From Pseudomonas sp. DY-1 (GTDB taxonomy: Bacteria; Pseudomonadota; Gammaproteobacteria; Pseudomonadales; Pseudomonadaceae), in contig NZ_CP032616.1 in NCBI RefSeq assembly GCF_003626975.1, positions 1,674,001 through 1,738,000 of the forward strand: DNA of 64,000 nucleotides, in the 5' to 3' direction. The stretch's first letter is position 1; each line of letters starts with the position of its first letter. A program made the translations under genes and the position numbers. This document shows positions 1 through 64,000 of this stretch, piece by piece. The notes under the pieces were generated by a model, which was not told the DNA's origin, ran no database searches, and saw only the letters and a program-made list of their open reading frames with translations.

Positions 1-2064
1 GTCGGCCTGTCGCTCTACCAGACTCGCGCCAGCACCGAGCGGGTCAAGGATTCCAGCGGGCGCATGTTGGCCAAGGCGGCACGCCTCAATCTGCAGGCCC
101 AGGGCAAGGTCCAGGCCCTGCAGATCCAGCGCAGCTTCACCCGCACCCACGAATATGGCCTCGGCCTGGCGCGACACCTGCTTTACCTGCGCGAGCGTGC
201 CACCCGTGGCGAGATCAGCGCAGAAACGCTGCGCGCCGAACTGGTCGGTGAACTGCGCAAGGCCGTCGAGCAACGCCCCGAGCTGCTCGGCCTGTTCCTG
301 ATTTTCCAGCCCGATGCACTGGATGGTCGCGACGCCGAATTCCACGGCCGCAATGAGCTGGGCAGCAACGATGCCGGTCGCTTCGCGTTGTACTGGCTGC
401 AAGCGAAACCGGGCGAGCTGCAAGCCGTACCGGGCGATGAGAAACTGCTGGCGGATACCTCCCCCGGCCCCAGCGGCGCACCCTTCAACGCTTTCTTCAC
501 CTGCCCGCGCGACAGTGGGCAGCTGTGCTTGCTGGAGCCGTATTTCGACGAGTCCTCGGGCGCCCGCAAACTGGTCACCAGCATCGCTTTTCCGTTGCTG
601 GAGAACGGCAAGGTGCTGGCCGTGATCGGCCTCGACATCAGCCTCGACAGCCTGCAACAGGATGCAGCGGCCAGCAGTCGCGAGCTCTACGAGGGCAACG
701 GCCACATCAGCATCGTCAGCCCGTCGGGCGTGGTCGCCGGCCATAGCGAGGATGCAGGCCAACTCGGCAAGCGTCTGCAGGCAGTGCTGCCGGACCAGGC
801 CACCGAAGTCCTGGATTTCCTCGGCCGCAGCAAGCCCCACGCGTTCATCGACAAGGGGCAGATCAGCGTGCTCGAGCCCCTCTCCCCCATCGCCGGCGCC
901 AAGCCGTGGGGCGTGTTGCTGGGCGTGCCGCAGCGGGTGCTGCTGGCTCCCGCCGAAGCGCTGAAAGTGCAGATGGATGACGAGCGCCTGCAAAGCTCGG
1001 CGCTGGAGTTCATCCTCGGCTCAGTGGCAGCCCTGCTGGGGGTCGCCATGATCTGGCTGGCCGCCCGCGGCGTGACCCGCCCGCTGCTGCGCCTGGCTGG
1101 CATGCTGGAGGACATCGCTGAAGGTGAAGGTGACCTCACCCGCCGCCTGACCTACGCCCGGCGTGACGAATTGGGTCGCCTGGCGCTCGCCTTCAATCGC
1201 TTCCTCGACAAGCTGCAACCGGTGATCGCCAAGGTCCAGGGTTCGGTTCGCGACGCCCGCGACACCGCCGACCAGTCCGCACTTATCGCCCGCCAGACAA
1301 GCGAAGGCATGCAGCAGCAGTTCCGCGAGATCGACCAGGTGGCCACCGCCCTTCACGAGATGTCCGCCACGGCCAATGCATCGGCACAAAGCGCGGCCCA
1401 GGCCGCCGATGCCGCGCGCAACGCCGACCAGGCCAGCCGTGAGGGCCTGGAGGTGATCACCCGCACAACCAGCGCCATTCACGCCCAGGCGCGGGACATG
1501 AGCGAGGCCATGGCTCAGCTCCAGACGCTGGCCCAGAGCAGCGAGCAGATCGGCTCGGTGCTGGAGGTGATCCTCTCCATCGCCGGGCAGACCAACCTGC
1601 TCGCCTTGAATGCCGCCATCGAGGCGGCACGTGCCGGTGACGCCGGGCGCGGTTTCGCCGTGGTGGCCGATGAGGTGCGCAGCCTGGCGCGACGCACCCA
1701 GGACTCCGTGGAAGAGATCCGCCAGGTGATCGACAACCTGCAGAACGGCACCCGTGACGTAACCCAAGCGATGCAGGGCAGCCACGGCCTGGCCCAGGAG
1801 AACGTAAGCCAGGTGCAGCAGGCAGTGACCGCGTTGGAGCGCATCAGCGACGCCGTCAACCTGATCACCGAGATGAACCTGCAGATCGCCAGTGCCGCCG
1901 AAGAACAAAGCAGCGTCGCAGATGAGATCAATCGCAACGTCGAGGCCATCCGCGACGTGACCGAATCGCTGTCCGGCCAGGCCGAGCAGTCGGCCCAGGT
2001 CAGTCGCCAGCTCAACGAACTGGCCAACCATCAGCAGGGGCTGATGCAGCAGTTTCGCGCCTAG
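1..2064 (+). CDS. Methyl-accepting chemotaxis protein, 5' end outside window
   Basis: This is an inner-membrane chemoreceptor that would signal through CheA/CheW to the flagella or a related Che-like pathway. The reading frame is open from base 1, so the true start and first membrane helix lie upstream; the first internal ATG is at 64. A periplasmic Cache-like sensor region runs to about base 1000. A membrane helix (around LGSVAALLGVAMIWLAARG, bases 1015-1075) follows, then a HAMP linker and a long helical signalling domain. The hairpin-tip hallmark is visible around [20 protein letters not shown] (bases 1580-1640), followed by [12 protein letters not shown]. The ligand cannot be told from sequence. 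The next gene is 180 bases away, so there is no clear operon partner. Confidence 0.95.
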   Translation, partial: VGLSLYQTRASTERVKDSSGRMLAKAARLNLQAQGKVQALQIQRSFTRTHEYGLGLARHLLYLRERATRGEISAETLRAELVGELRKAVEQRPELLGLFLIFQPDALDGRDAEFHGRNELGSNDAGRFALYWLQAKPGELQAVPGDEKLLADTSPGPSGAPFNAFFTCPRDSGQLCLLEPYFDESSGARKLVTSIAFPLLENGKVLAVIGLDISLDSLQQDAAASSRELYEGNGHISIVSPSGVVAGHSEDAGQLGKRLQAVLPDQATEVLDFLGRSKPHAFIDKGQISVLEPLSPIAGAKPWGVLLGVPQRVLLAPAEALKVQMDDERLQSSALEFILGSVAALLGVAMIWLAARGVTRPLLRLAGMLEDIAEGEGDLTRRLTYARRDELGRLALAFNRFLDKLQPVIAKVQGSVRDARDTADQSALIARQTSEGMQQQFREIDQVATALHEMSATANASAQSAAQAADAARNADQASREGLEVITRTTSAIHAQARDMSEAMAQLQTLAQSSEQIGSVLEVILSIAGQTNLLALNAAIEAARAGDAGRGFAVVADEVRSLARRTQDSVEEIRQVIDNLQNGTRDVTQAMQGSHGLAQENVSQVQQAVTALERISDAVNLITEMNLQIASAAEEQSSVADEINRNVEAIRDVTESLSGQAEQSAQVSRQLNELANHQQGLMQQFRA

Positions 2065-2244
2065 GGGTCCACAAGACTCAGGAGCGTCATCAGGCGGCTT
2101 CGCCGCCACTCCCCGTCGCCACCGGCCTGAAGGGTTACCCGCCCCGACTGGTCGGTGGCTCCTGTCACAACTTCTGCGCGGGTGTGACCGCGCCATAGCC
2201 GGGCCGCGTCATGGAAGAAAACCTCCCTGCACGCAGAAGTCTCC

Positions 2245-3474
2245 ATGCACCCACTTCGCAAAGCCCTGCATAACGAGTTGCACTCGCGGCCGTCGATCTA
2301 TTTTCGTGATCCGGCCAACGTCTATCACTTCGCCTTCGCCGACGCCGAGGACGTCTGCGACGCCCTGGTCGAGCACCTGAACCAGACTGCCGATGCTTCA
2401 CTGGCCACCAATGGCTCCCAGGGTCTGCTGCGACTGGGCGAAGACACCCTGAAATGGGAACGCCATACCGAGTTCTTCACCCTCACCCTGGTGGTGCCAC
2501 GCAAGGCGGGCGACGACTTCTGGCCGCCCCTGCCGGCAGCGCTGGAGAGCCTGGTGGCCGACTACCGCCATCTGCTGATCAACGCCGACCAGGTGCTGGT
2601 GGAGTCGGAGACGAACTGGACGGGCGACACCTCCGCCTATGGGTTCAAGGACCCATCAGGCTCCACCCTGGGCGGCGGCGATGCCATCGCCTGGTCGGAC
2701 TTCCGCCTGAGCGAAGACGGCGTGAACCGCATCCTGCTGGTCAACCGCCGGCTCAACGCCTATCGCCTGGGCCGGATGATCCGCCGCCTGCTGGAAATCG
2801 AGACCTACCGAATGATGGCTTCGCTCACCCTGCCGGTGGCCCAGGCGGTGAGCGGGCAGTTGAAAGAATACGACAAGGAACTGGCCAGGCTTTCCGACCG
2901 TAACGCCGAGAGCAAGGGCAGCGCCAAGGAGCTGTCGACGGATATTGCCGCCCTCTCCGCCCGTATCGTGCGCAGCACCGCCCGGACCCGCCAGCGCTTC
3001 AGCGCCACGGAGGCCTACGCGCAGATCGTCTTCGAGCGCATCAACGAGCTCCGTGAATCCCATATCGATGATTGCCAGCGCCTGGGGGTGTTCATCGAAC
3101 GACGCTTCCGCCCCACCGTGCGCTACTGCGCCGCCACCGACCAGCGCCTGGTACGCCTGGGCCAGAGCGTGGCCAACCTCGGCGACCTGCTGCAGGCACG
3201 CGTCCAGGTGGAAGTGGAAGAACAGAACTCGGAGATCCTGCGCAGCCTGAACGCCCGCGCCGATACCCAGATCAAGATCCAGAAAGCGGTGGAAGGCCTG
3301 TCGATCATCGCCATCAGCTACTACCTGCTGAGCCTGTTCAAGCTGTTCTACGGCGGCTTGCACACGCTCGGCCTGGATATGTCACCGAAGGCGGCGATCC
3401 TTGTGATGACACCGGTCGTGGCGTTGATACTCGGCGTGATAGTCCTGCGGATCAGGAAGGCGAAGGGGCATTGA
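2245..3474 (+). CDS. DUF3422 family membrane protein
   Basis: The protein has 409 residues and opens with the family signature HPLRKALHNELHSRPS. The central part is helical and charged, with a likely coiled coil around residues 210-260 and 300-350. The C-terminus carries two hydrophobic segments, about residues 352-372 and 384-403, ending in a basic tail, which suggests an inner-membrane protein with a large cytoplasmic domain. The family has no established function that I know of. ATG at 2245 immediately precedes the conserved N-terminal motif. A strong ribosome binding site is not obvious. It stands alone, with a REP-like palindrome just downstream. Confidence 0.88.
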   Translation: MHPLRKALHNELHSRPSIYFRDPANVYHFAFADAEDVCDALVEHLNQTADASLATNGSQGLLRLGEDTLKWERHTEFFTLTLVVPRKAGDDFWPPLPAALESLVADYRHLLINADQVLVESETNWTGDTSAYGFKDPSGSTLGGGDAIAWSDFRLSEDGVNRILLVNRRLNAYRLGRMIRRLLEIETYRMMASLTLPVAQAVSGQLKEYDKELARLSDRNAESKGSAKELSTDIAALSARIVRSTARTRQRFSATEAYAQIVFERINELRESHIDDCQRLGVFIERRFRPTVRYCAATDQRLVRLGQSVANLGDLLQARVQVEVEEQNSEILRSLNARADTQIKIQKAVEGLSIIAISYYLLSLFKLFYGGLHTLGLDMSPKAAILVMTPVVALILGVIVLRIRKAKGH

Positions 3475-3502
3475 CCCCGTTGACGAAGGTCACCGCAGAG
3501 CT

Positions 3503-3598
3503 GTAGGGGCGATTTCAATCGCCAAGGGTGGCGAAGCTGCCCCCTGCAAGTCCGATGAGCAGACCTGCGGCCTGCTTGGCGAATGAATTCGTCCCTAC
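3503..3598. repeat. REP-like palindromic element, copy 1
   Basis: This is about 96 bases with outer inverted arms: it begins GTAGGGGCGATTTCAATCGCC and ends GGCGAATGAATTCGTCCCTAC. The same layout recurs at 7579-7671 and 8511-8605, with a half copy at 20919-20941. Such extragenic palindromes are common in Pseudomonas. The element lies between convergent transcription from the DUF3422 gene and prrF. Confidence 0.75.
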
Positions 3599-3722
3599 AA
3601 ATGTGTACCGACGCCTCGGTACATCCACCAGCGGACCTCGGAACGGGCACCTGTGGTGGATCGGTGAAGCGTGATCCACCCACACATCAAGGCCGATTTC
3701 GGCGGCCGCAGAAATCGCAGTC

Positions 3723-3750
3723 AAAAAAAGACCCGGCAAATTGCCGGGTC
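3723..3750 (-). terminator. Rho-independent terminator of prrF
   Basis: A GC-rich stem GACCCGGCA/TGCCGGGTC (3730-3750) with a short AT loop is followed on the minus strand by seven T residues (3729-3723). Confidence 0.92.
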
Positions 3751-3836
3751 AATAACCGTGATTAGCCTGATGAGGAGATAATCTGATGAGTCCGAAACTG
3801 GGCTTGTCAGCTTATCCAGCTGGCCGCGAGGCCAGT
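3723..3836 (-). ncRNA. prrF: PrrF-type iron-responsive small RNA
   Basis: Reading the minus strand, a transcript from about 3836 to 3723 would be about 114 nt, matching the size known for PrrF1/PrrF2 (about 116 nt). It contains the core CTCATCAGATTATCTCCTC followed by ATCAGGCTAATCACGG, which I recognise as the conserved PrrF target-pairing region. It ends in a Rho-independent terminator (GACCCGGCAA/TTGCCGGGTC then seven T). Its promoter overlaps a Fur box. PrrF is made under iron starvation, when Fur-Fe releases the promoter. With Hfq it represses mRNAs for iron-using proteins such as sodB and TCA enzymes. Only one copy is in the window; P. aeruginosa has two in tandem, while other pseudomonads keep them apart. 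Confidence 0.93.
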
Positions 3837-3843
3837 GGTTGCA

Positions 3844-3871
3844 ATAATAATGATTCTCATTTTTCAGTCAA
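3844..3871 (-). promoter_or_regulatory. prrF promoter with embedded Fur box
   Basis: On the minus strand there is a -35 TTGACT (3871-3866), a 16-base spacer and a -10 TATTAT (3849-3844), which puts initiation at about 3837. The segment 3846-3864 matches the 19-base Fur consensus at 14 positions by eye (plus-strand form AATAATGATTCTCATTTTT). Fur bound there would cover the spacer and -10, giving classical iron repression. Confidence 0.88.
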
Positions 3872-3938
3872 GCGATAGTCGCTACCGAATGTGAATTACT
3901 TCTATTTGACGACAAGCGGCCTCCGCTCCCCTTTCTGC

Positions 3939-4649
3939 TCACTCCAGATCCAGGCCTGCCTCGGCCAGCGTTCGGCGATAGCAATCACGCAGTGAATCCA
4001 GGTGGCTCCATACCTGCCCCGCGCACTCGTCCAGGGCGATATGGCTTCCGGCGCGGCAGCGATTTTCCAGCTCGCAGCCCTGATAGAAGGCATTCACCAC
4101 CTCGACCATGGGCTCGCGCTGGTTTTCCATAAGCACCGCGGCGTGCGCCAATACCACATGACGACCATCGTCGCGCCGGCGTCGCCAGCGCTGGGCGGTG
4201 CCGACCAGCTTGCGCGATTCCAGGGTGACGTTGTAACGGCCGTCACAGAAAGCGCCATCCACCTCACCCAGCCCGCCTTCGAGTCCCATGCCGGCCAGCC
4301 AGTCGAGCATCGGCTGGCAGAGCCGCAGGTAGGCGTTCTCGATCCTGGTCAGCTCGCTCTCACGGGGTGGCAAGGCATAGACAAGCGCCACATTGAGCAC
4401 CGCCGGTGATTGCGGCACGGGCTCGCCACCGCTGTCGCGCAACGCGACCGGCCAGCCCAGCGCCTGGCAATCAGCCCCGGCGGCGGCGAATCCGGCCAGT
4501 CGGCTCATGCGCTGCGGCATCACCAACGCTGCCTCCCGTGGTCGCCACAGGAGCAACCCGCATTCCCCTTCCCCGTGCTGGATGCGTTCCAGCAGCCGGC
4601 GTTCCTCGTCCAACCCTTCGGCTACCGCGTAGCGTGGAACCTGGTGCAT
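3939..4649 (-). CDS. Lipoate-protein ligase A/B-fold protein
   Basis: A protein of 236 residues with the biotin/lipoate A/B ligase fold. Visible marks are the substrate-loop motif RDSGGEPVPQ (residues 71-80) and the segment GRYNVTLESRKLVGTAQRWR with the expected substrate-binding lysine at about residue 147. Members transfer lipoate or octanoate to carrier domains; this short form without a C-terminal accessory domain could be an octanoyltransferase, an amidotransferase or a ligase, and sequence alone does not decide. I chose ATG at 4649 because GGGAGGAG lies just before it; an upstream TTG at 4688 is less likely. The prrF gene lies downstream on the same strand but has its own promoter. Confidence 0.82.
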   Translation of the reverse strand: MHQVPRYAVAEGLDEERRLLERIQHGEGECGLLLWRPREAALVMPQRMSRLAGFAAAGADCQALGWPVALRDSGGEPVPQSPAVLNVALVYALPPRESELTRIENAYLRLCQPMLDWLAGMGLEGGLGEVDGAFCDGRYNVTLESRKLVGTAQRWRRRRDDGRHVVLAHAAVLMENQREPMVEVVNAFYQGCELENRCRAGSHIALDECAGQVWSHLDSLRDCYRRTLAEAGLDLE

Positions 4650-4971
4650 CTCTCCTCCCACAAGTGTCAACTTTCCACCAGCAACCAAGCGCCAAGGCTT
4701 TGCCGCTCTAAGTCACTAATACATTTGTACTTTTATACCGTTCGTATCCGTACTTCAGCCGCCAGTCCGCCAGAGACGGTTTTCACCCAGATGAATGATG
4801 GCACCGCGGAATTGCCTCCTCTAAGTTTGTTTCAACCTGTTTCATAAGCGCGATACAAGCTTCGACCGGCAATCACTACAGAGCCAACAAGGCCGACCGG
4901 TACGAGGTGCTTCTGAGGCGGACAGAGCGATCGAAAGTTCACCGTCAATCAAGCTGTGGAGGACCGCAGCC
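4650..4971. other. Divergent intergenic region, 322 bases
   Basis: This gap separates the lipoate-ligase-like gene (minus) from the multicopper oxidase (plus) and must hold both promoters. It is more AT-rich than its surroundings at 4710-4760. I see no coding frame, no strong -35/-10 pair and no clear operator. The ribosome binding site GGAGG at about 4958 serves the oxidase. Confidence 0.5.
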
Positions 4972-6846
4972 GTGAATATCTCTCGCTTGCTGTTCAGGGG
5001 CACTCCGCTTGTCGCCAGCAATGTCACAGGTGACAGCAACCAACAACCACTCGCCAACACCAACCGCCGTTCATTCCTCAAATGGTCCGCAGCCGCCAGC
5101 GCCCTGCCCTTGCTCCTCACCGAACGTGACAGTCACGCCAAGGACAGCGACACCTCCGATGTCGCCAGCCCGAAAACCACTCCGTGGAAGGAATTCCTGC
5201 CCAACCAGATGAGTCCGCTGAACCCGGTCAGCGTGCTGCATGGAGCGGACGGCGTGCAGGTGGTTCCGCCTTCCGTCACCGCCGACGCCGAGCACGGGGA
5301 ATGTGGCCGCAAACCACACCAGCGCTATGACCAACTGGGCATCGATCCGACGATGTATGAAATCAACGTGGTGGAGCGCCCGTGGAAGGCGCACCCGGAC
5401 CTGCCGGAAACCAAGGTCTGGAGCTACCGCGCCGCCGACTCCACCCCGGATAGCTTCAGCCCGATCATCTTCGCCCGCTATGGTCAGCCGGTACTCTGCC
5501 GCTTCCACTGCAAGTTGCCCAAGGACCATGTCGGCGTCGGCGTCCCGTACATCTCGGTGCACCTGCACAATCTGCACTGCCCTTCGGAAAGTGACGGTTT
5601 TCCCGGTGATTTCTTCAGTGCCCAGAAGCAGGGCCTGACCATGGACTTCAAGGGCGAGTACAAGGACCACTTCTACCCCAACGTATACGCCGGCCTGGAC
5701 GAGATGCAGAACGGCATCGGCGACTACCGCGAAGCGCTCGGCACGTTGTGGTTCCACGACCACACCTGGCAAGCCACCTCGCAGAACGTGGTGCGCGGGA
5801 TGTTCGGCTTCTACGTCATCTTCGACCACCTGGACTCCGGCAACGAGAAAGACCCGAGCCCGGAAGCGCTGCGCCTGCCCAGCTATCCGTACGACTACAT
5901 GCTGAGCTTCAACGACATGCGCTTCGATTCGAAGGGTCAGCTCGTCTTCGACCGTTTCAGTCCGGACGGCACGCTGGGCGACAAGATCCTGGTCAACGGC
6001 AAGATCGAGCCAGTGCTGCGCGTCGCGCGGCGCAAGTACCGACTGCGCCTGCTCAACGCCGGCCCGTCGCGCTTCTACGAGTTCTACCTGAACGACAGCA
6101 AGGGCAAGGCGCAGACCTTCACCTACATCGCCAATGACGGCAACCTGCTGCCCGCGCCCATCCGCAACATGGGCAAGGTTCATCTGGGCGTCGCTGAGCG
6201 CGCGGACCTGGTGGTGGATTTCTCCAAGTACCCCGTCGGCACCGAGCTGTTCCTTACCAACCGCCTGATCCAGGACACCACCAAGGGACCGGACAAGGTA
6301 GACGGTTCCGGCACCAAGGTGCTCAAGCTGCTGGTGGACCGTGACCCGCCGGAGCAGGACCTGAGCCAGGTGCCTGATGTCCTGCGGCCGCTACGCCCAC
6401 TGTGCGACGAGGAAATCGAACGGGCCAAGGTGCGCCGCTGGGTGTTCGACCGCAAGGGCGGCGAATGGGCGGTCAATGGCAAGCCGGAGAATATCCTCGA
6501 CACCAGCGCCAAGATCGACAAGGGCGAGTGCGAGATCTGGGAGCTGGTCAACGAAAGTGGCGGCTGGCAGCACCCGGTGCATATTCACTTCGAGGAAGGT
6601 CGCATCCTCAGCAAGACGGTCAACGGTGTGCCGGTGGCCATTCCGGAACACGAGCGAGGACGCAAGGACGTCTATGTGCTCGGCAAGAACGAGGCGGTTC
6701 GGGTGTTCCTGCGCTTCCGCGACTTCACCGGCAAGTACGTCATGCACTGCCACAACGTGATCCACGAGGACCACGGCATGATGATGCGCTGGGACATCGA
6801 GGACGACACGCCGCCCGAACCGCCAGCCGGGTGCAACGTCAGCTGA
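4972..6846 (+). CDS. Tat-exported multicopper oxidase
   Basis: A protein of 624 residues that should couple one-electron oxidation of a substrate to reduction of O2 to water in the periplasm or at the surface. The N-terminus has a twin-arginine signal, NRRSFLKWSAA at about residues 31-41, followed by a hydrophobic stretch. Copper ligands are visible: HLHNLHC (197-203), WFHDH (260-264), HPVHIHF (534-540) and HCHNVIHEDHGMM (592-604), which supplies the type 1 and trinuclear sites including the axial Met. The fold resembles CotA/bilirubin-oxidase-like enzymes more than CopA, as there is no Met-rich region. GTG at 4972 follows GGAGG. The SCO gene starts 37 bases downstream, so the two are probably one operon. 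The substrate (metal, phenol or other) is unknown. Confidence 0.9.
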   Translation: MNISRLLFRGTPLVASNVTGDSNQQPLANTNRRSFLKWSAAASALPLLLTERDSHAKDSDTSDVASPKTTPWKEFLPNQMSPLNPVSVLHGADGVQVVPPSVTADAEHGECGRKPHQRYDQLGIDPTMYEINVVERPWKAHPDLPETKVWSYRAADSTPDSFSPIIFARYGQPVLCRFHCKLPKDHVGVGVPYISVHLHNLHCPSESDGFPGDFFSAQKQGLTMDFKGEYKDHFYPNVYAGLDEMQNGIGDYREALGTLWFHDHTWQATSQNVVRGMFGFYVIFDHLDSGNEKDPSPEALRLPSYPYDYMLSFNDMRFDSKGQLVFDRFSPDGTLGDKILVNGKIEPVLRVARRKYRLRLLNAGPSRFYEFYLNDSKGKAQTFTYIANDGNLLPAPIRNMGKVHLGVAERADLVVDFSKYPVGTELFLTNRLIQDTTKGPDKVDGSGTKVLKLLVDRDPPEQDLSQVPDVLRPLRPLCDEEIERAKVRRWVFDRKGGEWAVNGKPENILDTSAKIDKGECEIWELVNESGGWQHPVHIHFEEGRILSKTVNGVPVAIPEHERGRKDVYVLGKNEAVRVFLRFRDFTGKYVMHCHNVIHEDHGMMMRWDIEDDTPPEPPAGCNVS

Positions 6847-6883
6847 GCCATAGCCAACCCTTGATCGTTACTGGAGATGCCAG

Positions 6884-7552
6884 ATGAACACTCGCAGAAA
6901 TCTGCTGTTCGGCGCCGGTGTGGCTGCCACAGGCCTGGCCGCGCTGGGCGCCGGCCTGGTAGATCGCAACTGGGCCGCCCCGGAACCCGAGTACGCCGAG
7001 GGCGACAGCTTCGGCGCCCGCTACTTCCCTAACCTCACCCTCTACACCCACCTCGGTAAGCGCGTGAAGCTCTATGACGATCTCATGCGCGACAAGGTGG
7101 TGACCTTCAACATGATGTACACGATGTGCGGCGGCCTCTGCCCCACCATGACCGCCAACCTGCGCGGCACCCAGAAGCTCCTGGGCGACCGGGCCGGGAA
7201 GAATGTCTTCATGTACTCCATCACCCTGCAGCCGGAGCTGGATACGCCGGAGATCCTCAGGGAATACGCCGAGTCCCACCATGTCGGTCCGGGCTGGCTA
7301 TTCCTCACCGGCGACCCGGCGGACCTGGAGAAGCTGCGCCGCAAGCTCGGCTTCTTCGACCCGGACCCGGTAGTCGATGCCGACCGCACCACCCATATCC
7401 GCATGGTGCGCATCGGCAACGACCGCTTCGATCAATGGACCATGGCCTCGGCCCGCTCACAGCCTGAGCAGTTGGTGGCGGCGATCAACATGGTGGACCG
7501 GTCGGTGGATTTCACCTCGCACAATGGGAAGGATGCGAGCCTGCCGGCTTGA
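6884..7552 (+). CDS. SCO1/SenC/PrrC family copper chaperone
   Basis: A thioredoxin-fold protein of 222 residues. The copper-binding motif is CGGLC (within MYTMCGGLCPTM, about residues 85-90) and the distal histidine is in DRTTHIRM (about 169). The N-terminus TRRNLLFGAGVAATG looks like a Tat or Tat-like signal or anchor. SCO proteins deliver copper to the CuA site of cytochrome oxidase or act as thiol reductants. Next to a multicopper oxidase and apart from any cox genes, this one may instead serve copper loading of that oxidase; this is inference from context. Start ATG at 6884 follows a GGAG site. Confidence 0.88.
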   Translation: MNTRRNLLFGAGVAATGLAALGAGLVDRNWAAPEPEYAEGDSFGARYFPNLTLYTHLGKRVKLYDDLMRDKVVTFNMMYTMCGGLCPTMTANLRGTQKLLGDRAGKNVFMYSITLQPELDTPEILREYAESHHVGPGWLFLTGDPADLEKLRRKLGFFDPDPVVDADRTTHIRMVRIGNDRFDQWTMASARSQPEQLVAAINMVDRSVDFTSHNGKDASLPA

Positions 7553-7578
7553 GGCCCGGGCCGGCCGAGGATTGACTT

Positions 7579-7671
7579 GTGGGAGCGATTTCAATCGCGA
7601 TGCAGTACGCAGTACTGCCGGGAATACCAGGGCGGCTAAACCGCCCTATTCGCGAATGAATTCGCTCCCAC
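7579..7671. repeat. REP-like palindromic element, copy 2
   Basis: The arms read GTGGGAGCGATTTCAATCGC on the left and GCGAATGAATTCGCTCCCAC on the right, with an unrelated centre. It is the same architecture as 3503-3598 and sits directly after the SCO gene and before the stop of the methyltransferase gene. Confidence 0.75.
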
Positions 7672-7692
7672 AGGCGAGTAGCCGTGCACCGC

Positions 7693-8442
7693 TCAGCTCA
7701 CCCGCCCCAGATTCACCACCAATGGCCAGCTCACCCGGCGGGTGCTCGCCGGGTCGCCCCAGGCCTGCGTGAATCGTTCGCGTAGCGGGTCGAGCGGGTT
7801 GTTGCCGTGGGCGTTCTGGTAGGTCGCCAGGGCCGACCAGCTTTCCAGGTAGCCCAGAAGCCGCGCCAGGTCCCATTGGGCATCCAGGTTGAAGGGCGGT
7901 ACCTCGATGCGCTCGAAAGGGAACGGCAGGGTGCGATAACCCTGCTCCACGTGCTTGCGCTCCTCGGCCCAGTAACTGCCGAGGATGTCGCTGTAGAAGT
8001 GACTGACCAGCGCATCCACTTCGGGCGTGATCGTCGTGAGGTTGTAGGAAATCACCGCAAGCAACCCGCCCGGCCGGCTGACCCTGCGGACTTCGGCATA
8101 GAAGCGTTCCAGGTCGAACCAGTGCAGCGCTTGCGCCACCAGGGTCAGGGAAACGCTGGCGTTGGCCAGCGAAGTCTGCTCCGCCGGCTCGCAGCGGTAG
8201 TCGATATTGGCGGCCTGCTCGGCCTTGGTCAGTTGCTGCGCGCTCACATCGGTTCCCACAACCCGCTGAAAATGCCGCGCAAGGTCGACGGTCGCCTGAC
8301 CGGAACCGCAGCCGCAATCCCAAGCCAGGGAAAGGTCCGGTGCCTGCTGGCTGAGCCAAGCGATCAGCGCGGGGTCGTAGGTGGGGCGACTGGCGCGGTA
8401 AGCGTCGGAATTTCTGGTGAAGAGTGCGCTTGTGTCGGACAT
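7693..8442 (-). CDS. Class I SAM-dependent methyltransferase
   Basis: A protein of 249 residues of the UbiE/Methyltransf_11 type. Motif I is WDCGCGSGQA (41-50), followed by the acidic residue of motif II in VVGTDVSAQQL, then QALHWFDLERFY and a post-motif RPGGLLAVISYN. The substrate is unknown; the N-terminal FTRNSDAYRASRPTYDP pattern is typical of small-molecule methyltransferases related to yeast Tmt1/TAM. ATG at 8442 starts at the conserved N-terminus, although the open frame extends further upstream. The gene is bracketed by two REP-like palindromes and has no operon partner. Confidence 0.88.
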   Translation of the reverse strand: MSDTSALFTRNSDAYRASRPTYDPALIAWLSQQAPDLSLAWDCGCGSGQATVDLARHFQRVVGTDVSAQQLTKAEQAANIDYRCEPAEQTSLANASVSLTLVAQALHWFDLERFYAEVRRVSRPGGLLAVISYNLTTITPEVDALVSHFYSDILGSYWAEERKHVEQGYRTLPFPFERIEVPPFNLDAQWDLARLLGYLESWSALATYQNAHGNNPLDPLRERFTQAWGDPASTRRVSWPLVVNLGRVS

Positions 8443-8510
8443 GGCAGGAAATCCGCTTCGGGTCGCAGGGATTGCCAGCATAGCGCGGGTGGAGCCGTGA
8501 GGCTGGCGTT

Positions 8511-8605
8511 GTAGGGGTGAACTCATTGGCCAAGGGCAACGCAGTTGCCCCCGAGACTCCACTCGGCAGACCTTCGGCCTGCTTGGCGATTGAAATCGCC
8601 CCTAC
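8511..8605. repeat. REP-like palindromic element, copy 3
   Basis: It begins GTAGGGGTGAACTCATTGGCC and ends GGCGATTGAAATCGCCCCTAC. The left arm is more diverged than in the other copies. It lies between the start of the methyltransferase and the end of the MalM-like gene, so it may end transcripts of the upstream five-gene operon. Confidence 0.7.
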
Positions 8606-8630
8606 AGAGGGAGAGGGGGCAGTGCGTGCC

Positions 8631-9788
8631 TCATTTCACGATGGCCAATTCGAACGAACCCTGGTCACTGTGCTCATGCACCTGCATGCCCGCTTCGCTC
8701 AAGGCAAGGTCCTGCAGTGGGCGCTTGAAGGGTTTGTTGTCCAGGGTCTGCACGCTGCGGTCTTCGTCTGTGGTCAGCAGCAGTACGTAGCGTTCGCCCT
8801 GATTGGCGCGGACCTGCACCGTGCCTTCGATGAAGGCATAGCGGTACCAGGTCTCGCCGTGGAGCTGATAGACCGCATCGCTCACCAGCCGCGTCGGCCG
8901 CTTGGCTTCGTCGAGGAACAGCAGCGAGGGATAGACCACCTGGCGATTGGCGAAGCTGCGAATTCGCAGCCCGTAGCTGTGCTGGGAGCGCGGCAGCTTG
9001 AGAGCGCTGTAGTAGCTGCGCCCCATGGGAAAGTCGAAGCTGGGCGAGAGGTTGTTCAGCTCCTCGTAGCGCGGCTCTTCTACTGAAACCTCGGTGAAGG
9101 CGGCGTCCGCCAACTGACCGCAGCAGCGCTCCACCAGGCTCTGGTAAAGCGCCTCACCCTGCTCTTCGCTGCCCTCCAGCAAGGCCTTCATGGCGGCCGT
9201 GGGCTGGCCATCGAGGGATGGCAACAATGCGGCCTTGCGCTTGAATTCCATCTCGCGGGCTTCGGTATAGGCAATGGGGCCGGGAGGCGCGTCGTCCCCT
9301 TCAGTCTCCTTGCCCCGCGCAGGCACCGGCGAGTTATGTGTGCGGCCCTGCTCATCGACCCAGGTGAAGTACGCCGGGCCCTGTTCCGGCCGGGAGTATC
9401 CGCGACCTTCGAGGACCGCCGAGTCGACGTATTCCTCGGAGCGCTGGCCGTTGGGCAGCACGAAATCGCGCTGGCCCGAATCCACCTGCCCCGCCGCGTA
9501 GAAACTGTTCTGCAGATTGCCGCTGGCATCCACCCAGGTGAAATAGCGCCGCTTGCTCTCGCCTGCCTTGGCGCTGCCGGGCCACAGTGCGTCGTCGCCA
9601 TCCTTCAGGCGTGCCTGGTCGCTCTGCACGACTCGCCTGGCCGCCTGGCGCTGCTGCTCGCTGTAGCGGCTGTCGACGAAGGTGTTGTGGACGCGGCCCT
9701 GATCGTCGATCCAGGTCAGGTAGCGGCCACTGCTGGCGTGAGCGGTGCCGGCGAGAGTCATGGCGATAAGCAGGATGGGCACTTTCAT
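8631..9788 (-). CDS. MalM-like secreted protein with three TWxD repeats
   Basis: A protein of 385 residues with a signal peptide (about 1-19, ending AHA|SS). Its N-terminal half holds three copies of a DUF4124-like motif: YLTWIDDQGRVHN (23-35), YFTWVDASGNLQN (82-94) and YFTWVDEQGRTHN (140-152). The C-terminal half, about 235-385, resembles MalM (maltose operon periplasmic protein): it starts near SPSFDFPMGRSYYSALKLP and is rich in beta strands. It is the last gene of the five-gene operon and its ATG overlaps the stop of the FadL-like gene by one base, which implies translational coupling. A periplasmic or surface accessory role is inferred; the biochemical role is unknown. Confidence 0.8.
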   Translation of the reverse strand: MKVPILLIAMTLAGTAHASSGRYLTWIDDQGRVHNTFVDSRYSEQQRQAARRVVQSDQARLKDGDDALWPGSAKAGESKRRYFTWVDASGNLQNSFYAAGQVDSGQRDFVLPNGQRSEEYVDSAVLEGRGYSRPEQGPAYFTWVDEQGRTHNSPVPARGKETEGDDAPPGPIAYTEAREMEFKRKAALLPSLDGQPTAAMKALLEGSEEQGEALYQSLVERCCGQLADAAFTEVSVEEPRYEELNNLSPSFDFPMGRSYYSALKLPRSQHSYGLRIRSFANRQVVYPSLLFLDEAKRPTRLVSDAVYQLHGETWYRYAFIEGTVQVRANQGERYVLLLTTDEDRSVQTLDNKPFKRPLQDLALSEAGMQVHEHSDQGSFELAIVK

Positions 9789-11380
9789 CAGAAGGTCGTC
9801 TGGTAGGTCAGGGCCAGGATGTACGCCTTCACTGAAGTCGAGACGTTTTGTCCGGCGTAAGGGTTGTAGACCAGGTTGTCGATACCGGTGCAGTTGAGGC
9901 TGCAGCTAGTGTCGGCCTTGGTGCTCTGCCTGGTGGTGAAGTAGTTGAAGCCGATGTCGATGTTGGTGTCCTTGTCCCAGCGATAACCCAGGCCCAGGCC
10001 ATAGAGGTGGGCATCACCGATGGGTGCGAGCACGTCGGCCTTGTCGTCCGGAATGGCCGAGGGACGCCACTCATAGCCGGCGCGCACGGCTAGGCGATCG
10101 GTCCACTGGTACTGCACGCCGAGCGCCCAGCTCCAGGTATCGCGGTAGCCACGGTCGAGGATGATGCTGTGGCTGGTGGCATTGCCGCCGCCGAAGTTCT
10201 TGGCGATGCGCAGCAGGTCCAGCTCGCGGTCGAACTCGATCTCGAACTCGTTCCAGTCGCTGTAGCCGCTCCACTTAAGGTCGAAGTTGAACTGCCAGCG
10301 GTCGAATGGAACGATCTTGATGCCCGTGGAGAAGTTGTCCGGGTAGGTCATGTCCAATGACGCGTTGCCCATCTCTTCGTCGACGTTGCCGTAGGGGAAC
10401 AGCGGGCTCAGCACCTGGCCGAACAGCGAGGACTGCATACCGGACCAGAAGCCCTGCCAGTCCTTGCTGTAGTCGACCCGGTACTTGCCCTGCAGGTGCA
10501 TGCGCGCCTCGCTCTGGTAGGTGGCTCCCCAGGCGAACCAGTCGGTGGGCTCCCAGAGGAAGCCGATGTTCCAGGTCGGCGACAGCGACTGCTGCAGGTC
10601 CAGGTCCATGTTGGCCAGCGTGTCGAAGGGACCGATCTTGCCGCCGCAGACGTTGATGATTCCCGAGACGACTTCGCCCAGCCCGGGCAGGCAGAGGAAC
10701 TCGTTGAACAGCCGGGTCAGTCCGGTCAGGAAGCCCGGGTTGCGAAAGTCCTGGTTGAGCGCCATGGCCTGGTGGGAGAAACCAATGGACAGGCCCACCG
10801 CCAGCTCGTCATTCACCTGGTAGCCCACCGAGGGCGAGAAGTAGGTAATGCGCTGCAAGGCGACCTCACGCCCCTGGTAGCGCGCCGGATCGCTGTCCGA
10901 GTCCCGCGAGTAGCCCAGGGCCATGGGTGCGTAGACGTTGGTGGCGAAGGTGAACTTGGAGCCCGGCGGGTTGATAGACAGACCCGCCAGCGGTGCGAAC
11001 AGCACCGGCACTTCGGTCATGCCGCCCATGCCCGGCAGGTACATGGCTGGCGTCAGGGTGCGGCTACTGGAGTTCGCCACCGGGTCGTCGTCGTAGCCGA
11101 GGAAGCCGTAGTCCTCGGGGGCCTCGAACTTGGCGCGAATGTCCATCACCCCGGTGAGGAACTTCACCGTGGTCTGGCGGCCCTTGAGCTTGGTCAGTGC
11201 GGCCGGGTTGTAGTGCACCGCGTCGATCCCGGAGGAATCGGCGGTGATGGCGTTGGCCATGGCCATCGCCTTGGGGTTGCCGATGGTCAGGTCGTTGGCC
11301 AGTTGGGCCTGGGCCAGGCCCGCCCAGCAAAGGCCTACCCCGACGATCGCCCGCGCAAGCGGCGAAAGGTGCGTGCTCAT
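9788..11380 (-). CDS. OmpP1/FadL/TodX-family outer membrane protein
   Basis: A protein of 530 residues with a signal peptide (1-25, ending AQA). The mature N-terminus, QLANDLTIGNPKAMAMANA, and the following GIDAVHYNPAAL are the hatch-domain signature of FadL-like channels. Alternating beta-strand pattern runs to the last residue, ending in an aromatic (TYQTTF) as expected for BAM-assembled barrels. FadL relatives import hydrophobic molecules. Here the neighbours suggest a dedicated role with the C39 peptidase and the small secreted protein rather than general fatty acid uptake. Two cysteines near the C-terminus (SCSLNC) may form a disulfide in a loop. It follows the upstream barrel gene by 18 bases. 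Confidence 0.88.
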   Translation of the reverse strand: MSTHLSPLARAIVGVGLCWAGLAQAQLANDLTIGNPKAMAMANAITADSSGIDAVHYNPAALTKLKGRQTTVKFLTGVMDIRAKFEAPEDYGFLGYDDDPVANSSSRTLTPAMYLPGMGGMTEVPVLFAPLAGLSINPPGSKFTFATNVYAPMALGYSRDSDSDPARYQGREVALQRITYFSPSVGYQVNDELAVGLSIGFSHQAMALNQDFRNPGFLTGLTRLFNEFLCLPGLGEVVSGIINVCGGKIGPFDTLANMDLDLQQSLSPTWNIGFLWEPTDWFAWGATYQSEARMHLQGKYRVDYSKDWQGFWSGMQSSLFGQVLSPLFPYGNVDEEMGNASLDMTYPDNFSTGIKIVPFDRWQFNFDLKWSGYSDWNEFEIEFDRELDLLRIAKNFGGGNATSHSIILDRGYRDTWSWALGVQYQWTDRLAVRAGYEWRPSAIPDDKADVLAPIGDAHLYGLGLGYRWDKDTNIDIGFNYFTTRQSTKADTSCSLNCTGIDNLVYNPYAGQNVSTSVKAYILALTYQTTF

Positions 11381-11398
11381 GAGGTGATCTCTCGCCGG

Positions 11399-12403
11399 TT
11401 ACTGGGCCTTGAGGCCTTTGATGTCGAGGGGTACGGAAAGCCCCAGGAGTACGTCCGGCGAGTCCTCGGTCATGCCGAAGCCGGCGTTGACGTTGATGAT
11501 GTAGTCCGGCGACGTTCGCAGGCCAAGGGAGAAGTTCATGATCGAACTGGTCTGTTCGGTTCCCTCCAGGTTGGCGGTCTGGAACTTGTATGTCGGCTTG
11601 GTCGTGTAGGCCATCTGGTACGAGGTGGCCAGGGACACGTCGTAGGACAGCGCATAGGCGAAGCCCATGCTGAAGTTGAGGGTGTCACCCGGTTCCACGT
11701 CTTCCAGGATGCGCCCGCCGCGCATCTGGTGAATGTCATGCACCGGCATGTTGTAGGTGTATCCCACCGAGCCGAACAGCACGACCGGGTCGATCACGTA
11801 GGACATGTTGGCGCCTACGCCCAGGCTGTAGTAGCCGTTGCCGGTGGACAGGTCGTTTTCGGAGTTGATGTCGTAAGGGCTTTCCCCGGTGGGCAGGCCC
11901 AGGGTGGCGAAGAGCGTGGTGACCGGCCGGCCACGGGTCGAGGCCCAGGGCTGCCAGCGCAGGGAGGCAGAGATGTCACCGAGGCTGTAGACGTTCAGGT
12001 CGCGCTCAGTGTCGTACTTGGCGACGAAGGGCAGGCGCACGCTGAAGGTCAGGTTGTCCCACACCCCGTAGTCGAAGGTGAAGGAGTTGGTGAAGGTGTG
12101 TTGGGCCTCGCTCTGGCTGAGCACGCTGTAGACGTTGCTGCCGGTGCGGAAGGTTTCGATCTGGGTATCGCGCACCAGCGAGTAGTCGAAACCGTAGGTG
12201 AGCGTGCGCTCGCCTTTCTTCAACAGCGTGTAGCTTTTCTCGGAGGCCTGGAACACTTCTTCCAGCGCCTTGGCGCTGTCGGCGTCGTCGTCCTTCTTGC
12301 TCAGCGCGTCACGCGCCTCGTCCACCGAGCTCTCCTCGGCCTGCAGCGGCAGACTGGTACAGAGCACCAGCATGGCCAGCCATGCGTATTCCCTTGGTCC
12401 CAT
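11399..12403 (-). CDS. FapF-like outer membrane beta-barrel with N-terminal helical segment
   Basis: A protein of 334 residues. A signal peptide ends near SLPLQAEE. A charged helical, probably coiled-coil segment (about 25-65) is followed by LLKKGERTLTYGFDYS, the entry to a barrel of the meta-pathway phenol-degradation transporter type (PF13557-like). The chain ends in short strands without a terminal aromatic. A helical plug plus this barrel type is the known architecture of FapF, the channel that exports functional amyloid in Pseudomonas; overall similarity was judged by eye only. Order in the operon (after a C39-like peptidase) also matches Fap logic. Confidence 0.75.
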   Translation of the reverse strand: MGPREYAWLAMLVLCTSLPLQAEESSVDEARDALSKKDDDADSAKALEEVFQASEKSYTLLKKGERTLTYGFDYSLVRDTQIETFRTGSNVYSVLSQSEAQHTFTNSFTFDYGVWDNLTFSVRLPFVAKYDTERDLNVYSLGDISASLRWQPWASTRGRPVTTLFATLGLPTGESPYDINSENDLSTGNGYYSLGVGANMSYVIDPVVLFGSVGYTYNMPVHDIHQMRGGRILEDVEPGDTLNFSMGFAYALSYDVSLATSYQMAYTTKPTYKFQTANLEGTEQTSSIMNFSLGLRTSPDYIINVNAGFGMTEDSPDVLLGLSVPLDIKGLKAQ

Positions 12404-12440
12404 GGTGCTATCCCCAGGTCTTTCTTGTTATGAGCGGGTG

Positions 12441-13202
12441 TCACTTGCGGCGGATGTAGCGGATATCGCCCCCCGAACCCAGTTCGTCGATTTCGTTCTG
12501 GGTGAACTTGGTGATCTGCGGAAACTCCTTGAACGCCAATAGGCTGACGATGCGATCGTCCACCAGGCGCAGGTCGCGCTCGGTGAGGGCCATGGCGTTC
12601 TGCGGTTCGTTGCCCGAGGGGAAGATCACGAAGAGGACGTTCTGGTCCCAGATTTCCTCGAAACGGGCACGGGTGAAACTGATGTTGCCGAGTGCGGGGT
12701 CCGCGACGAATACGTGGTCGTTGTAGACGTCGCGCACCACCACGAAATGCTTGAAGCCGCCGTAGTGGATCGGAACGATGGCCGGATGCTCCAGGGCGTC
12801 GAGGTCGCCGAATTCGGCACGGAATCCGCCACTCTTGTAGCCCAGCGCGCCGACGAAGCGCTTCATGTCCAGCAGCGAAAAGCCACGGCGCTCGACGATC
12901 TTGTCGGCTTCGCCGTAGCGCAGCAGGCCTTCCATCACCTGGCGTTCTTCCAGGTTCCGGCCCAGGTAGTAGTCCAGCAGGCTGGTCAGTGCCGCGGAGC
13001 CGCAGCTGTAGTCGTAGGCCTGACGGATGACGTTGCGAAATTGCAGCTGGCTCATCGGCTCGACCACGGCCGTTTCACGGTACGGACCATTGGGCGAGAG
13101 CGGCTGGCTGATGTTTACCGCACCTTGCGGTTGCGGCTTGGTGTCCACCGTCTGGGTGAAGCCGAACAGACCGAGCAAACTGCCAATCAGGATTTCGATC
13201 AT
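12441..13202 (-). CDS. C39-like cysteine peptidase family protein
   Basis: A protein of 253 residues. A hydrophobic N-terminal segment (about 1-16) could be a signal or anchor. The peptidase domain has the catalytic Cys in YDYSCGSAALTSLL (Cys67), His in GGFKHFVVV (His152) and Asp in FVADPALG (Asp168), in the order and spacing of C39 peptidases. Unlike bacteriocin exporters it is not fused to an ABC transporter. FapD, in the amyloid export locus, has the same stand-alone form. It may process or clear the small secreted protein encoded just upstream; this is inferred from context. It is the second gene of the operon, 89 bases after the small gene, with a stable hairpin between. Confidence 0.85.
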   Translation of the reverse strand: MIEILIGSLLGLFGFTQTVDTKPQPQGAVNISQPLSPNGPYRETAVVEPMSQLQFRNVIRQAYDYSCGSAALTSLLDYYLGRNLEERQVMEGLLRYGEADKIVERRGFSLLDMKRFVGALGYKSGGFRAEFGDLDALEHPAIVPIHYGGFKHFVVVRDVYNDHVFVADPALGNISFTRARFEEIWDQNVLFVIFPSGNEPQNAMALTERDLRLVDDRIVSLLAFKEFPQITKFTQNEIDELGSGGDIRYIRRK

Positions 13203-13233
13203 TGCCGTTCCGACTACTCGACTCTTTTCTTGG

Positions 13234-13269
13234 GGAAAGGCCCCGCCGACCAGGTCGGCGAGGCTTTCC
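13234..13269 (-). promoter_or_regulatory. Strong hairpin between first and second operon genes
   Basis: An inverted repeat of about 17 bases (GGAAAGGCCCCGCCGACC against GGTCGGCGAGGCTTTCC) nearly fills the gap between the small secreted protein gene and the peptidase gene. No T-run follows on the minus strand, so it is more likely a 3' stabilising or partial-attenuation structure than a full terminator. This would allow the first gene to be expressed above the rest. Confidence 0.7.
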
Positions 13270-13291
13270 GGATTACAGGATCAACGAGCTG

Positions 13292-13744
13292 TCAGTGACC
13301 CCAGACCTTGAGGGTGGAGCCGGACATGTTCATGTTGTTGATGGCCAGGGAACCGATGCTGGCGGCGCTGGAGTCGCCGACGCGGATGGCGCCGACCGAG
13401 AGCTGGCCGGTGATGGACGGCAGGCTGATCTGCAGCTTGTCGCTGCCACCGGCGCCACCGTCGATCACGTCGATCTTCAGCGGGTCGCTGTCGAGGATGT
13501 CGAAGCCGGTGAAGGACACGGTTTCCAGGCGCAGGGTACCGGCGGTGGTGGTGCTGCCGGAGGTTTCGGAGTCGGTGTAGACGATGCTGCCGATGGAGCC
13601 GTTGAAGCTACCGGAGATGCTGATGCCGTCCTGACCAGTCACACCGGACAGAGCGGAATCGTCCATGGCCTTGAGGTCGGCCTGGGCCATGAACGGAGCA
13701 GCGAGCACAGCAGCGGCCAGAGCCAGTTGTTTGAAGCTTTTCAT
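13292..13744 (-). CDS. Small secreted Ser/Gly-rich protein, FilA/DUF6160-like
   Basis: A protein of 150 residues with a clear Sec signal peptide (KSFKQLALAAAVLAAPFMAQA). The mature N-terminus carries the motif MDDSALSGVTGQDGISI, which I recognise from DUF6160/FilA-like proteins encoded beside Fil genes. The rest is low in charge, rich in Ser, Gly, Thr and Ile, has no cysteine and alternates polar and hydrophobic residues, as expected for an all-beta structural or filament subunit; it ends KVWGH. ATG at 13744 is preferred because GGAG lies nine bases upstream; TTG at 13759 would overlap that site. It is the first gene of the five-gene operon and followed by a hairpin. A surface filament or fibre subunit is inferred, not shown. 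Confidence 0.8.
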   Translation of the reverse strand: MKSFKQLALAAAVLAAPFMAQADLKAMDDSALSGVTGQDGISISGSFNGSIGSIVYTDSETSGSTTTAGTLRLETVSFTGFDILDSDPLKIDVIDGGAGGSDKLQISLPSITGQLSVGAIRVGDSSAASIGSLAINNMNMSGSTLKVWGH

Positions 13745-13975
13745 TCTTTTTATCTCCAAAGTTCACAGGTGGGTTACCCCCGGGGCCTGCCGTCGACTCC
13801 TGTCATCGGCAGTTGGACCGGCTGACGCCGATCTCCTGGCCGGACGCTGCTTCCTTAATCGCATCCGGCGAGGGTTCGTGAAGCACCATGCTTCTCGACC
13901 TGGGAACAAAACTACTTAGCCCCTCCCCCGCTGCCAGCCCATCCAAGGGATGGAGGGGCTGTGGGGTTCCTCACC
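13745..13975 (-). promoter_or_regulatory. Upstream region of the five-gene operon
   Basis: These 231 bases lie between the last regulator gene and the small secreted protein gene, all on the minus strand, and should hold the operon promoter and the binding site of the adjacent LuxR-type regulators. There is an imperfect hairpin at about 13919-13960 (CCATCC/GGATGG core within AGCCCCTCC/GGAGGGGCT), which could end regulator transcripts. I could not name a -35/-10 pair or operator with confidence. Confidence 0.4.
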
Positions 13976-16687
13976 TCAGGCCTCGCTCAGGAGGCCCAGA
14001 CTCTTGCCCTTCAACACGGCCTGGGTACGGCTGCGCACCCCGAGCTTGGCGAACAGGTTGTGCAGATGCCATTTGATGGTGGCCTCTGACAGGTGCACCG
14101 CCTGGGCAATGTCGCGGTTGGAAAGACCTGCCGCGACATACCGCAGGATTTCGCGCTCTCGATGGCTAACATCTTGATTTTCATCGAAAGTTTCCGGATC
14201 CACGGAGAGCCGGCGGCATTGCTCGCGCAGGCTTTCGGCCACACCTTGCCAGGCGCCGGCACGCTTGGGTTCGGCGGCGCGCCAGGCATCCCAGAGCGGC
14301 AACAGCCAGAGCGCATCATCCTGGAGCAACCGGCGGTAGCCACGATTCCAGGCCTCTTCCAAGGTGTTCTGGAACAGGACGAAGGCCTTCTCGCTGTTAC
14401 CTTTGCGCCAGTACGCCACAGAAAGTAACAGCGACAGCCGCAGGCGACGATCGCGCTGGTGTTCGTCCTGTTGCCGCGCGAGGCAATTCTCCAGGCTCGA
14501 TTGGGCACGCTCGGGGCGGCGCTCGGTGAGTGCCAGGCGTGCCTCGGTCAGGGCCAGCACCGTGTGCGCATCGGAGTAACGCGCCAGCGGCAGCACGGCC
14601 AGGTGTTGCTGCAGTTGCAGGCAGATGCGCTCGGCTTCGTTGGGCCGCCGCAGCCAGAGCAGGAACTGCACCTTGCAGGCCATTCCATGGGCGAAGACCC
14701 GCTCGTAGCCCGCACCCTGCAGGCCAGCCAACCATTCGTCGAGCTGGGCCAGCGCCTGCTCCGGTTCACCGGCAAAGAATCGCGCCCGCGCCATCACCAA
14801 CTGACCACGGCTTATCAATTCCACCGGAGTCGCTACATCTCGCCAGGTAGTCGCCAGGGGCAGTTCGGCAAGGATTGCGGCCTGGCGGTCCTGTTCGTAA
14901 AGGAGGTCGGCGTAGGCCAGGGCCAGCGGCCCACCTACCCGGCTGCGTCGCCCGAACACCCGTTCCACACGGGCTCGGGCGGTTTCGGCGATGGCCCGGC
15001 CGCGTTCCAGTTCGCCGCTTTCCTTGCAGATCAGCGCCTCGATCAGGCTGGTCATGACATGCAGGTATTCGCTGTCCACCAGTTTCAGGTTGTCACGGGC
15101 TATCGCGATGGCCTTCGCGGCTTCGCCGAATTCGCCCATCAGCGCATAGGCCGCCGCCTGGACGCAGGCCAGGCTGGCACGGAACACCGGCTGGTTGTCC
15201 GGCACCATGGCGAGCCACTGGCGGGCGACCTTGAGGCAGGCTTCCAGCTTGTCCTGATAGAGCATGACCAGGGCCTTGAGCACCTGGGAGGCCGCCAGCA
15301 GTTCGCCAAGGCCGAAATGGATCACCTTGCCGCGCCCTTGCAGCAGTCGCGTGCTGACTTCCTCGATCAGCGCTTCGGACTCCGCGAATCGCTGCTCGAA
15401 CGCCAACTGCCAGGCATAGAAGATCTGGAACACCGGGTGCTCGCGAATGACCTCGGCGGGCACGCCCTTGAGCATCGAAAGAATGCCGTAGACCCGGTTG
15501 CCGGCGATCAGCCGTGCGCCCTGGCGCTCCAGCATCGCGGCGGCGAAGGCGAAATCGCGGCCACGCAGGGCGTACTTGATGGCGCGGTCCGGCATGTCGT
15601 GGCCTTCGCACCAGCGCGCCGCCGCATGCAGCAGGGTTGCCGGATCCGTCTGGCGCGCCAGGCGACCCTGGAGGAACTCGGCAAACAGATGGTGATAGCG
15701 GAACCACTCGCCCTGCTCGTCCAGGGGAATGATGAAGAGCTGCTCGCGCTGCAGCCGCATCAGCATGTCGAGCCCATCGCGGCGGCCGGTCAGGGCATTG
15801 CACAGGTCGGCGCAGAAGTCGTCGAGCACCGAGGTCTGTTCGAGGAACTGCTGCAAGGGTTGCGGCAGGCTTTCGAGCACGTCCTCGGTCAGGTAGTCGG
15901 CGATGTTGCGCTCGGTGCCGCTGAGGCTGGCGAGGAAGGCAGCACGATCGGGATGCCGGGCCAGCGCCAGGCTCGCCAGGTGCAGCGCGGTGATCCAGCC
16001 CTCGGTGCGGGTGTGCAGCAGGCGCACTTCATCGCTGGCCAGCGTCAACTGGCGCACCTCGCGGAAGTAGGCCTCGGTTTCTTCGAGGGTCAGGCGCAGG
16101 TCTTCGGCTTTCAGCAACAGCGATTCCGCCTCGCTGAACAACAGCCGTGGTGTGAAGCGGGTGCTGCTGACCAGGTGGACATTGGCCGGCAGGTTCTCGA
16201 TCAGGTAGCGCGCCCCCTGGTCGAGGGCTACGTGGCGGATGCGGTGGAAGTCATCGAGCATCAGGTAGAGGTCGCCCTCGATGCGTTTCAGATCGCCGAC
16301 GAACGCGTCGATCACCGCCTCGATGGGCCAGTTCACATCACCCTGCAGAAGGCCAACGGTATTGCCACCAAAGCCGGGCAATGCGGCATCCACCGCGGCG
16401 ACCAGGTACTGCAGCAGGCGTTGCGGCTCGCTGTCGGCCTCATCGCAGGACAGCCAGGCGACATGTGCGCCATCGATCTGGAGGTGCTGGCGGAACAGGC
16501 TGAGCACGGTGCTCTTGCCGAATCCGGCCGGCGCACTGAGCACCAGTACGCGGCGGCTGCGGGCGCCCTGCAGGCGCTGGATCAACGCTCGGCGCGGCAG
16601 TACCGGGCGGCCACCGGCATCGGCCGGGAACAGCTTGGTGCGCAGGAGGGGAATCTGGTGCGGGCGTGACAGGCAGAGGTCGGTCAT
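13976..16687 (-). CDS. MalT-like (LAL) LuxR-family transcriptional activator, second of pair
   Basis: A protein of 903 residues. The N-terminal STAND-type ATPase has Walker A SAPAGFGKST (51-60) and a Walker B-like LYLMLDDFHR. A long TPR-like helical middle follows. The C-terminal LuxR helix-turn-helix (LSHREREILRYVAAGLSNRD... about 835-895) ends with VRSRTQAVLKGKSLGLL. Such proteins act as signal- and ATP-dependent activators that oligomerise at target promoters. Its ATG overlaps the stop of the upstream paralogue by four bases (ATGA), so the two are co-translated. The downstream five-gene operon on the same strand is the obvious target; the inducer is unknown. Confidence 0.93.
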   Translation of the reverse strand: MTDLCLSRPHQIPLLRTKLFPADAGGRPVLPRRALIQRLQGARSRRVLVLSAPAGFGKSTVLSLFRQHLQIDGAHVAWLSCDEADSEPQRLLQYLVAAVDAALPGFGGNTVGLLQGDVNWPIEAVIDAFVGDLKRIEGDLYLMLDDFHRIRHVALDQGARYLIENLPANVHLVSSTRFTPRLLFSEAESLLLKAEDLRLTLEETEAYFREVRQLTLASDEVRLLHTRTEGWITALHLASLALARHPDRAAFLASLSGTERNIADYLTEDVLESLPQPLQQFLEQTSVLDDFCADLCNALTGRRDGLDMLMRLQREQLFIIPLDEQGEWFRYHHLFAEFLQGRLARQTDPATLLHAAARWCEGHDMPDRAIKYALRGRDFAFAAAMLERQGARLIAGNRVYGILSMLKGVPAEVIREHPVFQIFYAWQLAFEQRFAESEALIEEVSTRLLQGRGKVIHFGLGELLAASQVLKALVMLYQDKLEACLKVARQWLAMVPDNQPVFRASLACVQAAAYALMGEFGEAAKAIAIARDNLKLVDSEYLHVMTSLIEALICKESGELERGRAIAETARARVERVFGRRSRVGGPLALAYADLLYEQDRQAAILAELPLATTWRDVATPVELISRGQLVMARARFFAGEPEQALAQLDEWLAGLQGAGYERVFAHGMACKVQFLLWLRRPNEAERICLQLQQHLAVLPLARYSDAHTVLALTEARLALTERRPERAQSSLENCLARQQDEHQRDRRLRLSLLLSVAYWRKGNSEKAFVLFQNTLEEAWNRGYRRLLQDDALWLLPLWDAWRAAEPKRAGAWQGVAESLREQCRRLSVDPETFDENQDVSHREREILRYVAAGLSNRDIAQAVHLSEATIKWHLHNLFAKLGVRSRTQAVLKGKSLGLLSEA

Positions 16688-19461
16688 GATTCGAGCAGCC
16701 CCAGCTCGCGGGCACGCCGGATCGCTTGGGTCCGGTTACGCACCTTGAGCTTTTCGTAGATGTTGTGCAGGTGCCATTTGACAGTCCCCAGCGCCAAGGC
16801 CAGCTGCTGTCCGATCTCCTCGTTGGACATGCCCTTGGCGGCCAGACAGACCACCTCGCGCTCACGGTCGGTGAGTCCTTCTTCCAGCACATCCAGGGAT
16901 TTGCGTGCGTCGTTGCCGGGCCAGGACGCCAGCAGGTCGCGGATGAAACCTTGCAGCGCGGGGTGGCGTTCGGCCGCTTCCAGTTGCTGGAGCAGTTGGC
17001 GGATGGCCTCGCCCTCCTCTATGAACAGGCTGCGCACGCCCTCCCGCTCGGCACAGAGCAGGCACTGCACCAATAGGCTCTGGGCGCGCTCCTGATAACC
17101 CAGGCGCTGGTAACTGAGGGCGGCCAGCAGGTCCAGGCGCAGCCGTTGCAGGCCATGCCAGTTGGGCTGGAGCTTGCCGCGCAATTGGGTGATCTCGTGC
17201 AGGGCTTCGCTGAAGTGCCCACGGGCTTGCTGCAGGCGCACGCGGATCAGCCCCTGTACCCAGAGCGCCGAATTGGCGCCGTGCTGGGTACCGCCGCTGG
17301 CCAGCTTGTTCCAATCCACGCCCTTGAAGCGCTGTTCGGCCCGCTTGATGCGATCGGTGCCAGGCTCCTGGAGCGTCAGCGAGATTTCCTCGGCCACCGC
17401 TCGCGCATAGAAGCGCCAGGACTGGTTGCGTGCGGCCAGGTTCTGCATCAGCACCAGGGTCGCCTGGGCTTCCTTGGGCTTGTCCTGCATGCGCTGGATG
17501 CGCGCAAGGAAGAGCATGCCCTGGGCATAGATGTCGATCGGCCGGATGACGTCGATATGGGTCAGCGCGCTGCCGAGGCGTTCCTCGAGGCCGTCGAGGC
17601 GCCCCTGCTGGTAGGCGATCAGGGATTCGACTATGACCGGCAGCGCCATCGCACGGGACTTTTGCCCCAGGTGCGGCATGACTTGCGCATGCATCTGATC
17701 GAAGAGCATCTGCGCCTGCCGCACCTGGCCCTGTTCCAGGGCCAGGAGGATCTCGACGTTGGCCAGCTGCATGTCCAGGTAGCGGCCTTCGAGGAAGTGG
17801 TTGCGCTGCTGGGCCAGGGACAGCAGGCGGCGGGCCTGGTCCGGCTGGGCGAGGACCGCCAGGGCCATGGCGCCAATCACCAGGATGGCCACTTCGAGGA
17901 AGGCCTGGTTGCGCCCGAGTTGCGCCTCAACCCGGCGGGCGATGGTGACGCAGAGTTCGAGGTCGTCCTTCTGCAGGGCGAGGGCAGCCTTTACCGCCAG
18001 GGTCGCCAGGTACTTGTCGCTGATCTGCGCCTCGGCGCGGGTTCCGCCCCAGCGGGCCAGCAACTCGTCGAGCATCTGGATGGCTTCCGGCAGTGCCATC
18101 TCGGTCGCACGGTTCCAGACATCCGCCAGTACCAGGGTCGGGTAACGCGCGGCAATATCGTCCGGCACCTTCTGCCGCCAGCGGTAGATCTTGTTCAACT
18201 GGCCGCGGTTGATCAGTTCCAGGCCGCAGCCATCCACCAGCGCCGCGAGCATGTCCGGGTCTTCGGCTAGGCTCGCGTGCTCGATGGCGAGGTTCTGCAT
18301 GTGATGGTTGGTGAACCAGAGACTGGCGTTGAAGTGCAGTTGCTTCAGGCGCTCCGGATCACGGGTCTTGAGACGGCTGCGCAGGAAGTCGGCGAACAGG
18401 TGGTGGAAGCGGTACCACTGCCGCTCACGATCCAGCGGCAGCAGGAACAGCTGCATGGTTTCCAGCCGTTCCAGCAACGCCTGGCCATCCTGGCGCCCGG
18501 TCAGTGCGTTGGCCAGGTCACCACTGAGCTGGCTGGCGACACCGAGGGCCAGCAAGGCGTCCTGCAGATCGGCAGACAGCTGCTCGAAAACGCTGGCCAG
18601 CAGGTATTGACCTACCGTGGCCTGGTCACTGCCCAGGCACTCCATCTGCTCAGTGGCTTGCGGTTGGTGGCGGAGCCACAGGCTCGCCAGCTGGACACCA
18701 ATCGCCCACCCTTCGGTATGGCTGTGCAGCGCGGCCAGTACTGCATCATCCAGTTGCAGGCCGGTACGGGCCAGGTAGTCGCGGGTTTCCTCGACGGACA
18801 GGCGCAACTCGTCGAGACCGATCTCCAGCAGCCAGCCCTTGGCCCGCAAGGTGGCCAGACTCAGCGGCGGCAGGGAGCGGCTGCCGACGGCCAGGGAGAA
18901 GCTGGCAGGGGCCAGGCGCACCAGGCGGCCAAGTGCGGAAAAGAGTTCGGGGTCTTTCAACAGGTGCAGGTCATCCAGCACCAGCAGGAGCGGACCATTG
19001 TGGCGGGCGAGGTCCACCAGCAGGCTTTCGAGCACGGCGTTGACCGGGACCTGCATGGTGTTATGCAGGTAGCCGCGGGCGTAGTCGCCAACGCCGGGCA
19101 CGGCTTCGCCGAGGGTCTTGATCAGTTGCTGGAAGAATCGCGCGGGATCGTCGTCCTCGGCCTCCAGGGAGAACCAGGCCACTGCGCTACCGGCGGTGCG
19201 GCGTTGCTCGGCCAGGGCCGCAAGGGCGGTGGTCTTGCCGAACCCGGCAGGTGCCGAGAACAGCAGGAGGCGAGCATGAGGATGGGCGGCCAGTGCCGCC
19301 TGAACCTGGGGTCTTGGCAGATAATCGGCAGATGCCTGAGGTGTCACGAGTTTGGAGCGCTGGCGGCTACCGGCTGCGGGGTTGAGAACTGCGTCCACTG
19401 CCTGAATCCCTGTGTCGTTATCGTTGTGGTTCGGAGGTACATCTCCGTGGGATTGGTACAT
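16684..19461 (-). CDS. MalT-like (LAL) LuxR-family transcriptional activator, first of pair
   Basis: A protein of 925 residues with the same plan as its downstream neighbour: a short N-terminal extension, Walker A SAPAGFGKTT (69-78), Walker B LLLVLDDLHLL, a TPR-like middle and a C-terminal LuxR helix-turn-helix beginning LTDREREVVCLAAKGMSNEE. The two look like diverged tandem duplicates. ATG at 19461 is the first in frame; the spacing from a weak AGGAAA is long, so a start slightly downstream is possible. pabB lies divergently, 102 bases away. P. aeruginosa has a similar adjacent pair next to pabB, by memory. Confidence 0.92.
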   Translation of the reverse strand: MYQSHGDVPPNHNDNDTGIQAVDAVLNPAAGSRQRSKLVTPQASADYLPRPQVQAALAAHPHARLLLFSAPAGFGKTTALAALAEQRRTAGSAVAWFSLEAEDDDPARFFQQLIKTLGEAVPGVGDYARGYLHNTMQVPVNAVLESLLVDLARHNGPLLLVLDDLHLLKDPELFSALGRLVRLAPASFSLAVGSRSLPPLSLATLRAKGWLLEIGLDELRLSVEETRDYLARTGLQLDDAVLAALHSHTEGWAIGVQLASLWLRHQPQATEQMECLGSDQATVGQYLLASVFEQLSADLQDALLALGVASQLSGDLANALTGRQDGQALLERLETMQLFLLPLDRERQWYRFHHLFADFLRSRLKTRDPERLKQLHFNASLWFTNHHMQNLAIEHASLAEDPDMLAALVDGCGLELINRGQLNKIYRWRQKVPDDIAARYPTLVLADVWNRATEMALPEAIQMLDELLARWGGTRAEAQISDKYLATLAVKAALALQKDDLELCVTIARRVEAQLGRNQAFLEVAILVIGAMALAVLAQPDQARRLLSLAQQRNHFLEGRYLDMQLANVEILLALEQGQVRQAQMLFDQMHAQVMPHLGQKSRAMALPVIVESLIAYQQGRLDGLEERLGSALTHIDVIRPIDIYAQGMLFLARIQRMQDKPKEAQATLVLMQNLAARNQSWRFYARAVAEEISLTLQEPGTDRIKRAEQRFKGVDWNKLASGGTQHGANSALWVQGLIRVRLQQARGHFSEALHEITQLRGKLQPNWHGLQRLRLDLLAALSYQRLGYQERAQSLLVQCLLCAEREGVRSLFIEEGEAIRQLLQQLEAAERHPALQGFIRDLLASWPGNDARKSLDVLEEGLTDREREVVCLAAKGMSNEEIGQQLALALGTVKWHLHNIYEKLKVRNRTQAIRRARELGLLES

Positions 19462-19563
19462 AAGTATCAGAATGTTTTTCCTACGTAAACGTCAGAAAAG
19501 GCTCTAGGATCGACACTGCAGGCAGACTAGAATCCGCTCCTGCATTCAGCCCGCGCCGCCCCC

Positions 19564-20913
19564 ATGCCTGACTGTCATTTACACGCTCTTCCCTATCAGG
19601 AATCTCCCTGCGAACGCTTCGCCCGAGTCCGCCAGGCGCCCGGCGCCGTGTTGCTGGACGCCGGCCGACCGGTCGCCGAGCGTGGACGCTATGACCTATT
19701 CAGCGCCTGGCCATTGGCAGCATTTGCAGCAGCGCCGGGCGAATCGGCCAACGACTTCGCCCATCGCCTGCGGAAGGCTCTGGCCAGCCTCGGCGAGGCG
19801 AGCCTGCCTGCGGGAATCGAACTGCCGTTCGTCGGCGGCCTGATCGGCTACCTGGCCTATGACTTCGGCCGCAGGGTGGAGCAACTGCCGGAAGCGGCCA
19901 TCGATGACCTGCAATTGCCCGACGCCCAGTTGGGCCTCTATGCCTGGGCGCTGGTCAGCGATCATCAACTGCGCACCAGCCAACTGGTGTTCCACCCCAG
20001 CCTTGCGCAAGCCGAGCGCGCACGCCTGATCGCACTGTTCAGCGAGCCTGCCGAATCGGCATCCGCCCCATTTCGCCTGCACGCGCCCTTCCAGGCCAAC
20101 CTCGACCAAGGCCAGTACCGCGACGCCATCGAACGGGTGCAGGCCTATATCCAGGCCGGCGACTGTTACCAGGTGAATTTCACCCAGCGCTTCCAGGCAC
20201 CCTGTGAGGGCGATCCCTGGTCCGCCTACCAGGCATTGCGCGCGGCCTGCCCGACGCCGTTCGCCGGCTACCAGGCGCTGAACGATGGAGGCGCCATCCT
20301 CAGCCTGTCGCCGGAGCGTTTCATCAAGGTCAGCCAGGGCATGGTGGAAACCCGCCCGATCAAGGGCACCCGACCGCGCGGCCAGACACCGGAGGAAGAC
20401 CGCATCCAGGCCGAGGAGCTACTGGCCAGCCGCAAGGACCGCGCGGAGAACCTGATGATCGTCGACCTGCTGCGTAATGACCTCGGACGCAGCTGTGCCA
20501 TAGGTTCGGTACGGGTGCCTGAGCTGTTCGCCCTGGAGAGCTACCCCAACGTCCATCACCTGGTCAGCGCCATCACCGGCCGCCTGGCGGCAGACAAGGA
20601 TGCACTGGACCTGATCACTGGCAGTTTTCCCGGCGGCTCGATCACCGGCGCCCCGAAGATTCGCGCCATGCAGATCATCGACGAGCTGGAGCCCACTCGC
20701 CGCTCGATCTATTGCGGGTCCCTGCTTTACTTGGACGTTCGCGGCGAACTGGACAGTTCCATCGCCATCCGCACCGTGCTGGTGAAAGACGGTCGGGCCA
20801 GTTGCTGGGGTGGCGGAGGCATCGTTGCCGACTCCGACTGGCAGGAGGAATACCGTGAGTCAATCACCAAGGTGAAGGTGTTGATGCAGACGCTGGAGAG
20901 GTTGGGAGATTAA
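19564..20913 (+). CDS. pabB: Aminodeoxychorismate synthase component I
   Basis: A chorismate-utilising enzyme of 449 residues for the p-aminobenzoate branch of folate synthesis: chorismate plus ammonia (from PabA) gives 4-amino-4-deoxychorismate. The chorismate-binding domain occupies about residues 185-445. The PIKGTRPRG motif carries the active-site lysine (Lys267); anthranilate synthases have Ala at this place, which separates PabB from TrpE. Other marks are DLLRNDLGR, SFPGGSITGAPK and the C-terminal GGGIVADSD. The N-terminal domain (1-150) is the usual companion domain. No PabA or PabC gene is adjacent. ATG at 19564 begins at the expected N-terminus. Confidence 0.95.
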   Translation: MPDCHLHALPYQESPCERFARVRQAPGAVLLDAGRPVAERGRYDLFSAWPLAAFAAAPGESANDFAHRLRKALASLGEASLPAGIELPFVGGLIGYLAYDFGRRVEQLPEAAIDDLQLPDAQLGLYAWALVSDHQLRTSQLVFHPSLAQAERARLIALFSEPAESASAPFRLHAPFQANLDQGQYRDAIERVQAYIQAGDCYQVNFTQRFQAPCEGDPWSAYQALRAACPTPFAGYQALNDGGAILSLSPERFIKVSQGMVETRPIKGTRPRGQTPEEDRIQAEELLASRKDRAENLMIVDLLRNDLGRSCAIGSVRVPELFALESYPNVHHLVSAITGRLAADKDALDLITGSFPGGSITGAPKIRAMQIIDELEPTRRSIYCGSLLYLDVRGELDSSIAIRTVLVKDGRASCWGGGGIVADSDWQEEYRESITKVKVLMQTLERLGD

Positions 20914-20918
20914 AACCT

Positions 20919-20941
20919 GTGGGGGAAGAATTCATTCGCGA
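20919..20941. repeat. Half copy of the REP-like palindrome
   Basis: GTGGGGGAAGAATTCATTCGCG just after pabB resembles one arm of the elements at 3503, 7579 and 8511, but no matching second arm is found before the terminator at 21007. Confidence 0.5.
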
Positions 20942-21006
20942 ACCGAATTGGCACCGTGCCAGCAGACGGCCCCTCCCCCCAACCCTATTCCAGAGGGCGA
21001 GGGAAT

Positions 21007-21034
21007 GAAAAAGCCCGCTTTCGCGGGCTTTTTC
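21007..21034. terminator. Bidirectional terminator between pabB and thrH
   Basis: GAAAAAGCCCGC/GCGGGCTTTTTC forms a perfect stem with A and T runs on its two sides. It serves both convergent genes, pabB (plus) and thrH (minus). Confidence 0.92.
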
Positions 21035-21045
21035 ATAGGCAGGAT

Positions 21046-21663
21046 TCAGAGGCTCAACTGACGGTTGGAGGCCTTGATGAACTCGCGCTTGAGGTCTTCG
21101 TAGGTGTGCACCGCCGGGAACTGCGGGAACTCGCGGATTACATTTTCCGGCGCATGGAACAGGATACCGGCATGAGCTTCGCTGAGCATGGTGGTGTCGT
21201 TGTAGGAGTCGCCAGCCGCGATCACACGGTAGTAGAGGCTCTTGAAGGCCAGCACGGACTGGCGCTTGGGGTCCTTCTGGCGCAGCTGGTAATCCACCAC
21301 ACGATCGGTCTCGTCGGTGATCAGGCGATGGCAGAGCAGGGTCGGGAAGCCCAGTTGACGCATCAGCGGCTGGGAGAACTCGTAGAAGGTGTCGGAGAGG
21401 ATGACGACCTGGAAGCGCTCGCGCAGCCAGTCGACGAACTCGACGGCGCCTTCCAGCGGCTTCAGGGTAGCGATCACTTCCTGGATGTCGGCGAGCTTCA
21501 GGCCGTGCTCGTCGAGGATGCGCAGGCGCTGCTTCATCAGCACGTCGTAGTCCGGAATGTCCCGGGTAGTCGCCTTCAGCGCTTCGATTCCGGTTTTTTC
21601 CGCGAAAGCGATCCAGATTTCCGGAACCAGTACACCTTCAAGGTCGAGACAGGCGATTTCCAC
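21046..21663 (-). CDS. thrH: Phosphoserine phosphatase / homoserine phosphotransferase ThrH
   Basis: A HAD-superfamily enzyme of 205 residues, the length known for P. aeruginosa ThrH, which removes phosphate from phosphoserine and can pass it to homoserine. The nucleophile motif is CLDLEGVLVPE with Asp7, the second motif ILSDTFYEF, and the acidic metal site AAGDSYNDTTML. I chose GTG at 21663 because GGGGAA precedes it at proper distance and the protein then starts VEIACLDLEG as in known ThrH; TTG at 21669 is less likely. It is a single gene, divergent from cysH. Confidence 0.93.
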   Translation of the reverse strand: MEIACLDLEGVLVPEIWIAFAEKTGIEALKATTRDIPDYDVLMKQRLRILDEHGLKLADIQEVIATLKPLEGAVEFVDWLRERFQVVILSDTFYEFSQPLMRQLGFPTLLCHRLITDETDRVVDYQLRQKDPKRQSVLAFKSLYYRVIAAGDSYNDTTMLSEAHAGILFHAPENVIREFPQFPAVHTYEDLKREFIKASNRQLSL

Positions 21664-21855
21664 GAGCAATTTCCCCGCATGGCTTTTTGATTGGAGGCGG
21701 CACTCTAGCGACTCGACAGATACCGTGCAACGCAGCCCTTATATCCAAACGCAGCAGTGGTACTTCCTGATGGTTATTTAGGAGCATAACTCCCCTTTGT
21801 TAAGATGCCCGCCATAGAGCGCGCCCAGCGCCACCCCTAAAAGGAAGCCTGCCTG

Positions 21856-22590
21856 ATGAGCCACCCCTTCGACGTCGTCGCACTGGCGACGGCTTACGCC
21901 AGCAAGTCCCCCCAGGACATCCTCAAGCTCGCCTTCGAGCATTTCGGCGACGACCTGTGGATTTCCTTCAGCGGCGCCGAGGACGTGGTCCTCGTGGACA
22001 TGGCCTGGAAGCTGAACAAGAACGTCAAGGTATTCAGCCTGGATACCGGCCGTCTGCATCCGGAAACCTACCGCTTCATCGAGCAGGTGCGCGAACACTA
22101 TGGCATCGCCATCGAGGTGCTATCGCCGGACCCGCGCCTGCTGGAACCCTTCGTCAAGGAAAAGGGCTTGTTCAGCTTCTTCAAGGACGGTCATGGCGAA
22201 TGCTGCGGCATCCGCAAGATCGAACCGCTGCGCCGCAAGCTCTCCACCGTGACAGCCTGGGCCACCGGCCAGCGTCGCGATCAGAGCCCGGGCACCCGTT
22301 CCCAGGTGGCCGTACTGGAAGTGGACGGCGCCTTCTCAACCCCGGAAAAGCCGCTGTACAAGTTCAACCCGCTGGCGCAGATGAGCAGCGAAGAAGTCTG
22401 GGCCTACATCCGAATGCTGGAGATTCCCTACAACCCACTGCACGAGCGCGGTTTCATCAGCATCGGCTGCGAGCCCTGCACCCGCCCGGTACTGCCGAAC
22501 CAGCACGAGCGCGAAGGGCGCTGGTGGTGGGAGGAAGCCACCCAGAAGGAATGCGGCCTGCATGCCGGCAACCTGATCAGCAAGGCCTGA
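21856..22590 (+). CDS. cysH: Adenylyl-sulfate (APS) reductase, iron-sulfur type
   Basis: A protein of 244 residues that reduces adenosine 5'-phosphosulfate to sulfite in assimilatory sulfate reduction. Two cysteine pairs, ECCGIRK (Cys116, Cys117) and GCEPC (Cys205, Cys208), would bind a 4Fe-4S cluster, which marks the APS-reducing form found in Pseudomonas rather than the cluster-free PAPS form of E. coli. The C-terminal redox Cys lies in [14 protein letters not shown] precedes the ATG. A thioredoxin-like gene starts three bases after its stop and cysB, its likely activator, lies nearby on the other strand. Confidence 0.96.
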
Positions 22591-22593
22591 GCC

Positions 22594-22884
22594 ATGCGCA
22601 TCACCCTGGTGAAGAAAGTCCTCGCCGATGGCCAGGACTGCCGCAAATGCCGGGATGTGATGGAGCACCTGGAACGCGGGGGCCATCTGGAGCGGATAGA
22701 CCGCATCCTGGTGGCCGACGAGCGCAACCCGGGTAGTGCCGGCTGGATGGCAGCGCAGCATTACGGCGTGGACACTGCACCGTTCTTCGTGGTGCGCCAC
22801 GACGATGGCCGGGAGCAGGTCTACACCGTATTCCTCGCCTTTCTGCGCGATGTGTTGCAGCCCTCCTCCAACCCATCCTCGTAG
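22594..22884 (+). CDS. Small thioredoxin-fold protein with CRKC motif
   Basis: A protein of 96 residues with a CxxC redox motif (Cys16-Arg-Lys-Cys19) close to the N-terminus and a cis-proline-like APFFVVR near residue 66, consistent with a glutaredoxin/thioredoxin-like fold. The gene starts three bases after cysH, so it is almost surely co-transcribed. It may supply electrons to, or protect, the APS reductase. This is inference from position; PAO1 has a small gene in the same place, by memory. Confidence 0.8.
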   Translation: MRITLVKKVLADGQDCRKCRDVMEHLERGGHLERIDRILVADERNPGSAGWMAAQHYGVDTAPFFVVRHDDGREQVYTVFLAFLRDVLQPSSNPSS

Positions 22885-23010
22885 CCCAGCAGGGTGTTTG
22901 GCTTCGCGGAGCTCAGCCCAACCTACAGCCCTCTTGGCGTGCAGGTGGGTTGCGGTAGAGCAAAGAGAAACCCAACAGCATCCAGCGTCGTAACTCCTGT
23001 GTACCGCCCA

Positions 23011-23041
23011 GAAAAAAGCCCGGCAATAGCCGGGCTTTTTC
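23011..23041. terminator. Bidirectional terminator between cysH operon and cysB
   Basis: AAAAAAGCCCGGC/GCCGGGCTTTTT forms a stem with flanking A and T runs between convergent genes. Confidence 0.92.
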
Positions 23042-23054
23042 CTTGCCCTGACCC

Positions 23055-24038
<984 letters not shown>

Positions 24039-24148
24039 TCAAAGCGATTACGCCGCAGGATGTCGGCGGCGTTTATAACCATATTAATGGTTTGCTGAAT
24101 AAAACTAGACGTTTTTTTGCGCTTTGCACAACCCGCGACCAGCGGTGA

Positions 24149-24649
24149 TCAGAAGTCGTTGCGCCCGCGATGCTGGAGCATTGGCACCAGATACACCGGC
24201 ACCTCTGAAAGTTGCACCAATCTGGCAGCGGTACGGCCCAGCGGTGTATCCAGCGAAGTCCCGTGGCTGTGGCTACCTACTACGAGCAGGTCCACCGAGA
24301 GCTTCTGCACTTCTTCGAGTATGACCAGCGGCGGATCCCCCTGAACCACCCGCACCGCGCGGATCATGTCCAGGTCCTGGACCGCCTCGCCCATTTCATC
24401 GCGAAACCCCTCCAGCACCCGCTGCTCGATACTCGACATCACGGTGCCCAGCCCCTTGGCCCGCAGCTCCTTGAGGGTGGCGTCGTCAAGGTAGGTCTGC
24501 AGAACCGATTCGGCGAACAGCCCAAGGGGCTCCACCGCATGAACTACATACAATTGGGCGTTGTAGGCGCGAGCGAGAGACAAGGCGTGCTGCAGAACAT
24601 ATGGGGCATAGAGACCGAGGTCCGTGGCATAGAGAATGGAGCGAATCAT
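24149..24649 (-). CDS. Universal stress protein (UspA family)
   Basis: A single-domain cytoplasmic protein of 166 residues starting IRSILYATDLGLYAP and ending with SEVPVYLVPML. The DLLVVGSHSHG plus LGRTAARLVQ segment corresponds to the GxxGSVxxxV region of ATP-binding Usp proteins, though the exact nucleotide loop is atypical. Such proteins support survival under stationary phase or anaerobic stress. ATG at 24649 has GGAGG directly upstream. It follows 5'-nucleotidase on the same strand by 178 bases, so it probably has its own promoter. Confidence 0.9.
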   Translation of the reverse strand: MIRSILYATDLGLYAPYVLQHALSLARAYNAQLYVVHAVEPLGLFAESVLQTYLDDATLKELRAKGLGTVMSSIEQRVLEGFRDEMGEAVQDLDMIRAVRVVQGDPPLVILEEVQKLSVDLLVVGSHSHGTSLDTPLGRTAARLVQLSEVPVYLVPMLQHRGRNDF

Positions 24650-24827
24650 GAGGCCTCCTACTGCCATGCTTGGCTGGCCTCACCAGAGCTTAGGTTCTGT
24701 AGGAAAAGTCGTCGAGCGACCGGCCGGCGCGGCACAAAGACCATTGGACCGCGCTGAAGCGTGCTAGCCACAAATGGCTTTCCAGGCCGATTGCGGAGCC
24801 TGCTGGCAACTCTCGTAAGGAATCCGA

Positions 24828-25733
24828 TCAGAACTGCGGTTCGTTGCTGACACCGTGGGGAACATGCCCGGTAGCCACTACATCGCGGGCCTTTTCGCAG
24901 TGTCCGGCCTGGTCGTCGAAGAACACATCTGCGCCAAAGGTTTCGAGGATGGCGGCCTTTTCCAACCCGCCGAGGAAGAAGGATTCATCCAGACGAATGT
25001 CCCAGTCGCGCAGGGTGCGGATGACCCGCTCATGCGCCGGCGCGGAGCGCGCGGTTACCAACGCCGTGCGAATCGGACAGGCTTCCGGCGGGAACTCCTG
25101 CTGCAACCGGTTCAGCGTCGAAAGGAAAGGCTTGAAGGGCCCTCCATCCAGAGGTTCGCGCGCCGAATCGCGCTCGTGGGCCTGGAAGGCTTCGAGGCCG
25201 CCACTCTGGTAGATACGCTCGGAATGGTCGGAAAACAGCACCGCATCTCCATCGAAGGCGATGCGCAGCTCATTGCTCGCGGCGCGGCGCGGACCGCCAG
25301 AGAGAATGGTGGCGGCGGCGTAGCCCGTCTGCAGGGCGCGACGCACATCTTCGGCATGGGTGGACAGGAACAGGTGGCAACCGAAGGCGCGCAGATACGG
25401 CTCGGGACTGCGCCCGCCGACAAAGGCAGCGCGGGAGATGCCAAGACCGTAGTGCTGGATGGAGTTGAAGGCCCTCAGCCCGGTGTCGGCGCTGTTGCGC
25501 GACACCAGGATGACCTCGACCCGCTGCTGGCCCAACTGTTCGTTCAGGCCAAGCAGTTTCTCCACCAGCGGATAGGCATCGCCAGGAGCCAGCACTTCGT
25601 CTTCATGGTCGATCTGGTACTGGCGGTAGGCTTCTATGCCTTCTGCCTCGTAGACCCGGTGGCTTTCGTCCAGGTCGAACAGTGCCCGCGAAGAGATCGC
25701 CAGTACCAGCTTGTCACCCAGCCCCTTGCCCAT
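24828..25733 (-). CDS. Cytosolic 5'-nucleotidase (cN-I type)
   Basis: A protein of 301 residues of the family of vertebrate cytosolic 5'-nucleotidase I. The fold is HAD-like: LAISSRALFDLDES at the N-terminus carries the aspartates, RIAFDGDAVLFSDHSE is a second acidic motif, and FGADVFFDDQAGHCE is the metal-binding motif near the C-terminus. It would hydrolyse nucleoside monophosphates. ATG at 25733 follows GAGGA. The upstream gene (ketopantoate reductase) ends 14 bases before this start, so the two share a transcript with the thioredoxin-like gene further up. Confidence 0.85.
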   Translation of the reverse strand: MGKGLGDKLVLAISSRALFDLDESHRVYEAEGIEAYRQYQIDHEDEVLAPGDAYPLVEKLLGLNEQLGQQRVEVILVSRNSADTGLRAFNSIQHYGLGISRAAFVGGRSPEPYLRAFGCHLFLSTHAEDVRRALQTGYAAATILSGGPRRAASNELRIAFDGDAVLFSDHSERIYQSGGLEAFQAHERDSAREPLDGGPFKPFLSTLNRLQQEFPPEACPIRTALVTARSAPAHERVIRTLRDWDIRLDESFFLGGLEKAAILETFGADVFFDDQAGHCEKARDVVATGHVPHGVSNEPQF

Positions 25734-25747
25734 GAAGGTCCGTCCTC

Positions 25748-26701
25748 TCAACCCTGATTGCGTGCATCGATGAAGCGTAGCGCCTGATAGAGCGCACGGA
25801 TACGCGGCATCTCGAACCCGACTGCAGCAGCCGCAGCAAGAGGAGCTTCATATATGGCGCCGAGTTCAAGCGGGCGTTTCTGCACGAAGTCGTGGTACAT
25901 GCTGGGCAAGTAGTCGGGCATGCGATCGGTTGAAGCCAGCAGCTTGGCGGCGAAGTTGTCCGGGATGCGATGCCCGATGGCAGTAGCCGCATCCACCACT
26001 TCCTGCATGATCGCCTGGATCAGTTCACGCGTATCGGTGTTGCTCATGAGCGCCGTGGTGCCAGCATCCAGCAGTACCGACAAACCGTTGTAGGGCACGT
26101 TCCAGACCAGCTTTTGCCAACGCGCCTGGTCCAGGTTGGCGACTGCCGCCGAGTCGATTCCGGCAGCCTTGAACAGGCCGGAGCCCTCCTCCGTCAGCGC
26201 CTGGCGCTCCGCTTCGTCGACCGCCGGGCCAGAGTGATAGCCGAGGTTCACCGCCCCCAGAGACTGGTGCTCGATCACCCCTGGTGCCGAGCGGTGGACG
26301 CAGATGTAGCAGAGGCCGCCAAGCAAATGCAGCGAGCTTGGCAGCAGACGACGCAGTTCGTCCTCCACCGCCAGGCCGTTCTGCAGCAGCACCACCTTCG
26401 CGCCCGGCGCGGCAACCTGGGCGATGATCGGCGACAGCGCGGCATTGCTGGTGGTCTTGGCGCCTACCAGCAACCAGTCGCAGGCGGGCATTTCAGCCGC
26501 ATCACGGTAAGCCTGGGCAGGGAACAGCGCCTGAGCGCCATGCACCGCGCTGTTCAGTTGCAGACCACGTGCGACGACGGCGTCGTATTCGCTGCGCAGC
26601 AGGAAGTGCACATCAAAGCCGGCACGGGCCAGCATCACACCATAAAAGCCGCCGATGGCGCCGGTACCGATAATGCCGATACGCGGTTTGCTTGTACTCA
26701 T
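25748..26701 (-). CDS. 2-dehydropantoate 2-reductase family protein
   Basis: A protein of 317 residues of the ketopantoate reductase family (NADPH-dependent reduction of 2-dehydropantoate to pantoate, for coenzyme A). The Rossmann motif is GIIGTGAIGGFYG (8-20) and the catalytic lysine lies in ARWQKLVWNVPYNGL. Pseudomonads often carry several paralogues, so this may be PanE itself or a relative of other substrate range. Its ATG touches the TAA stop of the thioredoxin-like gene (TAAATG), showing tight coupling. Confidence 0.85.
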   Translation of the reverse strand: MSTSKPRIGIIGTGAIGGFYGVMLARAGFDVHFLLRSEYDAVVARGLQLNSAVHGAQALFPAQAYRDAAEMPACDWLLVGAKTTSNAALSPIIAQVAAPGAKVVLLQNGLAVEDELRRLLPSSLHLLGGLCYICVHRSAPGVIEHQSLGAVNLGYHSGPAVDEAERQALTEEGSGLFKAAGIDSAAVANLDQARWQKLVWNVPYNGLSVLLDAGTTALMSNTDTRELIQAIMQEVVDAATAIGHRIPDNFAAKLLASTDRMPDYLPSMYHDFVQKRPLELGAIYEAPLAAAAAVGFEMPRIRALYQALRFIDARNQG

Positions 26702-27088
26702 TTAAGGAAGCTCCTCTGCCGGCCGGGCCAATACCCGCTCCAGGGCTTTTGTCAGATCGTCGCGCCGCAGGCTGGAGTGCAGCGCGCCATGGAAGTTGCC
26801 ATTTCGAACCACGAACAACGCAGGCAGGTGGAATACCTCATAGCGCTCGACCAGCCCACCATTATTGCCGGCATCGATCCAGCACAATCGGTCCACCGGC
26901 AGCCCGGTTCCCGGCAGATGCTCGCGAGCCCAGCGACAACTGGCGCAGCCGACACTGGTGAAAATGACCAGTGAAATGCCGGGGAGATCGAGCAGAGAGT
27001 GATCGGCATCGAAGTCGGTCAATTCCACCTCGGGCACTATAGTTTCTGGTGCGATGCCGGGTTCGAGGCTTCTGGAGTTCGCGGTCAT
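26702..27088 (-). CDS. Thioredoxin-family protein with CASC motif
   Basis: A protein of 128 residues; FTSVGCASCRWAREHL holds the redox pair Cys48-Ala-Ser-Cys51, and VFHLPALFVVRNG carries the cis-proline. No signal peptide is seen, so it should be cytoplasmic. Its ATG (27088-27086) overlaps the ATG of the divergent PilZ gene within a shared CATG, an unusual arrangement. It is the first gene of a three-gene transcript with ketopantoate reductase and 5'-nucleotidase. Confidence 0.85.
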   Translation of the reverse strand: MTANSRSLEPGIAPETIVPEVELTDFDADHSLLDLPGISLVIFTSVGCASCRWAREHLPGTGLPVDRLCWIDAGNNGGLVERYEVFHLPALFVVRNGNFHGALHSSLRRDDLTKALERVLARPAEELP

Positions 27089-27497
27089 GCGTCAATTCCT
27101 GCGTCACCCCACGGAAATGCCCGTGGAGCTGGTTCCACGCAAGGGCAGGCACATGCCCCTGCAGCGGCTGCACGATATCAGCCTGGGTGGGGTGGCATGC
27201 AACTCCGTACGGGCGTTCCGGCGCGGCACCTCTATCGAACTGTGCATCCCGTTGCTGGGCGACCAGGCACGCTTTTCCGGAACCGTTGTCTGGTGCCGCA
27301 AGCAGGTCGATGACTACATGATCGGCATCGCGTTCACCGATGAAGAGAACATGTTCCGCGCACGGATGGTCGAGCAGATCTGCCTGATAGAACAGTACCG
27401 CAGGCAGCGCGAGGAAACGGTTGGCCATGCCCTGGCACCAGAAGCGGTGGCGCAGGAATGGATCGCCCTGCACGCAGCCGACTTCGCCCCCGTCTGA
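27087..27497 (+). CDS. PilZ domain protein
   Basis: A protein of 136 residues, essentially one PilZ domain. The c-di-GMP-binding motifs are visible: RQFLRHPTEMP at the N-terminus (RxxxR) and HDISLGGVAC (D/NxSxxG). It ends with a helical tail. It probably senses c-di-GMP and affects motility or surface behaviour through a protein partner. I chose ATG at 27087, with GGAG ten bases upstream, rather than ATG at 27054, since the former matches the family N-terminus. The start overlaps that of the divergent thioredoxin-like gene. Confidence 0.87.
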   Translation: MRQFLRHPTEMPVELVPRKGRHMPLQRLHDISLGGVACNSVRAFRRGTSIELCIPLLGDQARFSGTVVWCRKQVDDYMIGIAFTDEENMFRARMVEQICLIEQYRRQREETVGHALAPEAVAQEWIALHAADFAPV

Positions 27498-27665
27498 ATT
27501 CGTGCCAATTCCACGTTCGGCGCATGCATTCGCCATTGTCGAGGTTACGTGGAAAGCGTTAAGGTTCCCGTCCCCGCCGCGTTTTTACTGCTGTGCTCTC
27601 CGCCAAACGGGGATCGCTGGCGGCCGGCACCCGTGACCTGACGACCCTGAACGATGAAAAGCACG

Positions 27666-28739
27666 ATGGCTGATTTACAGATCGACGACCTTAACGTTGC
27701 CTCCAACGAGACCCTGATCACGCCGGAGCAGTTGAAGCGCGAAATTCCCCTGACCGATGGAGCCCTGGATACCGTCGCCAACGGCCGCCAGGTGGTCCGC
27801 AATATCCTCGATGGCAAGGACCATCGCCTGTTCGTGGTCGTGGGCCCCTGCTCCATCCACGACATCAAGGCCGCTCACGAGTATGCCGACCGCCTCAAGG
27901 TCCTGGCCGCCGAAGTGTCCGATACCCTCTTCCTGGTGATGCGCGTGTACTTCGAGAAGCCGCGCACCACCGTCGGCTGGAAAGGTCTGATCAACGACCC
28001 CTACCTCGACGACTCCTTCAAGATCCAGGACGGCCTGCATATCGGCCGCCAACTGCTGCGAGACCTGGCCGAAAAAGGCCTGCCCACCGCCACCGAGGCC
28101 CTGGACCCGATCTCCCCGCAGTACCTGCAGGACCTGATCAGCTGGTCGGCTATCGGCGCCCGTACCACTGAATCCCAGACGCACCGCGAAATGGCTTCCG
28201 GCCTTTCGTCTGCGGTCGGATTCAAGAATGGCACCGACGGAAGCCTGACCGTAGCGATCAACGCTCTGCAATCGGTTTCCAGCCCGCACCGTTTCCTCGG
28301 CATTAACCAGGAAGGTGGCGTCTCCATCGTCACCACCAAGGGCAACGCCTATGGCCACGTAGTTCTGCGCGGCGGCAACGGCAAGCCGAACTACGACTCG
28401 GTCAGCGTCGCCATCTGCGAACAGGAACTGACCAAGGCCCGAATTCGCCCCAACATAATGGTCGACTGCAGCCACGCCAACTCCAACAAGGACCCGGCCC
28501 TGCAGCCTCTGGTCATGGACAACGTTGCCAACCAGATCCTGGAAGGCAACAACTCCATCGTCGGCCTGATGGTGGAAAGCCACCTGGGCTGGGGCAGCCA
28601 GTCGATCCCGAAAGACCTCGACCAGCTGAAGTACGGCGTTTCCATTACCGACGCCTGCATCGACTGGGAAACCACCGAGAAAGCCCTTCGCAGCATGCAC
28701 GCCAAGCTCAAGGATGTGCTGCCCAAGCGCCAGCGCTGA
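27666..28739 (+). CDS. 3-deoxy-7-phosphoheptulonate (DAHP) synthase, class I
   Basis: A protein of 357 residues that condenses phosphoenolpyruvate and erythrose 4-phosphate, the first step of aromatic amino acid synthesis. Family motifs are VVVGPCSIHD, KPRTTVGWKGLINDP, ATEALDPISPQY, GARTTESQTHRE, and VDCSHANSNKDP. It is the AroF/AroG/AroH type. Which amino acid inhibits it cannot be read from the sequence. I chose ATG at 27666 (MADLQIDDLN); an in-frame ATG at 27654 would add four residues, and neither has a strong ribosome binding site. Confidence 0.94.
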   Translation: MADLQIDDLNVASNETLITPEQLKREIPLTDGALDTVANGRQVVRNILDGKDHRLFVVVGPCSIHDIKAAHEYADRLKVLAAEVSDTLFLVMRVYFEKPRTTVGWKGLINDPYLDDSFKIQDGLHIGRQLLRDLAEKGLPTATEALDPISPQYLQDLISWSAIGARTTESQTHREMASGLSSAVGFKNGTDGSLTVAINALQSVSSPHRFLGINQEGGVSIVTTKGNAYGHVVLRGGNGKPNYDSVSVAICEQELTKARIRPNIMVDCSHANSNKDPALQPLVMDNVANQILEGNNSIVGLMVESHLGWGSQSIPKDLDQLKYGVSITDACIDWETTEKALRSMHAKLKDVLPKRQR

Positions 28740-28756
28740 TTGGTAGCTGTAAACGA

Positions 28757-28784
28757 AAACGCCGGGCAATTGCCCGGCGTTTTT
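28757..28784. terminator. Bidirectional terminator after DAHP synthase
   Basis: AAAACGCCGGGCAA/TTGCCCGGCGTTTT is a perfect palindromic stem with A/T flanks between the convergent DAHP synthase and GNAT genes. Confidence 0.92.
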
Positions 28785-28798
28785 CATTGCGCTTCGAC

Positions 28799-29083
28799 TC
28801 AGCCGTTGCGCTGGGACTGACGCTGGCGTCGCTCGATATAACGTTCGACGTAGGAGCAGGATGGGATCACGGTGTAGCCGTGGTCCTCGGCATATTCCAG
28901 GGCGGATTCAGTCAATGCCGCGGCAATCCCGCGACCGCGCAGGACGTTCGGCACGAAAGTGCGATAAATGTCCAACGTCTGTTTACCCAGGTCCATATAG
29001 GCCAGGTATGCACGATGACCGTCCACGGTGGTCTCGAACTGATGACCTGCCTGGTCATGGTGGATGGACAATGCCTCGCTCAT
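28799..29083 (-). CDS. Small GNAT-family N-acetyltransferase (YjdJ/Gtn-like)
   Basis: A protein of 94 residues of the short GNAT subgroup. The acetyl-CoA-binding motif is visible as VPNVLRGRGIAAALTESALEYA, followed by the VIPSCSYVERYI strand-helix typical of the group (PF14542). The acetyl acceptor is unknown. ATG at 29083 follows GGAG at five bases; a GTG one codon upstream is not needed. The gene follows the 424-residue membrane-anchored protein by 18 bases and is probably co-transcribed with it. Confidence 0.87.
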   Translation of the reverse strand: MSEALSIHHDQAGHQFETTVDGHRAYLAYMDLGKQTLDIYRTFVPNVLRGRGIAAALTESALEYAEDHGYTVIPSCSYVERYIERRQRQSQRNG

Positions 29084-29101
29084 CACTACTCCTCTGAGGA
29101 T

Positions 29102-30376
29102 CTAAAACCTTACGCGTACCTTATCGATCTTTTCCAGCCGAAGGAACATCTCTGCCGTGCCAGAACCGAACTGTACGCTGAGGTACGCCTTCCCGTTCTC
29201 CACCTTGTGTAATACACCCTGGTAATAGGCGCCATCGAAGGTGATGAACTGCAACCGCTTGCCGGCATATCCCGGCAGGTCGGCAACATTGACGAACTCA
29301 TACTGCTGCGCGGCACGTCCATCGCCATCGTTTTCCCGCTCCGCGTTGATCTTCTCCATTGCGACAGGCTCATTACGCGCTGCCGTCGGGTCGACCCAAG
29401 TGAATTCGACCGGCCGCACCAATTCCTGGTTCACCAACACTGCCGGACGCAGCATCGCCACTACATCCTTGGCCTCAAAGAACTGCAGGCCATCCCACGC
29501 CATGCCCTCGCTCGGCGTAAGTTCGACACGAAGCGACTGCGGGTCCTTCAGGTAACGACCGTAAGCATCCAGCATCGATTGCCCCAGGGCGACCTTCTGG
29601 CTCCGCAGTACGGTGTCGAACTGCTGGACCGCGGTCTTCAGATACGCATCAGGTGACTGACCGAGCTTACTTGCGCAGAATTCCTGGACCTTGCGCTGGT
29701 ACTGGTTGTCATTCAACTCGAGGATCAGGCTGGAAAGTTGCGGCGGATTGACCCGCAGGTCGCCCGGCTCCTCCGACATGTTAGACAACGACAGGCTGAG
29801 ACGCACTTCGCCCATGTCCCGGGTATCGGAAGTCAGGTTCAGGTTGAGTTTCTGCGCACCCGGCTGGAACAGATAGGAGAACTCGGCATCGGTTTCCAGG
29901 GTGCGATACCCCATCTCCAGCAGTTCGTCTGTGCCAATGTTGCGCACTGTGCCGCACGCAACCTCGCTCATTGCAGTGAATACACTGCGCTCAGCCGGAG
30001 TGTTGTACAGCTGCTGCATGAACGGCCCGTGCACTTCCAGTGCAATGCCCTTCAGGCTGAGCGCCATCTGTTCGGGGAACTTGCCCTCGGCAAGGCGCTC
30101 CTTGAAGCTGAGGAGTTCGCGCAAGCTCTTGAACTTCAGTTCGGCCTGCTGCACGTTCAGGCTGTCGCCCATAGCCGGAACGCGAAGTTGAAGGTTTTCG
30201 AGGCCAACCCGGCCATCGAAGGAAGAAGTAATGCCCCCATAGGTGATATCCATCACCGGCGACAACTTGCTGATTGCGTCATCCATGATCGATCTGACCG
30301 ACCACCAGAGTGACAACTTGATGATCAACCCCACGGCCAGAACCGAGAGCACTCCCCACTTGAGAATCTTCGACAT
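29102..30376 (-). CDS. Membrane-anchored periplasmic protein of unknown function
   Basis: A protein of 424 residues with an N-terminal uncleaved hydrophobic anchor (LKWGVLSVLAVGLIIKLSLWWS, about 6-27). The rest looks periplasmic: beta-rich segments such as YGGITSSFDGRVGLENLQLRVP recall the strand pattern of AsmA or DUF945-like bridging proteins. Two cysteines (about residues 141 and 233) could form a disulfide. I do not recognise a named family. It shares a transcript with the GNAT gene and is divergent from oprI across a 453-base gap. Confidence 0.7.
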   Translation of the reverse strand: MSKILKWGVLSVLAVGLIIKLSLWWSVRSIMDDAISKLSPVMDITYGGITSSFDGRVGLENLQLRVPAMGDSLNVQQAELKFKSLRELLSFKERLAEGKFPEQMALSLKGIALEVHGPFMQQLYNTPAERSVFTAMSEVACGTVRNIGTDELLEMGYRTLETDAEFSYLFQPGAQKLNLNLTSDTRDMGEVRLSLSLSNMSEEPGDLRVNPPQLSSLILELNDNQYQRKVQEFCASKLGQSPDAYLKTAVQQFDTVLRSQKVALGQSMLDAYGRYLKDPQSLRVELTPSEGMAWDGLQFFEAKDVVAMLRPAVLVNQELVRPVEFTWVDPTAARNEPVAMEKINAERENDGDGRAAQQYEFVNVADLPGYAGKRLQFITFDGAYYQGVLHKVENGKAYLSVQFGSGTAEMFLRLEKIDKVRVRF

Positions 30377-30829
30377 AGTGACGTCCTTGAAGTCTGCGCT
30401 TCGCTACGGATATCGGAAGCCGTGCAAGCTTATCAGCGGCCCACGGCCACTACTACGACCGCTCTTTGTATAGAAGGTGATAATTCACGGTCCTCTGAAA
30501 AAGTTCCATTTCCAATGCAGAATTCGAGCATGAGCACGCCCTCGACCCAGCCCAAGGTAACGCTTGTCAGATTATGGGAGGGAAGCTGCCCACAGCGCTG
30601 ACCAAGGCCTACACTTGGAATTTCGACTGATCAAAGAACAATCAGCCTGACTGTTTTTTGATCAGCGACCTCGTTAGTTGCTCGTGAACTAGCCGGCAAG
30701 CTGAAAAAAATGTGCCTGCCTTGCACAAGGTCAGTTTACTTACTACAAGTTATGGGTAGTATGTACGCCGGCTAATTTCCCAAGCTCGGGGAATTGCTTT
30801 ATGGAAATGTCCACCTTAAGGGGAACACG
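30377..30829. other. Intergenic region upstream of oprI, 453 bases
   Basis: This is the most AT-rich long gap in the window (30600-30780). It must hold promoters for the minus-strand 424-residue protein and for the highly expressed oprI. An inverted repeat CTGATCAAA (30627-30635) / TTTGATCAG (30657-30665) with a T-run is present. TTGCAC at 30721 is a candidate -35 for oprI, but the -10 is ambiguous. The ribosome binding site AAGGGGAA precedes oprI. No coding frame was seen. Confidence 0.5.
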
Positions 30830-31081
30830 ATGAACAACGTTCTGAAATTCTCTGCTCTGGCTCTGGCCGCAGTTCTGGCCACCGGTTGCAGCAGCGTATC
30901 CAAAGAAACCGAAGCTCGTCTGACTGCGACTGAAGACGCAGCTGCTCGCGCTCAAGCCCGTGCTGACGAAGCCTACCGCAAGGCTGACGAAGCTCTGGCC
31001 GCCGCTCAGAAAGCCCAGCAGACCGCTGACGAGGCTAACGAGCGCGCCCTGCGTATGCTGGAAAAAGCCAGCCGCAAGTAA
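30830..31081 (+). CDS. oprI: Major outer membrane lipoprotein OprI
   Basis: An 83-residue lipoprotein, the Pseudomonas Lpp equivalent. The lipobox is LATGC with lipidated Cys20. The mature protein is a single alanine-rich coiled coil ([20 protein letters not shown]...) ending in SRK, whose lysine can be attached to peptidoglycan. AAGGGGAA lies before the ATG. Codon use is more AT-tolerant (many CTG, GCT, GAA) than its neighbours, typical for a very highly expressed gene. A strong terminator follows. The L,D-transpeptidase encoded convergently next door is of the family that makes such lipoprotein-peptidoglycan links. Confidence 0.97.
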
Positions 31082-31097
31082 TAGCTTTCGGGCTATA

Positions 31098-31130
31098 GAG
31101 CCGATCCAGTTCGCTGGGTCGGCTTTTTTA
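31098..31130 (+). terminator. Terminator of oprI
   Basis: AGCCGATCCAG/CTGGGTCGGCT forms a stem with a short loop, followed by TTTTTT. Confidence 0.9.
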
Positions 31131-31203
31131 TTGCCCGCACTTTGTACCCCTTCTCTTTCCGGCTTACTTCCAATAGCCGATGCATCGCCAATTCACGGGC
31201 AAA

Positions 31204-31241
31204 AGAAAAGCCCGCTGGCGATTCGCTCAGCGGGCCTTCTT
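31204..31241 (-). terminator. Terminator of the L,D-transpeptidase gene
   Basis: On the minus strand, GGCCCGCTG/CAGCGGGC forms a stem followed by TTTTCTTTT, 16 bases after the stop codon. Confidence 0.85.
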
Positions 31242-31256
31242 CAAACAACCGGTAGC

Positions 31257-32219
31257 TTAGAGCTCGGTATTCGGCGTACTCGCCGCAACCGCCGAGTTGG
31301 GTTCTGCAATTTCCACCGGCAGGCCGTCTTCGGCCGCAACCACTTCGCGCACGACATCCCAATCCAGGCGGATGGTATTGACCAGATCCTCGCGTTTCAG
31401 TAGCGCGTTGATCACAGCAGTGTGCTTGTCCACCACCGACGGATCGCCATGATCATCCAGAGGAGCATGGGCTTCCAGGTAGATCTTGCCGCCGCTGACA
31501 CCGAACTTGTAGGGCTCGTTGATGATGCGCACCGGAGTGCCCACCGGCGCCATGGAGGCCAGCGCCAGGACGTTGTTGTTCAGCATGCGGAAGCAACCAT
31601 GGCTGACGCGCATGCCAATGCCGAACTTCTTGTTCGAGCCGTGGATCAGGTAGCCCGGCACGCCCAGATTGAACTTGAACGGACCCAGGGGGTTGTCCGG
31701 ACCTGGCGGCACCACGGTTGGAAGCGGATCGCCATCGGCTGCGTGCTCTTCGCGAATCGACTTCGGCGGATACCAGGCCGGATTGGAGGTCTTGGCGGTG
31801 ATGGTGGTGTGCGCTATGGGCGAACCCCAGCCTTCACGACCAATACCCAGCGGGAAGGTATGCACCACATTCTGCCCTTTCGGGAAGTAGTACATCCGAT
31901 ACTCGGCAAGGTTGATCACGATACCTTCGCGCGGTCCCGCCGGCAGGATGTAGCGAGTCGGCAGGATGACCTCGGTGCCAGCACCGGGCAGCCAGGGATC
32001 GACACCAGGGTTGGCGGCGACCATCTCCAGATAACCCAAGTCATTGGCAACGCCGATATCGGCGAACGTGTCTTCGTACTTGGCCTTGATCACCTGGACC
32101 TGGCCGACGATATCTTCGCCGGGCGGCGGCAGGGGCAGCTCAAGGGCTGCGACAGGGCCCGCCACCAGCAGGGACGCTACTGACAGGGAGCGGGCGACGG
32201 CTGTAAAGCGCGGCAACAT
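31257..32219 (-). CDS. L,D-transpeptidase (YkuD family)
   Basis: A periplasmic protein of 320 residues. A signal peptide (about 1-26, ending PVAA) is followed by a LysM-like segment (VIKAKYEDTFADIGVANDLG) and a YkuD catalytic domain. The active site is VSHGCFRM with His207 and Cys209, preceded by GYLIHGSNK. Enzymes of this set form 3-3 cross-links or join the Braun-type lipoprotein to peptidoglycan; convergent position beside oprI makes the latter attractive (inferred). I chose ATG at 32219 because AGGA lies upstream and a signal peptide starts there; the open frame extends further but without a plausible N-terminus. Confidence 0.93.
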   Translation of the reverse strand: MLPRFTAVARSLSVASLLVAGPVAALELPLPPPGEDIVGQVQVIKAKYEDTFADIGVANDLGYLEMVAANPGVDPWLPGAGTEVILPTRYILPAGPREGIVINLAEYRMYYFPKGQNVVHTFPLGIGREGWGSPIAHTTITAKTSNPAWYPPKSIREEHAADGDPLPTVVPPGPDNPLGPFKFNLGVPGYLIHGSNKKFGIGMRVSHGCFRMLNNNVLALASMAPVGTPVRIINEPYKFGVSGGKIYLEAHAPLDDHGDPSVVDKHTAVINALLKREDLVNTIRLDWDVVREVVAAEDGLPVEIAEPNSAVAASTPNTEL

Positions 32220-32292
32220 CCGGGAATCCTTGGCAAATTGACTGATTAAAAGACTCGGAATTCTACACCGACGCGAGGCGCGCCGGGAGCCC

Positions 32293-32574
32293 TCAGGCCT
32301 CCGACCAGACCGAGTGCTGCCCCTTTCGGTGAGCCTCGAGAGTGGAACGGCAGTTGGAGCACAGCCGCCGATCGCGCAGCAACTCTTGTTCCAGACTACT
32401 CCAACGCGGTTGCGCCGGCAGCAAACCGCCACAGAGAGTCCTATCAGCAAAACCGTCCAGTTCAAGCTGTCGCGCTACCAGGTGCAGGCGAACCTCGCGG
32501 CAAGCAAACAGGTCGAGCTGCTCGTCGGGCTCAATCACTTTGTAGCCAAACAGGGACCAGGCGGGGCGCGGCAT
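32293..32574 (-). CDS. Conserved small protein with CxxC near C-terminus
   Basis: A 93-residue cytoplasmic protein, MPRPAWSLFGYKVIEPDEQ..., with a pair of cysteines in LCSNCRST that could bind zinc, and one more Cys in LFACREV and one in LCGG. I do not recognise a function. A good GGAG lies before ATG at 32574. A small gene in this place between the L,D-transpeptidase and tesA also exists in P. aeruginosa, by memory, which supports it as real. Confidence 0.7.
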   Translation of the reverse strand: MPRPAWSLFGYKVIEPDEQLDLFACREVRLHLVARQLELDGFADRTLCGGLLPAQPRWSSLEQELLRDRRLCSNCRSTLEAHRKGQHSVWSEA

Positions 32575-32630
32575 GGAGGACTCCAGGGAGGGTGCGCAAC
32601 ATTAGCCGAAAGCGAGCCGCGGGAAAAGCG

Positions 32631-33236
32631 TCAAAGCATGGGTTCCAGGGTTGGCCAGAGGTTATCCAGCAACCTTGGCTGGGCCTGCGCGCGAGGATGA
32701 AGGCCATCGGCCTGCATCATCTCCGGCACGCCCCCAACCCCATCGAGGAAGAAGGGCACCAGCGGTACCTGCTTCTCCGTCGCCAGGCTGCTATAAACCT
32801 TGGCGAACGCATTCGTATAGCGCGCACCGTAGTTGGGCGGAAGGCGCATGCCGAGCAGCAGCACGGACGCGCCCTGCGCCTTGGCGCTGTCGATCATGGC
32901 AGCAAGATTCTGTTGCAATTGCGCAGGTGGCTGGCCACGTAGCCCATCGTTGCCACCAAGCTCGATGATCACCAGTTCCGGCTTATGTTCGGCCAGTAGT
33001 GCCGGAAGCCTGGACAGCCCGCCAGCACTGGTGTCGCCACTGATCGAAGCATTCACCACACGCTGTTCGTAACCCTTCTCGGCGAGGCGCTTTTCCAGCA
33101 GAGCGACCCAGCCTTGGCTGGATTCCAGCCCGAAAGCGGCGCTGATACTATCGCCGACGACCAGCAAGGTCCCCGCCATGGCCTCCTGCGCCAACAGCAA
33201 CAGTGACAGGCAGCCGCCCAACAACCAGGCACGCAT
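32631..33236 (-). CDS. tesA: Multifunctional acyl-CoA thioesterase I / protease I / lysophospholipase
   Basis: A 201-residue SGNH/GDSL hydrolase exported to the periplasm. A signal peptide (RAWLLGGCLSLLLLAQEAMA) precedes the catalytic block I motif VVGDSISAAFG. Block II is NASISGDTSAGG, block III GGNDGLRG, and the catalytic Asp and His are in ADGLHP. It cleaves acyl thioesters and lysophospholipids. ATG at 33236 is preferred because GGAG lies just upstream; ATG at 33248 is possible. The divergent ABC ATPase starts 10 bases away, so promoters of each lie within the other gene. Confidence 0.95.
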   Translation of the reverse strand: MRAWLLGGCLSLLLLAQEAMAGTLLVVGDSISAAFGLESSQGWVALLEKRLAEKGYEQRVVNASISGDTSAGGLSRLPALLAEHKPELVIIELGGNDGLRGQPPAQLQQNLAAMIDSAKAQGASVLLLGMRLPPNYGARYTNAFAKVYSSLATEKQVPLVPFFLDGVGGVPEMMQADGLHPRAQAQPRLLDNLWPTLEPML

Positions 33237-33246
33237 TGGATTCTCC

Positions 33247-33930
33247 ATGAGCGCAAGCATTCTCGATGCGCGGAACCTTAGCAAAGTGGTTCCCAGCGCG
33301 GAAGGCGAGCTGATCATCCTTCACGACCTCTCGCTCGACCTCCGCAAGGGTGACAGCCTGGCCATAGTCGGCAGCTCCGGCTCCGGCAAATCCACCCTCC
33401 TCGGCCTGCTCGCCGGACTCGACCTGCCCAGCTCCGGCGAAGTGCACTTGGCTGGATGCGCCCTGTCGAGCCTCGACGAAGACCAGCGGGCGCGGGTTCG
33501 AGCTGAGCATGTTGGTTTCGTCTTCCAGTCGTTCCAGTTGCTGGACAACCTCAACGCCCTGGAAAACGTCATGCTGCCACTGGAGCTGGAAGGCCATCGG
33601 GATGCGCGCACCCGCGCCCGCCACCTGCTCGAACGGGTCGGCCTGGGCCAGCGTCTCAACCATTACCCACGCCAGCTTTCCGGCGGCGAACAGCAACGAG
33701 TTGCCATTGCTCGCGCCTTTGCCGCCGAACCCGATGTGCTGTTCGCCGACGAGCCCACTGGCAACCTAGATAGTCACACCGGCGAGCGCATCAGCGACCT
33801 GCTTTTCCAGCTCAACCAAGAGCGTGGCACAACCCTGGTACTGGTAACTCACGACGAACGCCTGGCCCATCGCTGCCGTCGCCTGATCCGCCTCGAAGGT
33901 GGGCGCCTGGTCGAACAGGTGGAACCCTGA
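33247..33930 (+). CDS. ABC transporter ATP-binding protein (LolD/YbbA type)
   Basis: A 227-residue ATPase with Walker [11 protein letters not shown]-loop region [17 protein letters not shown], signature [14 protein letters not shown], Walker [14 protein letters not shown] and H-loop LVTHD. The class is MacB/LolD/YbbA: the partner is a permease with FtsX-type domains, encoded directly downstream with a one-base TGATG overlap. Start ATG at 33247 gives the conserved N-terminus. By analogy with YbbA-YbbP and its usual neighbour tesA (ybbA-ybbP-tesA in E. coli), it forms a putative export or envelope complex with no assigned substrate. Confidence 0.92.
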
Positions 33931-36434
33931 TGCGGCGTCTGCCACTCGTCCGCCTTATGGCGATGGCTGCCCGCCAGCTGTGGCGCGACGCCCACAGCGG
34001 CGAACTGCGGGTGTTGTTCTTCTCCTTGCTGGTGGCCGTTGCCGCCAGCAGTGCCATCGGCTACTTCAGCGCCCGCCTTAATGGCGCCATGCTCTTGCGT
34101 GCCACGGAGTTTCTCGGTGCCGACCTCCTGCTCAGCGGCTCATCACCAGCCAGCGCCGAGCAGGTCGAAAGAGGCATGCGGCTCGGTCTGAAACACGCCA
34201 GCGCAGTGGAGTTCTCCAGCGTTATCGCCACCGACAACGGCATCCAGCTTTCCAGCGTCAAGGCCGCCGACGCAGCCTATCCGCTGCGCGGTGAATTGAA
34301 GAGCGCCGCGCAGCCTTACGGGGAGGAAATCACTGGCAGCGGCCCGAAATCGGGCGAGGCCTGGGCCGAAGCAAGGCTCTTCGCAACGCTGGACCTCAAG
34401 CCCGGCGACAGCATCGATGTCGGACAGAAGACCCTGCGCCTGACGCGCGTACTCACCTACGAACCCGACCGTGCAGGCGATTTCTACAGCCTCACCCCAC
34501 GGGTACTTATCAGCCTGGACGACCTTGGGGCCACCGGCATCGTTCAACCCGGCAGCCGGGTGCGCTACCGGGAACTGTGGAGCGGTCCAAATGAAGCGCT
34601 GGCACAGTACCGGGCGGAGATCGAGCCCGACCTGGAAGCGAACCAACGCCTGGAGGATGCCAGACAAGGCAATCGCCAGATCGGAGGGGCGCTCGGTCGC
34701 GCCGAACGCTATCTGAACCTGGCCAGCCTTGCCGCCGTGCTGCTCGCCGGCGTCGCGGTGGCGCTGTCCGCCGCCCGATTCGCCGCACGTCGTTACGACG
34801 CCAGCGCCCTGCTACGTTGCCTTGGCCTGTCCCGCCGCGAAGCCCTCCTTTTATTCGGCCTGCAACTGGCGCTGCTCGGGCTCGTTGCCAGCGCACTGGG
34901 CGCCCTGCTCGGTTGGTTGGCACAAGTTGCGCTGTTCGAATTGCTCGCTGGACTCCTGCCGGCTGTGATTCCGTCCGGCGGACTGGTACCAGCGCTCGCC
35001 GGGATCGCCACGGGCCTACTCGCCCTGGCCGGCTTCGCCCTGCCGCCGCTGGCTGCACTGGGCCGTGTGCCACCTTTGCGCGTCCTGCGCCGCGACCTGC
35101 TGCCACTCCCCCCGAGTGCCTGGCTTATATATGGAGCAGCATTGCTGGCCCTTGGTCTGATCATGTGGCGCCTGAGCCTGGACCTGAAATTGACGATCGC
35201 CCTGCTCGGTGGCGGCCTGATTGCGGCCCTGCTGCTGGGCGGTCTGCTGCTGGCTGGACTGAAGGGGCTGCGCAAGGCCCTGGCCAACGCAACCCTGCCC
35301 TGGCGCCTCGGTCTCGGCCAACTCCTGCGCTACCCGCTGGCCGCGGCCGGCCAATCACTGGCCTTCGGCCTGATTCTCCTGGCCATGGCACTGATCGCGC
35401 TGCTCCGGGGGGAACTGCTGGACACCTGGCAGAACCAGCTACCCGTGAACGCGCCCAACCATTTCGCCCTAAATGTGCTGCCCGCCGAGAAGGACGCCTT
35501 TGCCAGTCGCCTCGCCAGCCTGTCGCCGCACCCTTCGCCGCTTTACCCGGTGGTGCCCGGCCGACTCACAGCCATCAACGGAGAAGCGGTACGCCAGTTG
35601 GTGAGTAAGGACTCCCAAGGCGAACGCGCCGTGCAGCGAGACCTCAGCCTGACATGGTCTGCCGAGCTGCCGGGCGACAATCGCCTGGTAGCCGGACACT
35701 GGTGGGGCGACCTGGAAAAATCCGCACTGCCGGGGGTTTCGGTTGAATCCAAGCTTGCCGAAAGCCTTGGCGTGAAATTGGGTGACAAGCTCAGCTTCAG
35801 CGTCGGCGGCCTGCAGCGCGACGCCGAGGTGACCAGCCTGCGCGAAGTGGATTGGGACAGCTTCCAGCCGAACTTCTACATGATCTTCGCGCCGGACACC
35901 CTCTCAGATCTCCCGGTCACCTACCTCACCAGCTTCTATTTGCCGCCGCGGCATGACCGCGACCTGGTGGAGTTGTCCCGCGCGTTCCCGGCGGTGACCC
36001 TGCTGCAGGTGGAAGCCATACTCGTGCAACTGCGGAGCATCCTCGCCCAGGTCACCCTGGCAGTAGAGTTCGTATTGCTCTTCGTACTCGCAGCCGGCCT
36101 TGCCGTGCTATTCGCCGGGCTGCAATCGACCCTGGACGAGCGCATCCGCCAGGGCGCCCTGCTCCGCGCCCTGGGCGCCGAGCGCCAGTTGCTGCTGAAA
36201 GCACGACGCGCGGAATTCGCCCTGCTCGGCGCCTGCAGCGGCCTGCTCGCTGCACTCGGTTGCGAACTGGTCAGCGCCTTGCTCTATCGCTTTGCTTTCG
36301 ACCTGCAATGGCACCCCCACCCCTGGCTGCTCCTGCTGCCATTGCTGGGCGCCCTACTTGTTGGCTCGGCAGGCGTAATGGGGACGCGTCGCGCGCTCAA
36401 CGCCAGCCCACTGACGGTCCTGCGCGAAGCTTGA
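33930..36434 (+). CDS. ABC transporter permease with duplicated FtsX domains (YbbP type)
   Basis: A large inner-membrane permease of 834 residues. An N-terminal membrane helix (about 21-42) is followed by a MacB-like periplasmic domain and a first FtsX bundle (three helices, about 265-390). A further helix pair (390-500), a second periplasmic domain and a C-terminal FtsX bundle (about 690-830) ending [15 protein letters not shown] complete the 8-10 helix layout of the YbbP family. It pairs with the ATPase encoded just upstream. Its start overlaps the ATPase stop by one base. The gene ends 34 bases before greB. Confidence 0.92.
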
Positions 36435-36468
36435 TAGGCTTCGACTTCCGAAACCCCGCAGGACCGTC

Positions 36469-36966
36469 ATGAGCCGTTACCGCCCGCCCCGCACCGCCGG
36501 AACACCCTTGATCACCCCGGAAGGTGAGGCCCGCCTGCGTGCCGAGCTTCACGAGCTTTGGCACGTACGCCGGCCCAAGGTCACGCAAGCCGTGAGCGAA
36601 GCGGCCGCCCAGGGCGACCGTTCCGAGAACGCCGAGTACACCTACGGCAAGAAGATGCTGCGGGAGATCGACAGTCGCGTTCGCTTCCTCACCAAGCGAT
36701 TGGAAAACCTCAAGGTGGTGCGCGAACGTCCGACCGACCCCGACAAGGTCTACTTCGGTGCCTGGGTCACCCTGGAAGACGACGATGGCGAGCAGTCCCG
36801 CTACCGCATAGTCGGACCGGACGAATTCGATCTGAAGCAGAACCTGATCAGCATCGACTCTCCCCTGGCCCGTGCTCTGGTGGGAAAGCCGCTGGACGCC
36901 GAAGTCCGCGTCAGCACCCCAACAGGGGAAAAGACCTGGTACGTGGTTGAAATCGATTATCCGTAG
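36469..36966 (+). CDS. greB: Transcription elongation factor GreB
   Basis: A protein of 165 residues that rescues backtracked RNA polymerase by stimulating cleavage of the nascent RNA. The N-terminal coiled coil carries the acidic tip motif [14 protein letters not shown]. The C-terminal FKBP-like domain has [12 protein letters not shown] and [11 protein letters not shown]. The basic N-terminal extension ([18 protein letters not shown]) marks GreB rather than GreA. It follows the ABC permease on the same strand and may be partly co-transcribed. Confidence 0.95.
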
Positions 36967-36995
36967 CTCTGCAAAACGAGTCGGCCTGACACCAG

Positions 36996-37304
36996 TCAGC
37001 GCAGCGTGATCAGGCCTTGCCGCGCCACGCGCACCAACTGGCTGAGCACTTCCGGCAGCTCCTTCGCCGAAGGCGCCTGGATCACGGCCATGTCGAAGCT
37101 GTCGCTGGCAAAGCGAGCCAATGACTCGCCTTCGCGAGCGAACTGGATCAGGAAGTTGCGCGGTCGGTCCCAGCGCTTGGGCCAGCCTTCGAGATAGCGA
37201 AGGAGCGTTGGCTGGTGCGAGCCGCCAAGCAGGATTCGCGGATTGCGCAAAACCAGCCCGGTGGTGATCGGGGCTAGCCGGAGAAGGGGTTGGGGACAGG
37301 TCAT
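36996..37304 (-). CDS. Small conserved protein resembling the C-terminal part of a methyltransferase
   Basis: A 102-residue protein. The C-terminal half, FASDSFDMAVIQAPSAKELPEVLSQLVRVARQGLITLR, looks like the region after the SAM site in class I methyltransferases (FDxVI ... L..L.RV...G), but the glycine-rich motif I is missing, so it is unlikely to bind SAM as it stands. It may be a shrunken relative or an unrelated small protein. ATG at 37304 follows GGAG. It is convergent with greB, ending 30 bases away, and a gene sits in the same place in P. aeruginosa, by memory. Confidence 0.65.
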   Translation of the reverse strand: MTCPQPLLRLAPITTGLVLRNPRILLGGSHQPTLLRYLEGWPKRWDRPRNFLIQFAREGESLARFASDSFDMAVIQAPSAKELPEVLSQLVRVARQGLITLR

Positions 37305-37500
37305 GGTGCATGTCTCCGCCTCGTAAGGTCCCGCTGGGCAGCGGTGAGAGGCGACACCGAACCAGCGTTTTAGCGGTATTTGGAAGCCTCTGAAGACTTC
37401 TGCGCCCCGCAAGTAGCTGACTAAATCGGCGCATGGGGCGACATCCTAGAGAAGCCCGCGCAATACTGTCAAGGCGACCACAACGCCCCGCGAGACGCCC

Positions 37501-38031
37501 ATGAGCACCCCGCCCCTGCGCCTGTTCTTCGCCCTTCCCTGCTGCCCGCAGTTGGCCCACGAAATCGCCGACTGGCGCGCCCGGAACCCCGTTGACGGCA
37601 AACCCGTTGCACCCGGCAACCTTCACCTCACCCTCGCCTTCCTCGGCTCGCACCCCCGTGGACAGGTGGAAGCCCTGGAAGCCCTGGCGGCCAGCCTGGA
37701 ACCGAGGGCGTTCACCCTGCACCTGGATCGCCTGGCGCGGTGGAAAAACGGTCTGCTGTATATGGCACCCAGTCGGATACCGCCTGCACTGACCGAACTG
37801 GAGCGCAACCTGCGCGAGCATTTGCTGGGCGCTGGATTCAGTCTTGAGACCCGCCCCTTCAAGCCCCATCTGACGCTGGCTCGCCATTGCCCGCGTCTTC
37901 CAGCGGCAAGCACCCCAACCTTCGATTGGCCAGCCACCGAGTTTTCCCTCTTCGCCTCGGAAAACACAGCCAAAGGCACCCGCTATCGCTCACTCGGGCA
38001 ATGGCCGTTGCGGCCTTCGACCCCAGCCTGA
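37501..38031 (+). CDS. thpR: RNA 2',3'-cyclic phosphodiesterase
   Basis: A 176-residue 2H-phosphoesterase (ThpR, formerly LigT). The two HxTx motifs are NLHLTLAFLG (about residues 40-49) and FKPHLTLARH (about 120-129), at the expected spacing. It opens 2',3'-cyclic phosphates at RNA ends and can join tRNA halves in reverse. ATG at 37501 starts at the expected STPPLRLFFALP N-terminus. It stands alone, 210 bases before lipA. Confidence 0.93.
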   Translation: MSTPPLRLFFALPCCPQLAHEIADWRARNPVDGKPVAPGNLHLTLAFLGSHPRGQVEALEALAASLEPRAFTLHLDRLARWKNGLLYMAPSRIPPALTELERNLREHLLGAGFSLETRPFKPHLTLARHCPRLPAASTPTFDWPATEFSLFASENTAKGTRYRSLGQWPLRPSTPA

Positions 38032-38130
38032 CGTTTCGCTGAGTAACAGGAAACTGGTCGGCATCTTAGGGTGAACGGATGTAAACATCCGCGAAAAGCC
38101 TAACCCAGAGCATCTGCCAGAATTTTGTAG

Positions 38131-39186
<1,056 letters not shown>

Positions 39187-39241
39187 GCCCGCTTCGCGGG
39201 GCCTGCGGGCCCCGCACCTCTCCAGACTGCCGAGCGACCCC

Positions 39242-40273
39242 GTGAAAAAACTCCTGCTACTGTTCCCCATCGCCTTCGCCGGCGCCCTGGCCATCCTGTT
39301 GCAATGGGGCGGCAAACCGGCACCTGCTTCACCTAGCGTCTTACCAGCGCATGCAATGAGTGCAGCTCCAGCCAGTTCCCCCGTAACCACTTCGCAGGCG
39401 CTGCCAAGCCCTCTGGCCGGAGCGATCAGCACCACACCCCAGCTCGGATCACTGGCGGGGACGGAGGTGGACGGGCGCTTTCACCTCGACGCGGCTGGCA
39501 ACCTGCTGATTACCGAGGACATCCGACGCATCTTCGATTACTTCCTCAGCACCCAGGGTGAAGAGTCGCTGGTCAGCAGCATTCAGCGCGTCAGAAGCCA
39601 CATTACCGGGCAACTGGAAGCACCAGCGCGAGGTCAGGCCTTGGCATTGCTCGACCAATACCTGGATTACAAACGCCAACTCGTGCAACTGGAGCGCGAC
39701 CTGCCGCTACTCGCCGACATCACCGCACTGCGTCATCGCGAAGCGGCAGTACAGGCTCTGCGCGCTCGCATCTTCAGCGTCGATGTCCATCAGGCCTTCT
39801 TCGCTACCGAGGAGACCTATAACGCCTTCACGCTGCAGCGCCTGGCCATCCAGCGAGACACAGGAATGGAACCAGCCGCCAAAGCTGCAGCCATCGACCA
39901 ACTACGCGCAGCCTTGCCGGAAGAGATGCAAACATTGGCCGCGAGCCAACTGCAGGCCGAACTTCGGGCCCAGGTCGGGGCGCTCCAGGCGGCAGGCGGC
40001 AGCCCTGAGCAAGTTCGCCAGCTCCGCCAGCAACTGGTGGGCGCCGAAGCGACGGCACGGCTGGAAAACCTGGACCAACAGCGCCTGCAATGGCAGCAAC
40101 GGTTACAGGCCTACCTGAAGGAGAAAGGGCGTATCGAGGCCAGTGAAGGGCTGAGCCAGAGTGACAAAACGGCCGCGATCAACCGCCTGGAGGAAGAAGG
40201 ATTCAATCCGCAAGAGCGCCTGCGCCTTCAGGCCGCTGCGGAATTGGCTGCGGCCAGGAAGAAGCAGCCATGA
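39242..40273 (+). CDS. lifH: Lipase-specific foldase (Lif)
   Basis: A 343-residue steric chaperone for LipA, anchored in the inner membrane by the N-terminal helix [19 protein letters not shown] and facing the periplasm. A Pro/Ala-rich linker (about 25-65) leads to the two mini-domains joined by a long helical arm; the family motif [13 protein letters not shown] (about 94-106) contains the RxxFDYxxSxxGE signature needed for lipase activation. GTG at 39242 follows a weak site. A shared transcript with lipA is likely, closed by the terminator at 40279. Confidence 0.95.
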
Positions 40274-40278
40274 GATGC

Positions 40279-40307
40279 AAAAAAGGCCCGCTCAAGCGGG
40301 CCTTTTT
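40279..40307. terminator. Bidirectional terminator between lif and doxX
   Basis: AAAAAAGGCCCGCT/AGCGGGCCTTTTT stem with A and T flanks, between convergent genes. Confidence 0.92.
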
Positions 40308-40326
40308 CAACTACCTGGTACCTGGC

Positions 40327-40761
40327 TCAGTTGGCCAGGTTGCGGTCCAGAGACATCTTGCCGGCGCCTTCGACCAGCAACGTGGCGCTGATCAGGGCGA
40401 GAATCATGGCGTACTCGAAACCGCCGTTGGTAATGAAGAAACCGCTCGCCCAGTGCACGCTGAAGATCGCCACGATCATCGCAACGATCAGCGCCGCAGC
40501 GGCCGGACGCACCAGCAAGCCGATCACCAGGGCGAGGCCGCCGAAGAACTCTGCGCTACCTGCCATCAGAGCCATGAGGTAACCGGGAGTCAGGCCGATG
40601 CTTTCCATCCACTGCCCGGTACCCGCCAGGCCGTAACCGCCAAACATGCCAAAGAGCTTCTGTGAGCCGTGAGCCATGAAAGTCAGGCCGGTGATGACCC
40701 GCAGCAGGGTGATGCCATAGCCAGCGTTGGTGGCGAGGATGGATTTGATCGGGTTACTCAT
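40327..40761 (-). CDS. DoxX family membrane protein
   Basis: A 144-residue protein with four predicted membrane helices (about 15-35, 60-82, 84-104 and 115-135). The family signature RVITGLTFMAHGSQKLFGMFGG follows the first helix start. DoxX proteins are linked to quinone or thiosulfate redox functions and oxidative stress, but most are unassigned. ATG at 40761 is preceded by AGGAA. It lies alone, about 100 AT-rich bases downstream of the lytic transglycosylase gene. Confidence 0.9.
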   Translation of the reverse strand: MSNPIKSILATNAGYGITLLRVITGLTFMAHGSQKLFGMFGGYGLAGTGQWMESIGLTPGYLMALMAGSAEFFGGLALVIGLLVRPAAAALIVAMIVAIFSVHWASGFFITNGGFEYAMILALISATLLVEGAGKMSLDRNLAN

Positions 40762-40862
40762 CGAGGTGTTCCTTGTGTTGTGGGAGTCGATGAACAGAAG
40801 CTTAGTAGAATTATTTGATATTAAAACCGGAAAATTCTCACCGGCTTCATCGAGTAATTCGA

Positions 40863-42281
40863 TTATCTTCGAGTCTTACCGGCCGCTTTCGAAGGCTCCA
40901 GTAGATAACGCTCGCGATCGAAGGCCAGGTAGTACTTGTTCACGCTGTTGACGTAGGTCACCACGCCCATCCCGGCCTGTTCGGCAGCAATGCGCTCCAC
41001 CTGGAAGAACCACTGGTTGGGATTCAGTCCCCGCCGCCGGGCTTCGGCGCGCATCCCCTGGACCCGTTGCGGGCCAAGGTTGTAGGCCGCGAGAACAAAG
41101 GCCATTCGCTCGCGATCATCTAGCTGCGCGCTGGAGAAGAAACTGCGGCGCAGCTTGGCCAGGTACCTGGCTGAGGCCTGCACATTATTGTCGAGCTTGT
41201 GGATGTTCCCTACGCCAACGCTGCTCGCTGCCCCCGGCGTGATCTGCATCAGCCCGGTGGCTCCGCCTGCCCCCTTGGCGGCCGGATTCAGGCTGGACTC
41301 CTTGTAGGCGAGCGCCGCGAGGCTGAGCCAGTCGAAATCATGCTGGTCGGCGTAGCGCTGCAGCACCGGGCGCACGCGTTCGAGCCGCTGGCGCTCAGTG
41401 CGGGCAAGTGGGTTGTGGACCTTGTAGAGACGACGATAGACGCGCTGGAACGCCGCATCCTGGTCTTCAGGTGCGCGGTACCCATCGAGGAAACGGTCGA
41501 CGCTGGCCCGCAACGTCGGCGCATCACGACGAACGAACCAGGTCATATCACCCTGCCGGTCGAGCACCAGGTGTTTGTCCAGGCGCAGCTTCGGCATCAC
41601 CTTGGCCCAGCGCTCGGCAATCGGCTGCTCCACCGCCGTCAGCGGGAAAATGCCGGCCTGGACCATCTCCAGCACATCTTCCACCGCCAGGGTCGAGTCG
41701 ACCCATTCGATGACGATGGGCGCAAGCTTGCGCGCCGCCAGCTTCTCGTTCACTGGGCGCAACGCCTCGCCCGCGGCGCTGCCGACCGGTAACGCGATGC
41801 TGCGACCGGACAACTGCTCCAGGCGCTGGTAACGACGCTGCCCTTGCCGGCTGACCAACACCAGCGGTACATCCTTGCGCAGTGGCGCACTGGCGCTGAT
41901 GTTGGCGCCAATGCCCTGGTTGACCAGTTCACCTGGCGCCACCAGATCACCTTCGCCCCGCTGCAACGCAGCCAGCAACTGATCCTTGGCCTTTGGGATG
42001 ATCTTCAGCTTGATTTCACGCCCATCACGGGCATTTCGATTGAGGTACTGCTCGAAGGCCCGGATACGGTGGTACTCGACTCCGACCGGTTCGCCCTTGA
42101 CCTCGCCAGAGCTGTTACGGCTCTGGTTCACCAGCACCTTGAGCACGCCACTACGGCGGATCTGGGCCAAGTCGCGGGCTTCGGCCGGCTGCTGCCAGAC
42201 TTCCGGCGGCCCAGCCAGGCGAGCGCTTGCCGTGAAAGGCAGCAACGCCAGCAGGCAGAGCAGCAGCAACGGTCGCGTCAT
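40863..42281 (-). CDS. MltF-like lytic transglycosylase
   Basis: A 472-residue periplasmic enzyme. After a signal peptide (RPLLLLCLLALLPFTASA) comes an SBP_bac_3-type solute-binding domain (about 35-280) and a C-terminal SLT domain with catalytic Glu in LAALAYKESSLNP, followed by GGATGLMQITP and AAYNLG. This is the MltF two-domain architecture; no lipobox Cys is present, so it may be soluble rather than lipid-anchored. It cleaves peptidoglycan glycan strands. It is probably the paralogue known as MltF2 in P. aeruginosa, by memory of context. ATG at 42281 has GGAG five bases upstream. Confidence 0.9.
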   Translation of the reverse strand: MTRPLLLLCLLALLPFTASARLAGPPEVWQQPAEARDLAQIRRSGVLKVLVNQSRNSSGEVKGEPVGVEYHRIRAFEQYLNRNARDGREIKLKIIPKAKDQLLAALQRGEGDLVAPGELVNQGIGANISASAPLRKDVPLVLVSRQGQRRYQRLEQLSGRSIALPVGSAAGEALRPVNEKLAARKLAPIVIEWVDSTLAVEDVLEMVQAGIFPLTAVEQPIAERWAKVMPKLRLDKHLVLDRQGDMTWFVRRDAPTLRASVDRFLDGYRAPEDQDAAFQRVYRRLYKVHNPLARTERQRLERVRPVLQRYADQHDFDWLSLAALAYKESSLNPAAKGAGGATGLMQITPGAASSVGVGNIHKLDNNVQASARYLAKLRRSFFSSAQLDDRERMAFVLAAYNLGPQRVQGMRAEARRRGLNPNQWFFQVERIAAEQAGMGVVTYVNSVNKYYLAFDRERYLLEPSKAAGKTRR

Positions 42282-42513
42282 CAATTCTCCAGGGACTGGC
42301 GGGACGTCAGCGCGCACCCGAACGTGTAGAGTTGCTGCGCCGCGAAACCTTGGCTGGCGAGCGAGGGGCGCGGAGATTGTCACAGCTACGCGCCTGACGC
42401 CAGTCAAAGCGTGGTATTGACTTCAACATAAGGCGCCAAGTTCCTGTATAGATTGGTTTTTTTAATTGTTTCGAGCATTGTTCCGCGGCTCTGCTCCAAT
42501 CCGAGGTAGCACC

Positions 42514-43320
42514 ATGCAACTCATCGACATCGGCGTCAATCTGACCCACCCCAGCCTAGCCCGCGACGTCCGCGCCCTGCTGGAACGTGCGCAGGCCGCC
42601 GGCGTTCACCAAATGGTGCTGACCGGCACCAGCCTGGATGACAGCGAAAAAGCCCTGCTTGTCGCTGAGCAACTGGATGAAAGCGGTCGCCTGCTGTTCA
42701 GTACGGCCGGTGTCCACCCTCATGAGGCCAGCAACTGGAACAGCGATAGCCAGCGGCAACTCCGGGCGCTACTGGGCGAAGCCCGAGTGCGGGCCGTGGG
42801 CGAATGTGGCCTGGATTTCAATCGCGATTTCTCGCCACGCCCGCAGCAGGAGAAGACCCTCGAAGAACAACTCGCCCTGGCCGCCGAACTGGGCAAGCCG
42901 GTGTTTCTCCACGAGCGAGACGCCGATGAACGCCTGCTGGCCATCGTGCGGGAGTTCCGCGATCAGCTCAGTGCCGCCGTGGTGCACTGTTTCACCGGCG
43001 AGAAGCGCGCCCTCTACGGCTATCTGGACCTCGACCTGCATATCGGCATCACCGGCTGGATCTGCGATGAGCGTCGCGGTACCCATCTGCATGCCCTGGT
43101 GCGCGACATTCCCCGTGGCCGGTTGATGCTGGAAAGCGATGCGCCGTACCTGCTGCCACGAAGCCTGCGCCCTAAACCCAAACACGGCCACAACGAACCG
43201 GCCTTCCTGACCGAAGTCCTGCGGGAAGTCGCCCTGCATCGTGGCGAAAGCCATGAAGAACTCGCCCAGCACACCACTGATTGCGCACGCGCCTTCTTCG
43301 GGCTCCCGGCCATCGACTGA
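42514..43320 (+). CDS. TatD-family metal-dependent hydrolase
   Basis: A 268-residue TIM-barrel nuclease. Metal ligands are seen in [45 protein letters not shown] and MLESDAPYL. TatD proteins show 3'-5' exonuclease activity on DNA and RNA; Pseudomonas has several paralogues (TatD, YcfH, YjjV). The exact orthology is not decided here. I chose ATG at 42514, which has GAGG upstream and starts at the conserved QLIDIGVN; a longer frame upstream lacks conservation. Confidence 0.93.
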
Positions 43321-43426
43321 GTCAGGCAATCAGGTTCCTTCTTGATTCGGATCAAATCTGGTAGGAATTTTCCGTCAGAAAATAATGGCACCTTGCCAAT
43401 ACTGTCCGAGCCATAAGAAGAACATC

Positions 43427-44908
43427 ATGGGTACCTGGATTCGCGATATCTCCCTGAAATACAAGTTCTGGGCCGTCAATGCGGTGGCCTTCTGCACCAC
43501 CCTCCTGCTGGTTCTGCACGCACTTTACCTAGAGCAGCAGGGCCGCGCGGAAGACGCTCGCAATGCTGCTGCGACCCAGGCCCAGCTGCTGAAATCCTGG
43601 CCAACCGCCGAGTCCCTGCCCTCATTGCCCGGCGTCATCGCCTTCAACGCAGGTAGCGCCCCGCAATTACCCGGTGGCCAGTCTCTGGCCCGCGCCAATG
43701 GCTGGGTGGAGCTGGAGCACGACGGTCTGTTCGGCAGCAACCCCGCCATCGGCGCCCAGGTGTTCGATCGCACTGACGGTCAGCGCGTCGCCGTGCTGGC
43801 CAGCAGCCCGAGCATGGCCCAGTTGCTGGGCGCCCGCGCTGGGGAATACGCAATCTCCGTGTTCCTGCTGATGGTCGCCCTGCTTGCAGCTTCACAGTTG
43901 CTGATCCGTTTCCTGCTGAGCCACCTCAACACCCTCAAGGACGTGATGCTCCACGTCGAACGCAGCGGCGATCTTTCCGCCCGCGTACCGCTGGACAGCC
44001 GAGATGAAGTGGGCCAGATGGCCAACGCCTTCAATGCCATGCAAGCCGGCTATGGACGCGTGGTCGGCACCGTTGCCCAGGCCGTGGCCCGCCTCGACGA
44101 AGGCGCCGCACGCCTTGCCGGCAGCATGGGCGAGGTGCGCCAGGGCATGCTCGGCCAGCAGAGCGAAACCGATCAGGCCGCCACCGCCATCAATGAAATG
44201 TCCACTACCGTGCACCACATCGCCCAGCATGCGGCGGACACCCGCGACCAATCGCAGAATGCCGATCAGCTTGCCGGTGCCGGCCAACTGGTGGTGGAAC
44301 GGGTCGAACATTCCATCACTGGGCTTTCATCCGGCGTGCAACAAACCGCGGAGACGATTCAGCGCCTGGCCGAGGACAGCCAGAAGATCAGCGGCGTCGT
44401 CAACGTCATTCACGGCATCGCCGAGCAGACCAACCTGCTGGCGCTGAACGCTGCCATCGAAGCCGCGCGTGCCGGGGAAATGGGCCGCGGGTTCGCTGTC
44501 GTGGCAGACGAAGTGCGCAACCTGGCCAGGCGCGTGCAGGACTCAACCGACGAGATCACCAGCATGATCGGCGCTCTCCAGGCCGGTACTCGCGACGCCG
44601 TGGAGTTCATGCGCGAAAGCTCGATCAAGGCCAACGATTGCGTGCACGCCGCCCAAGAGGCTGGCGCCGCCCTGGCCGCCATCACCGGCGCGGTCGCCCA
44701 GATGCGCGAAAGCAATACCCAGATCGCGGTGGCTGCCGAGCAGCAGAGCCAGGTGGCCGAGGAAATGACCCGCGCCGTGGTAGGGATTCGCGACGTTACC
44801 GAACTCACCGTCAGTCAAACCGTGGAATCTGCCGCCACCAGCAATGAACTGGCGGAACTGGCTAGCGAGCTGTCCCAGGCGATTCGCCAGCTCAAGCTAA
44901 GCGCCTGA
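43427..44908 (+). CDS. Methyl-accepting chemotaxis protein
   Basis: A 493-residue chemoreceptor. It has a first membrane helix (about 12-35), a short periplasmic region of about 105 residues, a second helix (about 142-164), HAMP, and the signalling helical hairpin with [20 protein letters not shown] at its tip. The short sensor suggests a four-helix-bundle or compact Cache-like ligand domain; ligand unknown. No C-terminal CheR/CheB pentapeptide is seen. ATG at 43427 gives [14 protein letters not shown], the normal cytoplasmic start before helix 1. It follows TatD by 106 bases. Confidence 0.94.
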
Positions 44909-45004
44909 AAGTTCCGCCCCACGCTATCCGCTCCATAGGGAGAAGGCATTCGCCGGCCCATCAGGGCCGGTCTATGCTGCCGACATCCCCTCAAGGAGCC
45001 GGAC

Positions 45005-45364
45005 ATGGGCAAACGACTTCCCAACCTGCATGCATGGCAATGGCGGACGTATTCCGACAATCACCAGCATCCAGCCAACCTGATCCTGCATGTGATTGCC
45101 GTACCGCTGTTCATCGTCGCGGCCATTACCCTTGTCTACGGACTGTTCAGCCTGAGCTTTCGGCCGTTCGTGCTGGGAATCATCGGCATTGTCGCCTCCC
45201 TGGCACTGCAGGGACGCGGGCACAAGCTGGAAGCGGTAGCACCGGAACCCTTCAGCGACCGCAAGGACGCCGTTGGCCGACTGCTGGTGGAGCAGTTCCT
45301 CACGTTCCCTCGCTTCCTGCTCAGCGGCCAATGGTGGCGCAACTGGCGCAAGAAAAAGCACTGA
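45005..45364 (+). CDS. Mpo1-like (DUF962) membrane protein
   Basis: A 119-residue protein with two predicted membrane helices (about 28-46 and 50-68) and the family motif SDNHQHPANLILHVIAVP containing the His residues that in yeast Mpo1 form part of an iron site for 2-hydroxy fatty acid alpha-oxidation. A later GRGHKLEAVAPEPF supplies a further His. A bacterial dioxygenase function is plausible but not shown. ATG at 45005 follows AAGGAG. The motif and length are typical of the short bacterial forms. Confidence 0.87.
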   Translation: MGKRLPNLHAWQWRTYSDNHQHPANLILHVIAVPLFIVAAITLVYGLFSLSFRPFVLGIIGIVASLALQGRGHKLEAVAPEPFSDRKDAVGRLLVEQFLTFPRFLLSGQWWRNWRKKKH

Positions 45365-45438
45365 GCCATCAGAGTCGACCCGGACTCCGGCTCGTGGACA
45401 TCAAGAGGTCTACCCGAACTAAAAGGTCCTGTTTCGCC

Positions 45439-45523
45439 GCAGGGTGCGCCATACGCACCGGCTCGCGCTCGGAGGTAGGACAATCGCGGCCCAATCTCCG
45501 CTGGTGCGCGCGGCGCACCCTAC
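45439..45523. repeat. Second type of extragenic palindrome
   Basis: Arms GCAGGGTGCGCCATACGCACC (45439-45459) and GGTGCGCGCGGCGCACCCTAC (45503-45523) are inverted copies flanking about 43 bases. It differs in sequence from the other REP-like elements and sits between convergent genes. Confidence 0.7.
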
Positions 45524-45563
45524 AGATGACCCCCACCCTCCTTGCACGACCTGCACAGGGCGA

Positions 45564-46364
45564 TCAGCCGAACACCACCACGGTCTGCCGACTCATCGCC
45601 ACCAGGTCGCCGTCCGGCGTCCACAGGGCCGCCGCCGCATGGCCGTAACCATCGCTGGCGTGCTCGATGCGCGCGCGATACCTGCACCAGTCATGGGTAT
45701 CCAGCTTCGGTAGCGGCTGCACGAACTCGATGGTCCAGGTCAAAGTGCTGCCCGGTGCGGGTGTTGGCAGGTGCGGTACGGTGGCCGGCGGCCACGCGTC
45801 CACCAAGGCCAGCAGATGTGCCTCGGTGACAGGCTCCCGCTCCACTTCGCCACGAAAACGTACCCAACCGCCCATGTCGCGTTCGCGGCTCCCGGAAAAC
45901 GGCATGCCGCCGATGGCCCAGCGCATGGCCAGGTGACGGGTGAATTCCGGTGTAACACCAGGAATGAAGGGCAGTTCGAAGCAATCTGCCGCGGGCTTCA
46001 TGTCGGGTGCTGGCTCAGCGGCCATCTGCACCACCGACTGACGCGAGCCGCCGAAGCTGCCCTGCACCAACGCCACTACCTGGCCCTTCTGCACCACACG
46101 GCAGAACACCTGGCTCACTGCCTTGCCTTCGCGCAGCAGCTCGGCCTCGAAGCTGGCAGGCACTTCGGGCTCCAAAGGGCCGACGAAAGTCGTGGCCAGG
46201 GATCGCACCGGCCGGCCCGGCTCGACCTTCGCGCGCATGGCTTCGAACGCCAGCGCCGCAACCACACCACCGAAGGCGGCCCGCCCCTGTCCCCAGGTGG
46301 CAGGCACCACGATCTCATTCGGATTGCTGCGCGCCGCCTGGATCAGTTCGGAGAATAATTTCAT
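45564..46364 (-). CDS. TesB-like acyl-CoA thioesterase family protein
   Basis: A 266-residue protein with two hotdog-like halves (PF13622 type). N-terminal TWGQGRAAFGGVVAALAFEAM corresponds to the region with the long helix, and the C-terminal half reads LTWTIEFVQPLP...GYGHAAAALWTPDGDLVAMSRQ, typical of TesB-like thioesterases. It likely hydrolyses acyl-CoA of unknown chain length. ATG at 46364 starts the conserved frame, with GGGACTCC-like GGAG upstream. It stands alone downstream of a palindromic element. Confidence 0.85.
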   Translation of the reverse strand: MKLFSELIQAARSNPNEIVVPATWGQGRAAFGGVVAALAFEAMRAKVEPGRPVRSLATTFVGPLEPEVPASFEAELLREGKAVSQVFCRVVQKGQVVALVQGSFGGSRQSVVQMAAEPAPDMKPAADCFELPFIPGVTPEFTRHLAMRWAIGGMPFSGSRERDMGGWVRFRGEVEREPVTEAHLLALVDAWPPATVPHLPTPAPGSTLTWTIEFVQPLPKLDTHDWCRYRARIEHASDGYGHAAAALWTPDGDLVAMSRQTVVVFG

Positions 46365-46481
46365 CTGGAGTCCCTGTAGTGAATCGCTCAGTCGGCGATC
46401 TTAGGGCATTGCCCCGCAGGCTCGAAAGGCGCGTCGCAAGGCTGCCGCGCCAACGCCGATGGGATACCCGCCATGGGCGAA

Positions 46482-47243
46482 TCAGGCCAGTCGCCGCAGC
46501 AGCTTCTCCAGTACCCGGTCCGAACGGACTTCAGCGGCATGCAACGCCACCTGCCACCCACGAATTCGCGGGCGCAGGTCAGGCTCCTGGTCCGCACGGC
46601 CCAACCACTGCAGGTTGTCATGCCATTTGCCCAGCGCGGATTGCGCACCCACCAGCAGCCGCCGGGTCTTGGGCGACAACTCGATCAAGTCCGGGTAGGC
46701 GTCCACGCCGTAGCGCAGGCGCTTGATCAGCAGCCGCAGGCGATGACGGTCGTGGGCGGGATCCTGGAGCGCCTGTACGAGACGGCGGTGACTCTTGCCA
46801 AGGGATTTGGCCACTGTCCTGCACAACCCCTTCAGCAGCCCCTCGCGATCGTACACACGCATCAGATGGGGCCAGGCTTCGAGCACCAGGAACAGGCGAG
46901 CGAGCTCCGGGGCCAGCAGAAACTGTGCATAGCCAAGGTGCCGAGCGCGTTCCCGGCCCGGAGTCAGGCGATCCAGACCGTGACTGCGCAACTCGATGAT
47001 CAGCACTTCCAGATCCCGCAATGGCCCGCTCAGACTTGCCAGATCGGCAGCCGCCTGGTTCAGCACGTCGACTGCTGGCAACCCGCGAAAAGGACGCAGC
47101 AAGCTACGCAGGCGCCTGGTTGCAACGCGCAGGTCATGCAGGGCCTCGTCATCCGTACCCGCGGCCAGCCGCTCGGCACAGGCATGCATGCGAACCTCCA
47201 GACCAATGACTTGGGCGATCAGGTCATCCAGCATTCCGGCCAT
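46482..47243 (-). CDS. CHAD domain protein
   Basis: A 253-residue all-helical protein made of one CHAD domain. The conserved basic motif HDLRVATRRLRSLLRPF (about 36-52) and a second, LRLLIKRLRYGVDAY (about 168-182), line the positively charged groove that in studied members binds inorganic polyphosphate. A structural or polyphosphate-granule-linked role is likely. ATG at 47243 follows GGAG. It lies after tgpA on the same strand with a 56-base gap, so co-transcription with the moxR-DUF58-tgpA operon is possible. Confidence 0.88.
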   Translation of the reverse strand: MAGMLDDLIAQVIGLEVRMHACAERLAAGTDDEALHDLRVATRRLRSLLRPFRGLPAVDVLNQAAADLASLSGPLRDLEVLIIELRSHGLDRLTPGRERARHLGYAQFLLAPELARLFLVLEAWPHLMRVYDREGLLKGLCRTVAKSLGKSHRRLVQALQDPAHDRHRLRLLIKRLRYGVDAYPDLIELSPKTRRLLVGAQSALGKWHDNLQWLGRADQEPDLRPRIRGWQVALHAAEVRSDRVLEKLLRRLA

Positions 47244-47299
47244 CTTCTAGCTCTCCAGGGGTCAGGCGCGCAGGCGACTACGGCAGTACTCAGCATGGA

Positions 47300-49288
47300 T
47301 CATCCGCGCGCACCGCGCAGGCGCCAGGGCAATGCCTTACGCAGGGCGCGCAGGTGCCTGGCCGGATCGGACGTCCACTGGCTGGCATATCGGCTAGCCT
47401 CGAAGGCTGCGAGGAAGGCGCGGATCTGCGCCGCCTGCCGGGGCAGCTCGCGGCTTGCACGCTCAGCGAAGGCGCGCGGCCCTTCGCCCTTGCCACGCAC
47501 TACGCCATGGCGCGCCAGCAATTGCTCGAAAACCTGGAACTGACGCAACTGGGGGTCGCGCTCACGTCGCCATGGCGCGAACAGAAACAAGGCCAGCAGC
47601 GCCATCAGCACTGCTCCGGCACCGACCAGGCCCAGGCCGAGCGAGCGCCCATCCAGGGTGCCGAACCAGCGCCGCACAAGCTCCATCTGCGCCTCTCCCT
47701 GGTAGCCCAGTACCCAGCGCTGCCAGCCGTAGTTGAGATTGTCCCAGGCCAATCGCACCTCGTTCAGCCAGGCCAGCTGTCGAAAGCGCAGAGGTGAAAG
47801 GGGTGACCCCTCGAGGAAGCTCTGCTCGCTGGCCACTGCATCTTCAAGGCCACGCTCGATGCGGCTCGGCGCCACTTGGAAAGTTGGATCGACGCTGATC
47901 CAGCCGCGTCCCGGTAGCCAGTATTCCACCCAGGCGTGAGCGTCGAACTGATGCACCAGCACGTAGTTGCCGGCAGGATTGAGTTCGCCACCCTGATACC
48001 CGGCCACCACCCGCGCGGGAATGCCGGCGGCTCGCAGGACGAAGGTCATGGCGCCTGCATAATGGGCACAGAACCCCCTGCGGGTATCGAAGAGAAACGC
48101 ATCAATATTGTCCTCACCCAGCGGCGAAGGCTTCAGGGTGTAGACGTAAGGCTCGCGATTGAAATGCGCGAGCAGTGCATCCACCAGCTGTTGCGGCTCA
48201 GCGTACTGCCGCTTGAGCTCCCCGGCCCAGGCCCGCGTTCGCGATTCACCTGCCTCTGGCAGCTGCAGGGCCCTGCGCAAGGCATCGGGGTTGCCATCAG
48301 GTTCGCGTACCGCCTTAGGCCAGGAGGTGACCTGGTAGAGCAGCGGGCGATCGACCGGCGTGCGGCGCTCGAGGCGGAAGTCCGCCCGCGGGCGCACACC
48401 CTCCTCGCCCGTCTCGGCCACATCCAGGCCAAACAGCCACGGCCTGCCGCTGGGCTGCATGACAATGCTGTAGCGCAGTGGCTCACCTTCCCGACGCCAG
48501 ACCGCCTCCTGGCCGAACTGGGAAGTGAGAGATTGGGACCAGCGGCGCCCATCAAATCGCTCAAGGGTCAGCGCGCGCCAGTAGAGCTGGCTCATGGGCG
48601 GCACCGGACCTTCGAAGCTGGCGCGGAAAGCCAGGTCGCCGGAGCGGCTGAGTTCGGCGATATCCGCTGGACTCATCGCATCCGCCAGGCCGGTAACCCC
48701 CTTGTCACTCGGCAGGGGCAGCGACCACAGCGGCCCCAGGCGCGGAAAGAACATGAACAGCAACAGCATCAGCGGCACCGCCTGTAGCAACAGGCTGCCC
48801 GCCGCCTTCAACGGCACCAGCGGGCGTTCAGCGAAGCGGCTCTGCTGCAACCCCACCAGGGAGGCCAGCAATGCGCAAAGGGGCAGCAGGCTGTAGAGCC
48901 CGGCCAGCATGCCGTCGTTGAACAGATAGGCGGTGACCTGGGTGAAGAACCCGAGGAGCACCAGCACCAGGGCATCACGCTGGGTGCGCAGTTCCACCAG
49001 TTTGAGGATGAACACCGCCACCAGCAGCACGACCGCCGCCTCCAGCCCAACCAGCGTGCCCCTGGAGAAGAATACGCCCAGCGCGACCGCGAGGATCAGC
49101 GCGGCCTTGATCGTGCCGCTGGGGTACTGCGCACGCATGCGGAATATCCGGATGCGCCATCCAGCACAGCCCAACCACATTGCAATGATCCACAACGGCA
49201 GGTAGGGCAGATGCGGCAGGATCACCAGCACCTGCGCCACCAGCAGCCAGGTCAGGCCGATCCGGGTAATGGGCAGGCCGGCCTTCAT
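47300..49288 (-). CDS. tgpA: Membrane-embedded transglutaminase TgpA
   Basis: A 662-residue inner-membrane protein. About five or six membrane helices cluster in residues 1-190 and one more near residue 550. The periplasmic transglutaminase core between them has the triad in RRGFCAHYAGAM (Cys407), QFDAHAWVEYW (His) and ISVDPTFQ (Asp). It corresponds to TgpA of P. aeruginosa, reported essential for growth. The cytoplasmic tail (after 570) is a DUF4129-like helical segment. Its ATG overlaps the DUF58 stop by four bases. It belongs to a widespread MoxR-DUF58-transglutaminase module. Confidence 0.94.
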   Translation of the reverse strand: MKAGLPITRIGLTWLLVAQVLVILPHLPYLPLWIIAMWLGCAGWRIRIFRMRAQYPSGTIKAALILAVALGVFFSRGTLVGLEAAVVLLVAVFILKLVELRTQRDALVLVLLGFFTQVTAYLFNDGMLAGLYSLLPLCALLASLVGLQQSRFAERPLVPLKAAGSLLLQAVPLMLLLFMFFPRLGPLWSLPLPSDKGVTGLADAMSPADIAELSRSGDLAFRASFEGPVPPMSQLYWRALTLERFDGRRWSQSLTSQFGQEAVWRREGEPLRYSIVMQPSGRPWLFGLDVAETGEEGVRPRADFRLERRTPVDRPLLYQVTSWPKAVREPDGNPDALRRALQLPEAGESRTRAWAGELKRQYAEPQQLVDALLAHFNREPYVYTLKPSPLGEDNIDAFLFDTRRGFCAHYAGAMTFVLRAAGIPARVVAGYQGGELNPAGNYVLVHQFDAHAWVEYWLPGRGWISVDPTFQVAPSRIERGLEDAVASEQSFLEGSPLSPLRFRQLAWLNEVRLAWDNLNYGWQRWVLGYQGEAQMELVRRWFGTLDGRSLGLGLVGAGAVLMALLALFLFAPWRRERDPQLRQFQVFEQLLARHGVVRGKGEGPRAFAERASRELPRQAAQIRAFLAAFEASRYASQWTSDPARHLRALRKALPWRLRGARG

Positions 49289-50232
49289 CGCGCCCCCCCG
49301 AACAGGGCCAGGGCCCGCAGGCAGGCTTCGCGGTGGGCATCACCGGTGTCGGCGCCCAGCTCCTGGCCCCCCAGGCGCAGGCCGAAGGGTTGGCCACGGG
49401 AAGAAAACTGCAACACCCAGTAGCAGAGCAGACCCAACCGCTGCTCCAGATCGCCGTCCAGCCGATCGAGGTCGAGCCAGACATCACGCCCGGACAGGGC
49501 GGCGAAGTCCTTTACGAACAGCCCCTGGCCGCGAGAAAAGGCCTTCCAGTGCAAGCGGCGACGCGAATCGCCCGGCTGGTAGGCGCGCAGCCCCTGGTAG
49601 TCGTCCGCCCCGGCACCGAGCACATGCTGGCCTTCGTCGCCGTCATCATCGCCACGGCCAGGCATCAGCGGCAGATCGCCCTCCAGCGGGCGCGGATAGA
49701 CCAACAGGGCCTGGTCCAGATCCACCCAGCTCCACGCCACCAGCAACCCGAGCGGATAACGGCTTTCGACGCGCAGGCGTCGGGGCCGCAGCCAGCCACG
49801 CCGTCCGGTAGGCAAGTGCAACTCCACCTCGCAGGCGCCATTGGCGGCTACGTCCTGCACCTGCAACGGCAAGGGCGGCCAACCCAGCGCGACGGCCTGG
49901 TGCTCCCGGCCGCTGCTTTCCAGCGTGACGTGGAAGTGCGCTTGCTCGCCGAGGAAAACGGGCGCACCACCCGCTGCCTTGAGGTTCAGCCCCGAAAGGT
50001 TGCGGAAGGTGTGCAGGATGGCCACCAGGAATACCGACAGCAACAGGAAAGTCAGCGCGTAGGCCAGGCTGTTCTGGTAGTTGATCGCCACCAGCAGCAT
50101 TGGCACCAGGGCTAGCCCGAAAGCGGCTCCGGCGCGGGTTGGCAAGATGAAAATCCGTCGCTGATCGAGACGTACCTGGTTCGCTGGCGGGATGCGGCGC
50201 GCCAGCCAGCGATCGACCTGGACTTCCAGCAT
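49285..50232 (-). CDS. DUF58 domain membrane protein
   Basis: A 315-residue protein with two membrane helices (about 35-75) followed by a cytosolic DUF58 region with the YPLGLLVAWSW and DDYQGLRAYQPGDSRRRLHWKAFSRG motifs of the family; the latter lies in a vWA-like fold. The MoxR ATPase encoded before it and TgpA after it are the usual partners. ATG at 50232 overlaps the MoxR stop by one base and gives LEVQVDRWLARRIPP. Frames further upstream lie inside moxR and are rejected. Confidence 0.92.
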   Translation of the reverse strand: MLEVQVDRWLARRIPPANQVRLDQRRIFILPTRAGAAFGLALVPMLLVAINYQNSLAYALTFLLLSVFLVAILHTFRNLSGLNLKAAGGAPVFLGEQAHFHVTLESSGREHQAVALGWPPLPLQVQDVAANGACEVELHLPTGRRGWLRPRRLRVESRYPLGLLVAWSWVDLDQALLVYPRPLEGDLPLMPGRGDDDGDEGQHVLGAGADDYQGLRAYQPGDSRRRLHWKAFSRGQGLFVKDFAALSGRDVWLDLDRLDGDLEQRLGLLCYWVLQFSSRGQPFGLRLGGQELGADTGDAHREACLRALALFGGAR

Positions 50233-51149
50233 CAGAGAGCCGGCACTTCGCGCAGCAGCCACTGCACCAACGCGCCACCGCCATGTCCGGATGGATCGGC
50301 GCGCTCGCGCAGGCGATGGCCGACTACCGAAGGCAGAACCGCCTGGACATCTTCCGGTATCACATAATCGCGCCCTGCCAACAGGGCCCAGGCACGCGCA
50401 GCGGAGAGCAACGCCAAACTGGCGCGGGGCGACAGCCCCCAGGCGAACTGCGGTTGGCTGCGGGTGGCATCCACCAGGCGCAACACGTAATCCACCAGCG
50501 CGTCGCGAGCCACCACCTTGGGCACTTCGGCCTGGATAAGCCCCAGCTCGGCGTGGGTGAAAATGGGTTCCAGGCGCGGCAGCAGCTCACGCCGCGCCTC
50601 GCCTTGCAACAATGCCTTCTCCGCCGCCCTGGCCGGATAGCCGAGGGACAGGCGCATGAGGAAGCGGTCCAGTTGCGACTCCGGCAAGGCGAAGGTACCG
50701 CCTTGGCTGGCCGGGTTCTGCGTGGCGATGACGAAGAAGGGTTCCGGCAGCGGGCGCGTGGCCCCCTCGATGGTCACCTGCCCTTCCTCCATGGCTTCCA
50801 GCAACGCGCTCTGGCTCTTGGGAGTGGCGCGGTTGATCTCATCGGCCAGCACCAGCTCGGCGAACACCGGCCCCGGGTGGAAGACGAACTGGCTGCTGTC
50901 CTTGTCGAACACCGAGGTGCCAAGGATGTCACCGGGCAGGAGGTCCGAGGTGAACTGGATGCGCTGGAAGCTCAGCCCCAGCACCTTGGCCAGGGCATGG
51001 CCCAGGGTGGTCTTGCCCATACCGGGCAGGTCTTCGATCAACAGGTGTCCACGGGCCAGCAGGCAGGTCAGGGCCAGGCGTACCTGTGCTTCCTTGCCCA
51101 GCACTACCTGATTGACCGCGTGCAGACAGGCATCCAGTTTGGTTCGCAT
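50232..51149 (-). CDS. MoxR-family AAA+ ATPase
   Basis: A 305-residue ATPase. Walker A is LIEDLPGMGKTTLGHAL, the MoxR-specific DLLPGDILGTSVF follows, Walker B is ELVLADEINRATPKSQSALLEAM, sensor 1 is FFVIATQNP, and the C-terminal lid has SPRASLALLSAARAWALLAGRDYV. Such ATPases act as chaperone-like maturation factors for their vWA or DUF58 partners. ATG at 51149 follows GGGAG; TTG upstream is rejected. It is the first gene of the moxR-DUF58-tgpA operon. Confidence 0.95.
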   Translation of the reverse strand: MRTKLDACLHAVNQVVLGKEAQVRLALTCLLARGHLLIEDLPGMGKTTLGHALAKVLGLSFQRIQFTSDLLPGDILGTSVFDKDSSQFVFHPGPVFAELVLADEINRATPKSQSALLEAMEEGQVTIEGATRPLPEPFFVIATQNPASQGGTFALPESQLDRFLMRLSLGYPARAAEKALLQGEARRELLPRLEPIFTHAELGLIQAEVPKVVARDALVDYVLRLVDATRSQPQFAWGLSPRASLALLSAARAWALLAGRDYVIPEDVQAVLPSVVGHRLRERADPSGHGGGALVQWLLREVPAL

Positions 51150-51236
51150 TCGTCGCTCCCTGTGCAATGCGACGATGCTACTGGCAGGGCGGGTAATGGC
51201 AAAGCGCCCGGCAAACTTTACTCATGAAACTGTGCG

Positions 51237-51899
51237 TCAGCTCGCTGCGCCAGCCTCGGCATGCAGGTCGCCGGTCAGGAAGGCCGCGCCCTCGCAGAAC
51301 AGGTGCGGATAAACCTCGGCAAGGTGATCGAAGAACAGTTGCTCAGGCAGGTCAGCGAACTGGCCGTGGTCCGCCAGGTATTCCATGTAGCGCTCGCCCT
51401 GGCTGTTGAAGGGGTGGAAAACGCTGTCCTGGCGTCCGTCGAACTCCAGCGGAGGCACCTTGAACAGCCGGCACAGCGCCAGGTTGAAAGCCGGTGTGGC
51501 CTTGACCCAGCGGCCGTCGAGGTGCAGCTCGGTGTAACCGTGCATGGCGAACACCTCGCTGCGCAGGAGCTCCAGCAGTCGGGGCGTGGCCAGGTGGTTG
51601 CGCACGTCGGCGAGACCAATGCGTGCAGGGATGCCGCAATGCCGCGCGCATGCCGCCAGCAGGATCGCCTTGGGCACGCAGTAGGATTCGCCCGCCCCCA
51701 GAGCATGGCTGGCCTTCAGAGTCTGCGGGTCCCGGCTGAATACATAAGGGTTGTAGTGGATCTCGTCGCGCACCGCGCGGTACAGGCTGACAGCTTGATC
51801 GATTGGGTCGCGGCTTGCCCCACGGTGCATTTCCGCGAACTCGACCACCAGGGTGTGGTCACTATCAACAAAGCGGCCGGGCTCCAGGAAGTGCTGCAT
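51237..51899 (-). CDS. Stand-alone transglutaminase-like cysteine protein
   Basis: A 220-residue cytoplasmic transglutaminase-core protein. The active Cys is in GAGESYCVPKAILLAACARHCGIPARIGLADVRNHL, which is the standard transglutaminase-like block; the later segment MHGYTELHLDGRWVKATPAFN supplies His and, where Asp is usual, TPAFN, so the third residue is atypical. Function is unknown; some relatives are proteases or amidases. It is the gene before moxR on the same strand, with an 87-base gap. Confidence 0.85.
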   Translation of the reverse strand: MQHFLEPGRFVDSDHTLVVEFAEMHRGASRDPIDQAVSLYRAVRDEIHYNPYVFSRDPQTLKASHALGAGESYCVPKAILLAACARHCGIPARIGLADVRNHLATPRLLELLRSEVFAMHGYTELHLDGRWVKATPAFNLALCRLFKVPPLEFDGRQDSVFHPFNSQGERYMEYLADHGQFADLPEQLFFDHLAEVYPHLFCEGAAFLTGDLHAEAGAAS

Positions 51900-52051
51900 G
51901 GCGTGTTCTCCTGCGGGTAAGTCGCAAGTCTATCCAGCGCCCCGCCGCCCCGGGTACGACATACCGGCCAAGCTCGCCGTTCCTGTCGCCATGGCCATGG
52001 TTGGCGATTAGTCTCGTGACGGCCCCTCGCCGCCATCAAGGAGGATCGACC

Positions 52052-54499
52052 ATGCTGTTGCTCTGGATACTTGCCCTGGGCCTGGGCGTCGCCTATCTCG
52101 CCCACCGCCGCATAGCCCCCCTGCCCGCGCTGGCCCTGGTGGCCGGTTATCTGGTGCTGATGGGGCTGTTCGGCCATTCACCCGGCTGGCTGCTGCTGGT
52201 GTTCTGGCTGCTCTGGCTGGCTGTCGCGCTGCCCCTGGCGTTGCCCGGGCCACGTCGGCAATGGCTCAGCTCACCGCTCTTTTCCTGGTTCCAGCGAGTG
52301 CTGCCGCCCATGTCCGAGACCGAGCGCGACGCCATCGAGGCCGGCACCGTCTGGTGGGACGGCGAGCTGTTCAGCGGACGTCCGGACTGGCGCAAGCTCC
52401 TGGACTCCCCTCGCCCGCAGTTGACCGAAGAGGAGCAGGCCTTCCTCGACGGTCCTACGGAAGATCTCTGCGCCATGGTTAGCGACTGGGAGATCGGCCA
52501 GAAGCTCGACCTCCCGCCTGAGGCCTGGGAGCACATCAAGAAGCACGGGTTCTTCGCCCTGATCATCCCGAAGGAGTACGGCGGCAAGGGCTTTTCCGCC
52601 TACGCCCACTCCCAGGTTGCAATGAAACTCGCGACGCGTAGCGGCGACCTGGCCTCGACCGTGATGGTGCCCAATTCTCTCGGCCCCGCCGAACTGCTGC
52701 TGCACTACGGCACTGACGAGCAGCGCCGGCACTACCTGCCACGTCTTGCGAGCGGCGAGGACATTCCCTGCTTCGCCCTTACCGGGCCACTCGCCGGCTC
52801 GGATGCCGGTGCCATGCCGGACGTCGGCATCGTCTGCAAGGGCCAGTGGCAGGGAGAGGACGTGATCGGACTGCGTCTGACCTGGGAAAAGCGCTACATC
52901 ACGCTCGGTCCAATAGCCACTTTGCTGGGCCTGGCCTTCAAGGCCCACGATCCGGACCATCTGCTGGGCGATGAAGAAGATCTTGGCATCAGCCTCGCGC
53001 TCATCCCGACGGATACCTCCGGCGTGGAGATCGGCCGGCGCCACCTGCCTTTGGGCGCGGCCTTCATGAACGGGCCGAACTCTGGCAAGGACGTGTTCGT
53101 GCCCCTGGACTTCGTCATCGGTGGCCAGGCCATGCTCGGCAAAGGCTGGATGATGCTGATGAATTGCCTGTCGGTAGGCCGCTCCATTTCCCTCCCCGCC
53201 GCCTCAACCGGTGCCGCCAAGTTCACCAGCCTGGTAACGGGCCAGTACGCCCGCATACGCGAACAATTCAACGTACCCCTGGCGGCCTTCGAAGGCATTC
53301 AGGAAGCCTTGGCGCGTATTGCCGGCAACGCCTGGCTGATGGACAGCGCGCGCATCCTCACTGCCAGCGCGGTGGATCTGGGCGAGAAGCCTTCGGTGCT
53401 GTCGGCCATCCTGAAGTACCACCTGACCGAGCGCGGCCGCCAATGCATCGGCCACGCGATGGACGTACATGGCGGCAAGGGCATCATCCTCGGGCCGAAC
53501 AACTACCTGGGGCGCGCCTGGCAGGGAGCGCCCATCTCCATCACGGTCGAAGGCGCCAACATCCTCTCGCGCAACCTGATGATATTTGGCCAGGGCGCGA
53601 TCCGCTGCCATCCGTTCGTGCTCAAGGAAATGGCCCTGGCCGGCCGCCAAGATCGTGACCAGGCGCTGGAGGAGTTCGACCAACTGTTACTGCGGCACAT
53701 CGGTTTCGCCGTGGGCAACGCAGCCAGCAGCCTGCTGCTCGGTCTCAGCCTTGGCCGTCTTGGCGACGCGCCCGGCGACAATCTCTGCCGTCCCTACTTC
53801 CGCGCCCTCGATCGGCTGGCAGCTGCCTTCGCCCTGCTCGCCGACTGCAGCATGCTATTGCTTGGCGGCGAGCTGAAACGTCGTGAGCGGCTTTCCGCGC
53901 GACTGGGCGACGCCCTGAGCTACCTCTACCTGGCATCGGCGGCTCTCAAGCGCTATCACGACCGCGACTACCCCGAACACCTGCAACCACTGGTGCGCTG
54001 GGCACTGGAGGAAAGCCTGGGCAAGGCCGAGCAGGCCCTGGACGGACTGCTCGACAACTTCCCAAATGCCTTCATGGGCGGCCTGCTGCGAGTACTGGTG
54101 TTCCCCCTCGGCCGTCGCCATCCCGGCCCCTCGGATGAGCTGGACGCCGAAGTCGCCGGAGTGATCGGCCGCGACCGGGGAGATCCGGCGCTGGAGGAGC
54201 TGCTCGCAGGCTGCTACCGCCCGCAATCCGCCGAAGACCCAGTAGGCGCGCTGCAGCAGGCTGTCGACCTGGCCGACAACTGCCAGCCCTTGCAGCGCAA
54301 GCTGCAACAAGCGGTCAAGGCGGGCAGCCTGAAACCCGCCACGGATGAGTCCCTGGTGGACGCAGCCTTGGCCGCGGGACTGATCGATGCCGCCGGAGCC
54401 ACGCAGTTGCGTGCCCTCGAGGCGGCACAGCGGCGAGTCATAGACGTCGACGATTTCAGCAAGGACGAACTCGCGCCCAGCGCGGGCAAGATTCGCTGA
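52052..54499 (+). CDS. fadE: Acyl-CoA dehydrogenase, FadE type
   Basis: An 815-residue enzyme for the first step of fatty acid beta-oxidation, the same length class as E. coli FadE (814). Two or three N-terminal membrane helices (about 1-65) anchor it. The acyl-CoA dehydrogenase region (about 100-520) includes FALIIPKEYGGKGFSAY, CFALTGPLAGSDAGAMPD, KRYITLGPIATLLGLAFK, and DVHGGKGIILGPNNYLGRAW. The C-terminal DUF1974 region runs from about 530 to the end. An AAGGAGG site lies seven bases before ATG at 52052. The PA2817-like gene follows. Confidence 0.94.
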   Translation: MLLLWILALGLGVAYLAHRRIAPLPALALVAGYLVLMGLFGHSPGWLLLVFWLLWLAVALPLALPGPRRQWLSSPLFSWFQRVLPPMSETERDAIEAGTVWWDGELFSGRPDWRKLLDSPRPQLTEEEQAFLDGPTEDLCAMVSDWEIGQKLDLPPEAWEHIKKHGFFALIIPKEYGGKGFSAYAHSQVAMKLATRSGDLASTVMVPNSLGPAELLLHYGTDEQRRHYLPRLASGEDIPCFALTGPLAGSDAGAMPDVGIVCKGQWQGEDVIGLRLTWEKRYITLGPIATLLGLAFKAHDPDHLLGDEEDLGISLALIPTDTSGVEIGRRHLPLGAAFMNGPNSGKDVFVPLDFVIGGQAMLGKGWMMLMNCLSVGRSISLPAASTGAAKFTSLVTGQYARIREQFNVPLAAFEGIQEALARIAGNAWLMDSARILTASAVDLGEKPSVLSAILKYHLTERGRQCIGHAMDVHGGKGIILGPNNYLGRAWQGAPISITVEGANILSRNLMIFGQGAIRCHPFVLKEMALAGRQDRDQALEEFDQLLLRHIGFAVGNAASSLLLGLSLGRLGDAPGDNLCRPYFRALDRLAAAFALLADCSMLLLGGELKRRERLSARLGDALSYLYLASAALKRYHDRDYPEHLQPLVRWALEESLGKAEQALDGLLDNFPNAFMGGLLRVLVFPLGRRHPGPSDELDAEVAGVIGRDRGDPALEELLAGCYRPQSAEDPVGALQQAVDLADNCQPLQRKLQQAVKAGSLKPATDESLVDAALAAGLIDAAGATQLRALEAAQRRVIDVDDFSKDELAPSAGKIR

Positions 54500-54571
54500 G
54501 CCCGCAGGCAGGACAGCCGGCGCGGCGGGCCTTATACTCCCGCGCCCGATCCAGTTTCAGGAAAGTCCGCC

Positions 54572-54982
54572 ATGTCCAATCCCTATCTCGACCACCATCT
54601 CGCCCTGCTCGCGCACCTGCGCGGCATCCTGGTCGCCCTGGGCGAGGCGGAGCAGGTTCCCGAGGAGAACCATGCGCTCTTCGTCGAGCGCTTCGACGAC
54701 CTGATGGGCGAGCTCCCGCGCGACCCGGAAGGCAGCCTGTACCTTGGCCAGGACCTGATCAGCCAGGTCTTCCATCGCTACCCGCAGATCGCCCACCTGG
54801 TCCCACGCGATCTCCTCTGGTTCTTCGGCGGCGACTGCCTGCACTTCATGCCCGACGAAGAAATCGACCTGTTCCAGCGCCTCGATGAGCGCCGCTACGA
54901 AGCCGAACAGAACGGCGAGCCGTTCGACTGGAACCTGGAGAAGCGGTTGCTGGCCCTGCCGGAAGACAGCAACAAGCACTGA
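54572..54982 (+). CDS. PA2817-family conserved protein
   Basis: A 136-residue cytoplasmic acidic protein, starting NPYLDHHLALLAHLRGIL and containing YPQIAHLVPRDLLWFFGGDCLHFMPD. I recognise it as the family found next to fadE in pseudomonads and called PA2817 there. No catalytic motif or membrane segment is apparent. It follows fadE by 72 bases and may share its transcript. A regulatory or adaptor role in fatty acid oxidation is only suggested by linkage. Confidence 0.8.
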   Translation: MSNPYLDHHLALLAHLRGILVALGEAEQVPEENHALFVERFDDLMGELPRDPEGSLYLGQDLISQVFHRYPQIAHLVPRDLLWFFGGDCLHFMPDEEIDLFQRLDERRYEAEQNGEPFDWNLEKRLLALPEDSNKH

Positions 54983-55088
54983 CACCTGCCGGGGCGGCAC
55001 TCTCTGCCGCCCCATCTTCGCGCCGAATTTCGCCACCCATCGCCCGCCTTCCCGACACAATTGCGGCAAGGTGCCAGCCTCTGCCATC

Positions 55089-55105
55089 ATTGCGAATCAT
55101 TCGTA
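55089..55105 (+). promoter_or_regulatory. Possible weak Fur box upstream of the sigma factor gene
   Basis: The segment ATTGCGAATCATTCGTA matches the right half of the Fur consensus (AATCATT) but the left half poorly, about 10 of 19 positions by eye. Iron control of FecI-type genes is usual, so this is a fair candidate only. Confidence 0.3.
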
Positions 55106-55139
55106 AACACTCTTTCAAGTACTTCTCAATGAGGTCAGC

Positions 55140-55658
55140 GTGTCGGTCGGTAATTCCGCAAATCCGCAACTGGTAGGGCTGCTTTACCGAGACCATCGTG
55201 ATTGGCTGTTCCACTGGCTTCGCAAGACGGTGCAATGCCCCCATCGCGCCGAAGACGTGAGCCAGGACACCTTCGTCCGCCTGCTCGCACGGACCGACCT
55301 GCAACCTCCCCGTGAACCCCGTGCCCTGCTGGCTACCATTGCCCGCGGGTTGCTGGTGGATCAATTCCGTCGCAATGACCTGGAACGCGCCTACCTGGAC
55401 GAACTGGCCCAGGCTCCGCAGGACCTGCACCCAAGCCCCGAGGAACAGGCACTGATCCTGGAAAGCCTGCGTGAAATCGATCGTCTGCTTGGCCAGCTGT
55501 CCAGCAAGGCGCGTGCCGCGTTCCTCTACAACCGCCTCGACGGCCTGGGCCACGCCGAGATCGCCGAACGCCTGGACGTTTCCCCGTCACGGGTTCGCCA
55601 GTACCTGGCCCAGGGTATGCGCCAGTGCTACATCGCGCTTTACGGAGAGCCGGCATGA
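55140..55658 (+). CDS. ECF sigma factor, FecI/FoxI type
   Basis: A 172-residue iron-starvation sigma factor. Region 2 is LLYRDHRDWLFHWLRKTV...AEDVSQDTFVRLL and region 4 is GLGHAEIAERLDVSPSRVRQYLAQGMRQC. It should direct RNA polymerase to the receptor gene downstream when the cognate FecR-type regulator is signalled by the receptor. GTG at 55140 with GAGGT upstream is chosen. Its stop overlaps the start of the FecR gene by four bases (ATGA), so they are co-translated. Confidence 0.93.
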   Translation: MSVGNSANPQLVGLLYRDHRDWLFHWLRKTVQCPHRAEDVSQDTFVRLLARTDLQPPREPRALLATIARGLLVDQFRRNDLERAYLDELAQAPQDLHPSPEEQALILESLREIDRLLGQLSSKARAAFLYNRLDGLGHAEIAERLDVSPSRVRQYLAQGMRQCYIALYGEPA

Positions 55659-56614
55659 ACCGGGTATCCGCGCGTGCGCTGGACGAGGCCATTGCCTGGC
55701 AGCTTTGTCTGGATTCCGGTGAGGCGACCGACCGCGAGCGGCATGAATTCCGCCGCTGGCTAGGTGCCCACCCGGAGCATGCCCAAGTGTGGCAACAACT
55801 TTCCGGCATCGATCAGCAACTGGCAGCAGCAGCCTCCGCCCACGCCCGTCGCGCGCTGTTGCGCGGCGGTGGCGTACGACGGCGCAGCCTGCATCGCCTC
55901 TCAGGCAACGCCCTGGCTCTCGTACTCGCAGTGGGCCTTGGACTCGGCCTTTTGGCCCAACAGCGCCCACTGGGCGATTACCTGGCCGATGAAATGACGG
56001 CCAACGGCGAGCACCGCGAACTGCGCCTGGCGGACAACAGCCTCGTGCAGCTCAACAGCCGTACCGCCCTGGATATCGACTTCGACGGACCACAGCGTCG
56101 CCTCTACCTGCGCAGGGGTGAGATCCTGGTGAAGACCGGTCACGACGACCCGCGCCCTTTCATCATCGAGACCAGCCAGGGCCGCCTGCAGCCTCTCGGC
56201 ACTCGCTTCCTGGTGCGCCGGACGGGTGAGGCGACCCAACTGATCGTGCTGGAGTCCGCCGTGGCGGCAAGACCGCACAACGGCTCGGTCGAGCGCGTGG
56301 TCCGCTCTGGCGAACAGGTCTGGATCGATAGCGAGCACCTTGGGCCCACGCGCGCTGCTCCTGTGGGCGCCGAGGCCTGGAGCCGCGGACTGTTGGTAGC
56401 GGAGGACATGCCGCTGCCCCAGCTGATCGACACCCTGAGCGAGTACCACAACGGTTATCTGGGCCTGGACCCGGGCCTGGACAATCTGCGCATCAGCGGC
56501 GTCTTCCCGCTCAACGAAAGCGACAAGGCCCTGGCCGCCCTGCCCCCCAGCCTCCCCGTGAGCATCGAACGCATCGGTCGCTGGTGGACACGCGTGGTAC
56601 CCGCGAAGGACTGA
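55655..56614 (+). CDS. FecR-family anti-sigma / signal-relay protein
   Basis: A 319-residue inner-membrane protein. The N-terminal cytoplasmic domain (about 1-70, DEAIAWQLCLDSGEATDRERHEF) binds the sigma factor, a membrane helix lies at about 87-105 (ALALVLAVGLGLGLLAQ), and the periplasmic FecR domain (LRLADNSLVQLNSRTALDIDF, VKTGHDDPRPFIIET) takes up the signal from the STN domain of the receptor. A secretin/TonB-like short N-terminal domain (DNLRISGVFPLNESDKALAAL) is at the C-terminus. ATG at 55655 is chosen because of the overlap with the sigma factor stop and the GGAGAG site. Confidence 0.93.
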   Translation: MNRVSARALDEAIAWQLCLDSGEATDRERHEFRRWLGAHPEHAQVWQQLSGIDQQLAAAASAHARRALLRGGGVRRRSLHRLSGNALALVLAVGLGLGLLAQQRPLGDYLADEMTANGEHRELRLADNSLVQLNSRTALDIDFDGPQRRLYLRRGEILVKTGHDDPRPFIIETSQGRLQPLGTRFLVRRTGEATQLIVLESAVAARPHNGSVERVVRSGEQVWIDSEHLGPTRAAPVGAEAWSRGLLVAEDMPLPQLIDTLSEYHNGYLGLDPGLDNLRISGVFPLNESDKALAALPPSLPVSIERIGRWWTRVVPAKD

Positions 56615-56622
56615 AGACCGCA

Positions 56623-56649
56623 AGGTGGGCAGAGCCGCGCTGCCCACCT
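56623..56649 (+). terminator. Hairpin after the FecR-type gene
   Basis: AGGTGGGCAG/CTGCCCACCT forms a perfect ten-base stem in the gap before the receptor gene. No T-run follows on the plus strand, so termination may be weak; it could separate regulator from receptor expression. Confidence 0.4.
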
Positions 56650-56763
56650 CGAAAAATCACGCCCAGGGACGGGGAGAAAAGTTTTTGGCGTCCCCCTGTC
56701 ACTTTTCGATTCTCGCTCGGCAAGAAGGCATTGAGACGATTTCTCACTTAGGAGATATTCGCA

Positions 56764-59142
56764 ATGCAACTTGCTTCCGCGCCCTTCCGCCACACCCTGA
56801 TGGCGCTGGCCATCACAGTCGGCAGCCTGGCCAGCCAGGCCCAGGCAGAAACGTATCAGCTGCCCTCCGCGCCGCTGGCGAGCACCCTGAACCGTATCGC
56901 GGCCGATGCCGGCATCGTTCTGAGCGTCGATCCCGCCCTGACCGCAGGCAAGACCGCCCCCTCCGTGCAAGGCGACCTGAGTCCGCTGCAGGCGTTGTCC
57001 GTGGCGCTGCAGGGCAGCAACCTGCGCCTGGTGCAGAACGGTTCCGATAGCTACAGCCTGGCGCCCGTGGCCGACGAGGCGATGAGCCTGCCGGATGTGA
57101 ACATCGACGGTAACCGCAGTTACGAAACCGCCTGGGACCCCACCACCGGAATGGTGGCCACGCGCACCGCCGCTGGCACCAAGACCGACACGGCGATCAA
57201 TGAAATTCCCCGCTCGATCTCGGTCATCACCCGTGAGCAGCTCGACTCGCGCCCCACCCTCAGCCTGAACGATTCGCTGCGCTACACCGCCGGCGTGATG
57301 AGCAGCGGTTACGGTTCCGACTCCCGCGCCGACTGGCTGAAGGTGCGTGGCTTCGTGCCGACCCAGTTCCTCGACGGCCTGCCCCTGCCGGTGGGTTCCT
57401 TCGCCAACCCGAAGATCGAGCCCTGGAACCTGGAGCGCATCGCTGTTCTGCGCGGCCCGGCATCCTCCGTTTACGGCCAGACCCCGCCCGGCGGCCTGCT
57501 GGACATGGTCAGCCGCCGCCCCCAGGCCGAGCAGGCCAACGAGGTTGAGCTGCAGGCTGGCAGCAACGAGCACAAGCAAATCAATTTCGACAGCACCGGC
57601 AAGATCGACGACGAGGGGCAGTTCCTCTATCGCGTGAGTGGCACCGTGCGCGACAGCAACTCGCCCGTCGACCATATCCCGGACAAGCGCTACAACATCG
57701 CGCCGAGCCTGACCTGGAACATCAACGACGACACCAGGCTGACGTTCCTCTCGCAGTACACCCGCGACGATACCGGTATCACTGGCCAGTTCCTGCCTCT
57801 GCAGGGCACCAAGATCGACTCGCCGTTCGGCAAGATCTCGCACCACAAGAACCTGGGCGAGCCGGACTGGGACTTCTACGACCGCACCTACTACGCGCTG
57901 GGCTACTCCTTCGAGCATCGCTTCAACGATGTCTGGCAGTTCCGCCAGAACCTGCGCTACACCAAGAGTGACCTGGAGTTCCAGGCAGTGAACGTCTCCA
58001 CCTTCAACACGGTCGACGCCGACGGCAACGTCAGCCGTGAATCCGGCATCGTCGATGAGGACATCAGCCAGTTCGCCGTGGACAACAACTTCCAGGCCGA
58101 CTTCAGCACTGGCGAACTGGACCACACGCTGCTGCTCGGACTCGACCACCAGCGTTCCAACAGCAACTACCGCTGGCTCTATGGCTTTGGCGTGCCGCCG
58201 ATCAACGTCAACAACCCGATCTATGGCGCCGACCTGTCGAACGTCACCTACTTCACCCTCCAGGACTACAACCAGAAGACCTACCAGACCGGCCTCTACA
58301 TTCAGGACCAGATCGCCCTCGATAACTGGCGCCTGACCCTGGGCGGCCGCGAAGACTGGGTACATACCGGTACCGAGTTCTTCAACCAGAACGACATCAC
58401 CAATACCCAGCGCGATGTGGCCTTCAGCGGCAACGTGGGTCTGAGCTACCTGTTCGACAACGGCATCACCCCGTACATCTCCTACGCCGAGTCCTTCCAG
58501 CCCTCCATGGGCGCCACGGTCAGCACCACCCAGTCCTTCGAACCCACCGAGGGCAAGCAGTACGAAGTCGGCATCAAGTACCAGCCGCCCGGCACCGACG
58601 CCATGCTGACCGCCGCCGTATACGACCTGACCCAGACCAATGTCAGCGTCACCGAAGGCAGCGTGACACGCCAAATCGGTGAGCTGAAGCTTCGCGGCCT
58701 GGAGCTGGAAGCCACTGCCGACATCACCGAAAACCTCAAACTGGTGGCGTCCTACAGCTACACCGACAGCGAAATCCAGAAAGGCGTGGACAAGGGCAAT
58801 CGCATGGCCCAGGTACCGCGCAACCAGGCCACCGCCTGGGCCGACTACACCTGGCACAGCGGCATCCTCGACGGCTTCGGCGTTGCCGGTGGCGTGCGCT
58901 ATGTCGGCGACAGCTACGGCAACACCGCCAACACCTGGCTCGGCCACACCGGTTCCTACACTGTGTACGACGCCTCGGTGCACTACGACCTGGGCCGCCT
59001 GAACAGTTCGATGCGCGGCCTATCCGTGGCAGTGGACGCGAAGAACGTGCTCAACAAGGAATACCTGTCCACTTGCGACGGCTACTGGTGCTACTACGGT
59101 GACGAACGCACCGTGGTCGGCAGTGTGAATTACAAGTTCTGA
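56764..59142 (+). CDS. TonB-dependent siderophore receptor with signalling domain
   Basis: A 792-residue outer membrane receptor. The signal peptide ends SLASQAQA. An N-terminal STN domain (about 30-100, YQLPSAPLASTLNRIAADAG) transmits to FecR. The plug (about 130-250) has NEIPRSISVITREQLDSR and ERIAVLRGPASSVYGQTPPGGLLDMVSRRP; the barrel ends VVGSVNYKF with a terminal Phe. Similarity looks strongest to hydroxamate receptors such as FoxA/FiuA/FhuA, so ferrioxamine or ferrichrome is the first guess. Only the operon layout and a FoxB-like neighbour support this. AGGAG lies before ATG at 56764. Confidence 0.93.
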   Translation: MQLASAPFRHTLMALAITVGSLASQAQAETYQLPSAPLASTLNRIAADAGIVLSVDPALTAGKTAPSVQGDLSPLQALSVALQGSNLRLVQNGSDSYSLAPVADEAMSLPDVNIDGNRSYETAWDPTTGMVATRTAAGTKTDTAINEIPRSISVITREQLDSRPTLSLNDSLRYTAGVMSSGYGSDSRADWLKVRGFVPTQFLDGLPLPVGSFANPKIEPWNLERIAVLRGPASSVYGQTPPGGLLDMVSRRPQAEQANEVELQAGSNEHKQINFDSTGKIDDEGQFLYRVSGTVRDSNSPVDHIPDKRYNIAPSLTWNINDDTRLTFLSQYTRDDTGITGQFLPLQGTKIDSPFGKISHHKNLGEPDWDFYDRTYYALGYSFEHRFNDVWQFRQNLRYTKSDLEFQAVNVSTFNTVDADGNVSRESGIVDEDISQFAVDNNFQADFSTGELDHTLLLGLDHQRSNSNYRWLYGFGVPPINVNNPIYGADLSNVTYFTLQDYNQKTYQTGLYIQDQIALDNWRLTLGGREDWVHTGTEFFNQNDITNTQRDVAFSGNVGLSYLFDNGITPYISYAESFQPSMGATVSTTQSFEPTEGKQYEVGIKYQPPGTDAMLTAAVYDLTQTNVSVTEGSVTRQIGELKLRGLELEATADITENLKLVASYSYTDSEIQKGVDKGNRMAQVPRNQATAWADYTWHSGILDGFGVAGGVRYVGDSYGNTANTWLGHTGSYTVYDASVHYDLGRLNSSMRGLSVAVDAKNVLNKEYLSTCDGYWCYYGDERTVVGSVNYKF

Positions 59143-59188
59143 CGAAGCACGGCCGCCCTCCGGGGCGGCCCCTGATTCGGGAATCGCC

Positions 59189-60319
59189 ATGCAAAGCCGC
59201 ACCATCCGGCGCTGGTCCGTGATCCATACCTGGACCAGCCTGATCTGCACCGTCTTCCTACTGATGCTGGCCCTCACCGGCCTGCCGCTGATCTTCCACC
59301 ACGAACTGGAGCACCTCCTGGGCGAAGCGCCCGAACTCCGCGAGATGGCTCCGGATACGCCGCATCTCGGGTTGCAGCAACTCGTGGAGGCTGCCCAGCG
59401 CCACCGCCCCGGTGAGGTGGTGCAGTACGTGGGCTATGAAAAAGACGAGCCCAACGGCGTGGTCGCCATTACCGCCGCCACCGCCGGCACCGAGCCCAAC
59501 TCTTCTCACACCTTCATGCTCGACGCCCGCACCGGTGAGGCGCTTGCCATGCCGGCGGCCAACGGCGGCGTGCTGATGTTCATTCTGCGCCTGCACGTGG
59601 ACATGTTCGCCGGGCTGCCGGGCAAGTTGCTGCTGGCGTTCATGGGCGTCCTCTTCGTCGTCGCCATTGTTTCCGGCGCGGTGCTGTACGCACCATTCAT
59701 GCGCCGCCTCAAGTTCGCCGAGGTGCGCCACCACCGCTCAACCCGCACCCGCTGGCTGGACCTGCACAACCTGATTGGTATCGTCACCCTGACCTGGGCC
59801 CTGGTGGTGGGAGTCACCGGCGTCATCAGCGCCTGCGCCGACCTGCTGATCAGCGCCTGGCGGCAGGACGCACTGACCGCCCTGGTAGAGCCCTACCGCA
59901 ATGCGCCTCCACTGACCGAACGCGCCCCGGTGAACAACGTCCTCACGATTGCCGCTAAAGCGCTGCCCGGCATGCAGGCGGATTTCATCGCCTTCCCCGG
60001 CACGCGTTTCTCTAGCGAGCATCACTACACGGTGTTCATGGTCGGCAGCGCTCACCTGACGGCCCATCTGTGGACGCCAGTGCTGATCGACGCACGAACC
60101 CTGGAGGTCACCGCCGTCGCGCAACGGCCCTGGTACATGGATGCCCTGGCGATGTCCCAACCCCTGCATTTTGGCGACTACGGCGGCCGCCCGATGCAAA
60201 TGCTCTGGGCTGCGCTCGACGTTCTCACCATCCTCGTGCTGGGCAGCGGCCTGTATCTCTGGTGGGTACGCCAGCGGCGCAGTACCGGGGGACGAGCATC
60301 CGAGGAGGCCAGGGCATGA
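59189..60319 (+). CDS. PepSY-associated TM protein, FoxB/FpvG-like
   Basis: A 376-residue inner-membrane protein with four helices (about 11-33, 137-165, 195-220 and 340-362) and PepSY-type periplasmic segments between. Histidines near helix ends (HTW, HHELEHLL, RLHVDM, DLHNLIG) could bind haem or metal. FoxB and FpvG of P. aeruginosa have this form and act in reduction or uptake of iron from siderophores. It follows the receptor by 46 bases and overlaps the 57-residue gene by four bases. A ferric-siderophore reductase or uptake factor is the likely role. Confidence 0.88.
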   Translation: MQSRTIRRWSVIHTWTSLICTVFLLMLALTGLPLIFHHELEHLLGEAPELREMAPDTPHLGLQQLVEAAQRHRPGEVVQYVGYEKDEPNGVVAITAATAGTEPNSSHTFMLDARTGEALAMPAANGGVLMFILRLHVDMFAGLPGKLLLAFMGVLFVVAIVSGAVLYAPFMRRLKFAEVRHHRSTRTRWLDLHNLIGIVTLTWALVVGVTGVISACADLLISAWRQDALTALVEPYRNAPPLTERAPVNNVLTIAAKALPGMQADFIAFPGTRFSSEHHYTVFMVGSAHLTAHLWTPVLIDARTLEVTAVAQRPWYMDALAMSQPLHFGDYGGRPMQMLWAALDVLTILVLGSGLYLWWVRQRRSTGGRASEEARA

Positions 60320-60489
60320 ACTGGCGACAGTCCACCTTCACCCTGCCCCTGATCATCGGTCTGCTCGGCACCCTGGGGCTGTTCAGCGCCCTGCTGGGCG
60401 ATGGTTGGTGGGACGCCCTGGCCTGGCTCGGCCTGGGGGTTCCCACGCTGCTTGGATGCTGGCCTCTATTGCGCCGCCCGCGCGAGTAG
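60316..60489 (+). CDS. 57-residue two-helix membrane protein
   Basis: A very small protein, starting MNWRQSTFTLPLIIGLLG and ending LLRRPRE. It has two hydrophobic helices (about 9-27 and 33-51) joined by GDGWWDAL. The ATG lies in the ATGA overlap with the PepSY gene, and GGAGG is 6-10 bases upstream, which argues that it is truly translated. It probably works with the PepSY protein in the inner membrane. Function unknown. Confidence 0.78.
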   Translation: MNWRQSTFTLPLIIGLLGTLGLFSALLGDGWWDALAWLGLGVPTLLGCWPLLRRPRE

Positions 60490-60521
60490 GCCTCTAGGCT
60501 CGACAGATTCGAGACGTAAAA

Positions 60522-60552
60522 AAGGCCCGCCCAGCATTGCCGGGCGGGCCTT
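60522..60552. terminator. Terminator of the iron-uptake operon and of the small secreted gene
   Basis: AAGGCCCGCCC/GGGCGGGCCTT forms a strong stem; an A-run precedes it on the plus strand, so it also ends the convergent gene at 60599-60787 well. Confidence 0.88.
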
Positions 60553-60598
60553 CTTCATCGAGTGAGTAAATGCGCGGAGGCTTGGCCGCGGCTTCAGA

Positions 60599-60787
60599 TC
60601 AACCCTGGCGGGCCTGCTCCGCGCGCTGTTTTGCAGCCACAGACTCTTGCTGCTTCTGCTCCAGCTGGACCTTGGCCAGACGCGCCTGCCAGCGTTGAGT
60701 CGTACGATCGCCGCCGCCGGCAGCCATGGCGGAAGTGGCCGAAAGGACGATGGTCAGGGCGGAAGCAAGGGCGATAACTTTTTTCAT
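60599..60787 (-). CDS. Small secreted charged protein
   Basis: A 62-residue protein. A signal peptide (KKVIALASALTIVLSATSAMA) is followed by a short mature part of about 40 residues rich in Gln, Lys, Arg and Ala, probably one helix (ARLAKVQLEQKQQESVAAKQ). ATG at 60787 has GGAG seven bases upstream. No family is recognised. It stands convergent to the iron-uptake operon with a shared terminator. Confidence 0.75.
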   Translation of the reverse strand: MKKVIALASALTIVLSATSAMAAGGGDRTTQRWQARLAKVQLEQKQQESVAAKQRAEQARQG

Positions 60788-61061
60788 AATCAAACTCCGA
60801 ACAACAAACAAGGCAAAGCGAAAAGCTCAAAGAAGGCCCGATCAAGGCGGCTGACTGCAGCACGCACGAGTACGCAAATGGCTACGGGCCAATGATCAAT
60901 TCGGAAGATAGGACCAGCCCTAATCCCAATTCGTTCGCTAGCTAACTTGTTTTACGGGCAGCGGAGACCAGCCAGATCGCGCTGACGCCGGGAGCCTAGA
61001 GCACCCCGAACCGCCCGTCGGTCCACCTGCTGAAACCACTCCTTGCGAACCGCTGGACGGC

Positions 61062-61985
61062 TCAGGTAGCACCACTGGCGAGCGTCGCGCCGAGTTGCGC
61101 CAGTTGTTCGCGCAACCAGCCCAGCCCGGGCGCCAGTTCCTGCTGACGGTGCCAGATCAGACTCACCTGCACGGACGGCGTCTCCACCGGCAGCGGCGCT
61201 ATTTCCAATGCGTAGATGGCGGCGAAGTGCTCGGCTAGCCGGCGTGGCACGGTGCCCAGCAGGTCAGAGCGCGCCACGATGGGCGGAATCGACAGGTAGT
61301 GGGGCACCTGCAGTCCCACCCGACGCTTGATCTTCGCCGAACCGAGCACTATCTCCAGCGGCGAGCCACGGCCTGCACGGGGCAGTATCAGCACATGCTG
61401 GCTGCCCAGATAGCCGTCGCGAGTGAGCCCACCTACGAAAGCCTTGTGCCCGGCCCGCCCTATCACCACCAGCTCCTCTTCCATCAGGGGTTGGTAACAG
61501 AGATCCGGGTTGTCGAAGTAGAGGTAGTCGATGGCCAGGTCCAGCTCACCGGTCGCCAGCCGTGTCAGCAGACTTTGGGCTTCATCGTCCTGCACCTCCA
61601 ACACTACCCGCGGCGCTTCATGCCTCAGTTGCTCCAGCAACGCCGGCAACAGCATGGCCTGGGCGTAGTCGTTCATCGACAGCCGGAAGCAGTGCTCAGC
61701 CAAAGGATCGAAGACCTCCTGGGCACCCAGCCCGAGTTGCAGCAGGTTCAGCGCCTGGCGCACCGGCGCATAAAGAACCTGGGCATGGGCGGTAGGCGAC
61801 ATGCCGCGCGCAGTGCGCTTGAACAACGGCTCGCCCAGTTGGCTACGCAACCGCGCCAGGGCGTTGCTCACTGCAGGCTGACTCATATGCAAACGCGTGG
61901 CGGCCCGCGACAGGTTCTGTTCCTGCATCAGGGCGTCGAACACCAGCAGCAGGTTCAGGTCGATGCGGCGCAAATTCAGGATCAT
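61062..61985 (-). CDS. LysR-family transcriptional regulator
   Basis: A 307-residue regulator. The helix-turn-helix is RIDLNLLLVFDALMQEQNLSRAATRLHMSQPAVSNALARLR, followed by an effector-binding domain. The N-terminus resembles the NodD/LinR/PcpR type (RxxDLNLLxxFDALMxERN). Divergent placement 88 bases from the hydroxylase-SRPBCC gene makes that gene the likely target. The inducer is unknown. Confidence 0.93.
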   Translation of the reverse strand: MILNLRRIDLNLLLVFDALMQEQNLSRAATRLHMSQPAVSNALARLRSQLGEPLFKRTARGMSPTAHAQVLYAPVRQALNLLQLGLGAQEVFDPLAEHCFRLSMNDYAQAMLLPALLEQLRHEAPRVVLEVQDDEAQSLLTRLATGELDLAIDYLYFDNPDLCYQPLMEEELVVIGRAGHKAFVGGLTRDGYLGSQHVLILPRAGRGSPLEIVLGSAKIKRRVGLQVPHYLSIPPIVARSDLLGTVPRRLAEHFAAIYALEIAPLPVETPSVQVSLIWHRQQELAPGLGWLREQLAQLGATLASGAT

Positions 61986-62073
61986 GAATAATGCTCATTT
62001 CGACTATCCATTATCGGAATAAAGCATTCACCACTATGCTCCCTGATATGTCAACAAGACTGCCGGAGCAGCC
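61986..62073. promoter_or_regulatory. Divergent promoter region for LysR and hydroxylase-like genes
   Basis: These 88 AT-leaning bases separate the two divergent starts. They contain ATTATCGGAATAA and similar short symmetric words, consistent with a LysR operator of the T-N11-A kind, but I could not fix one site. GGAG precedes the ATG at 62074. Confidence 0.45.
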
Positions 62074-63213
62074 ATGAGCCACGACACCCAGGCCTTTCGC
62101 GACCGCTATCGTGCGGGCATCCACCCCCTCTACAACGTCTGGCTGCATGGTGGTTTCGTGCTGCTTTACGGCGCGGCCTGCCTGGCCTTCTTCATCGGCA
62201 GCCTGAGCGACGTGAAGCCCTGGGAGTGGCTGGTCGTGCCGACCGCCCTGGTGTTCTTCAACTGGGGTGAGTACTCCATCCACAAAAACCTCGGGCACCA
62301 CAAGACTCGCGCCGGCTCGATGTTCTACAAGCGCCACACCGGCGATCACCACAGCTTCTTCATTGCCGGAAAGATGACCTGGGAATCCGCCCGCGATTGG
62401 CGGGTAATCCTCTTTCCTGCCTGGCTTATCGTCTTCTACAGCATTGGCCTGTTTGCAGCCTGGTGGTTGCTGTCTTTCGTGAACACCAACGTCGCCGCAC
62501 TCTTCGCCACCACGCTGCTGGCCGGATACCTGAGCTACGAGGTCTTCCACGCCTGCGAACACCTGCCCGCCAAACACCCCATCTCGCGCCTGCCATGGAT
62601 CAGCCACATGCGCAGGCTGCACGAGCTTCACCACCGCCGCGACCTGATGCAGACCCACAACTTCAACCTCGTCTTCCCGCTGATGGACTGGCTCAAGGGC
62701 AGCCTGCACTGGGAACCACTGGAACAGGAGAACTCCATGACCCGAATGCAGCACGAAGTGGAAATCGCCCGAAGCCCGGAACTGGTCCTGGCCTACGCCA
62801 GTAGCGCCACTCGCTGGCCCGAGTGGCATCCCTCCTCCCTTCGCGTGGACGGGCCCGCCGGACCACTGCCAGCCGGCAGCCATTTCGAGGAAGACATCCA
62901 CGCAGGCGGGCGCGCAGGACACCTGAGCTGGGATGTGACCGAGTACAGCCCCGGCCGGCTCTGGCGTGCCACCGCCAAAGGCACCCATGGGCTGGAACTG
63001 GTGCTGACCTACGAATGCGAAAGTAGCGGCAGCGGAACGCGGTTCGTCCGCACCCTGGAGTACGGTTTCTCCGGGCTGGCCATGCAGATCGCGAACTGGC
63101 TGGTGATGCGCAGCAAGATCGACCGAGAATCGGTCGAATCCATGAAGCAGCTGAAGGAGATGGCCGAACGCGCCATCGACAAGTCCTCGACTCGCCAGCA
63201 CGACCTGGCCTGA
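62074..63213 (+). CDS. Fusion of fatty-acid-hydroxylase-like membrane domain and SRPBCC domain
   Basis: A 379-residue two-domain protein. Residues about 1-215 have four hydrophobic segments and His clusters of the di-iron fatty acid hydroxylase/sterol desaturase family: HKNLGHHK, KRHTGDHHSF, FHACEHLP, and HMRRLHELHHRRD. Residues about 222-360 look like an SRPBCC/polyketide-cyclase domain (VEIARSPELVLAYASSATRWPEWHPSS ... DVTEYSPGRLWRATAKG). The first would hydroxylate or desaturate a lipid in the membrane; the second would bind a hydrophobic ligand. I know no named protein with this pairing. GGAG lies upstream of ATG at 62074. No frameshift or stop separates the parts. Confidence 0.82.
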   Translation: MSHDTQAFRDRYRAGIHPLYNVWLHGGFVLLYGAACLAFFIGSLSDVKPWEWLVVPTALVFFNWGEYSIHKNLGHHKTRAGSMFYKRHTGDHHSFFIAGKMTWESARDWRVILFPAWLIVFYSIGLFAAWWLLSFVNTNVAALFATTLLAGYLSYEVFHACEHLPAKHPISRLPWISHMRRLHELHHRRDLMQTHNFNLVFPLMDWLKGSLHWEPLEQENSMTRMQHEVEIARSPELVLAYASSATRWPEWHPSSLRVDGPAGPLPAGSHFEEDIHAGGRAGHLSWDVTEYSPGRLWRATAKGTHGLELVLTYECESSGSGTRFVRTLEYGFSGLAMQIANWLVMRSKIDRESVESMKQLKEMAERAIDKSSTRQHDLA

Positions 63214-63228
63214 ATCGGAAACGCAAAA

Positions 63229-63262
63229 ACGAAAACGCCGCTCGAATGAGCGGCGTTTTCGT
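63229..63262. terminator. Bidirectional terminator between the fusion gene and the tRNA cluster
   Basis: ACGAAAACGCCGCTC/GAGCGGCGTTTTCGT is a perfect 15-base stem with a GAAT loop. It ends the plus-strand gene and the minus-strand tRNA transcript. Confidence 0.9.
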
Positions 63263-63267
63263 TTAAC

Positions 63268-63343
<76 letters not shown>

Positions 63344-63356
63344 ATTTGACACAAAG

Positions 63357-63432
63357 TGGCGTCCCCTAGGGGACTCGAACCCCTGTTACCGCCGTGAAAG
63401 GGCGGTGTCCTAGGCCACTAGACGAAGGGGAC
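63357..63432 (-). tRNA. tRNA-Glu (TTC)
   Basis: A 76-base tRNA with acceptor GTCCCCT/AGGGGAC, encoded CCA, anticodon TTC in CCTTTCACG, and T-arm AGGGGTTCGAGTCCCCT. Confidence 0.98.
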
Positions 63433-63438
63433 TGAAAT

Positions 63439-63514
<76 letters not shown>

Positions 63515-63602
63515 ATGCAACTTTTACAGCCTGCACCTTTCGGTGCGTCCCTCAACCCTTATCGGGCTTGGGCAAGCAGGGCATTGGCTCTGCTTTTGAA
63601 TC

Positions 63603-63678
<76 letters not shown>

Positions 63679-63683
63679 AAATA

Positions 63684-63759
63684 TGGCGTCCCCTAGGGGA
63701 CTCGAACCCCTGTTACCGCCGTGAAAGGGCGGTGTCCTAGGCCACTAGACGAAGGGGAC
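63684..63759 (-). tRNA. tRNA-Glu (TTC), second copy
   Basis: Identical by eye to the tRNA-Glu at 63357-63432. It is the first tRNA of the transcript, closest to the promoter at 63839-63867. Confidence 0.98.
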
Positions 63760-63838
63760 GCGGCCCGGAACTTACAACAGCTTTCATGCTTCTTCCGGCT
63801 TCTCTGCGCTGCCTGGGCATCGCGTCGAAGTGGCGCGC

Positions 63839-63867
63839 ATTCTATGGAGGCCATGAACACCCGTCAA
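63839..63867 (-). promoter_or_regulatory. Sigma-70 promoter of the tRNA operon
   Basis: On the minus strand -35 TTGACG (63867-63862) and -10 TAGAAT (63844-63839) are separated by 17 bases. A GC-rich discriminator (GCGCGCC) follows, as expected for a stringently controlled stable RNA promoter. Confidence 0.88.
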
Positions 63868-63988
63868 CCCCCTATCAAAAACTTTTTAAAATCAAAGACT
63901 TCTGCTCAAAATTTGATCCGCCTCTATGAGCGCCGGAGGCAAGCCTCTACACTCAGCCGCACCTTACAAGAACATCGGAGCCCTGCAG

Positions 63989-64000
63989 ATGTCGCCACTC
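63989..64000 (+). CDS. Possible gene start cut by the right edge
   Basis: ATG at 63989 opens MSPL, with CGGAG nine bases upstream. Only four codons are visible, so neither family nor reality can be judged. Confidence 0.35.

Follow-up and report, generated by a model that had tools for sequence, protein, structure and literature searches.

Two described systems stand closest to the locus analysed here. The Fap system of Pseudomonas combines a stand-alone C39 protein, FapD, with a plugged outer-membrane barrel, FapF; the consulted part of the 2017 Fap paper calls the target of FapD unclear and favours FapE (PMC5557850). Fil proteins (FilA-FilF) have been named in Acinetobacter, and the consulted parts of three papers report FilC and FilF as raised in biofilm (PMC8792954) and FilF in biofilm and pellicle (PMC7273844, PMC3203104); we found no account of the Fil mechanism in the literature searched.

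In the window, by which we mean the whole 64,000-nucleotide stretch of Pseudomonas sp. DY-1 DNA that was analysed (NZ_CP032616.1, positions 1,674,001 to 1,738,000), the five minus-strand genes and two MalT-type activators of the preliminary description are all present in the order it gave (Table 1), and the signal peptides it placed on four of the proteins could be recognised by eye. The two activator genes overlap by 4 nt and the genes for the FadL-like and MalM-like proteins by 1 nt, with gaps of 231 nt between LAL2 and the subunit gene, 89 nt between subunit and peptidase, 37 nt between peptidase and FapF-like barrel, and 18 nt between that barrel and the FadL-like one. The subunit starts at the ATG at 13744, with the TTG at 13759 as another open start; beyond the MalM-like gene, the next gene is a methyltransferase. 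In simple scans, no T-run terminator was seen in the filA-filB gap and no sigma-70 promoter before filA.

Table 1. Features of the locus, in positions of the window.
Feature	Position	Strand	Evidence
LAL1, MalT-type LuxR-family activator, 925 aa	16684..19461	-	GerE 9.2e-18, TPR_MalT 3.2e-15
LAL2, second MalT-type activator, 903 aa	13976..16687	-	GerE 1.2e-18, TPR_MalT 6.4e-15
filA-type subunit precursor, 150 aa (DUF6160)	13292..13744	-	PF19657 2.7e-27 (profile search); homologue of 9xfv subunit
Subunit Sec signal peptide, residues 1-22 (..MAQA)	13679..13744	-	by eye
Subunit leader, predicted C39 type, residues 23-38 DLKAMDDSALSGVTGQ	13631..13678	-	register; 9xfv start after GQ
Subunit-peptidase intergenic hairpin	13203..13291	-	RNAfold -36.2 kcal/mol, without shuffle control
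filB-type C39 peptidase, 253 aa, Q61 C67 H152 D168	12441..13202	-	Peptidase_C39 1.1e-19, FilB model 6.4e-85
filC-type FapF-like outer-membrane barrel with N-terminal helix	11399..12403	-	FilC model 7.5e-101, FapF model 3e-20; fold
filD-type FadL/OMPP1 barrel, 530 aa	9788..11380	-	Toluene_X/FadL 4.5e-105, FilD model 3.9e-157
filE-position MalM-like protein, 385 aa	8631..9788	-	MalM 9.1e-29, DUF4124 4e-7

Relation to Fil and Fap, and conservation of the locus

The locus shares with Acinetobacter Fil the gene order A-B-C-D-E, homologous FilB, FilC and FilD, and the leader motif on FilA, whereas its subunit has 150 residues against about 330, the LAL pair stands upstream, and the protein in the place of FilE matches MalM and not PF22881 (FilE_C). 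All four window proteins score below the curated NCBI cut-offs (FilA 59/220 bits, FilB 285/475, FilC 338/630 and FilD 524/970), which belong to models of the 'exception' type; the FilB cut-off was passed by 0/148, 0/321 and 0/214 genomes in three genome draws. The match of LAL1 to the MalT model (7.5e-102) is likewise under the cut-off. A profile grown from the MalM-like protein, which has three DUF4124-like repeats by eye, one of them detected by Pfam, weakly reaches the Acinetobacter-type FilE in three loci (L198, L200, L201) and misses it in three others (L196, L199, L202). FilF is present in one of these Acinetobacter loci (L200); we found no match to it in the window's own genome, and the control genomes gave none either.

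With Fap, the locus shares the stand-alone C39 protein and the plugged barrel, both related to their Fap counterparts. Sequence (E 1.6e-28 to FapF in the PDB) and model (Foldseek E 3.9e-20) both relate the barrel to FapF, in agreement with a FapF-type plugged barrel, with the plug helix (residues about 40-54) modelled at low confidence only; the barrel's score against the FapF equivalog model is below the cut-off (72 vs 700 bits). Fil differs from Fap in its subunits, which are not those of Fap and bear a clear leader, and in its FadL-type and MalM-type partners. In the family draw, the FilB model scored at least 279 bits on Fil against at most 118 on Fap proteins, and the FilC model at least 287 against at most 89; a FapD-like match also occurs in 14/39 FilB genomes of that draw.

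Across 80 named loci, filB, filC and filD occur in the same order on the same strand in every one, as in the window, and thus the arrangement is not due to chance. A MalM-like relative follows filD in 75, seven of these matches being weak (under 70 bits). Only 45 loci have a gene of the filA type upstream of filB, and 41 combine it with filB, filC, filD and the MalM-like gene. LAL genes were found in 32 loci and none in the other 48; the pair is confined, among the 80, to Pseudomonas-type loci, where both genes lie upstream in 23 of 24, the last (L134) being cut by a contig end. The LAL genes, at 32/80, and the methyltransferase gene, in 1/80, were therefore dropped as core parts. The idea that the operon genes co-occur across genomes is borne out by this survey, with filB, filC and filD together in all loci and accompanied by the MalM-like gene in 75. 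Two other parts of the preliminary description did not hold: judged by its sequences, the locus belongs with Fil (annotated as a "putative pilus system"), which ranges from Pseudomonas to Marinobacter and Acinetobacter, with Alcanivorax and Thalassolituus among the hosts, and is not confined to this genome; the FadL-like and MalM-like proteins, taken for added functions, are instead core parts.

The leader, its clients and the FilB peptidase

Behind the Sec signal of the subunit comes a 16-residue leader that ends in V-T-G-Q, and its hydrophobic residues fall where the register published for C39 leaders has them; position -15 also has a role in ComA leaders. Because clients were gathered with profiles that contain the leader, its conservation is partly built in, and with this qualification, in counts that do not include some further DUF6160 loci, positions -12, -7 and -4 were hydrophobic in 65, 66 and 48 of 66 distinct leaders; among distinct leaders of the Burkholderiales type, all 34 are hydrophobic at each of the three. 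In 62 of the 66, a signal-peptidase-like Ala occupies -17 or -16, and the residue two places ahead of it is A, V, G, S, L, T, I or N. The dipeptide GQ directly precedes the junction in all 114 precursors with a pattern-found junction (117 examined, 120 listed), and Gln stands at -1 in 103/107 clients, the other four having GA, GE, GE and AQ. From the register, and from the start of the 9xfv chain described below, we propose a cut in the subunit between Q38 and D39.

Along with peptidase family and catalytic residues, the hydrophobic -12/-7/-4 positions and Gly at -2 are shared with C39 processing by PCAT/LahT and ComA; the differences lie in a peptidase that is stand-alone rather than part of an ABC transporter and is probably periplasmic, in a Sec signal before the leader, and in Gln at -1. 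The C39 leaders described in the consulted parts of the literature have Gly, Ala or Ser at P1; the leaders here depart from that rule, and their Gln counts against the pathway proposed below.

Unlinked proteins that differ in their mature parts also bear the leader; they are encoded by six genes in the window's own genome and give 15 matches in some others. Some of these mature parts do resemble one another: in one genome (G154), 7/15 pairs were similar by BLAST, run with the low-complexity filter and composition correction off and covering matches with a locus (7 of G285's, 6 of G397's and 3 of G157's). A DUF6160 protein is also listed in the consulted part of a P. aeruginosa PAO1 paper, a possible further exception to the pairing of clients with FilB described below.

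In FilB, the previously noted Cys67, His152 and Asp168 proved invariant in a 15-sequence alignment (some rows partial), as did Gln61, and among PDB entries FilB comes closest to the LahT double-glycine protease (6mpz, E 6.7e-5). K114 lies opposite the PCAT1 groove residue I59, counted by hand on a phmmer alignment, a pairing that on its own is no support for a shared groove. As FilB has no classical signal peptide by eye, its placement on the periplasmic side follows the analogy with FapD.

Genomes bearing clients nearly coincide with those bearing FilB, as distinct from FapD: 63 distinct genomes have both, counting one (G157) below the DUF6160 cut-off, and four are discordant. One of the four has FilB without DUF6160 (G545), and three have DUF6160 but no FilB-type protein (G492, 75% complete, and G544 and G086, in which DUF6160 scores under its cut-off). 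The split between FilB-type and FapD-like proteins was set after the score gap was seen (279 vs 118 bits in 148 genomes, 211 vs 130 in 321 and 161 vs 125 in 214), and an 88-bit fragment in G629 was left out of the FilB count. Among 14 control genomes, the FilB model matched, below cut-off, in two and DUF6160 in none. Since filA is linked to filB in Pseudomonas-type genomes, the genome draw partly repeats that linkage.

The subunit and the 9xfv filament

PDB entry 9xfv is a pilus-like filament from a karst cave (Guilin), seen by electron microscopy, an orphan of unknown origin; we found no paper on it in the literature searched, and its record lines name no machine. The filament is built from a subunit homologous to FilA. 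Its chain begins at residue 38, directly after the GQ of a matching 210-residue precursor, and ends ..WAH where FilA ends ..WGH, so that both mature ends agree with those predicted for FilA. It differs in matching a Burkholderiales protein (P0241; also P0244 of Ideonella), and a search for relatives in 369 class genomes matched only G000 and G154.

The subunit was modelled as all-beta with moderate confidence, residues 36-38 being the only stretch with pLDDT below 50. Its best fold match is the filament, all others having E 2.1 or worse, and a soluble periplasmic enzyme was therefore rejected. The earlier suggestion that the 150-residue protein forms a fibre exported in a Fap/Fil-like way is supported by the FapF-like barrel and by the match of the subunit to a solved pilus-like filament.

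A proposed pathway and its alternatives

We consider it probable that the locus encodes a surface-filament system of the Fil type whose clients carry a two-step leader, a reading supported by the gene set, the leader register, the co-occurrence, the relation to FapF and the start of the filament subunit after GQ. Clients would cross the inner membrane by Sec, and signal peptidase would expose the 16-residue double-glycine-type leader. We infer that FilB, as a periplasmic C39 peptidase, docks this leader through hydrophobic -15, -12, -7 and -4 and cuts it there after Gly-Gln, and that the trimmed client leaves through FilC, the FapF-type barrel. Once exported, it would polymerise to a filament like that of 9xfv, all-beta and pilus-like. 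FilD, of the FadL type, and the MalM-like protein may have supporting tasks at the outer membrane, with anchoring or hand-over as candidates, and the two LAL proteins would switch the operon on. Somewhat less securely, though still favoured, FilB and the V/S-x-G-Q leader may form a general N-terminal sorting route of the Gram-negative envelope, in which many unlinked, unrelated proteins bear a removable tag after the Sec signal, recognised by one periplasmic C39 peptidase and exported through one FapF-type channel; this would supply the missing assembly machine of 9xfv and be an N-terminal counterpart to sortase- and exosortase-type sorting.

The leader might instead serve mainly as an address label for the FilC channel, much as curli subunits carry an N-terminal targeting segment, with FilB a chaperone or needed for another target and the leader removed late or by another protease. 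The co-occurrence of leader and machine would fit this too, and in the consulted part of the Fap paper the target of FapD is not known, with FapE favoured, Fap proteins lack canonical C39 sites, and some C39-like domains act without cutting (PMC5557850). We nevertheless regard it as unlikely, as Gln61, Cys67, His152 and Asp168 are invariant in the 15 FilB sequences, the leader register matches C39 docking, the FapD C38A mutation abolishes FapC secretion (same source), and the 9xfv chain begins exactly after GQ. Another alternative is that the chain starts at 38 only from disorder of residues 23-37, with the 15 preceding residues unmodelled rather than cut and the filament subunit untrimmed at GQ, which could be so if the sequence compared covers modelled residues alone and not the full deposit. 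We think this quite unlikely, given that the chain sequence opens at the very residue after GQ, that in the FilA model only residues 36-38 fall under pLDDT 50, and that all 114 precursors with a pattern-found junction have GQ before it.

Two further readings concern the function of the operon. The FadL-like barrel could import a hydrophobic substrate under LAL control, making this a hydrocarbon or lipid uptake operon with the fibre as a secondary coat; LAL proteins include alkane regulators, the barrel belongs to the FadL/Toluene_X family (E 4.5e-105), and hosts include Marinobacter, Alcanivorax and Thalassolituus. The FadL-like gene, however, lies beside filB-filC in all 80 loci, including the 48 in which no LAL gene was found, and uptake as the main role appears very unlikely. 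A functional amyloid fibre like that of Fap, which the relation of FilB and FilC to FapD and FapF might suggest, is more improbable still: no Fap subunit model matched the subunit in family and profile searches, and the subunit, modelled as all-beta, matches a pilus-like filament.

What the Fil-type reading adds to the preliminary description is a mechanism, comprising a C39-type leader, a GQ junction and unlinked clients. With a FapD relative that has a candidate Gly-Gln site, a defined register and a fibre chain starting there, C39 processing in the periplasm is opened to direct testing. DUF6160, so far a family without an assigned function, would gain a role as client leader, a structure without a known builder would be linked to a conserved operon, and a 16-residue motif would allow surface cargo to be predicted in many genomes of Pseudomonas, Marinobacter, Alcanivorax and Acinetobacter.

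The gap between the subunit and peptidase genes is occupied by a GC-rich hairpin, which may act as a brake that yields more subunit than machine; a perfect stem of at least 7 pairs is found in this gap, at no constant position, in 16 of the 24 Pseudomonas-type loci.

Gene order and conservation of the operon

The host genome measures 5.9 Mb, and the closest matches of the window's proteins are Pseudomonas proteins. Seven genes run in one direction, beginning with two MalT-type activator (LAL) genes that share a 4-nt overlap. The middle four proteins match FilA, FilB, FilC and FilD of the NCBIfam "putative pilus system", each below the curated cut-off. The preliminary description had given Cys67, His152 and Asp168 for the C39-like peptidase, correctly: these residues and Gln61, which rounds out the active site, are invariant in an alignment of 15 sequences. 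The closest solved relative of the peptidase is 6mpz, a double-glycine protease (E 6.7e-5). For FilC, a 37-sequence profile searched against the PDB gave FapF, the barrel of the Fap amyloid system, as best match (E 1.6e-28) and nothing besides it up to E 10. FapF was also the top fold match of the FilC AlphaFold model (mean pLDDT 76.8, with a poor N-terminus; Foldseek E 3.9e-20, TM 0.71/0.81), the next family lying at E 2e-10. Against the PorV family, FilD scored weakly (E 3.6e-7) and did not reach the cut-off.

Coordinates of the operon, of other features in the window and of related loci
Feature	Location	Strand	Content
Seven-gene run	window 19461-8631	minus	in order: two MalT-type activators, 150-residue DUF6160 protein, C39 peptidase, small barrel, FadL-type barrel, DUF4124-like repeats + MalM protein
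Methyltransferase	window 7693-8562		SAM methyltransferase beyond the MalM-like gene
Oxidase and partner	window 4972-7552	plus	Tat-signal multicopper oxidase, then SCO1/SenC protein
tRNA run	window 63268-63759		five tRNA genes, Gly and Glu
DUF6160 cluster	L067:8596-13606 (own genome C2, about 5.20 Mb)		four consecutive genes, 348, about 342, 202 and 774 aa
DUF6160 singleton	L068:6280-6837 (own genome C2, about 3.956 Mb)		lone gene; end ..FRVWGH resembles FilA end ..LKVWGH
Acinetobacter FilF	L200:14898-16871		657 aa; lipoprotein-like start (..LTGCGGES..) by eye

A GTDB genome scan based on the FilB alignment of 15 sequences returned at least 575 relatives, of which we used the best 80 loci. Among these 80, filB-filC-filD keep the same order on one strand throughout (80/80), and the MalM-like gene comes next in 75, scoring below 70 bits in seven; of the five loci without a match, L173 stops at a contig end, and L193, L196, L199 and L202 hold a protein there that the profile missed. 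Upstream of filB, 45/80 loci have a filA-type gene at a distance of no more than about 2.2 kb, and all five genes stand together in 41/80. Of the 24 Pseudomonas-type loci, 23 have the LAL pair ahead of filA, and the one left over is cut; a single LAL gene on the opposite strand occurs in eight Marinobacter loci, and the remaining 48 of the 80 have none. Because a methyltransferase occurs in 1/80 of these loci, we place it outside the system. In the Acinetobacter locus L200, FilE occupies the MalM-like position and FilF is the next gene; a search of the window's genome found no FilF counterpart, and control genomes gave no match either.

Co-occurrence of FilB with linked and unlinked putative clients

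We defined FilB-type proteins as the upper group across a score gap and called DUF6160 at E ≤0.001. All 39 FilB-type genomes of the family draw (n=148) encode DUF6160 above its cut-off, the sole further DUF6160 genome, G086, lying below it. The class draw (n=321) holds six genomes with FilB-type, and the same six have DUF6160 (G157 under the DUF6160 cut-off), while the order draw (n=214) gave 26 with FilB-type, 27 with DUF6160 and 25 with both; here G545 has FilB alone, and G492 (75% complete) and G544 (below cut-off) have DUF6160 alone. Fisher p values, which ignore kinship, were 5e-35, 7e-13 and 3e-29 for family, class and order, and 63 distinct genomes carry both proteins against four discordant ones (G086, G492, G544, G545). 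Among family-draw genomes with a C39 match but no FilB-type protein, 1/31 (G086) has DUF6160, so the pairing is with FilB rather than with stand-alone C39 peptidases in general. The FilC model gave 39 family-draw matches of at least 287 bits before a fall to 89 bits or less, in genomes identical to the FilB genomes.

Putative clients also lie outside the operon. The window's own genome has six DUF6160 genes, namely the subunit, a singleton and a four-gene cluster, the latter two each more than 2 Mb from the subunit gene; the cluster products are possibly tip, base or adhesin clients, and one cluster gene has GA instead of GQ. In 24 FilB genomes picked from the best 80 of at least 575 loci, DUF6160 was present in all 24, and nine have no filA near filB, yet 3 to 12 DUF6160 matches. 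A DUF6160 frame of at least 680 residues with a second within about 3 kb occurs in 20 of the 24 (not G471, G473, G487 or G489), suggesting that the four-gene cluster is a frequently occurring second site. In the class draw, G285 and G397 have 15 dispersed matches each at E ≤0.001, 10 each above cut-off, and in most of their clients examined the signal and GQ leader are the sole shared parts.

Leader and proposed cut site

The subunit begins MKSFKQLALAAAVLAAPFMAQA-DLKAMDDSALSGVTGQ-DGISISG. Leaders of seven G285 clients average 55% identity, with 0/21 similar mature pairs; similar mature pairs number 1/15 in G397, 1/3 in G157, 2/15 in the own genome and 7/15 in G154. We assembled 107 clients, some near-identical, from 59 DUF6160 ORFs (genome-search hits with a locus) and 48 of the 80-locus set accepted at leader-profile E <0.02. 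GQ ends the leader in 103/107, the others having GA, GE, GE and AQ. Among 66 distinct 16-mers, LIVMF occupies -15 in 66, -12 in 65, -7 in 66 and -4 in 48, compared with 13/660 at the remaining positions from -16 to -3.

This is the hydrophobic register of C39 leaders, which excerpts of the literature give as L(-12)xxxE(-8)L(-7)xxxxG(-2)G(-1), with a helix from -10 to -4, a hydrophobic knot holding -7 and -12, and specificity set by -4 (PMC6959990; PMC6363468). Those leaders end in Gly, Ala or Ser at -1, whereas the leaders of Fil-type clients end in Gln. Leader conservation is partly built in, because the client-finding profiles cover the leader. Client selection does not account for how the leader matches the C39 register, or for how it fits the start of 9xfv, a pilus-like filament whose chain begins directly after GQ.

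Working model and relation to known systems

The most likely model is that clients would be exported by Sec and processed by signal peptidase, FilB would dock the exposed leader and cut after GQ, and the trimmed chain would pass through FilC, its free N-terminal strand perhaps contributing to assembly outside the cell. An 89-nt filA-filB hairpin may hold the machine level under the subunit level. FilD and the MalM-like protein are fixed parts, whose role would at a guess be outer-membrane hand-over or anchoring, the weak PorV-family match of FilD pointing that way.

Our literature search found no account of the Fil leader, cut site, unlinked clients or 9xfv link. By its parts the system is a variant of Fap-type export, whereas by its clients and leader it is a separate branch. 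The Fil gene names are already established. Excerpts of earlier papers term the Fil genes a type III pilus, upregulated in Acinetobacter biofilm or pellicle (PMC7273844; PMC3203104; PMC8792954), and a DUF6160 protein appears in a list in an excerpted P. aeruginosa PAO1 paper.
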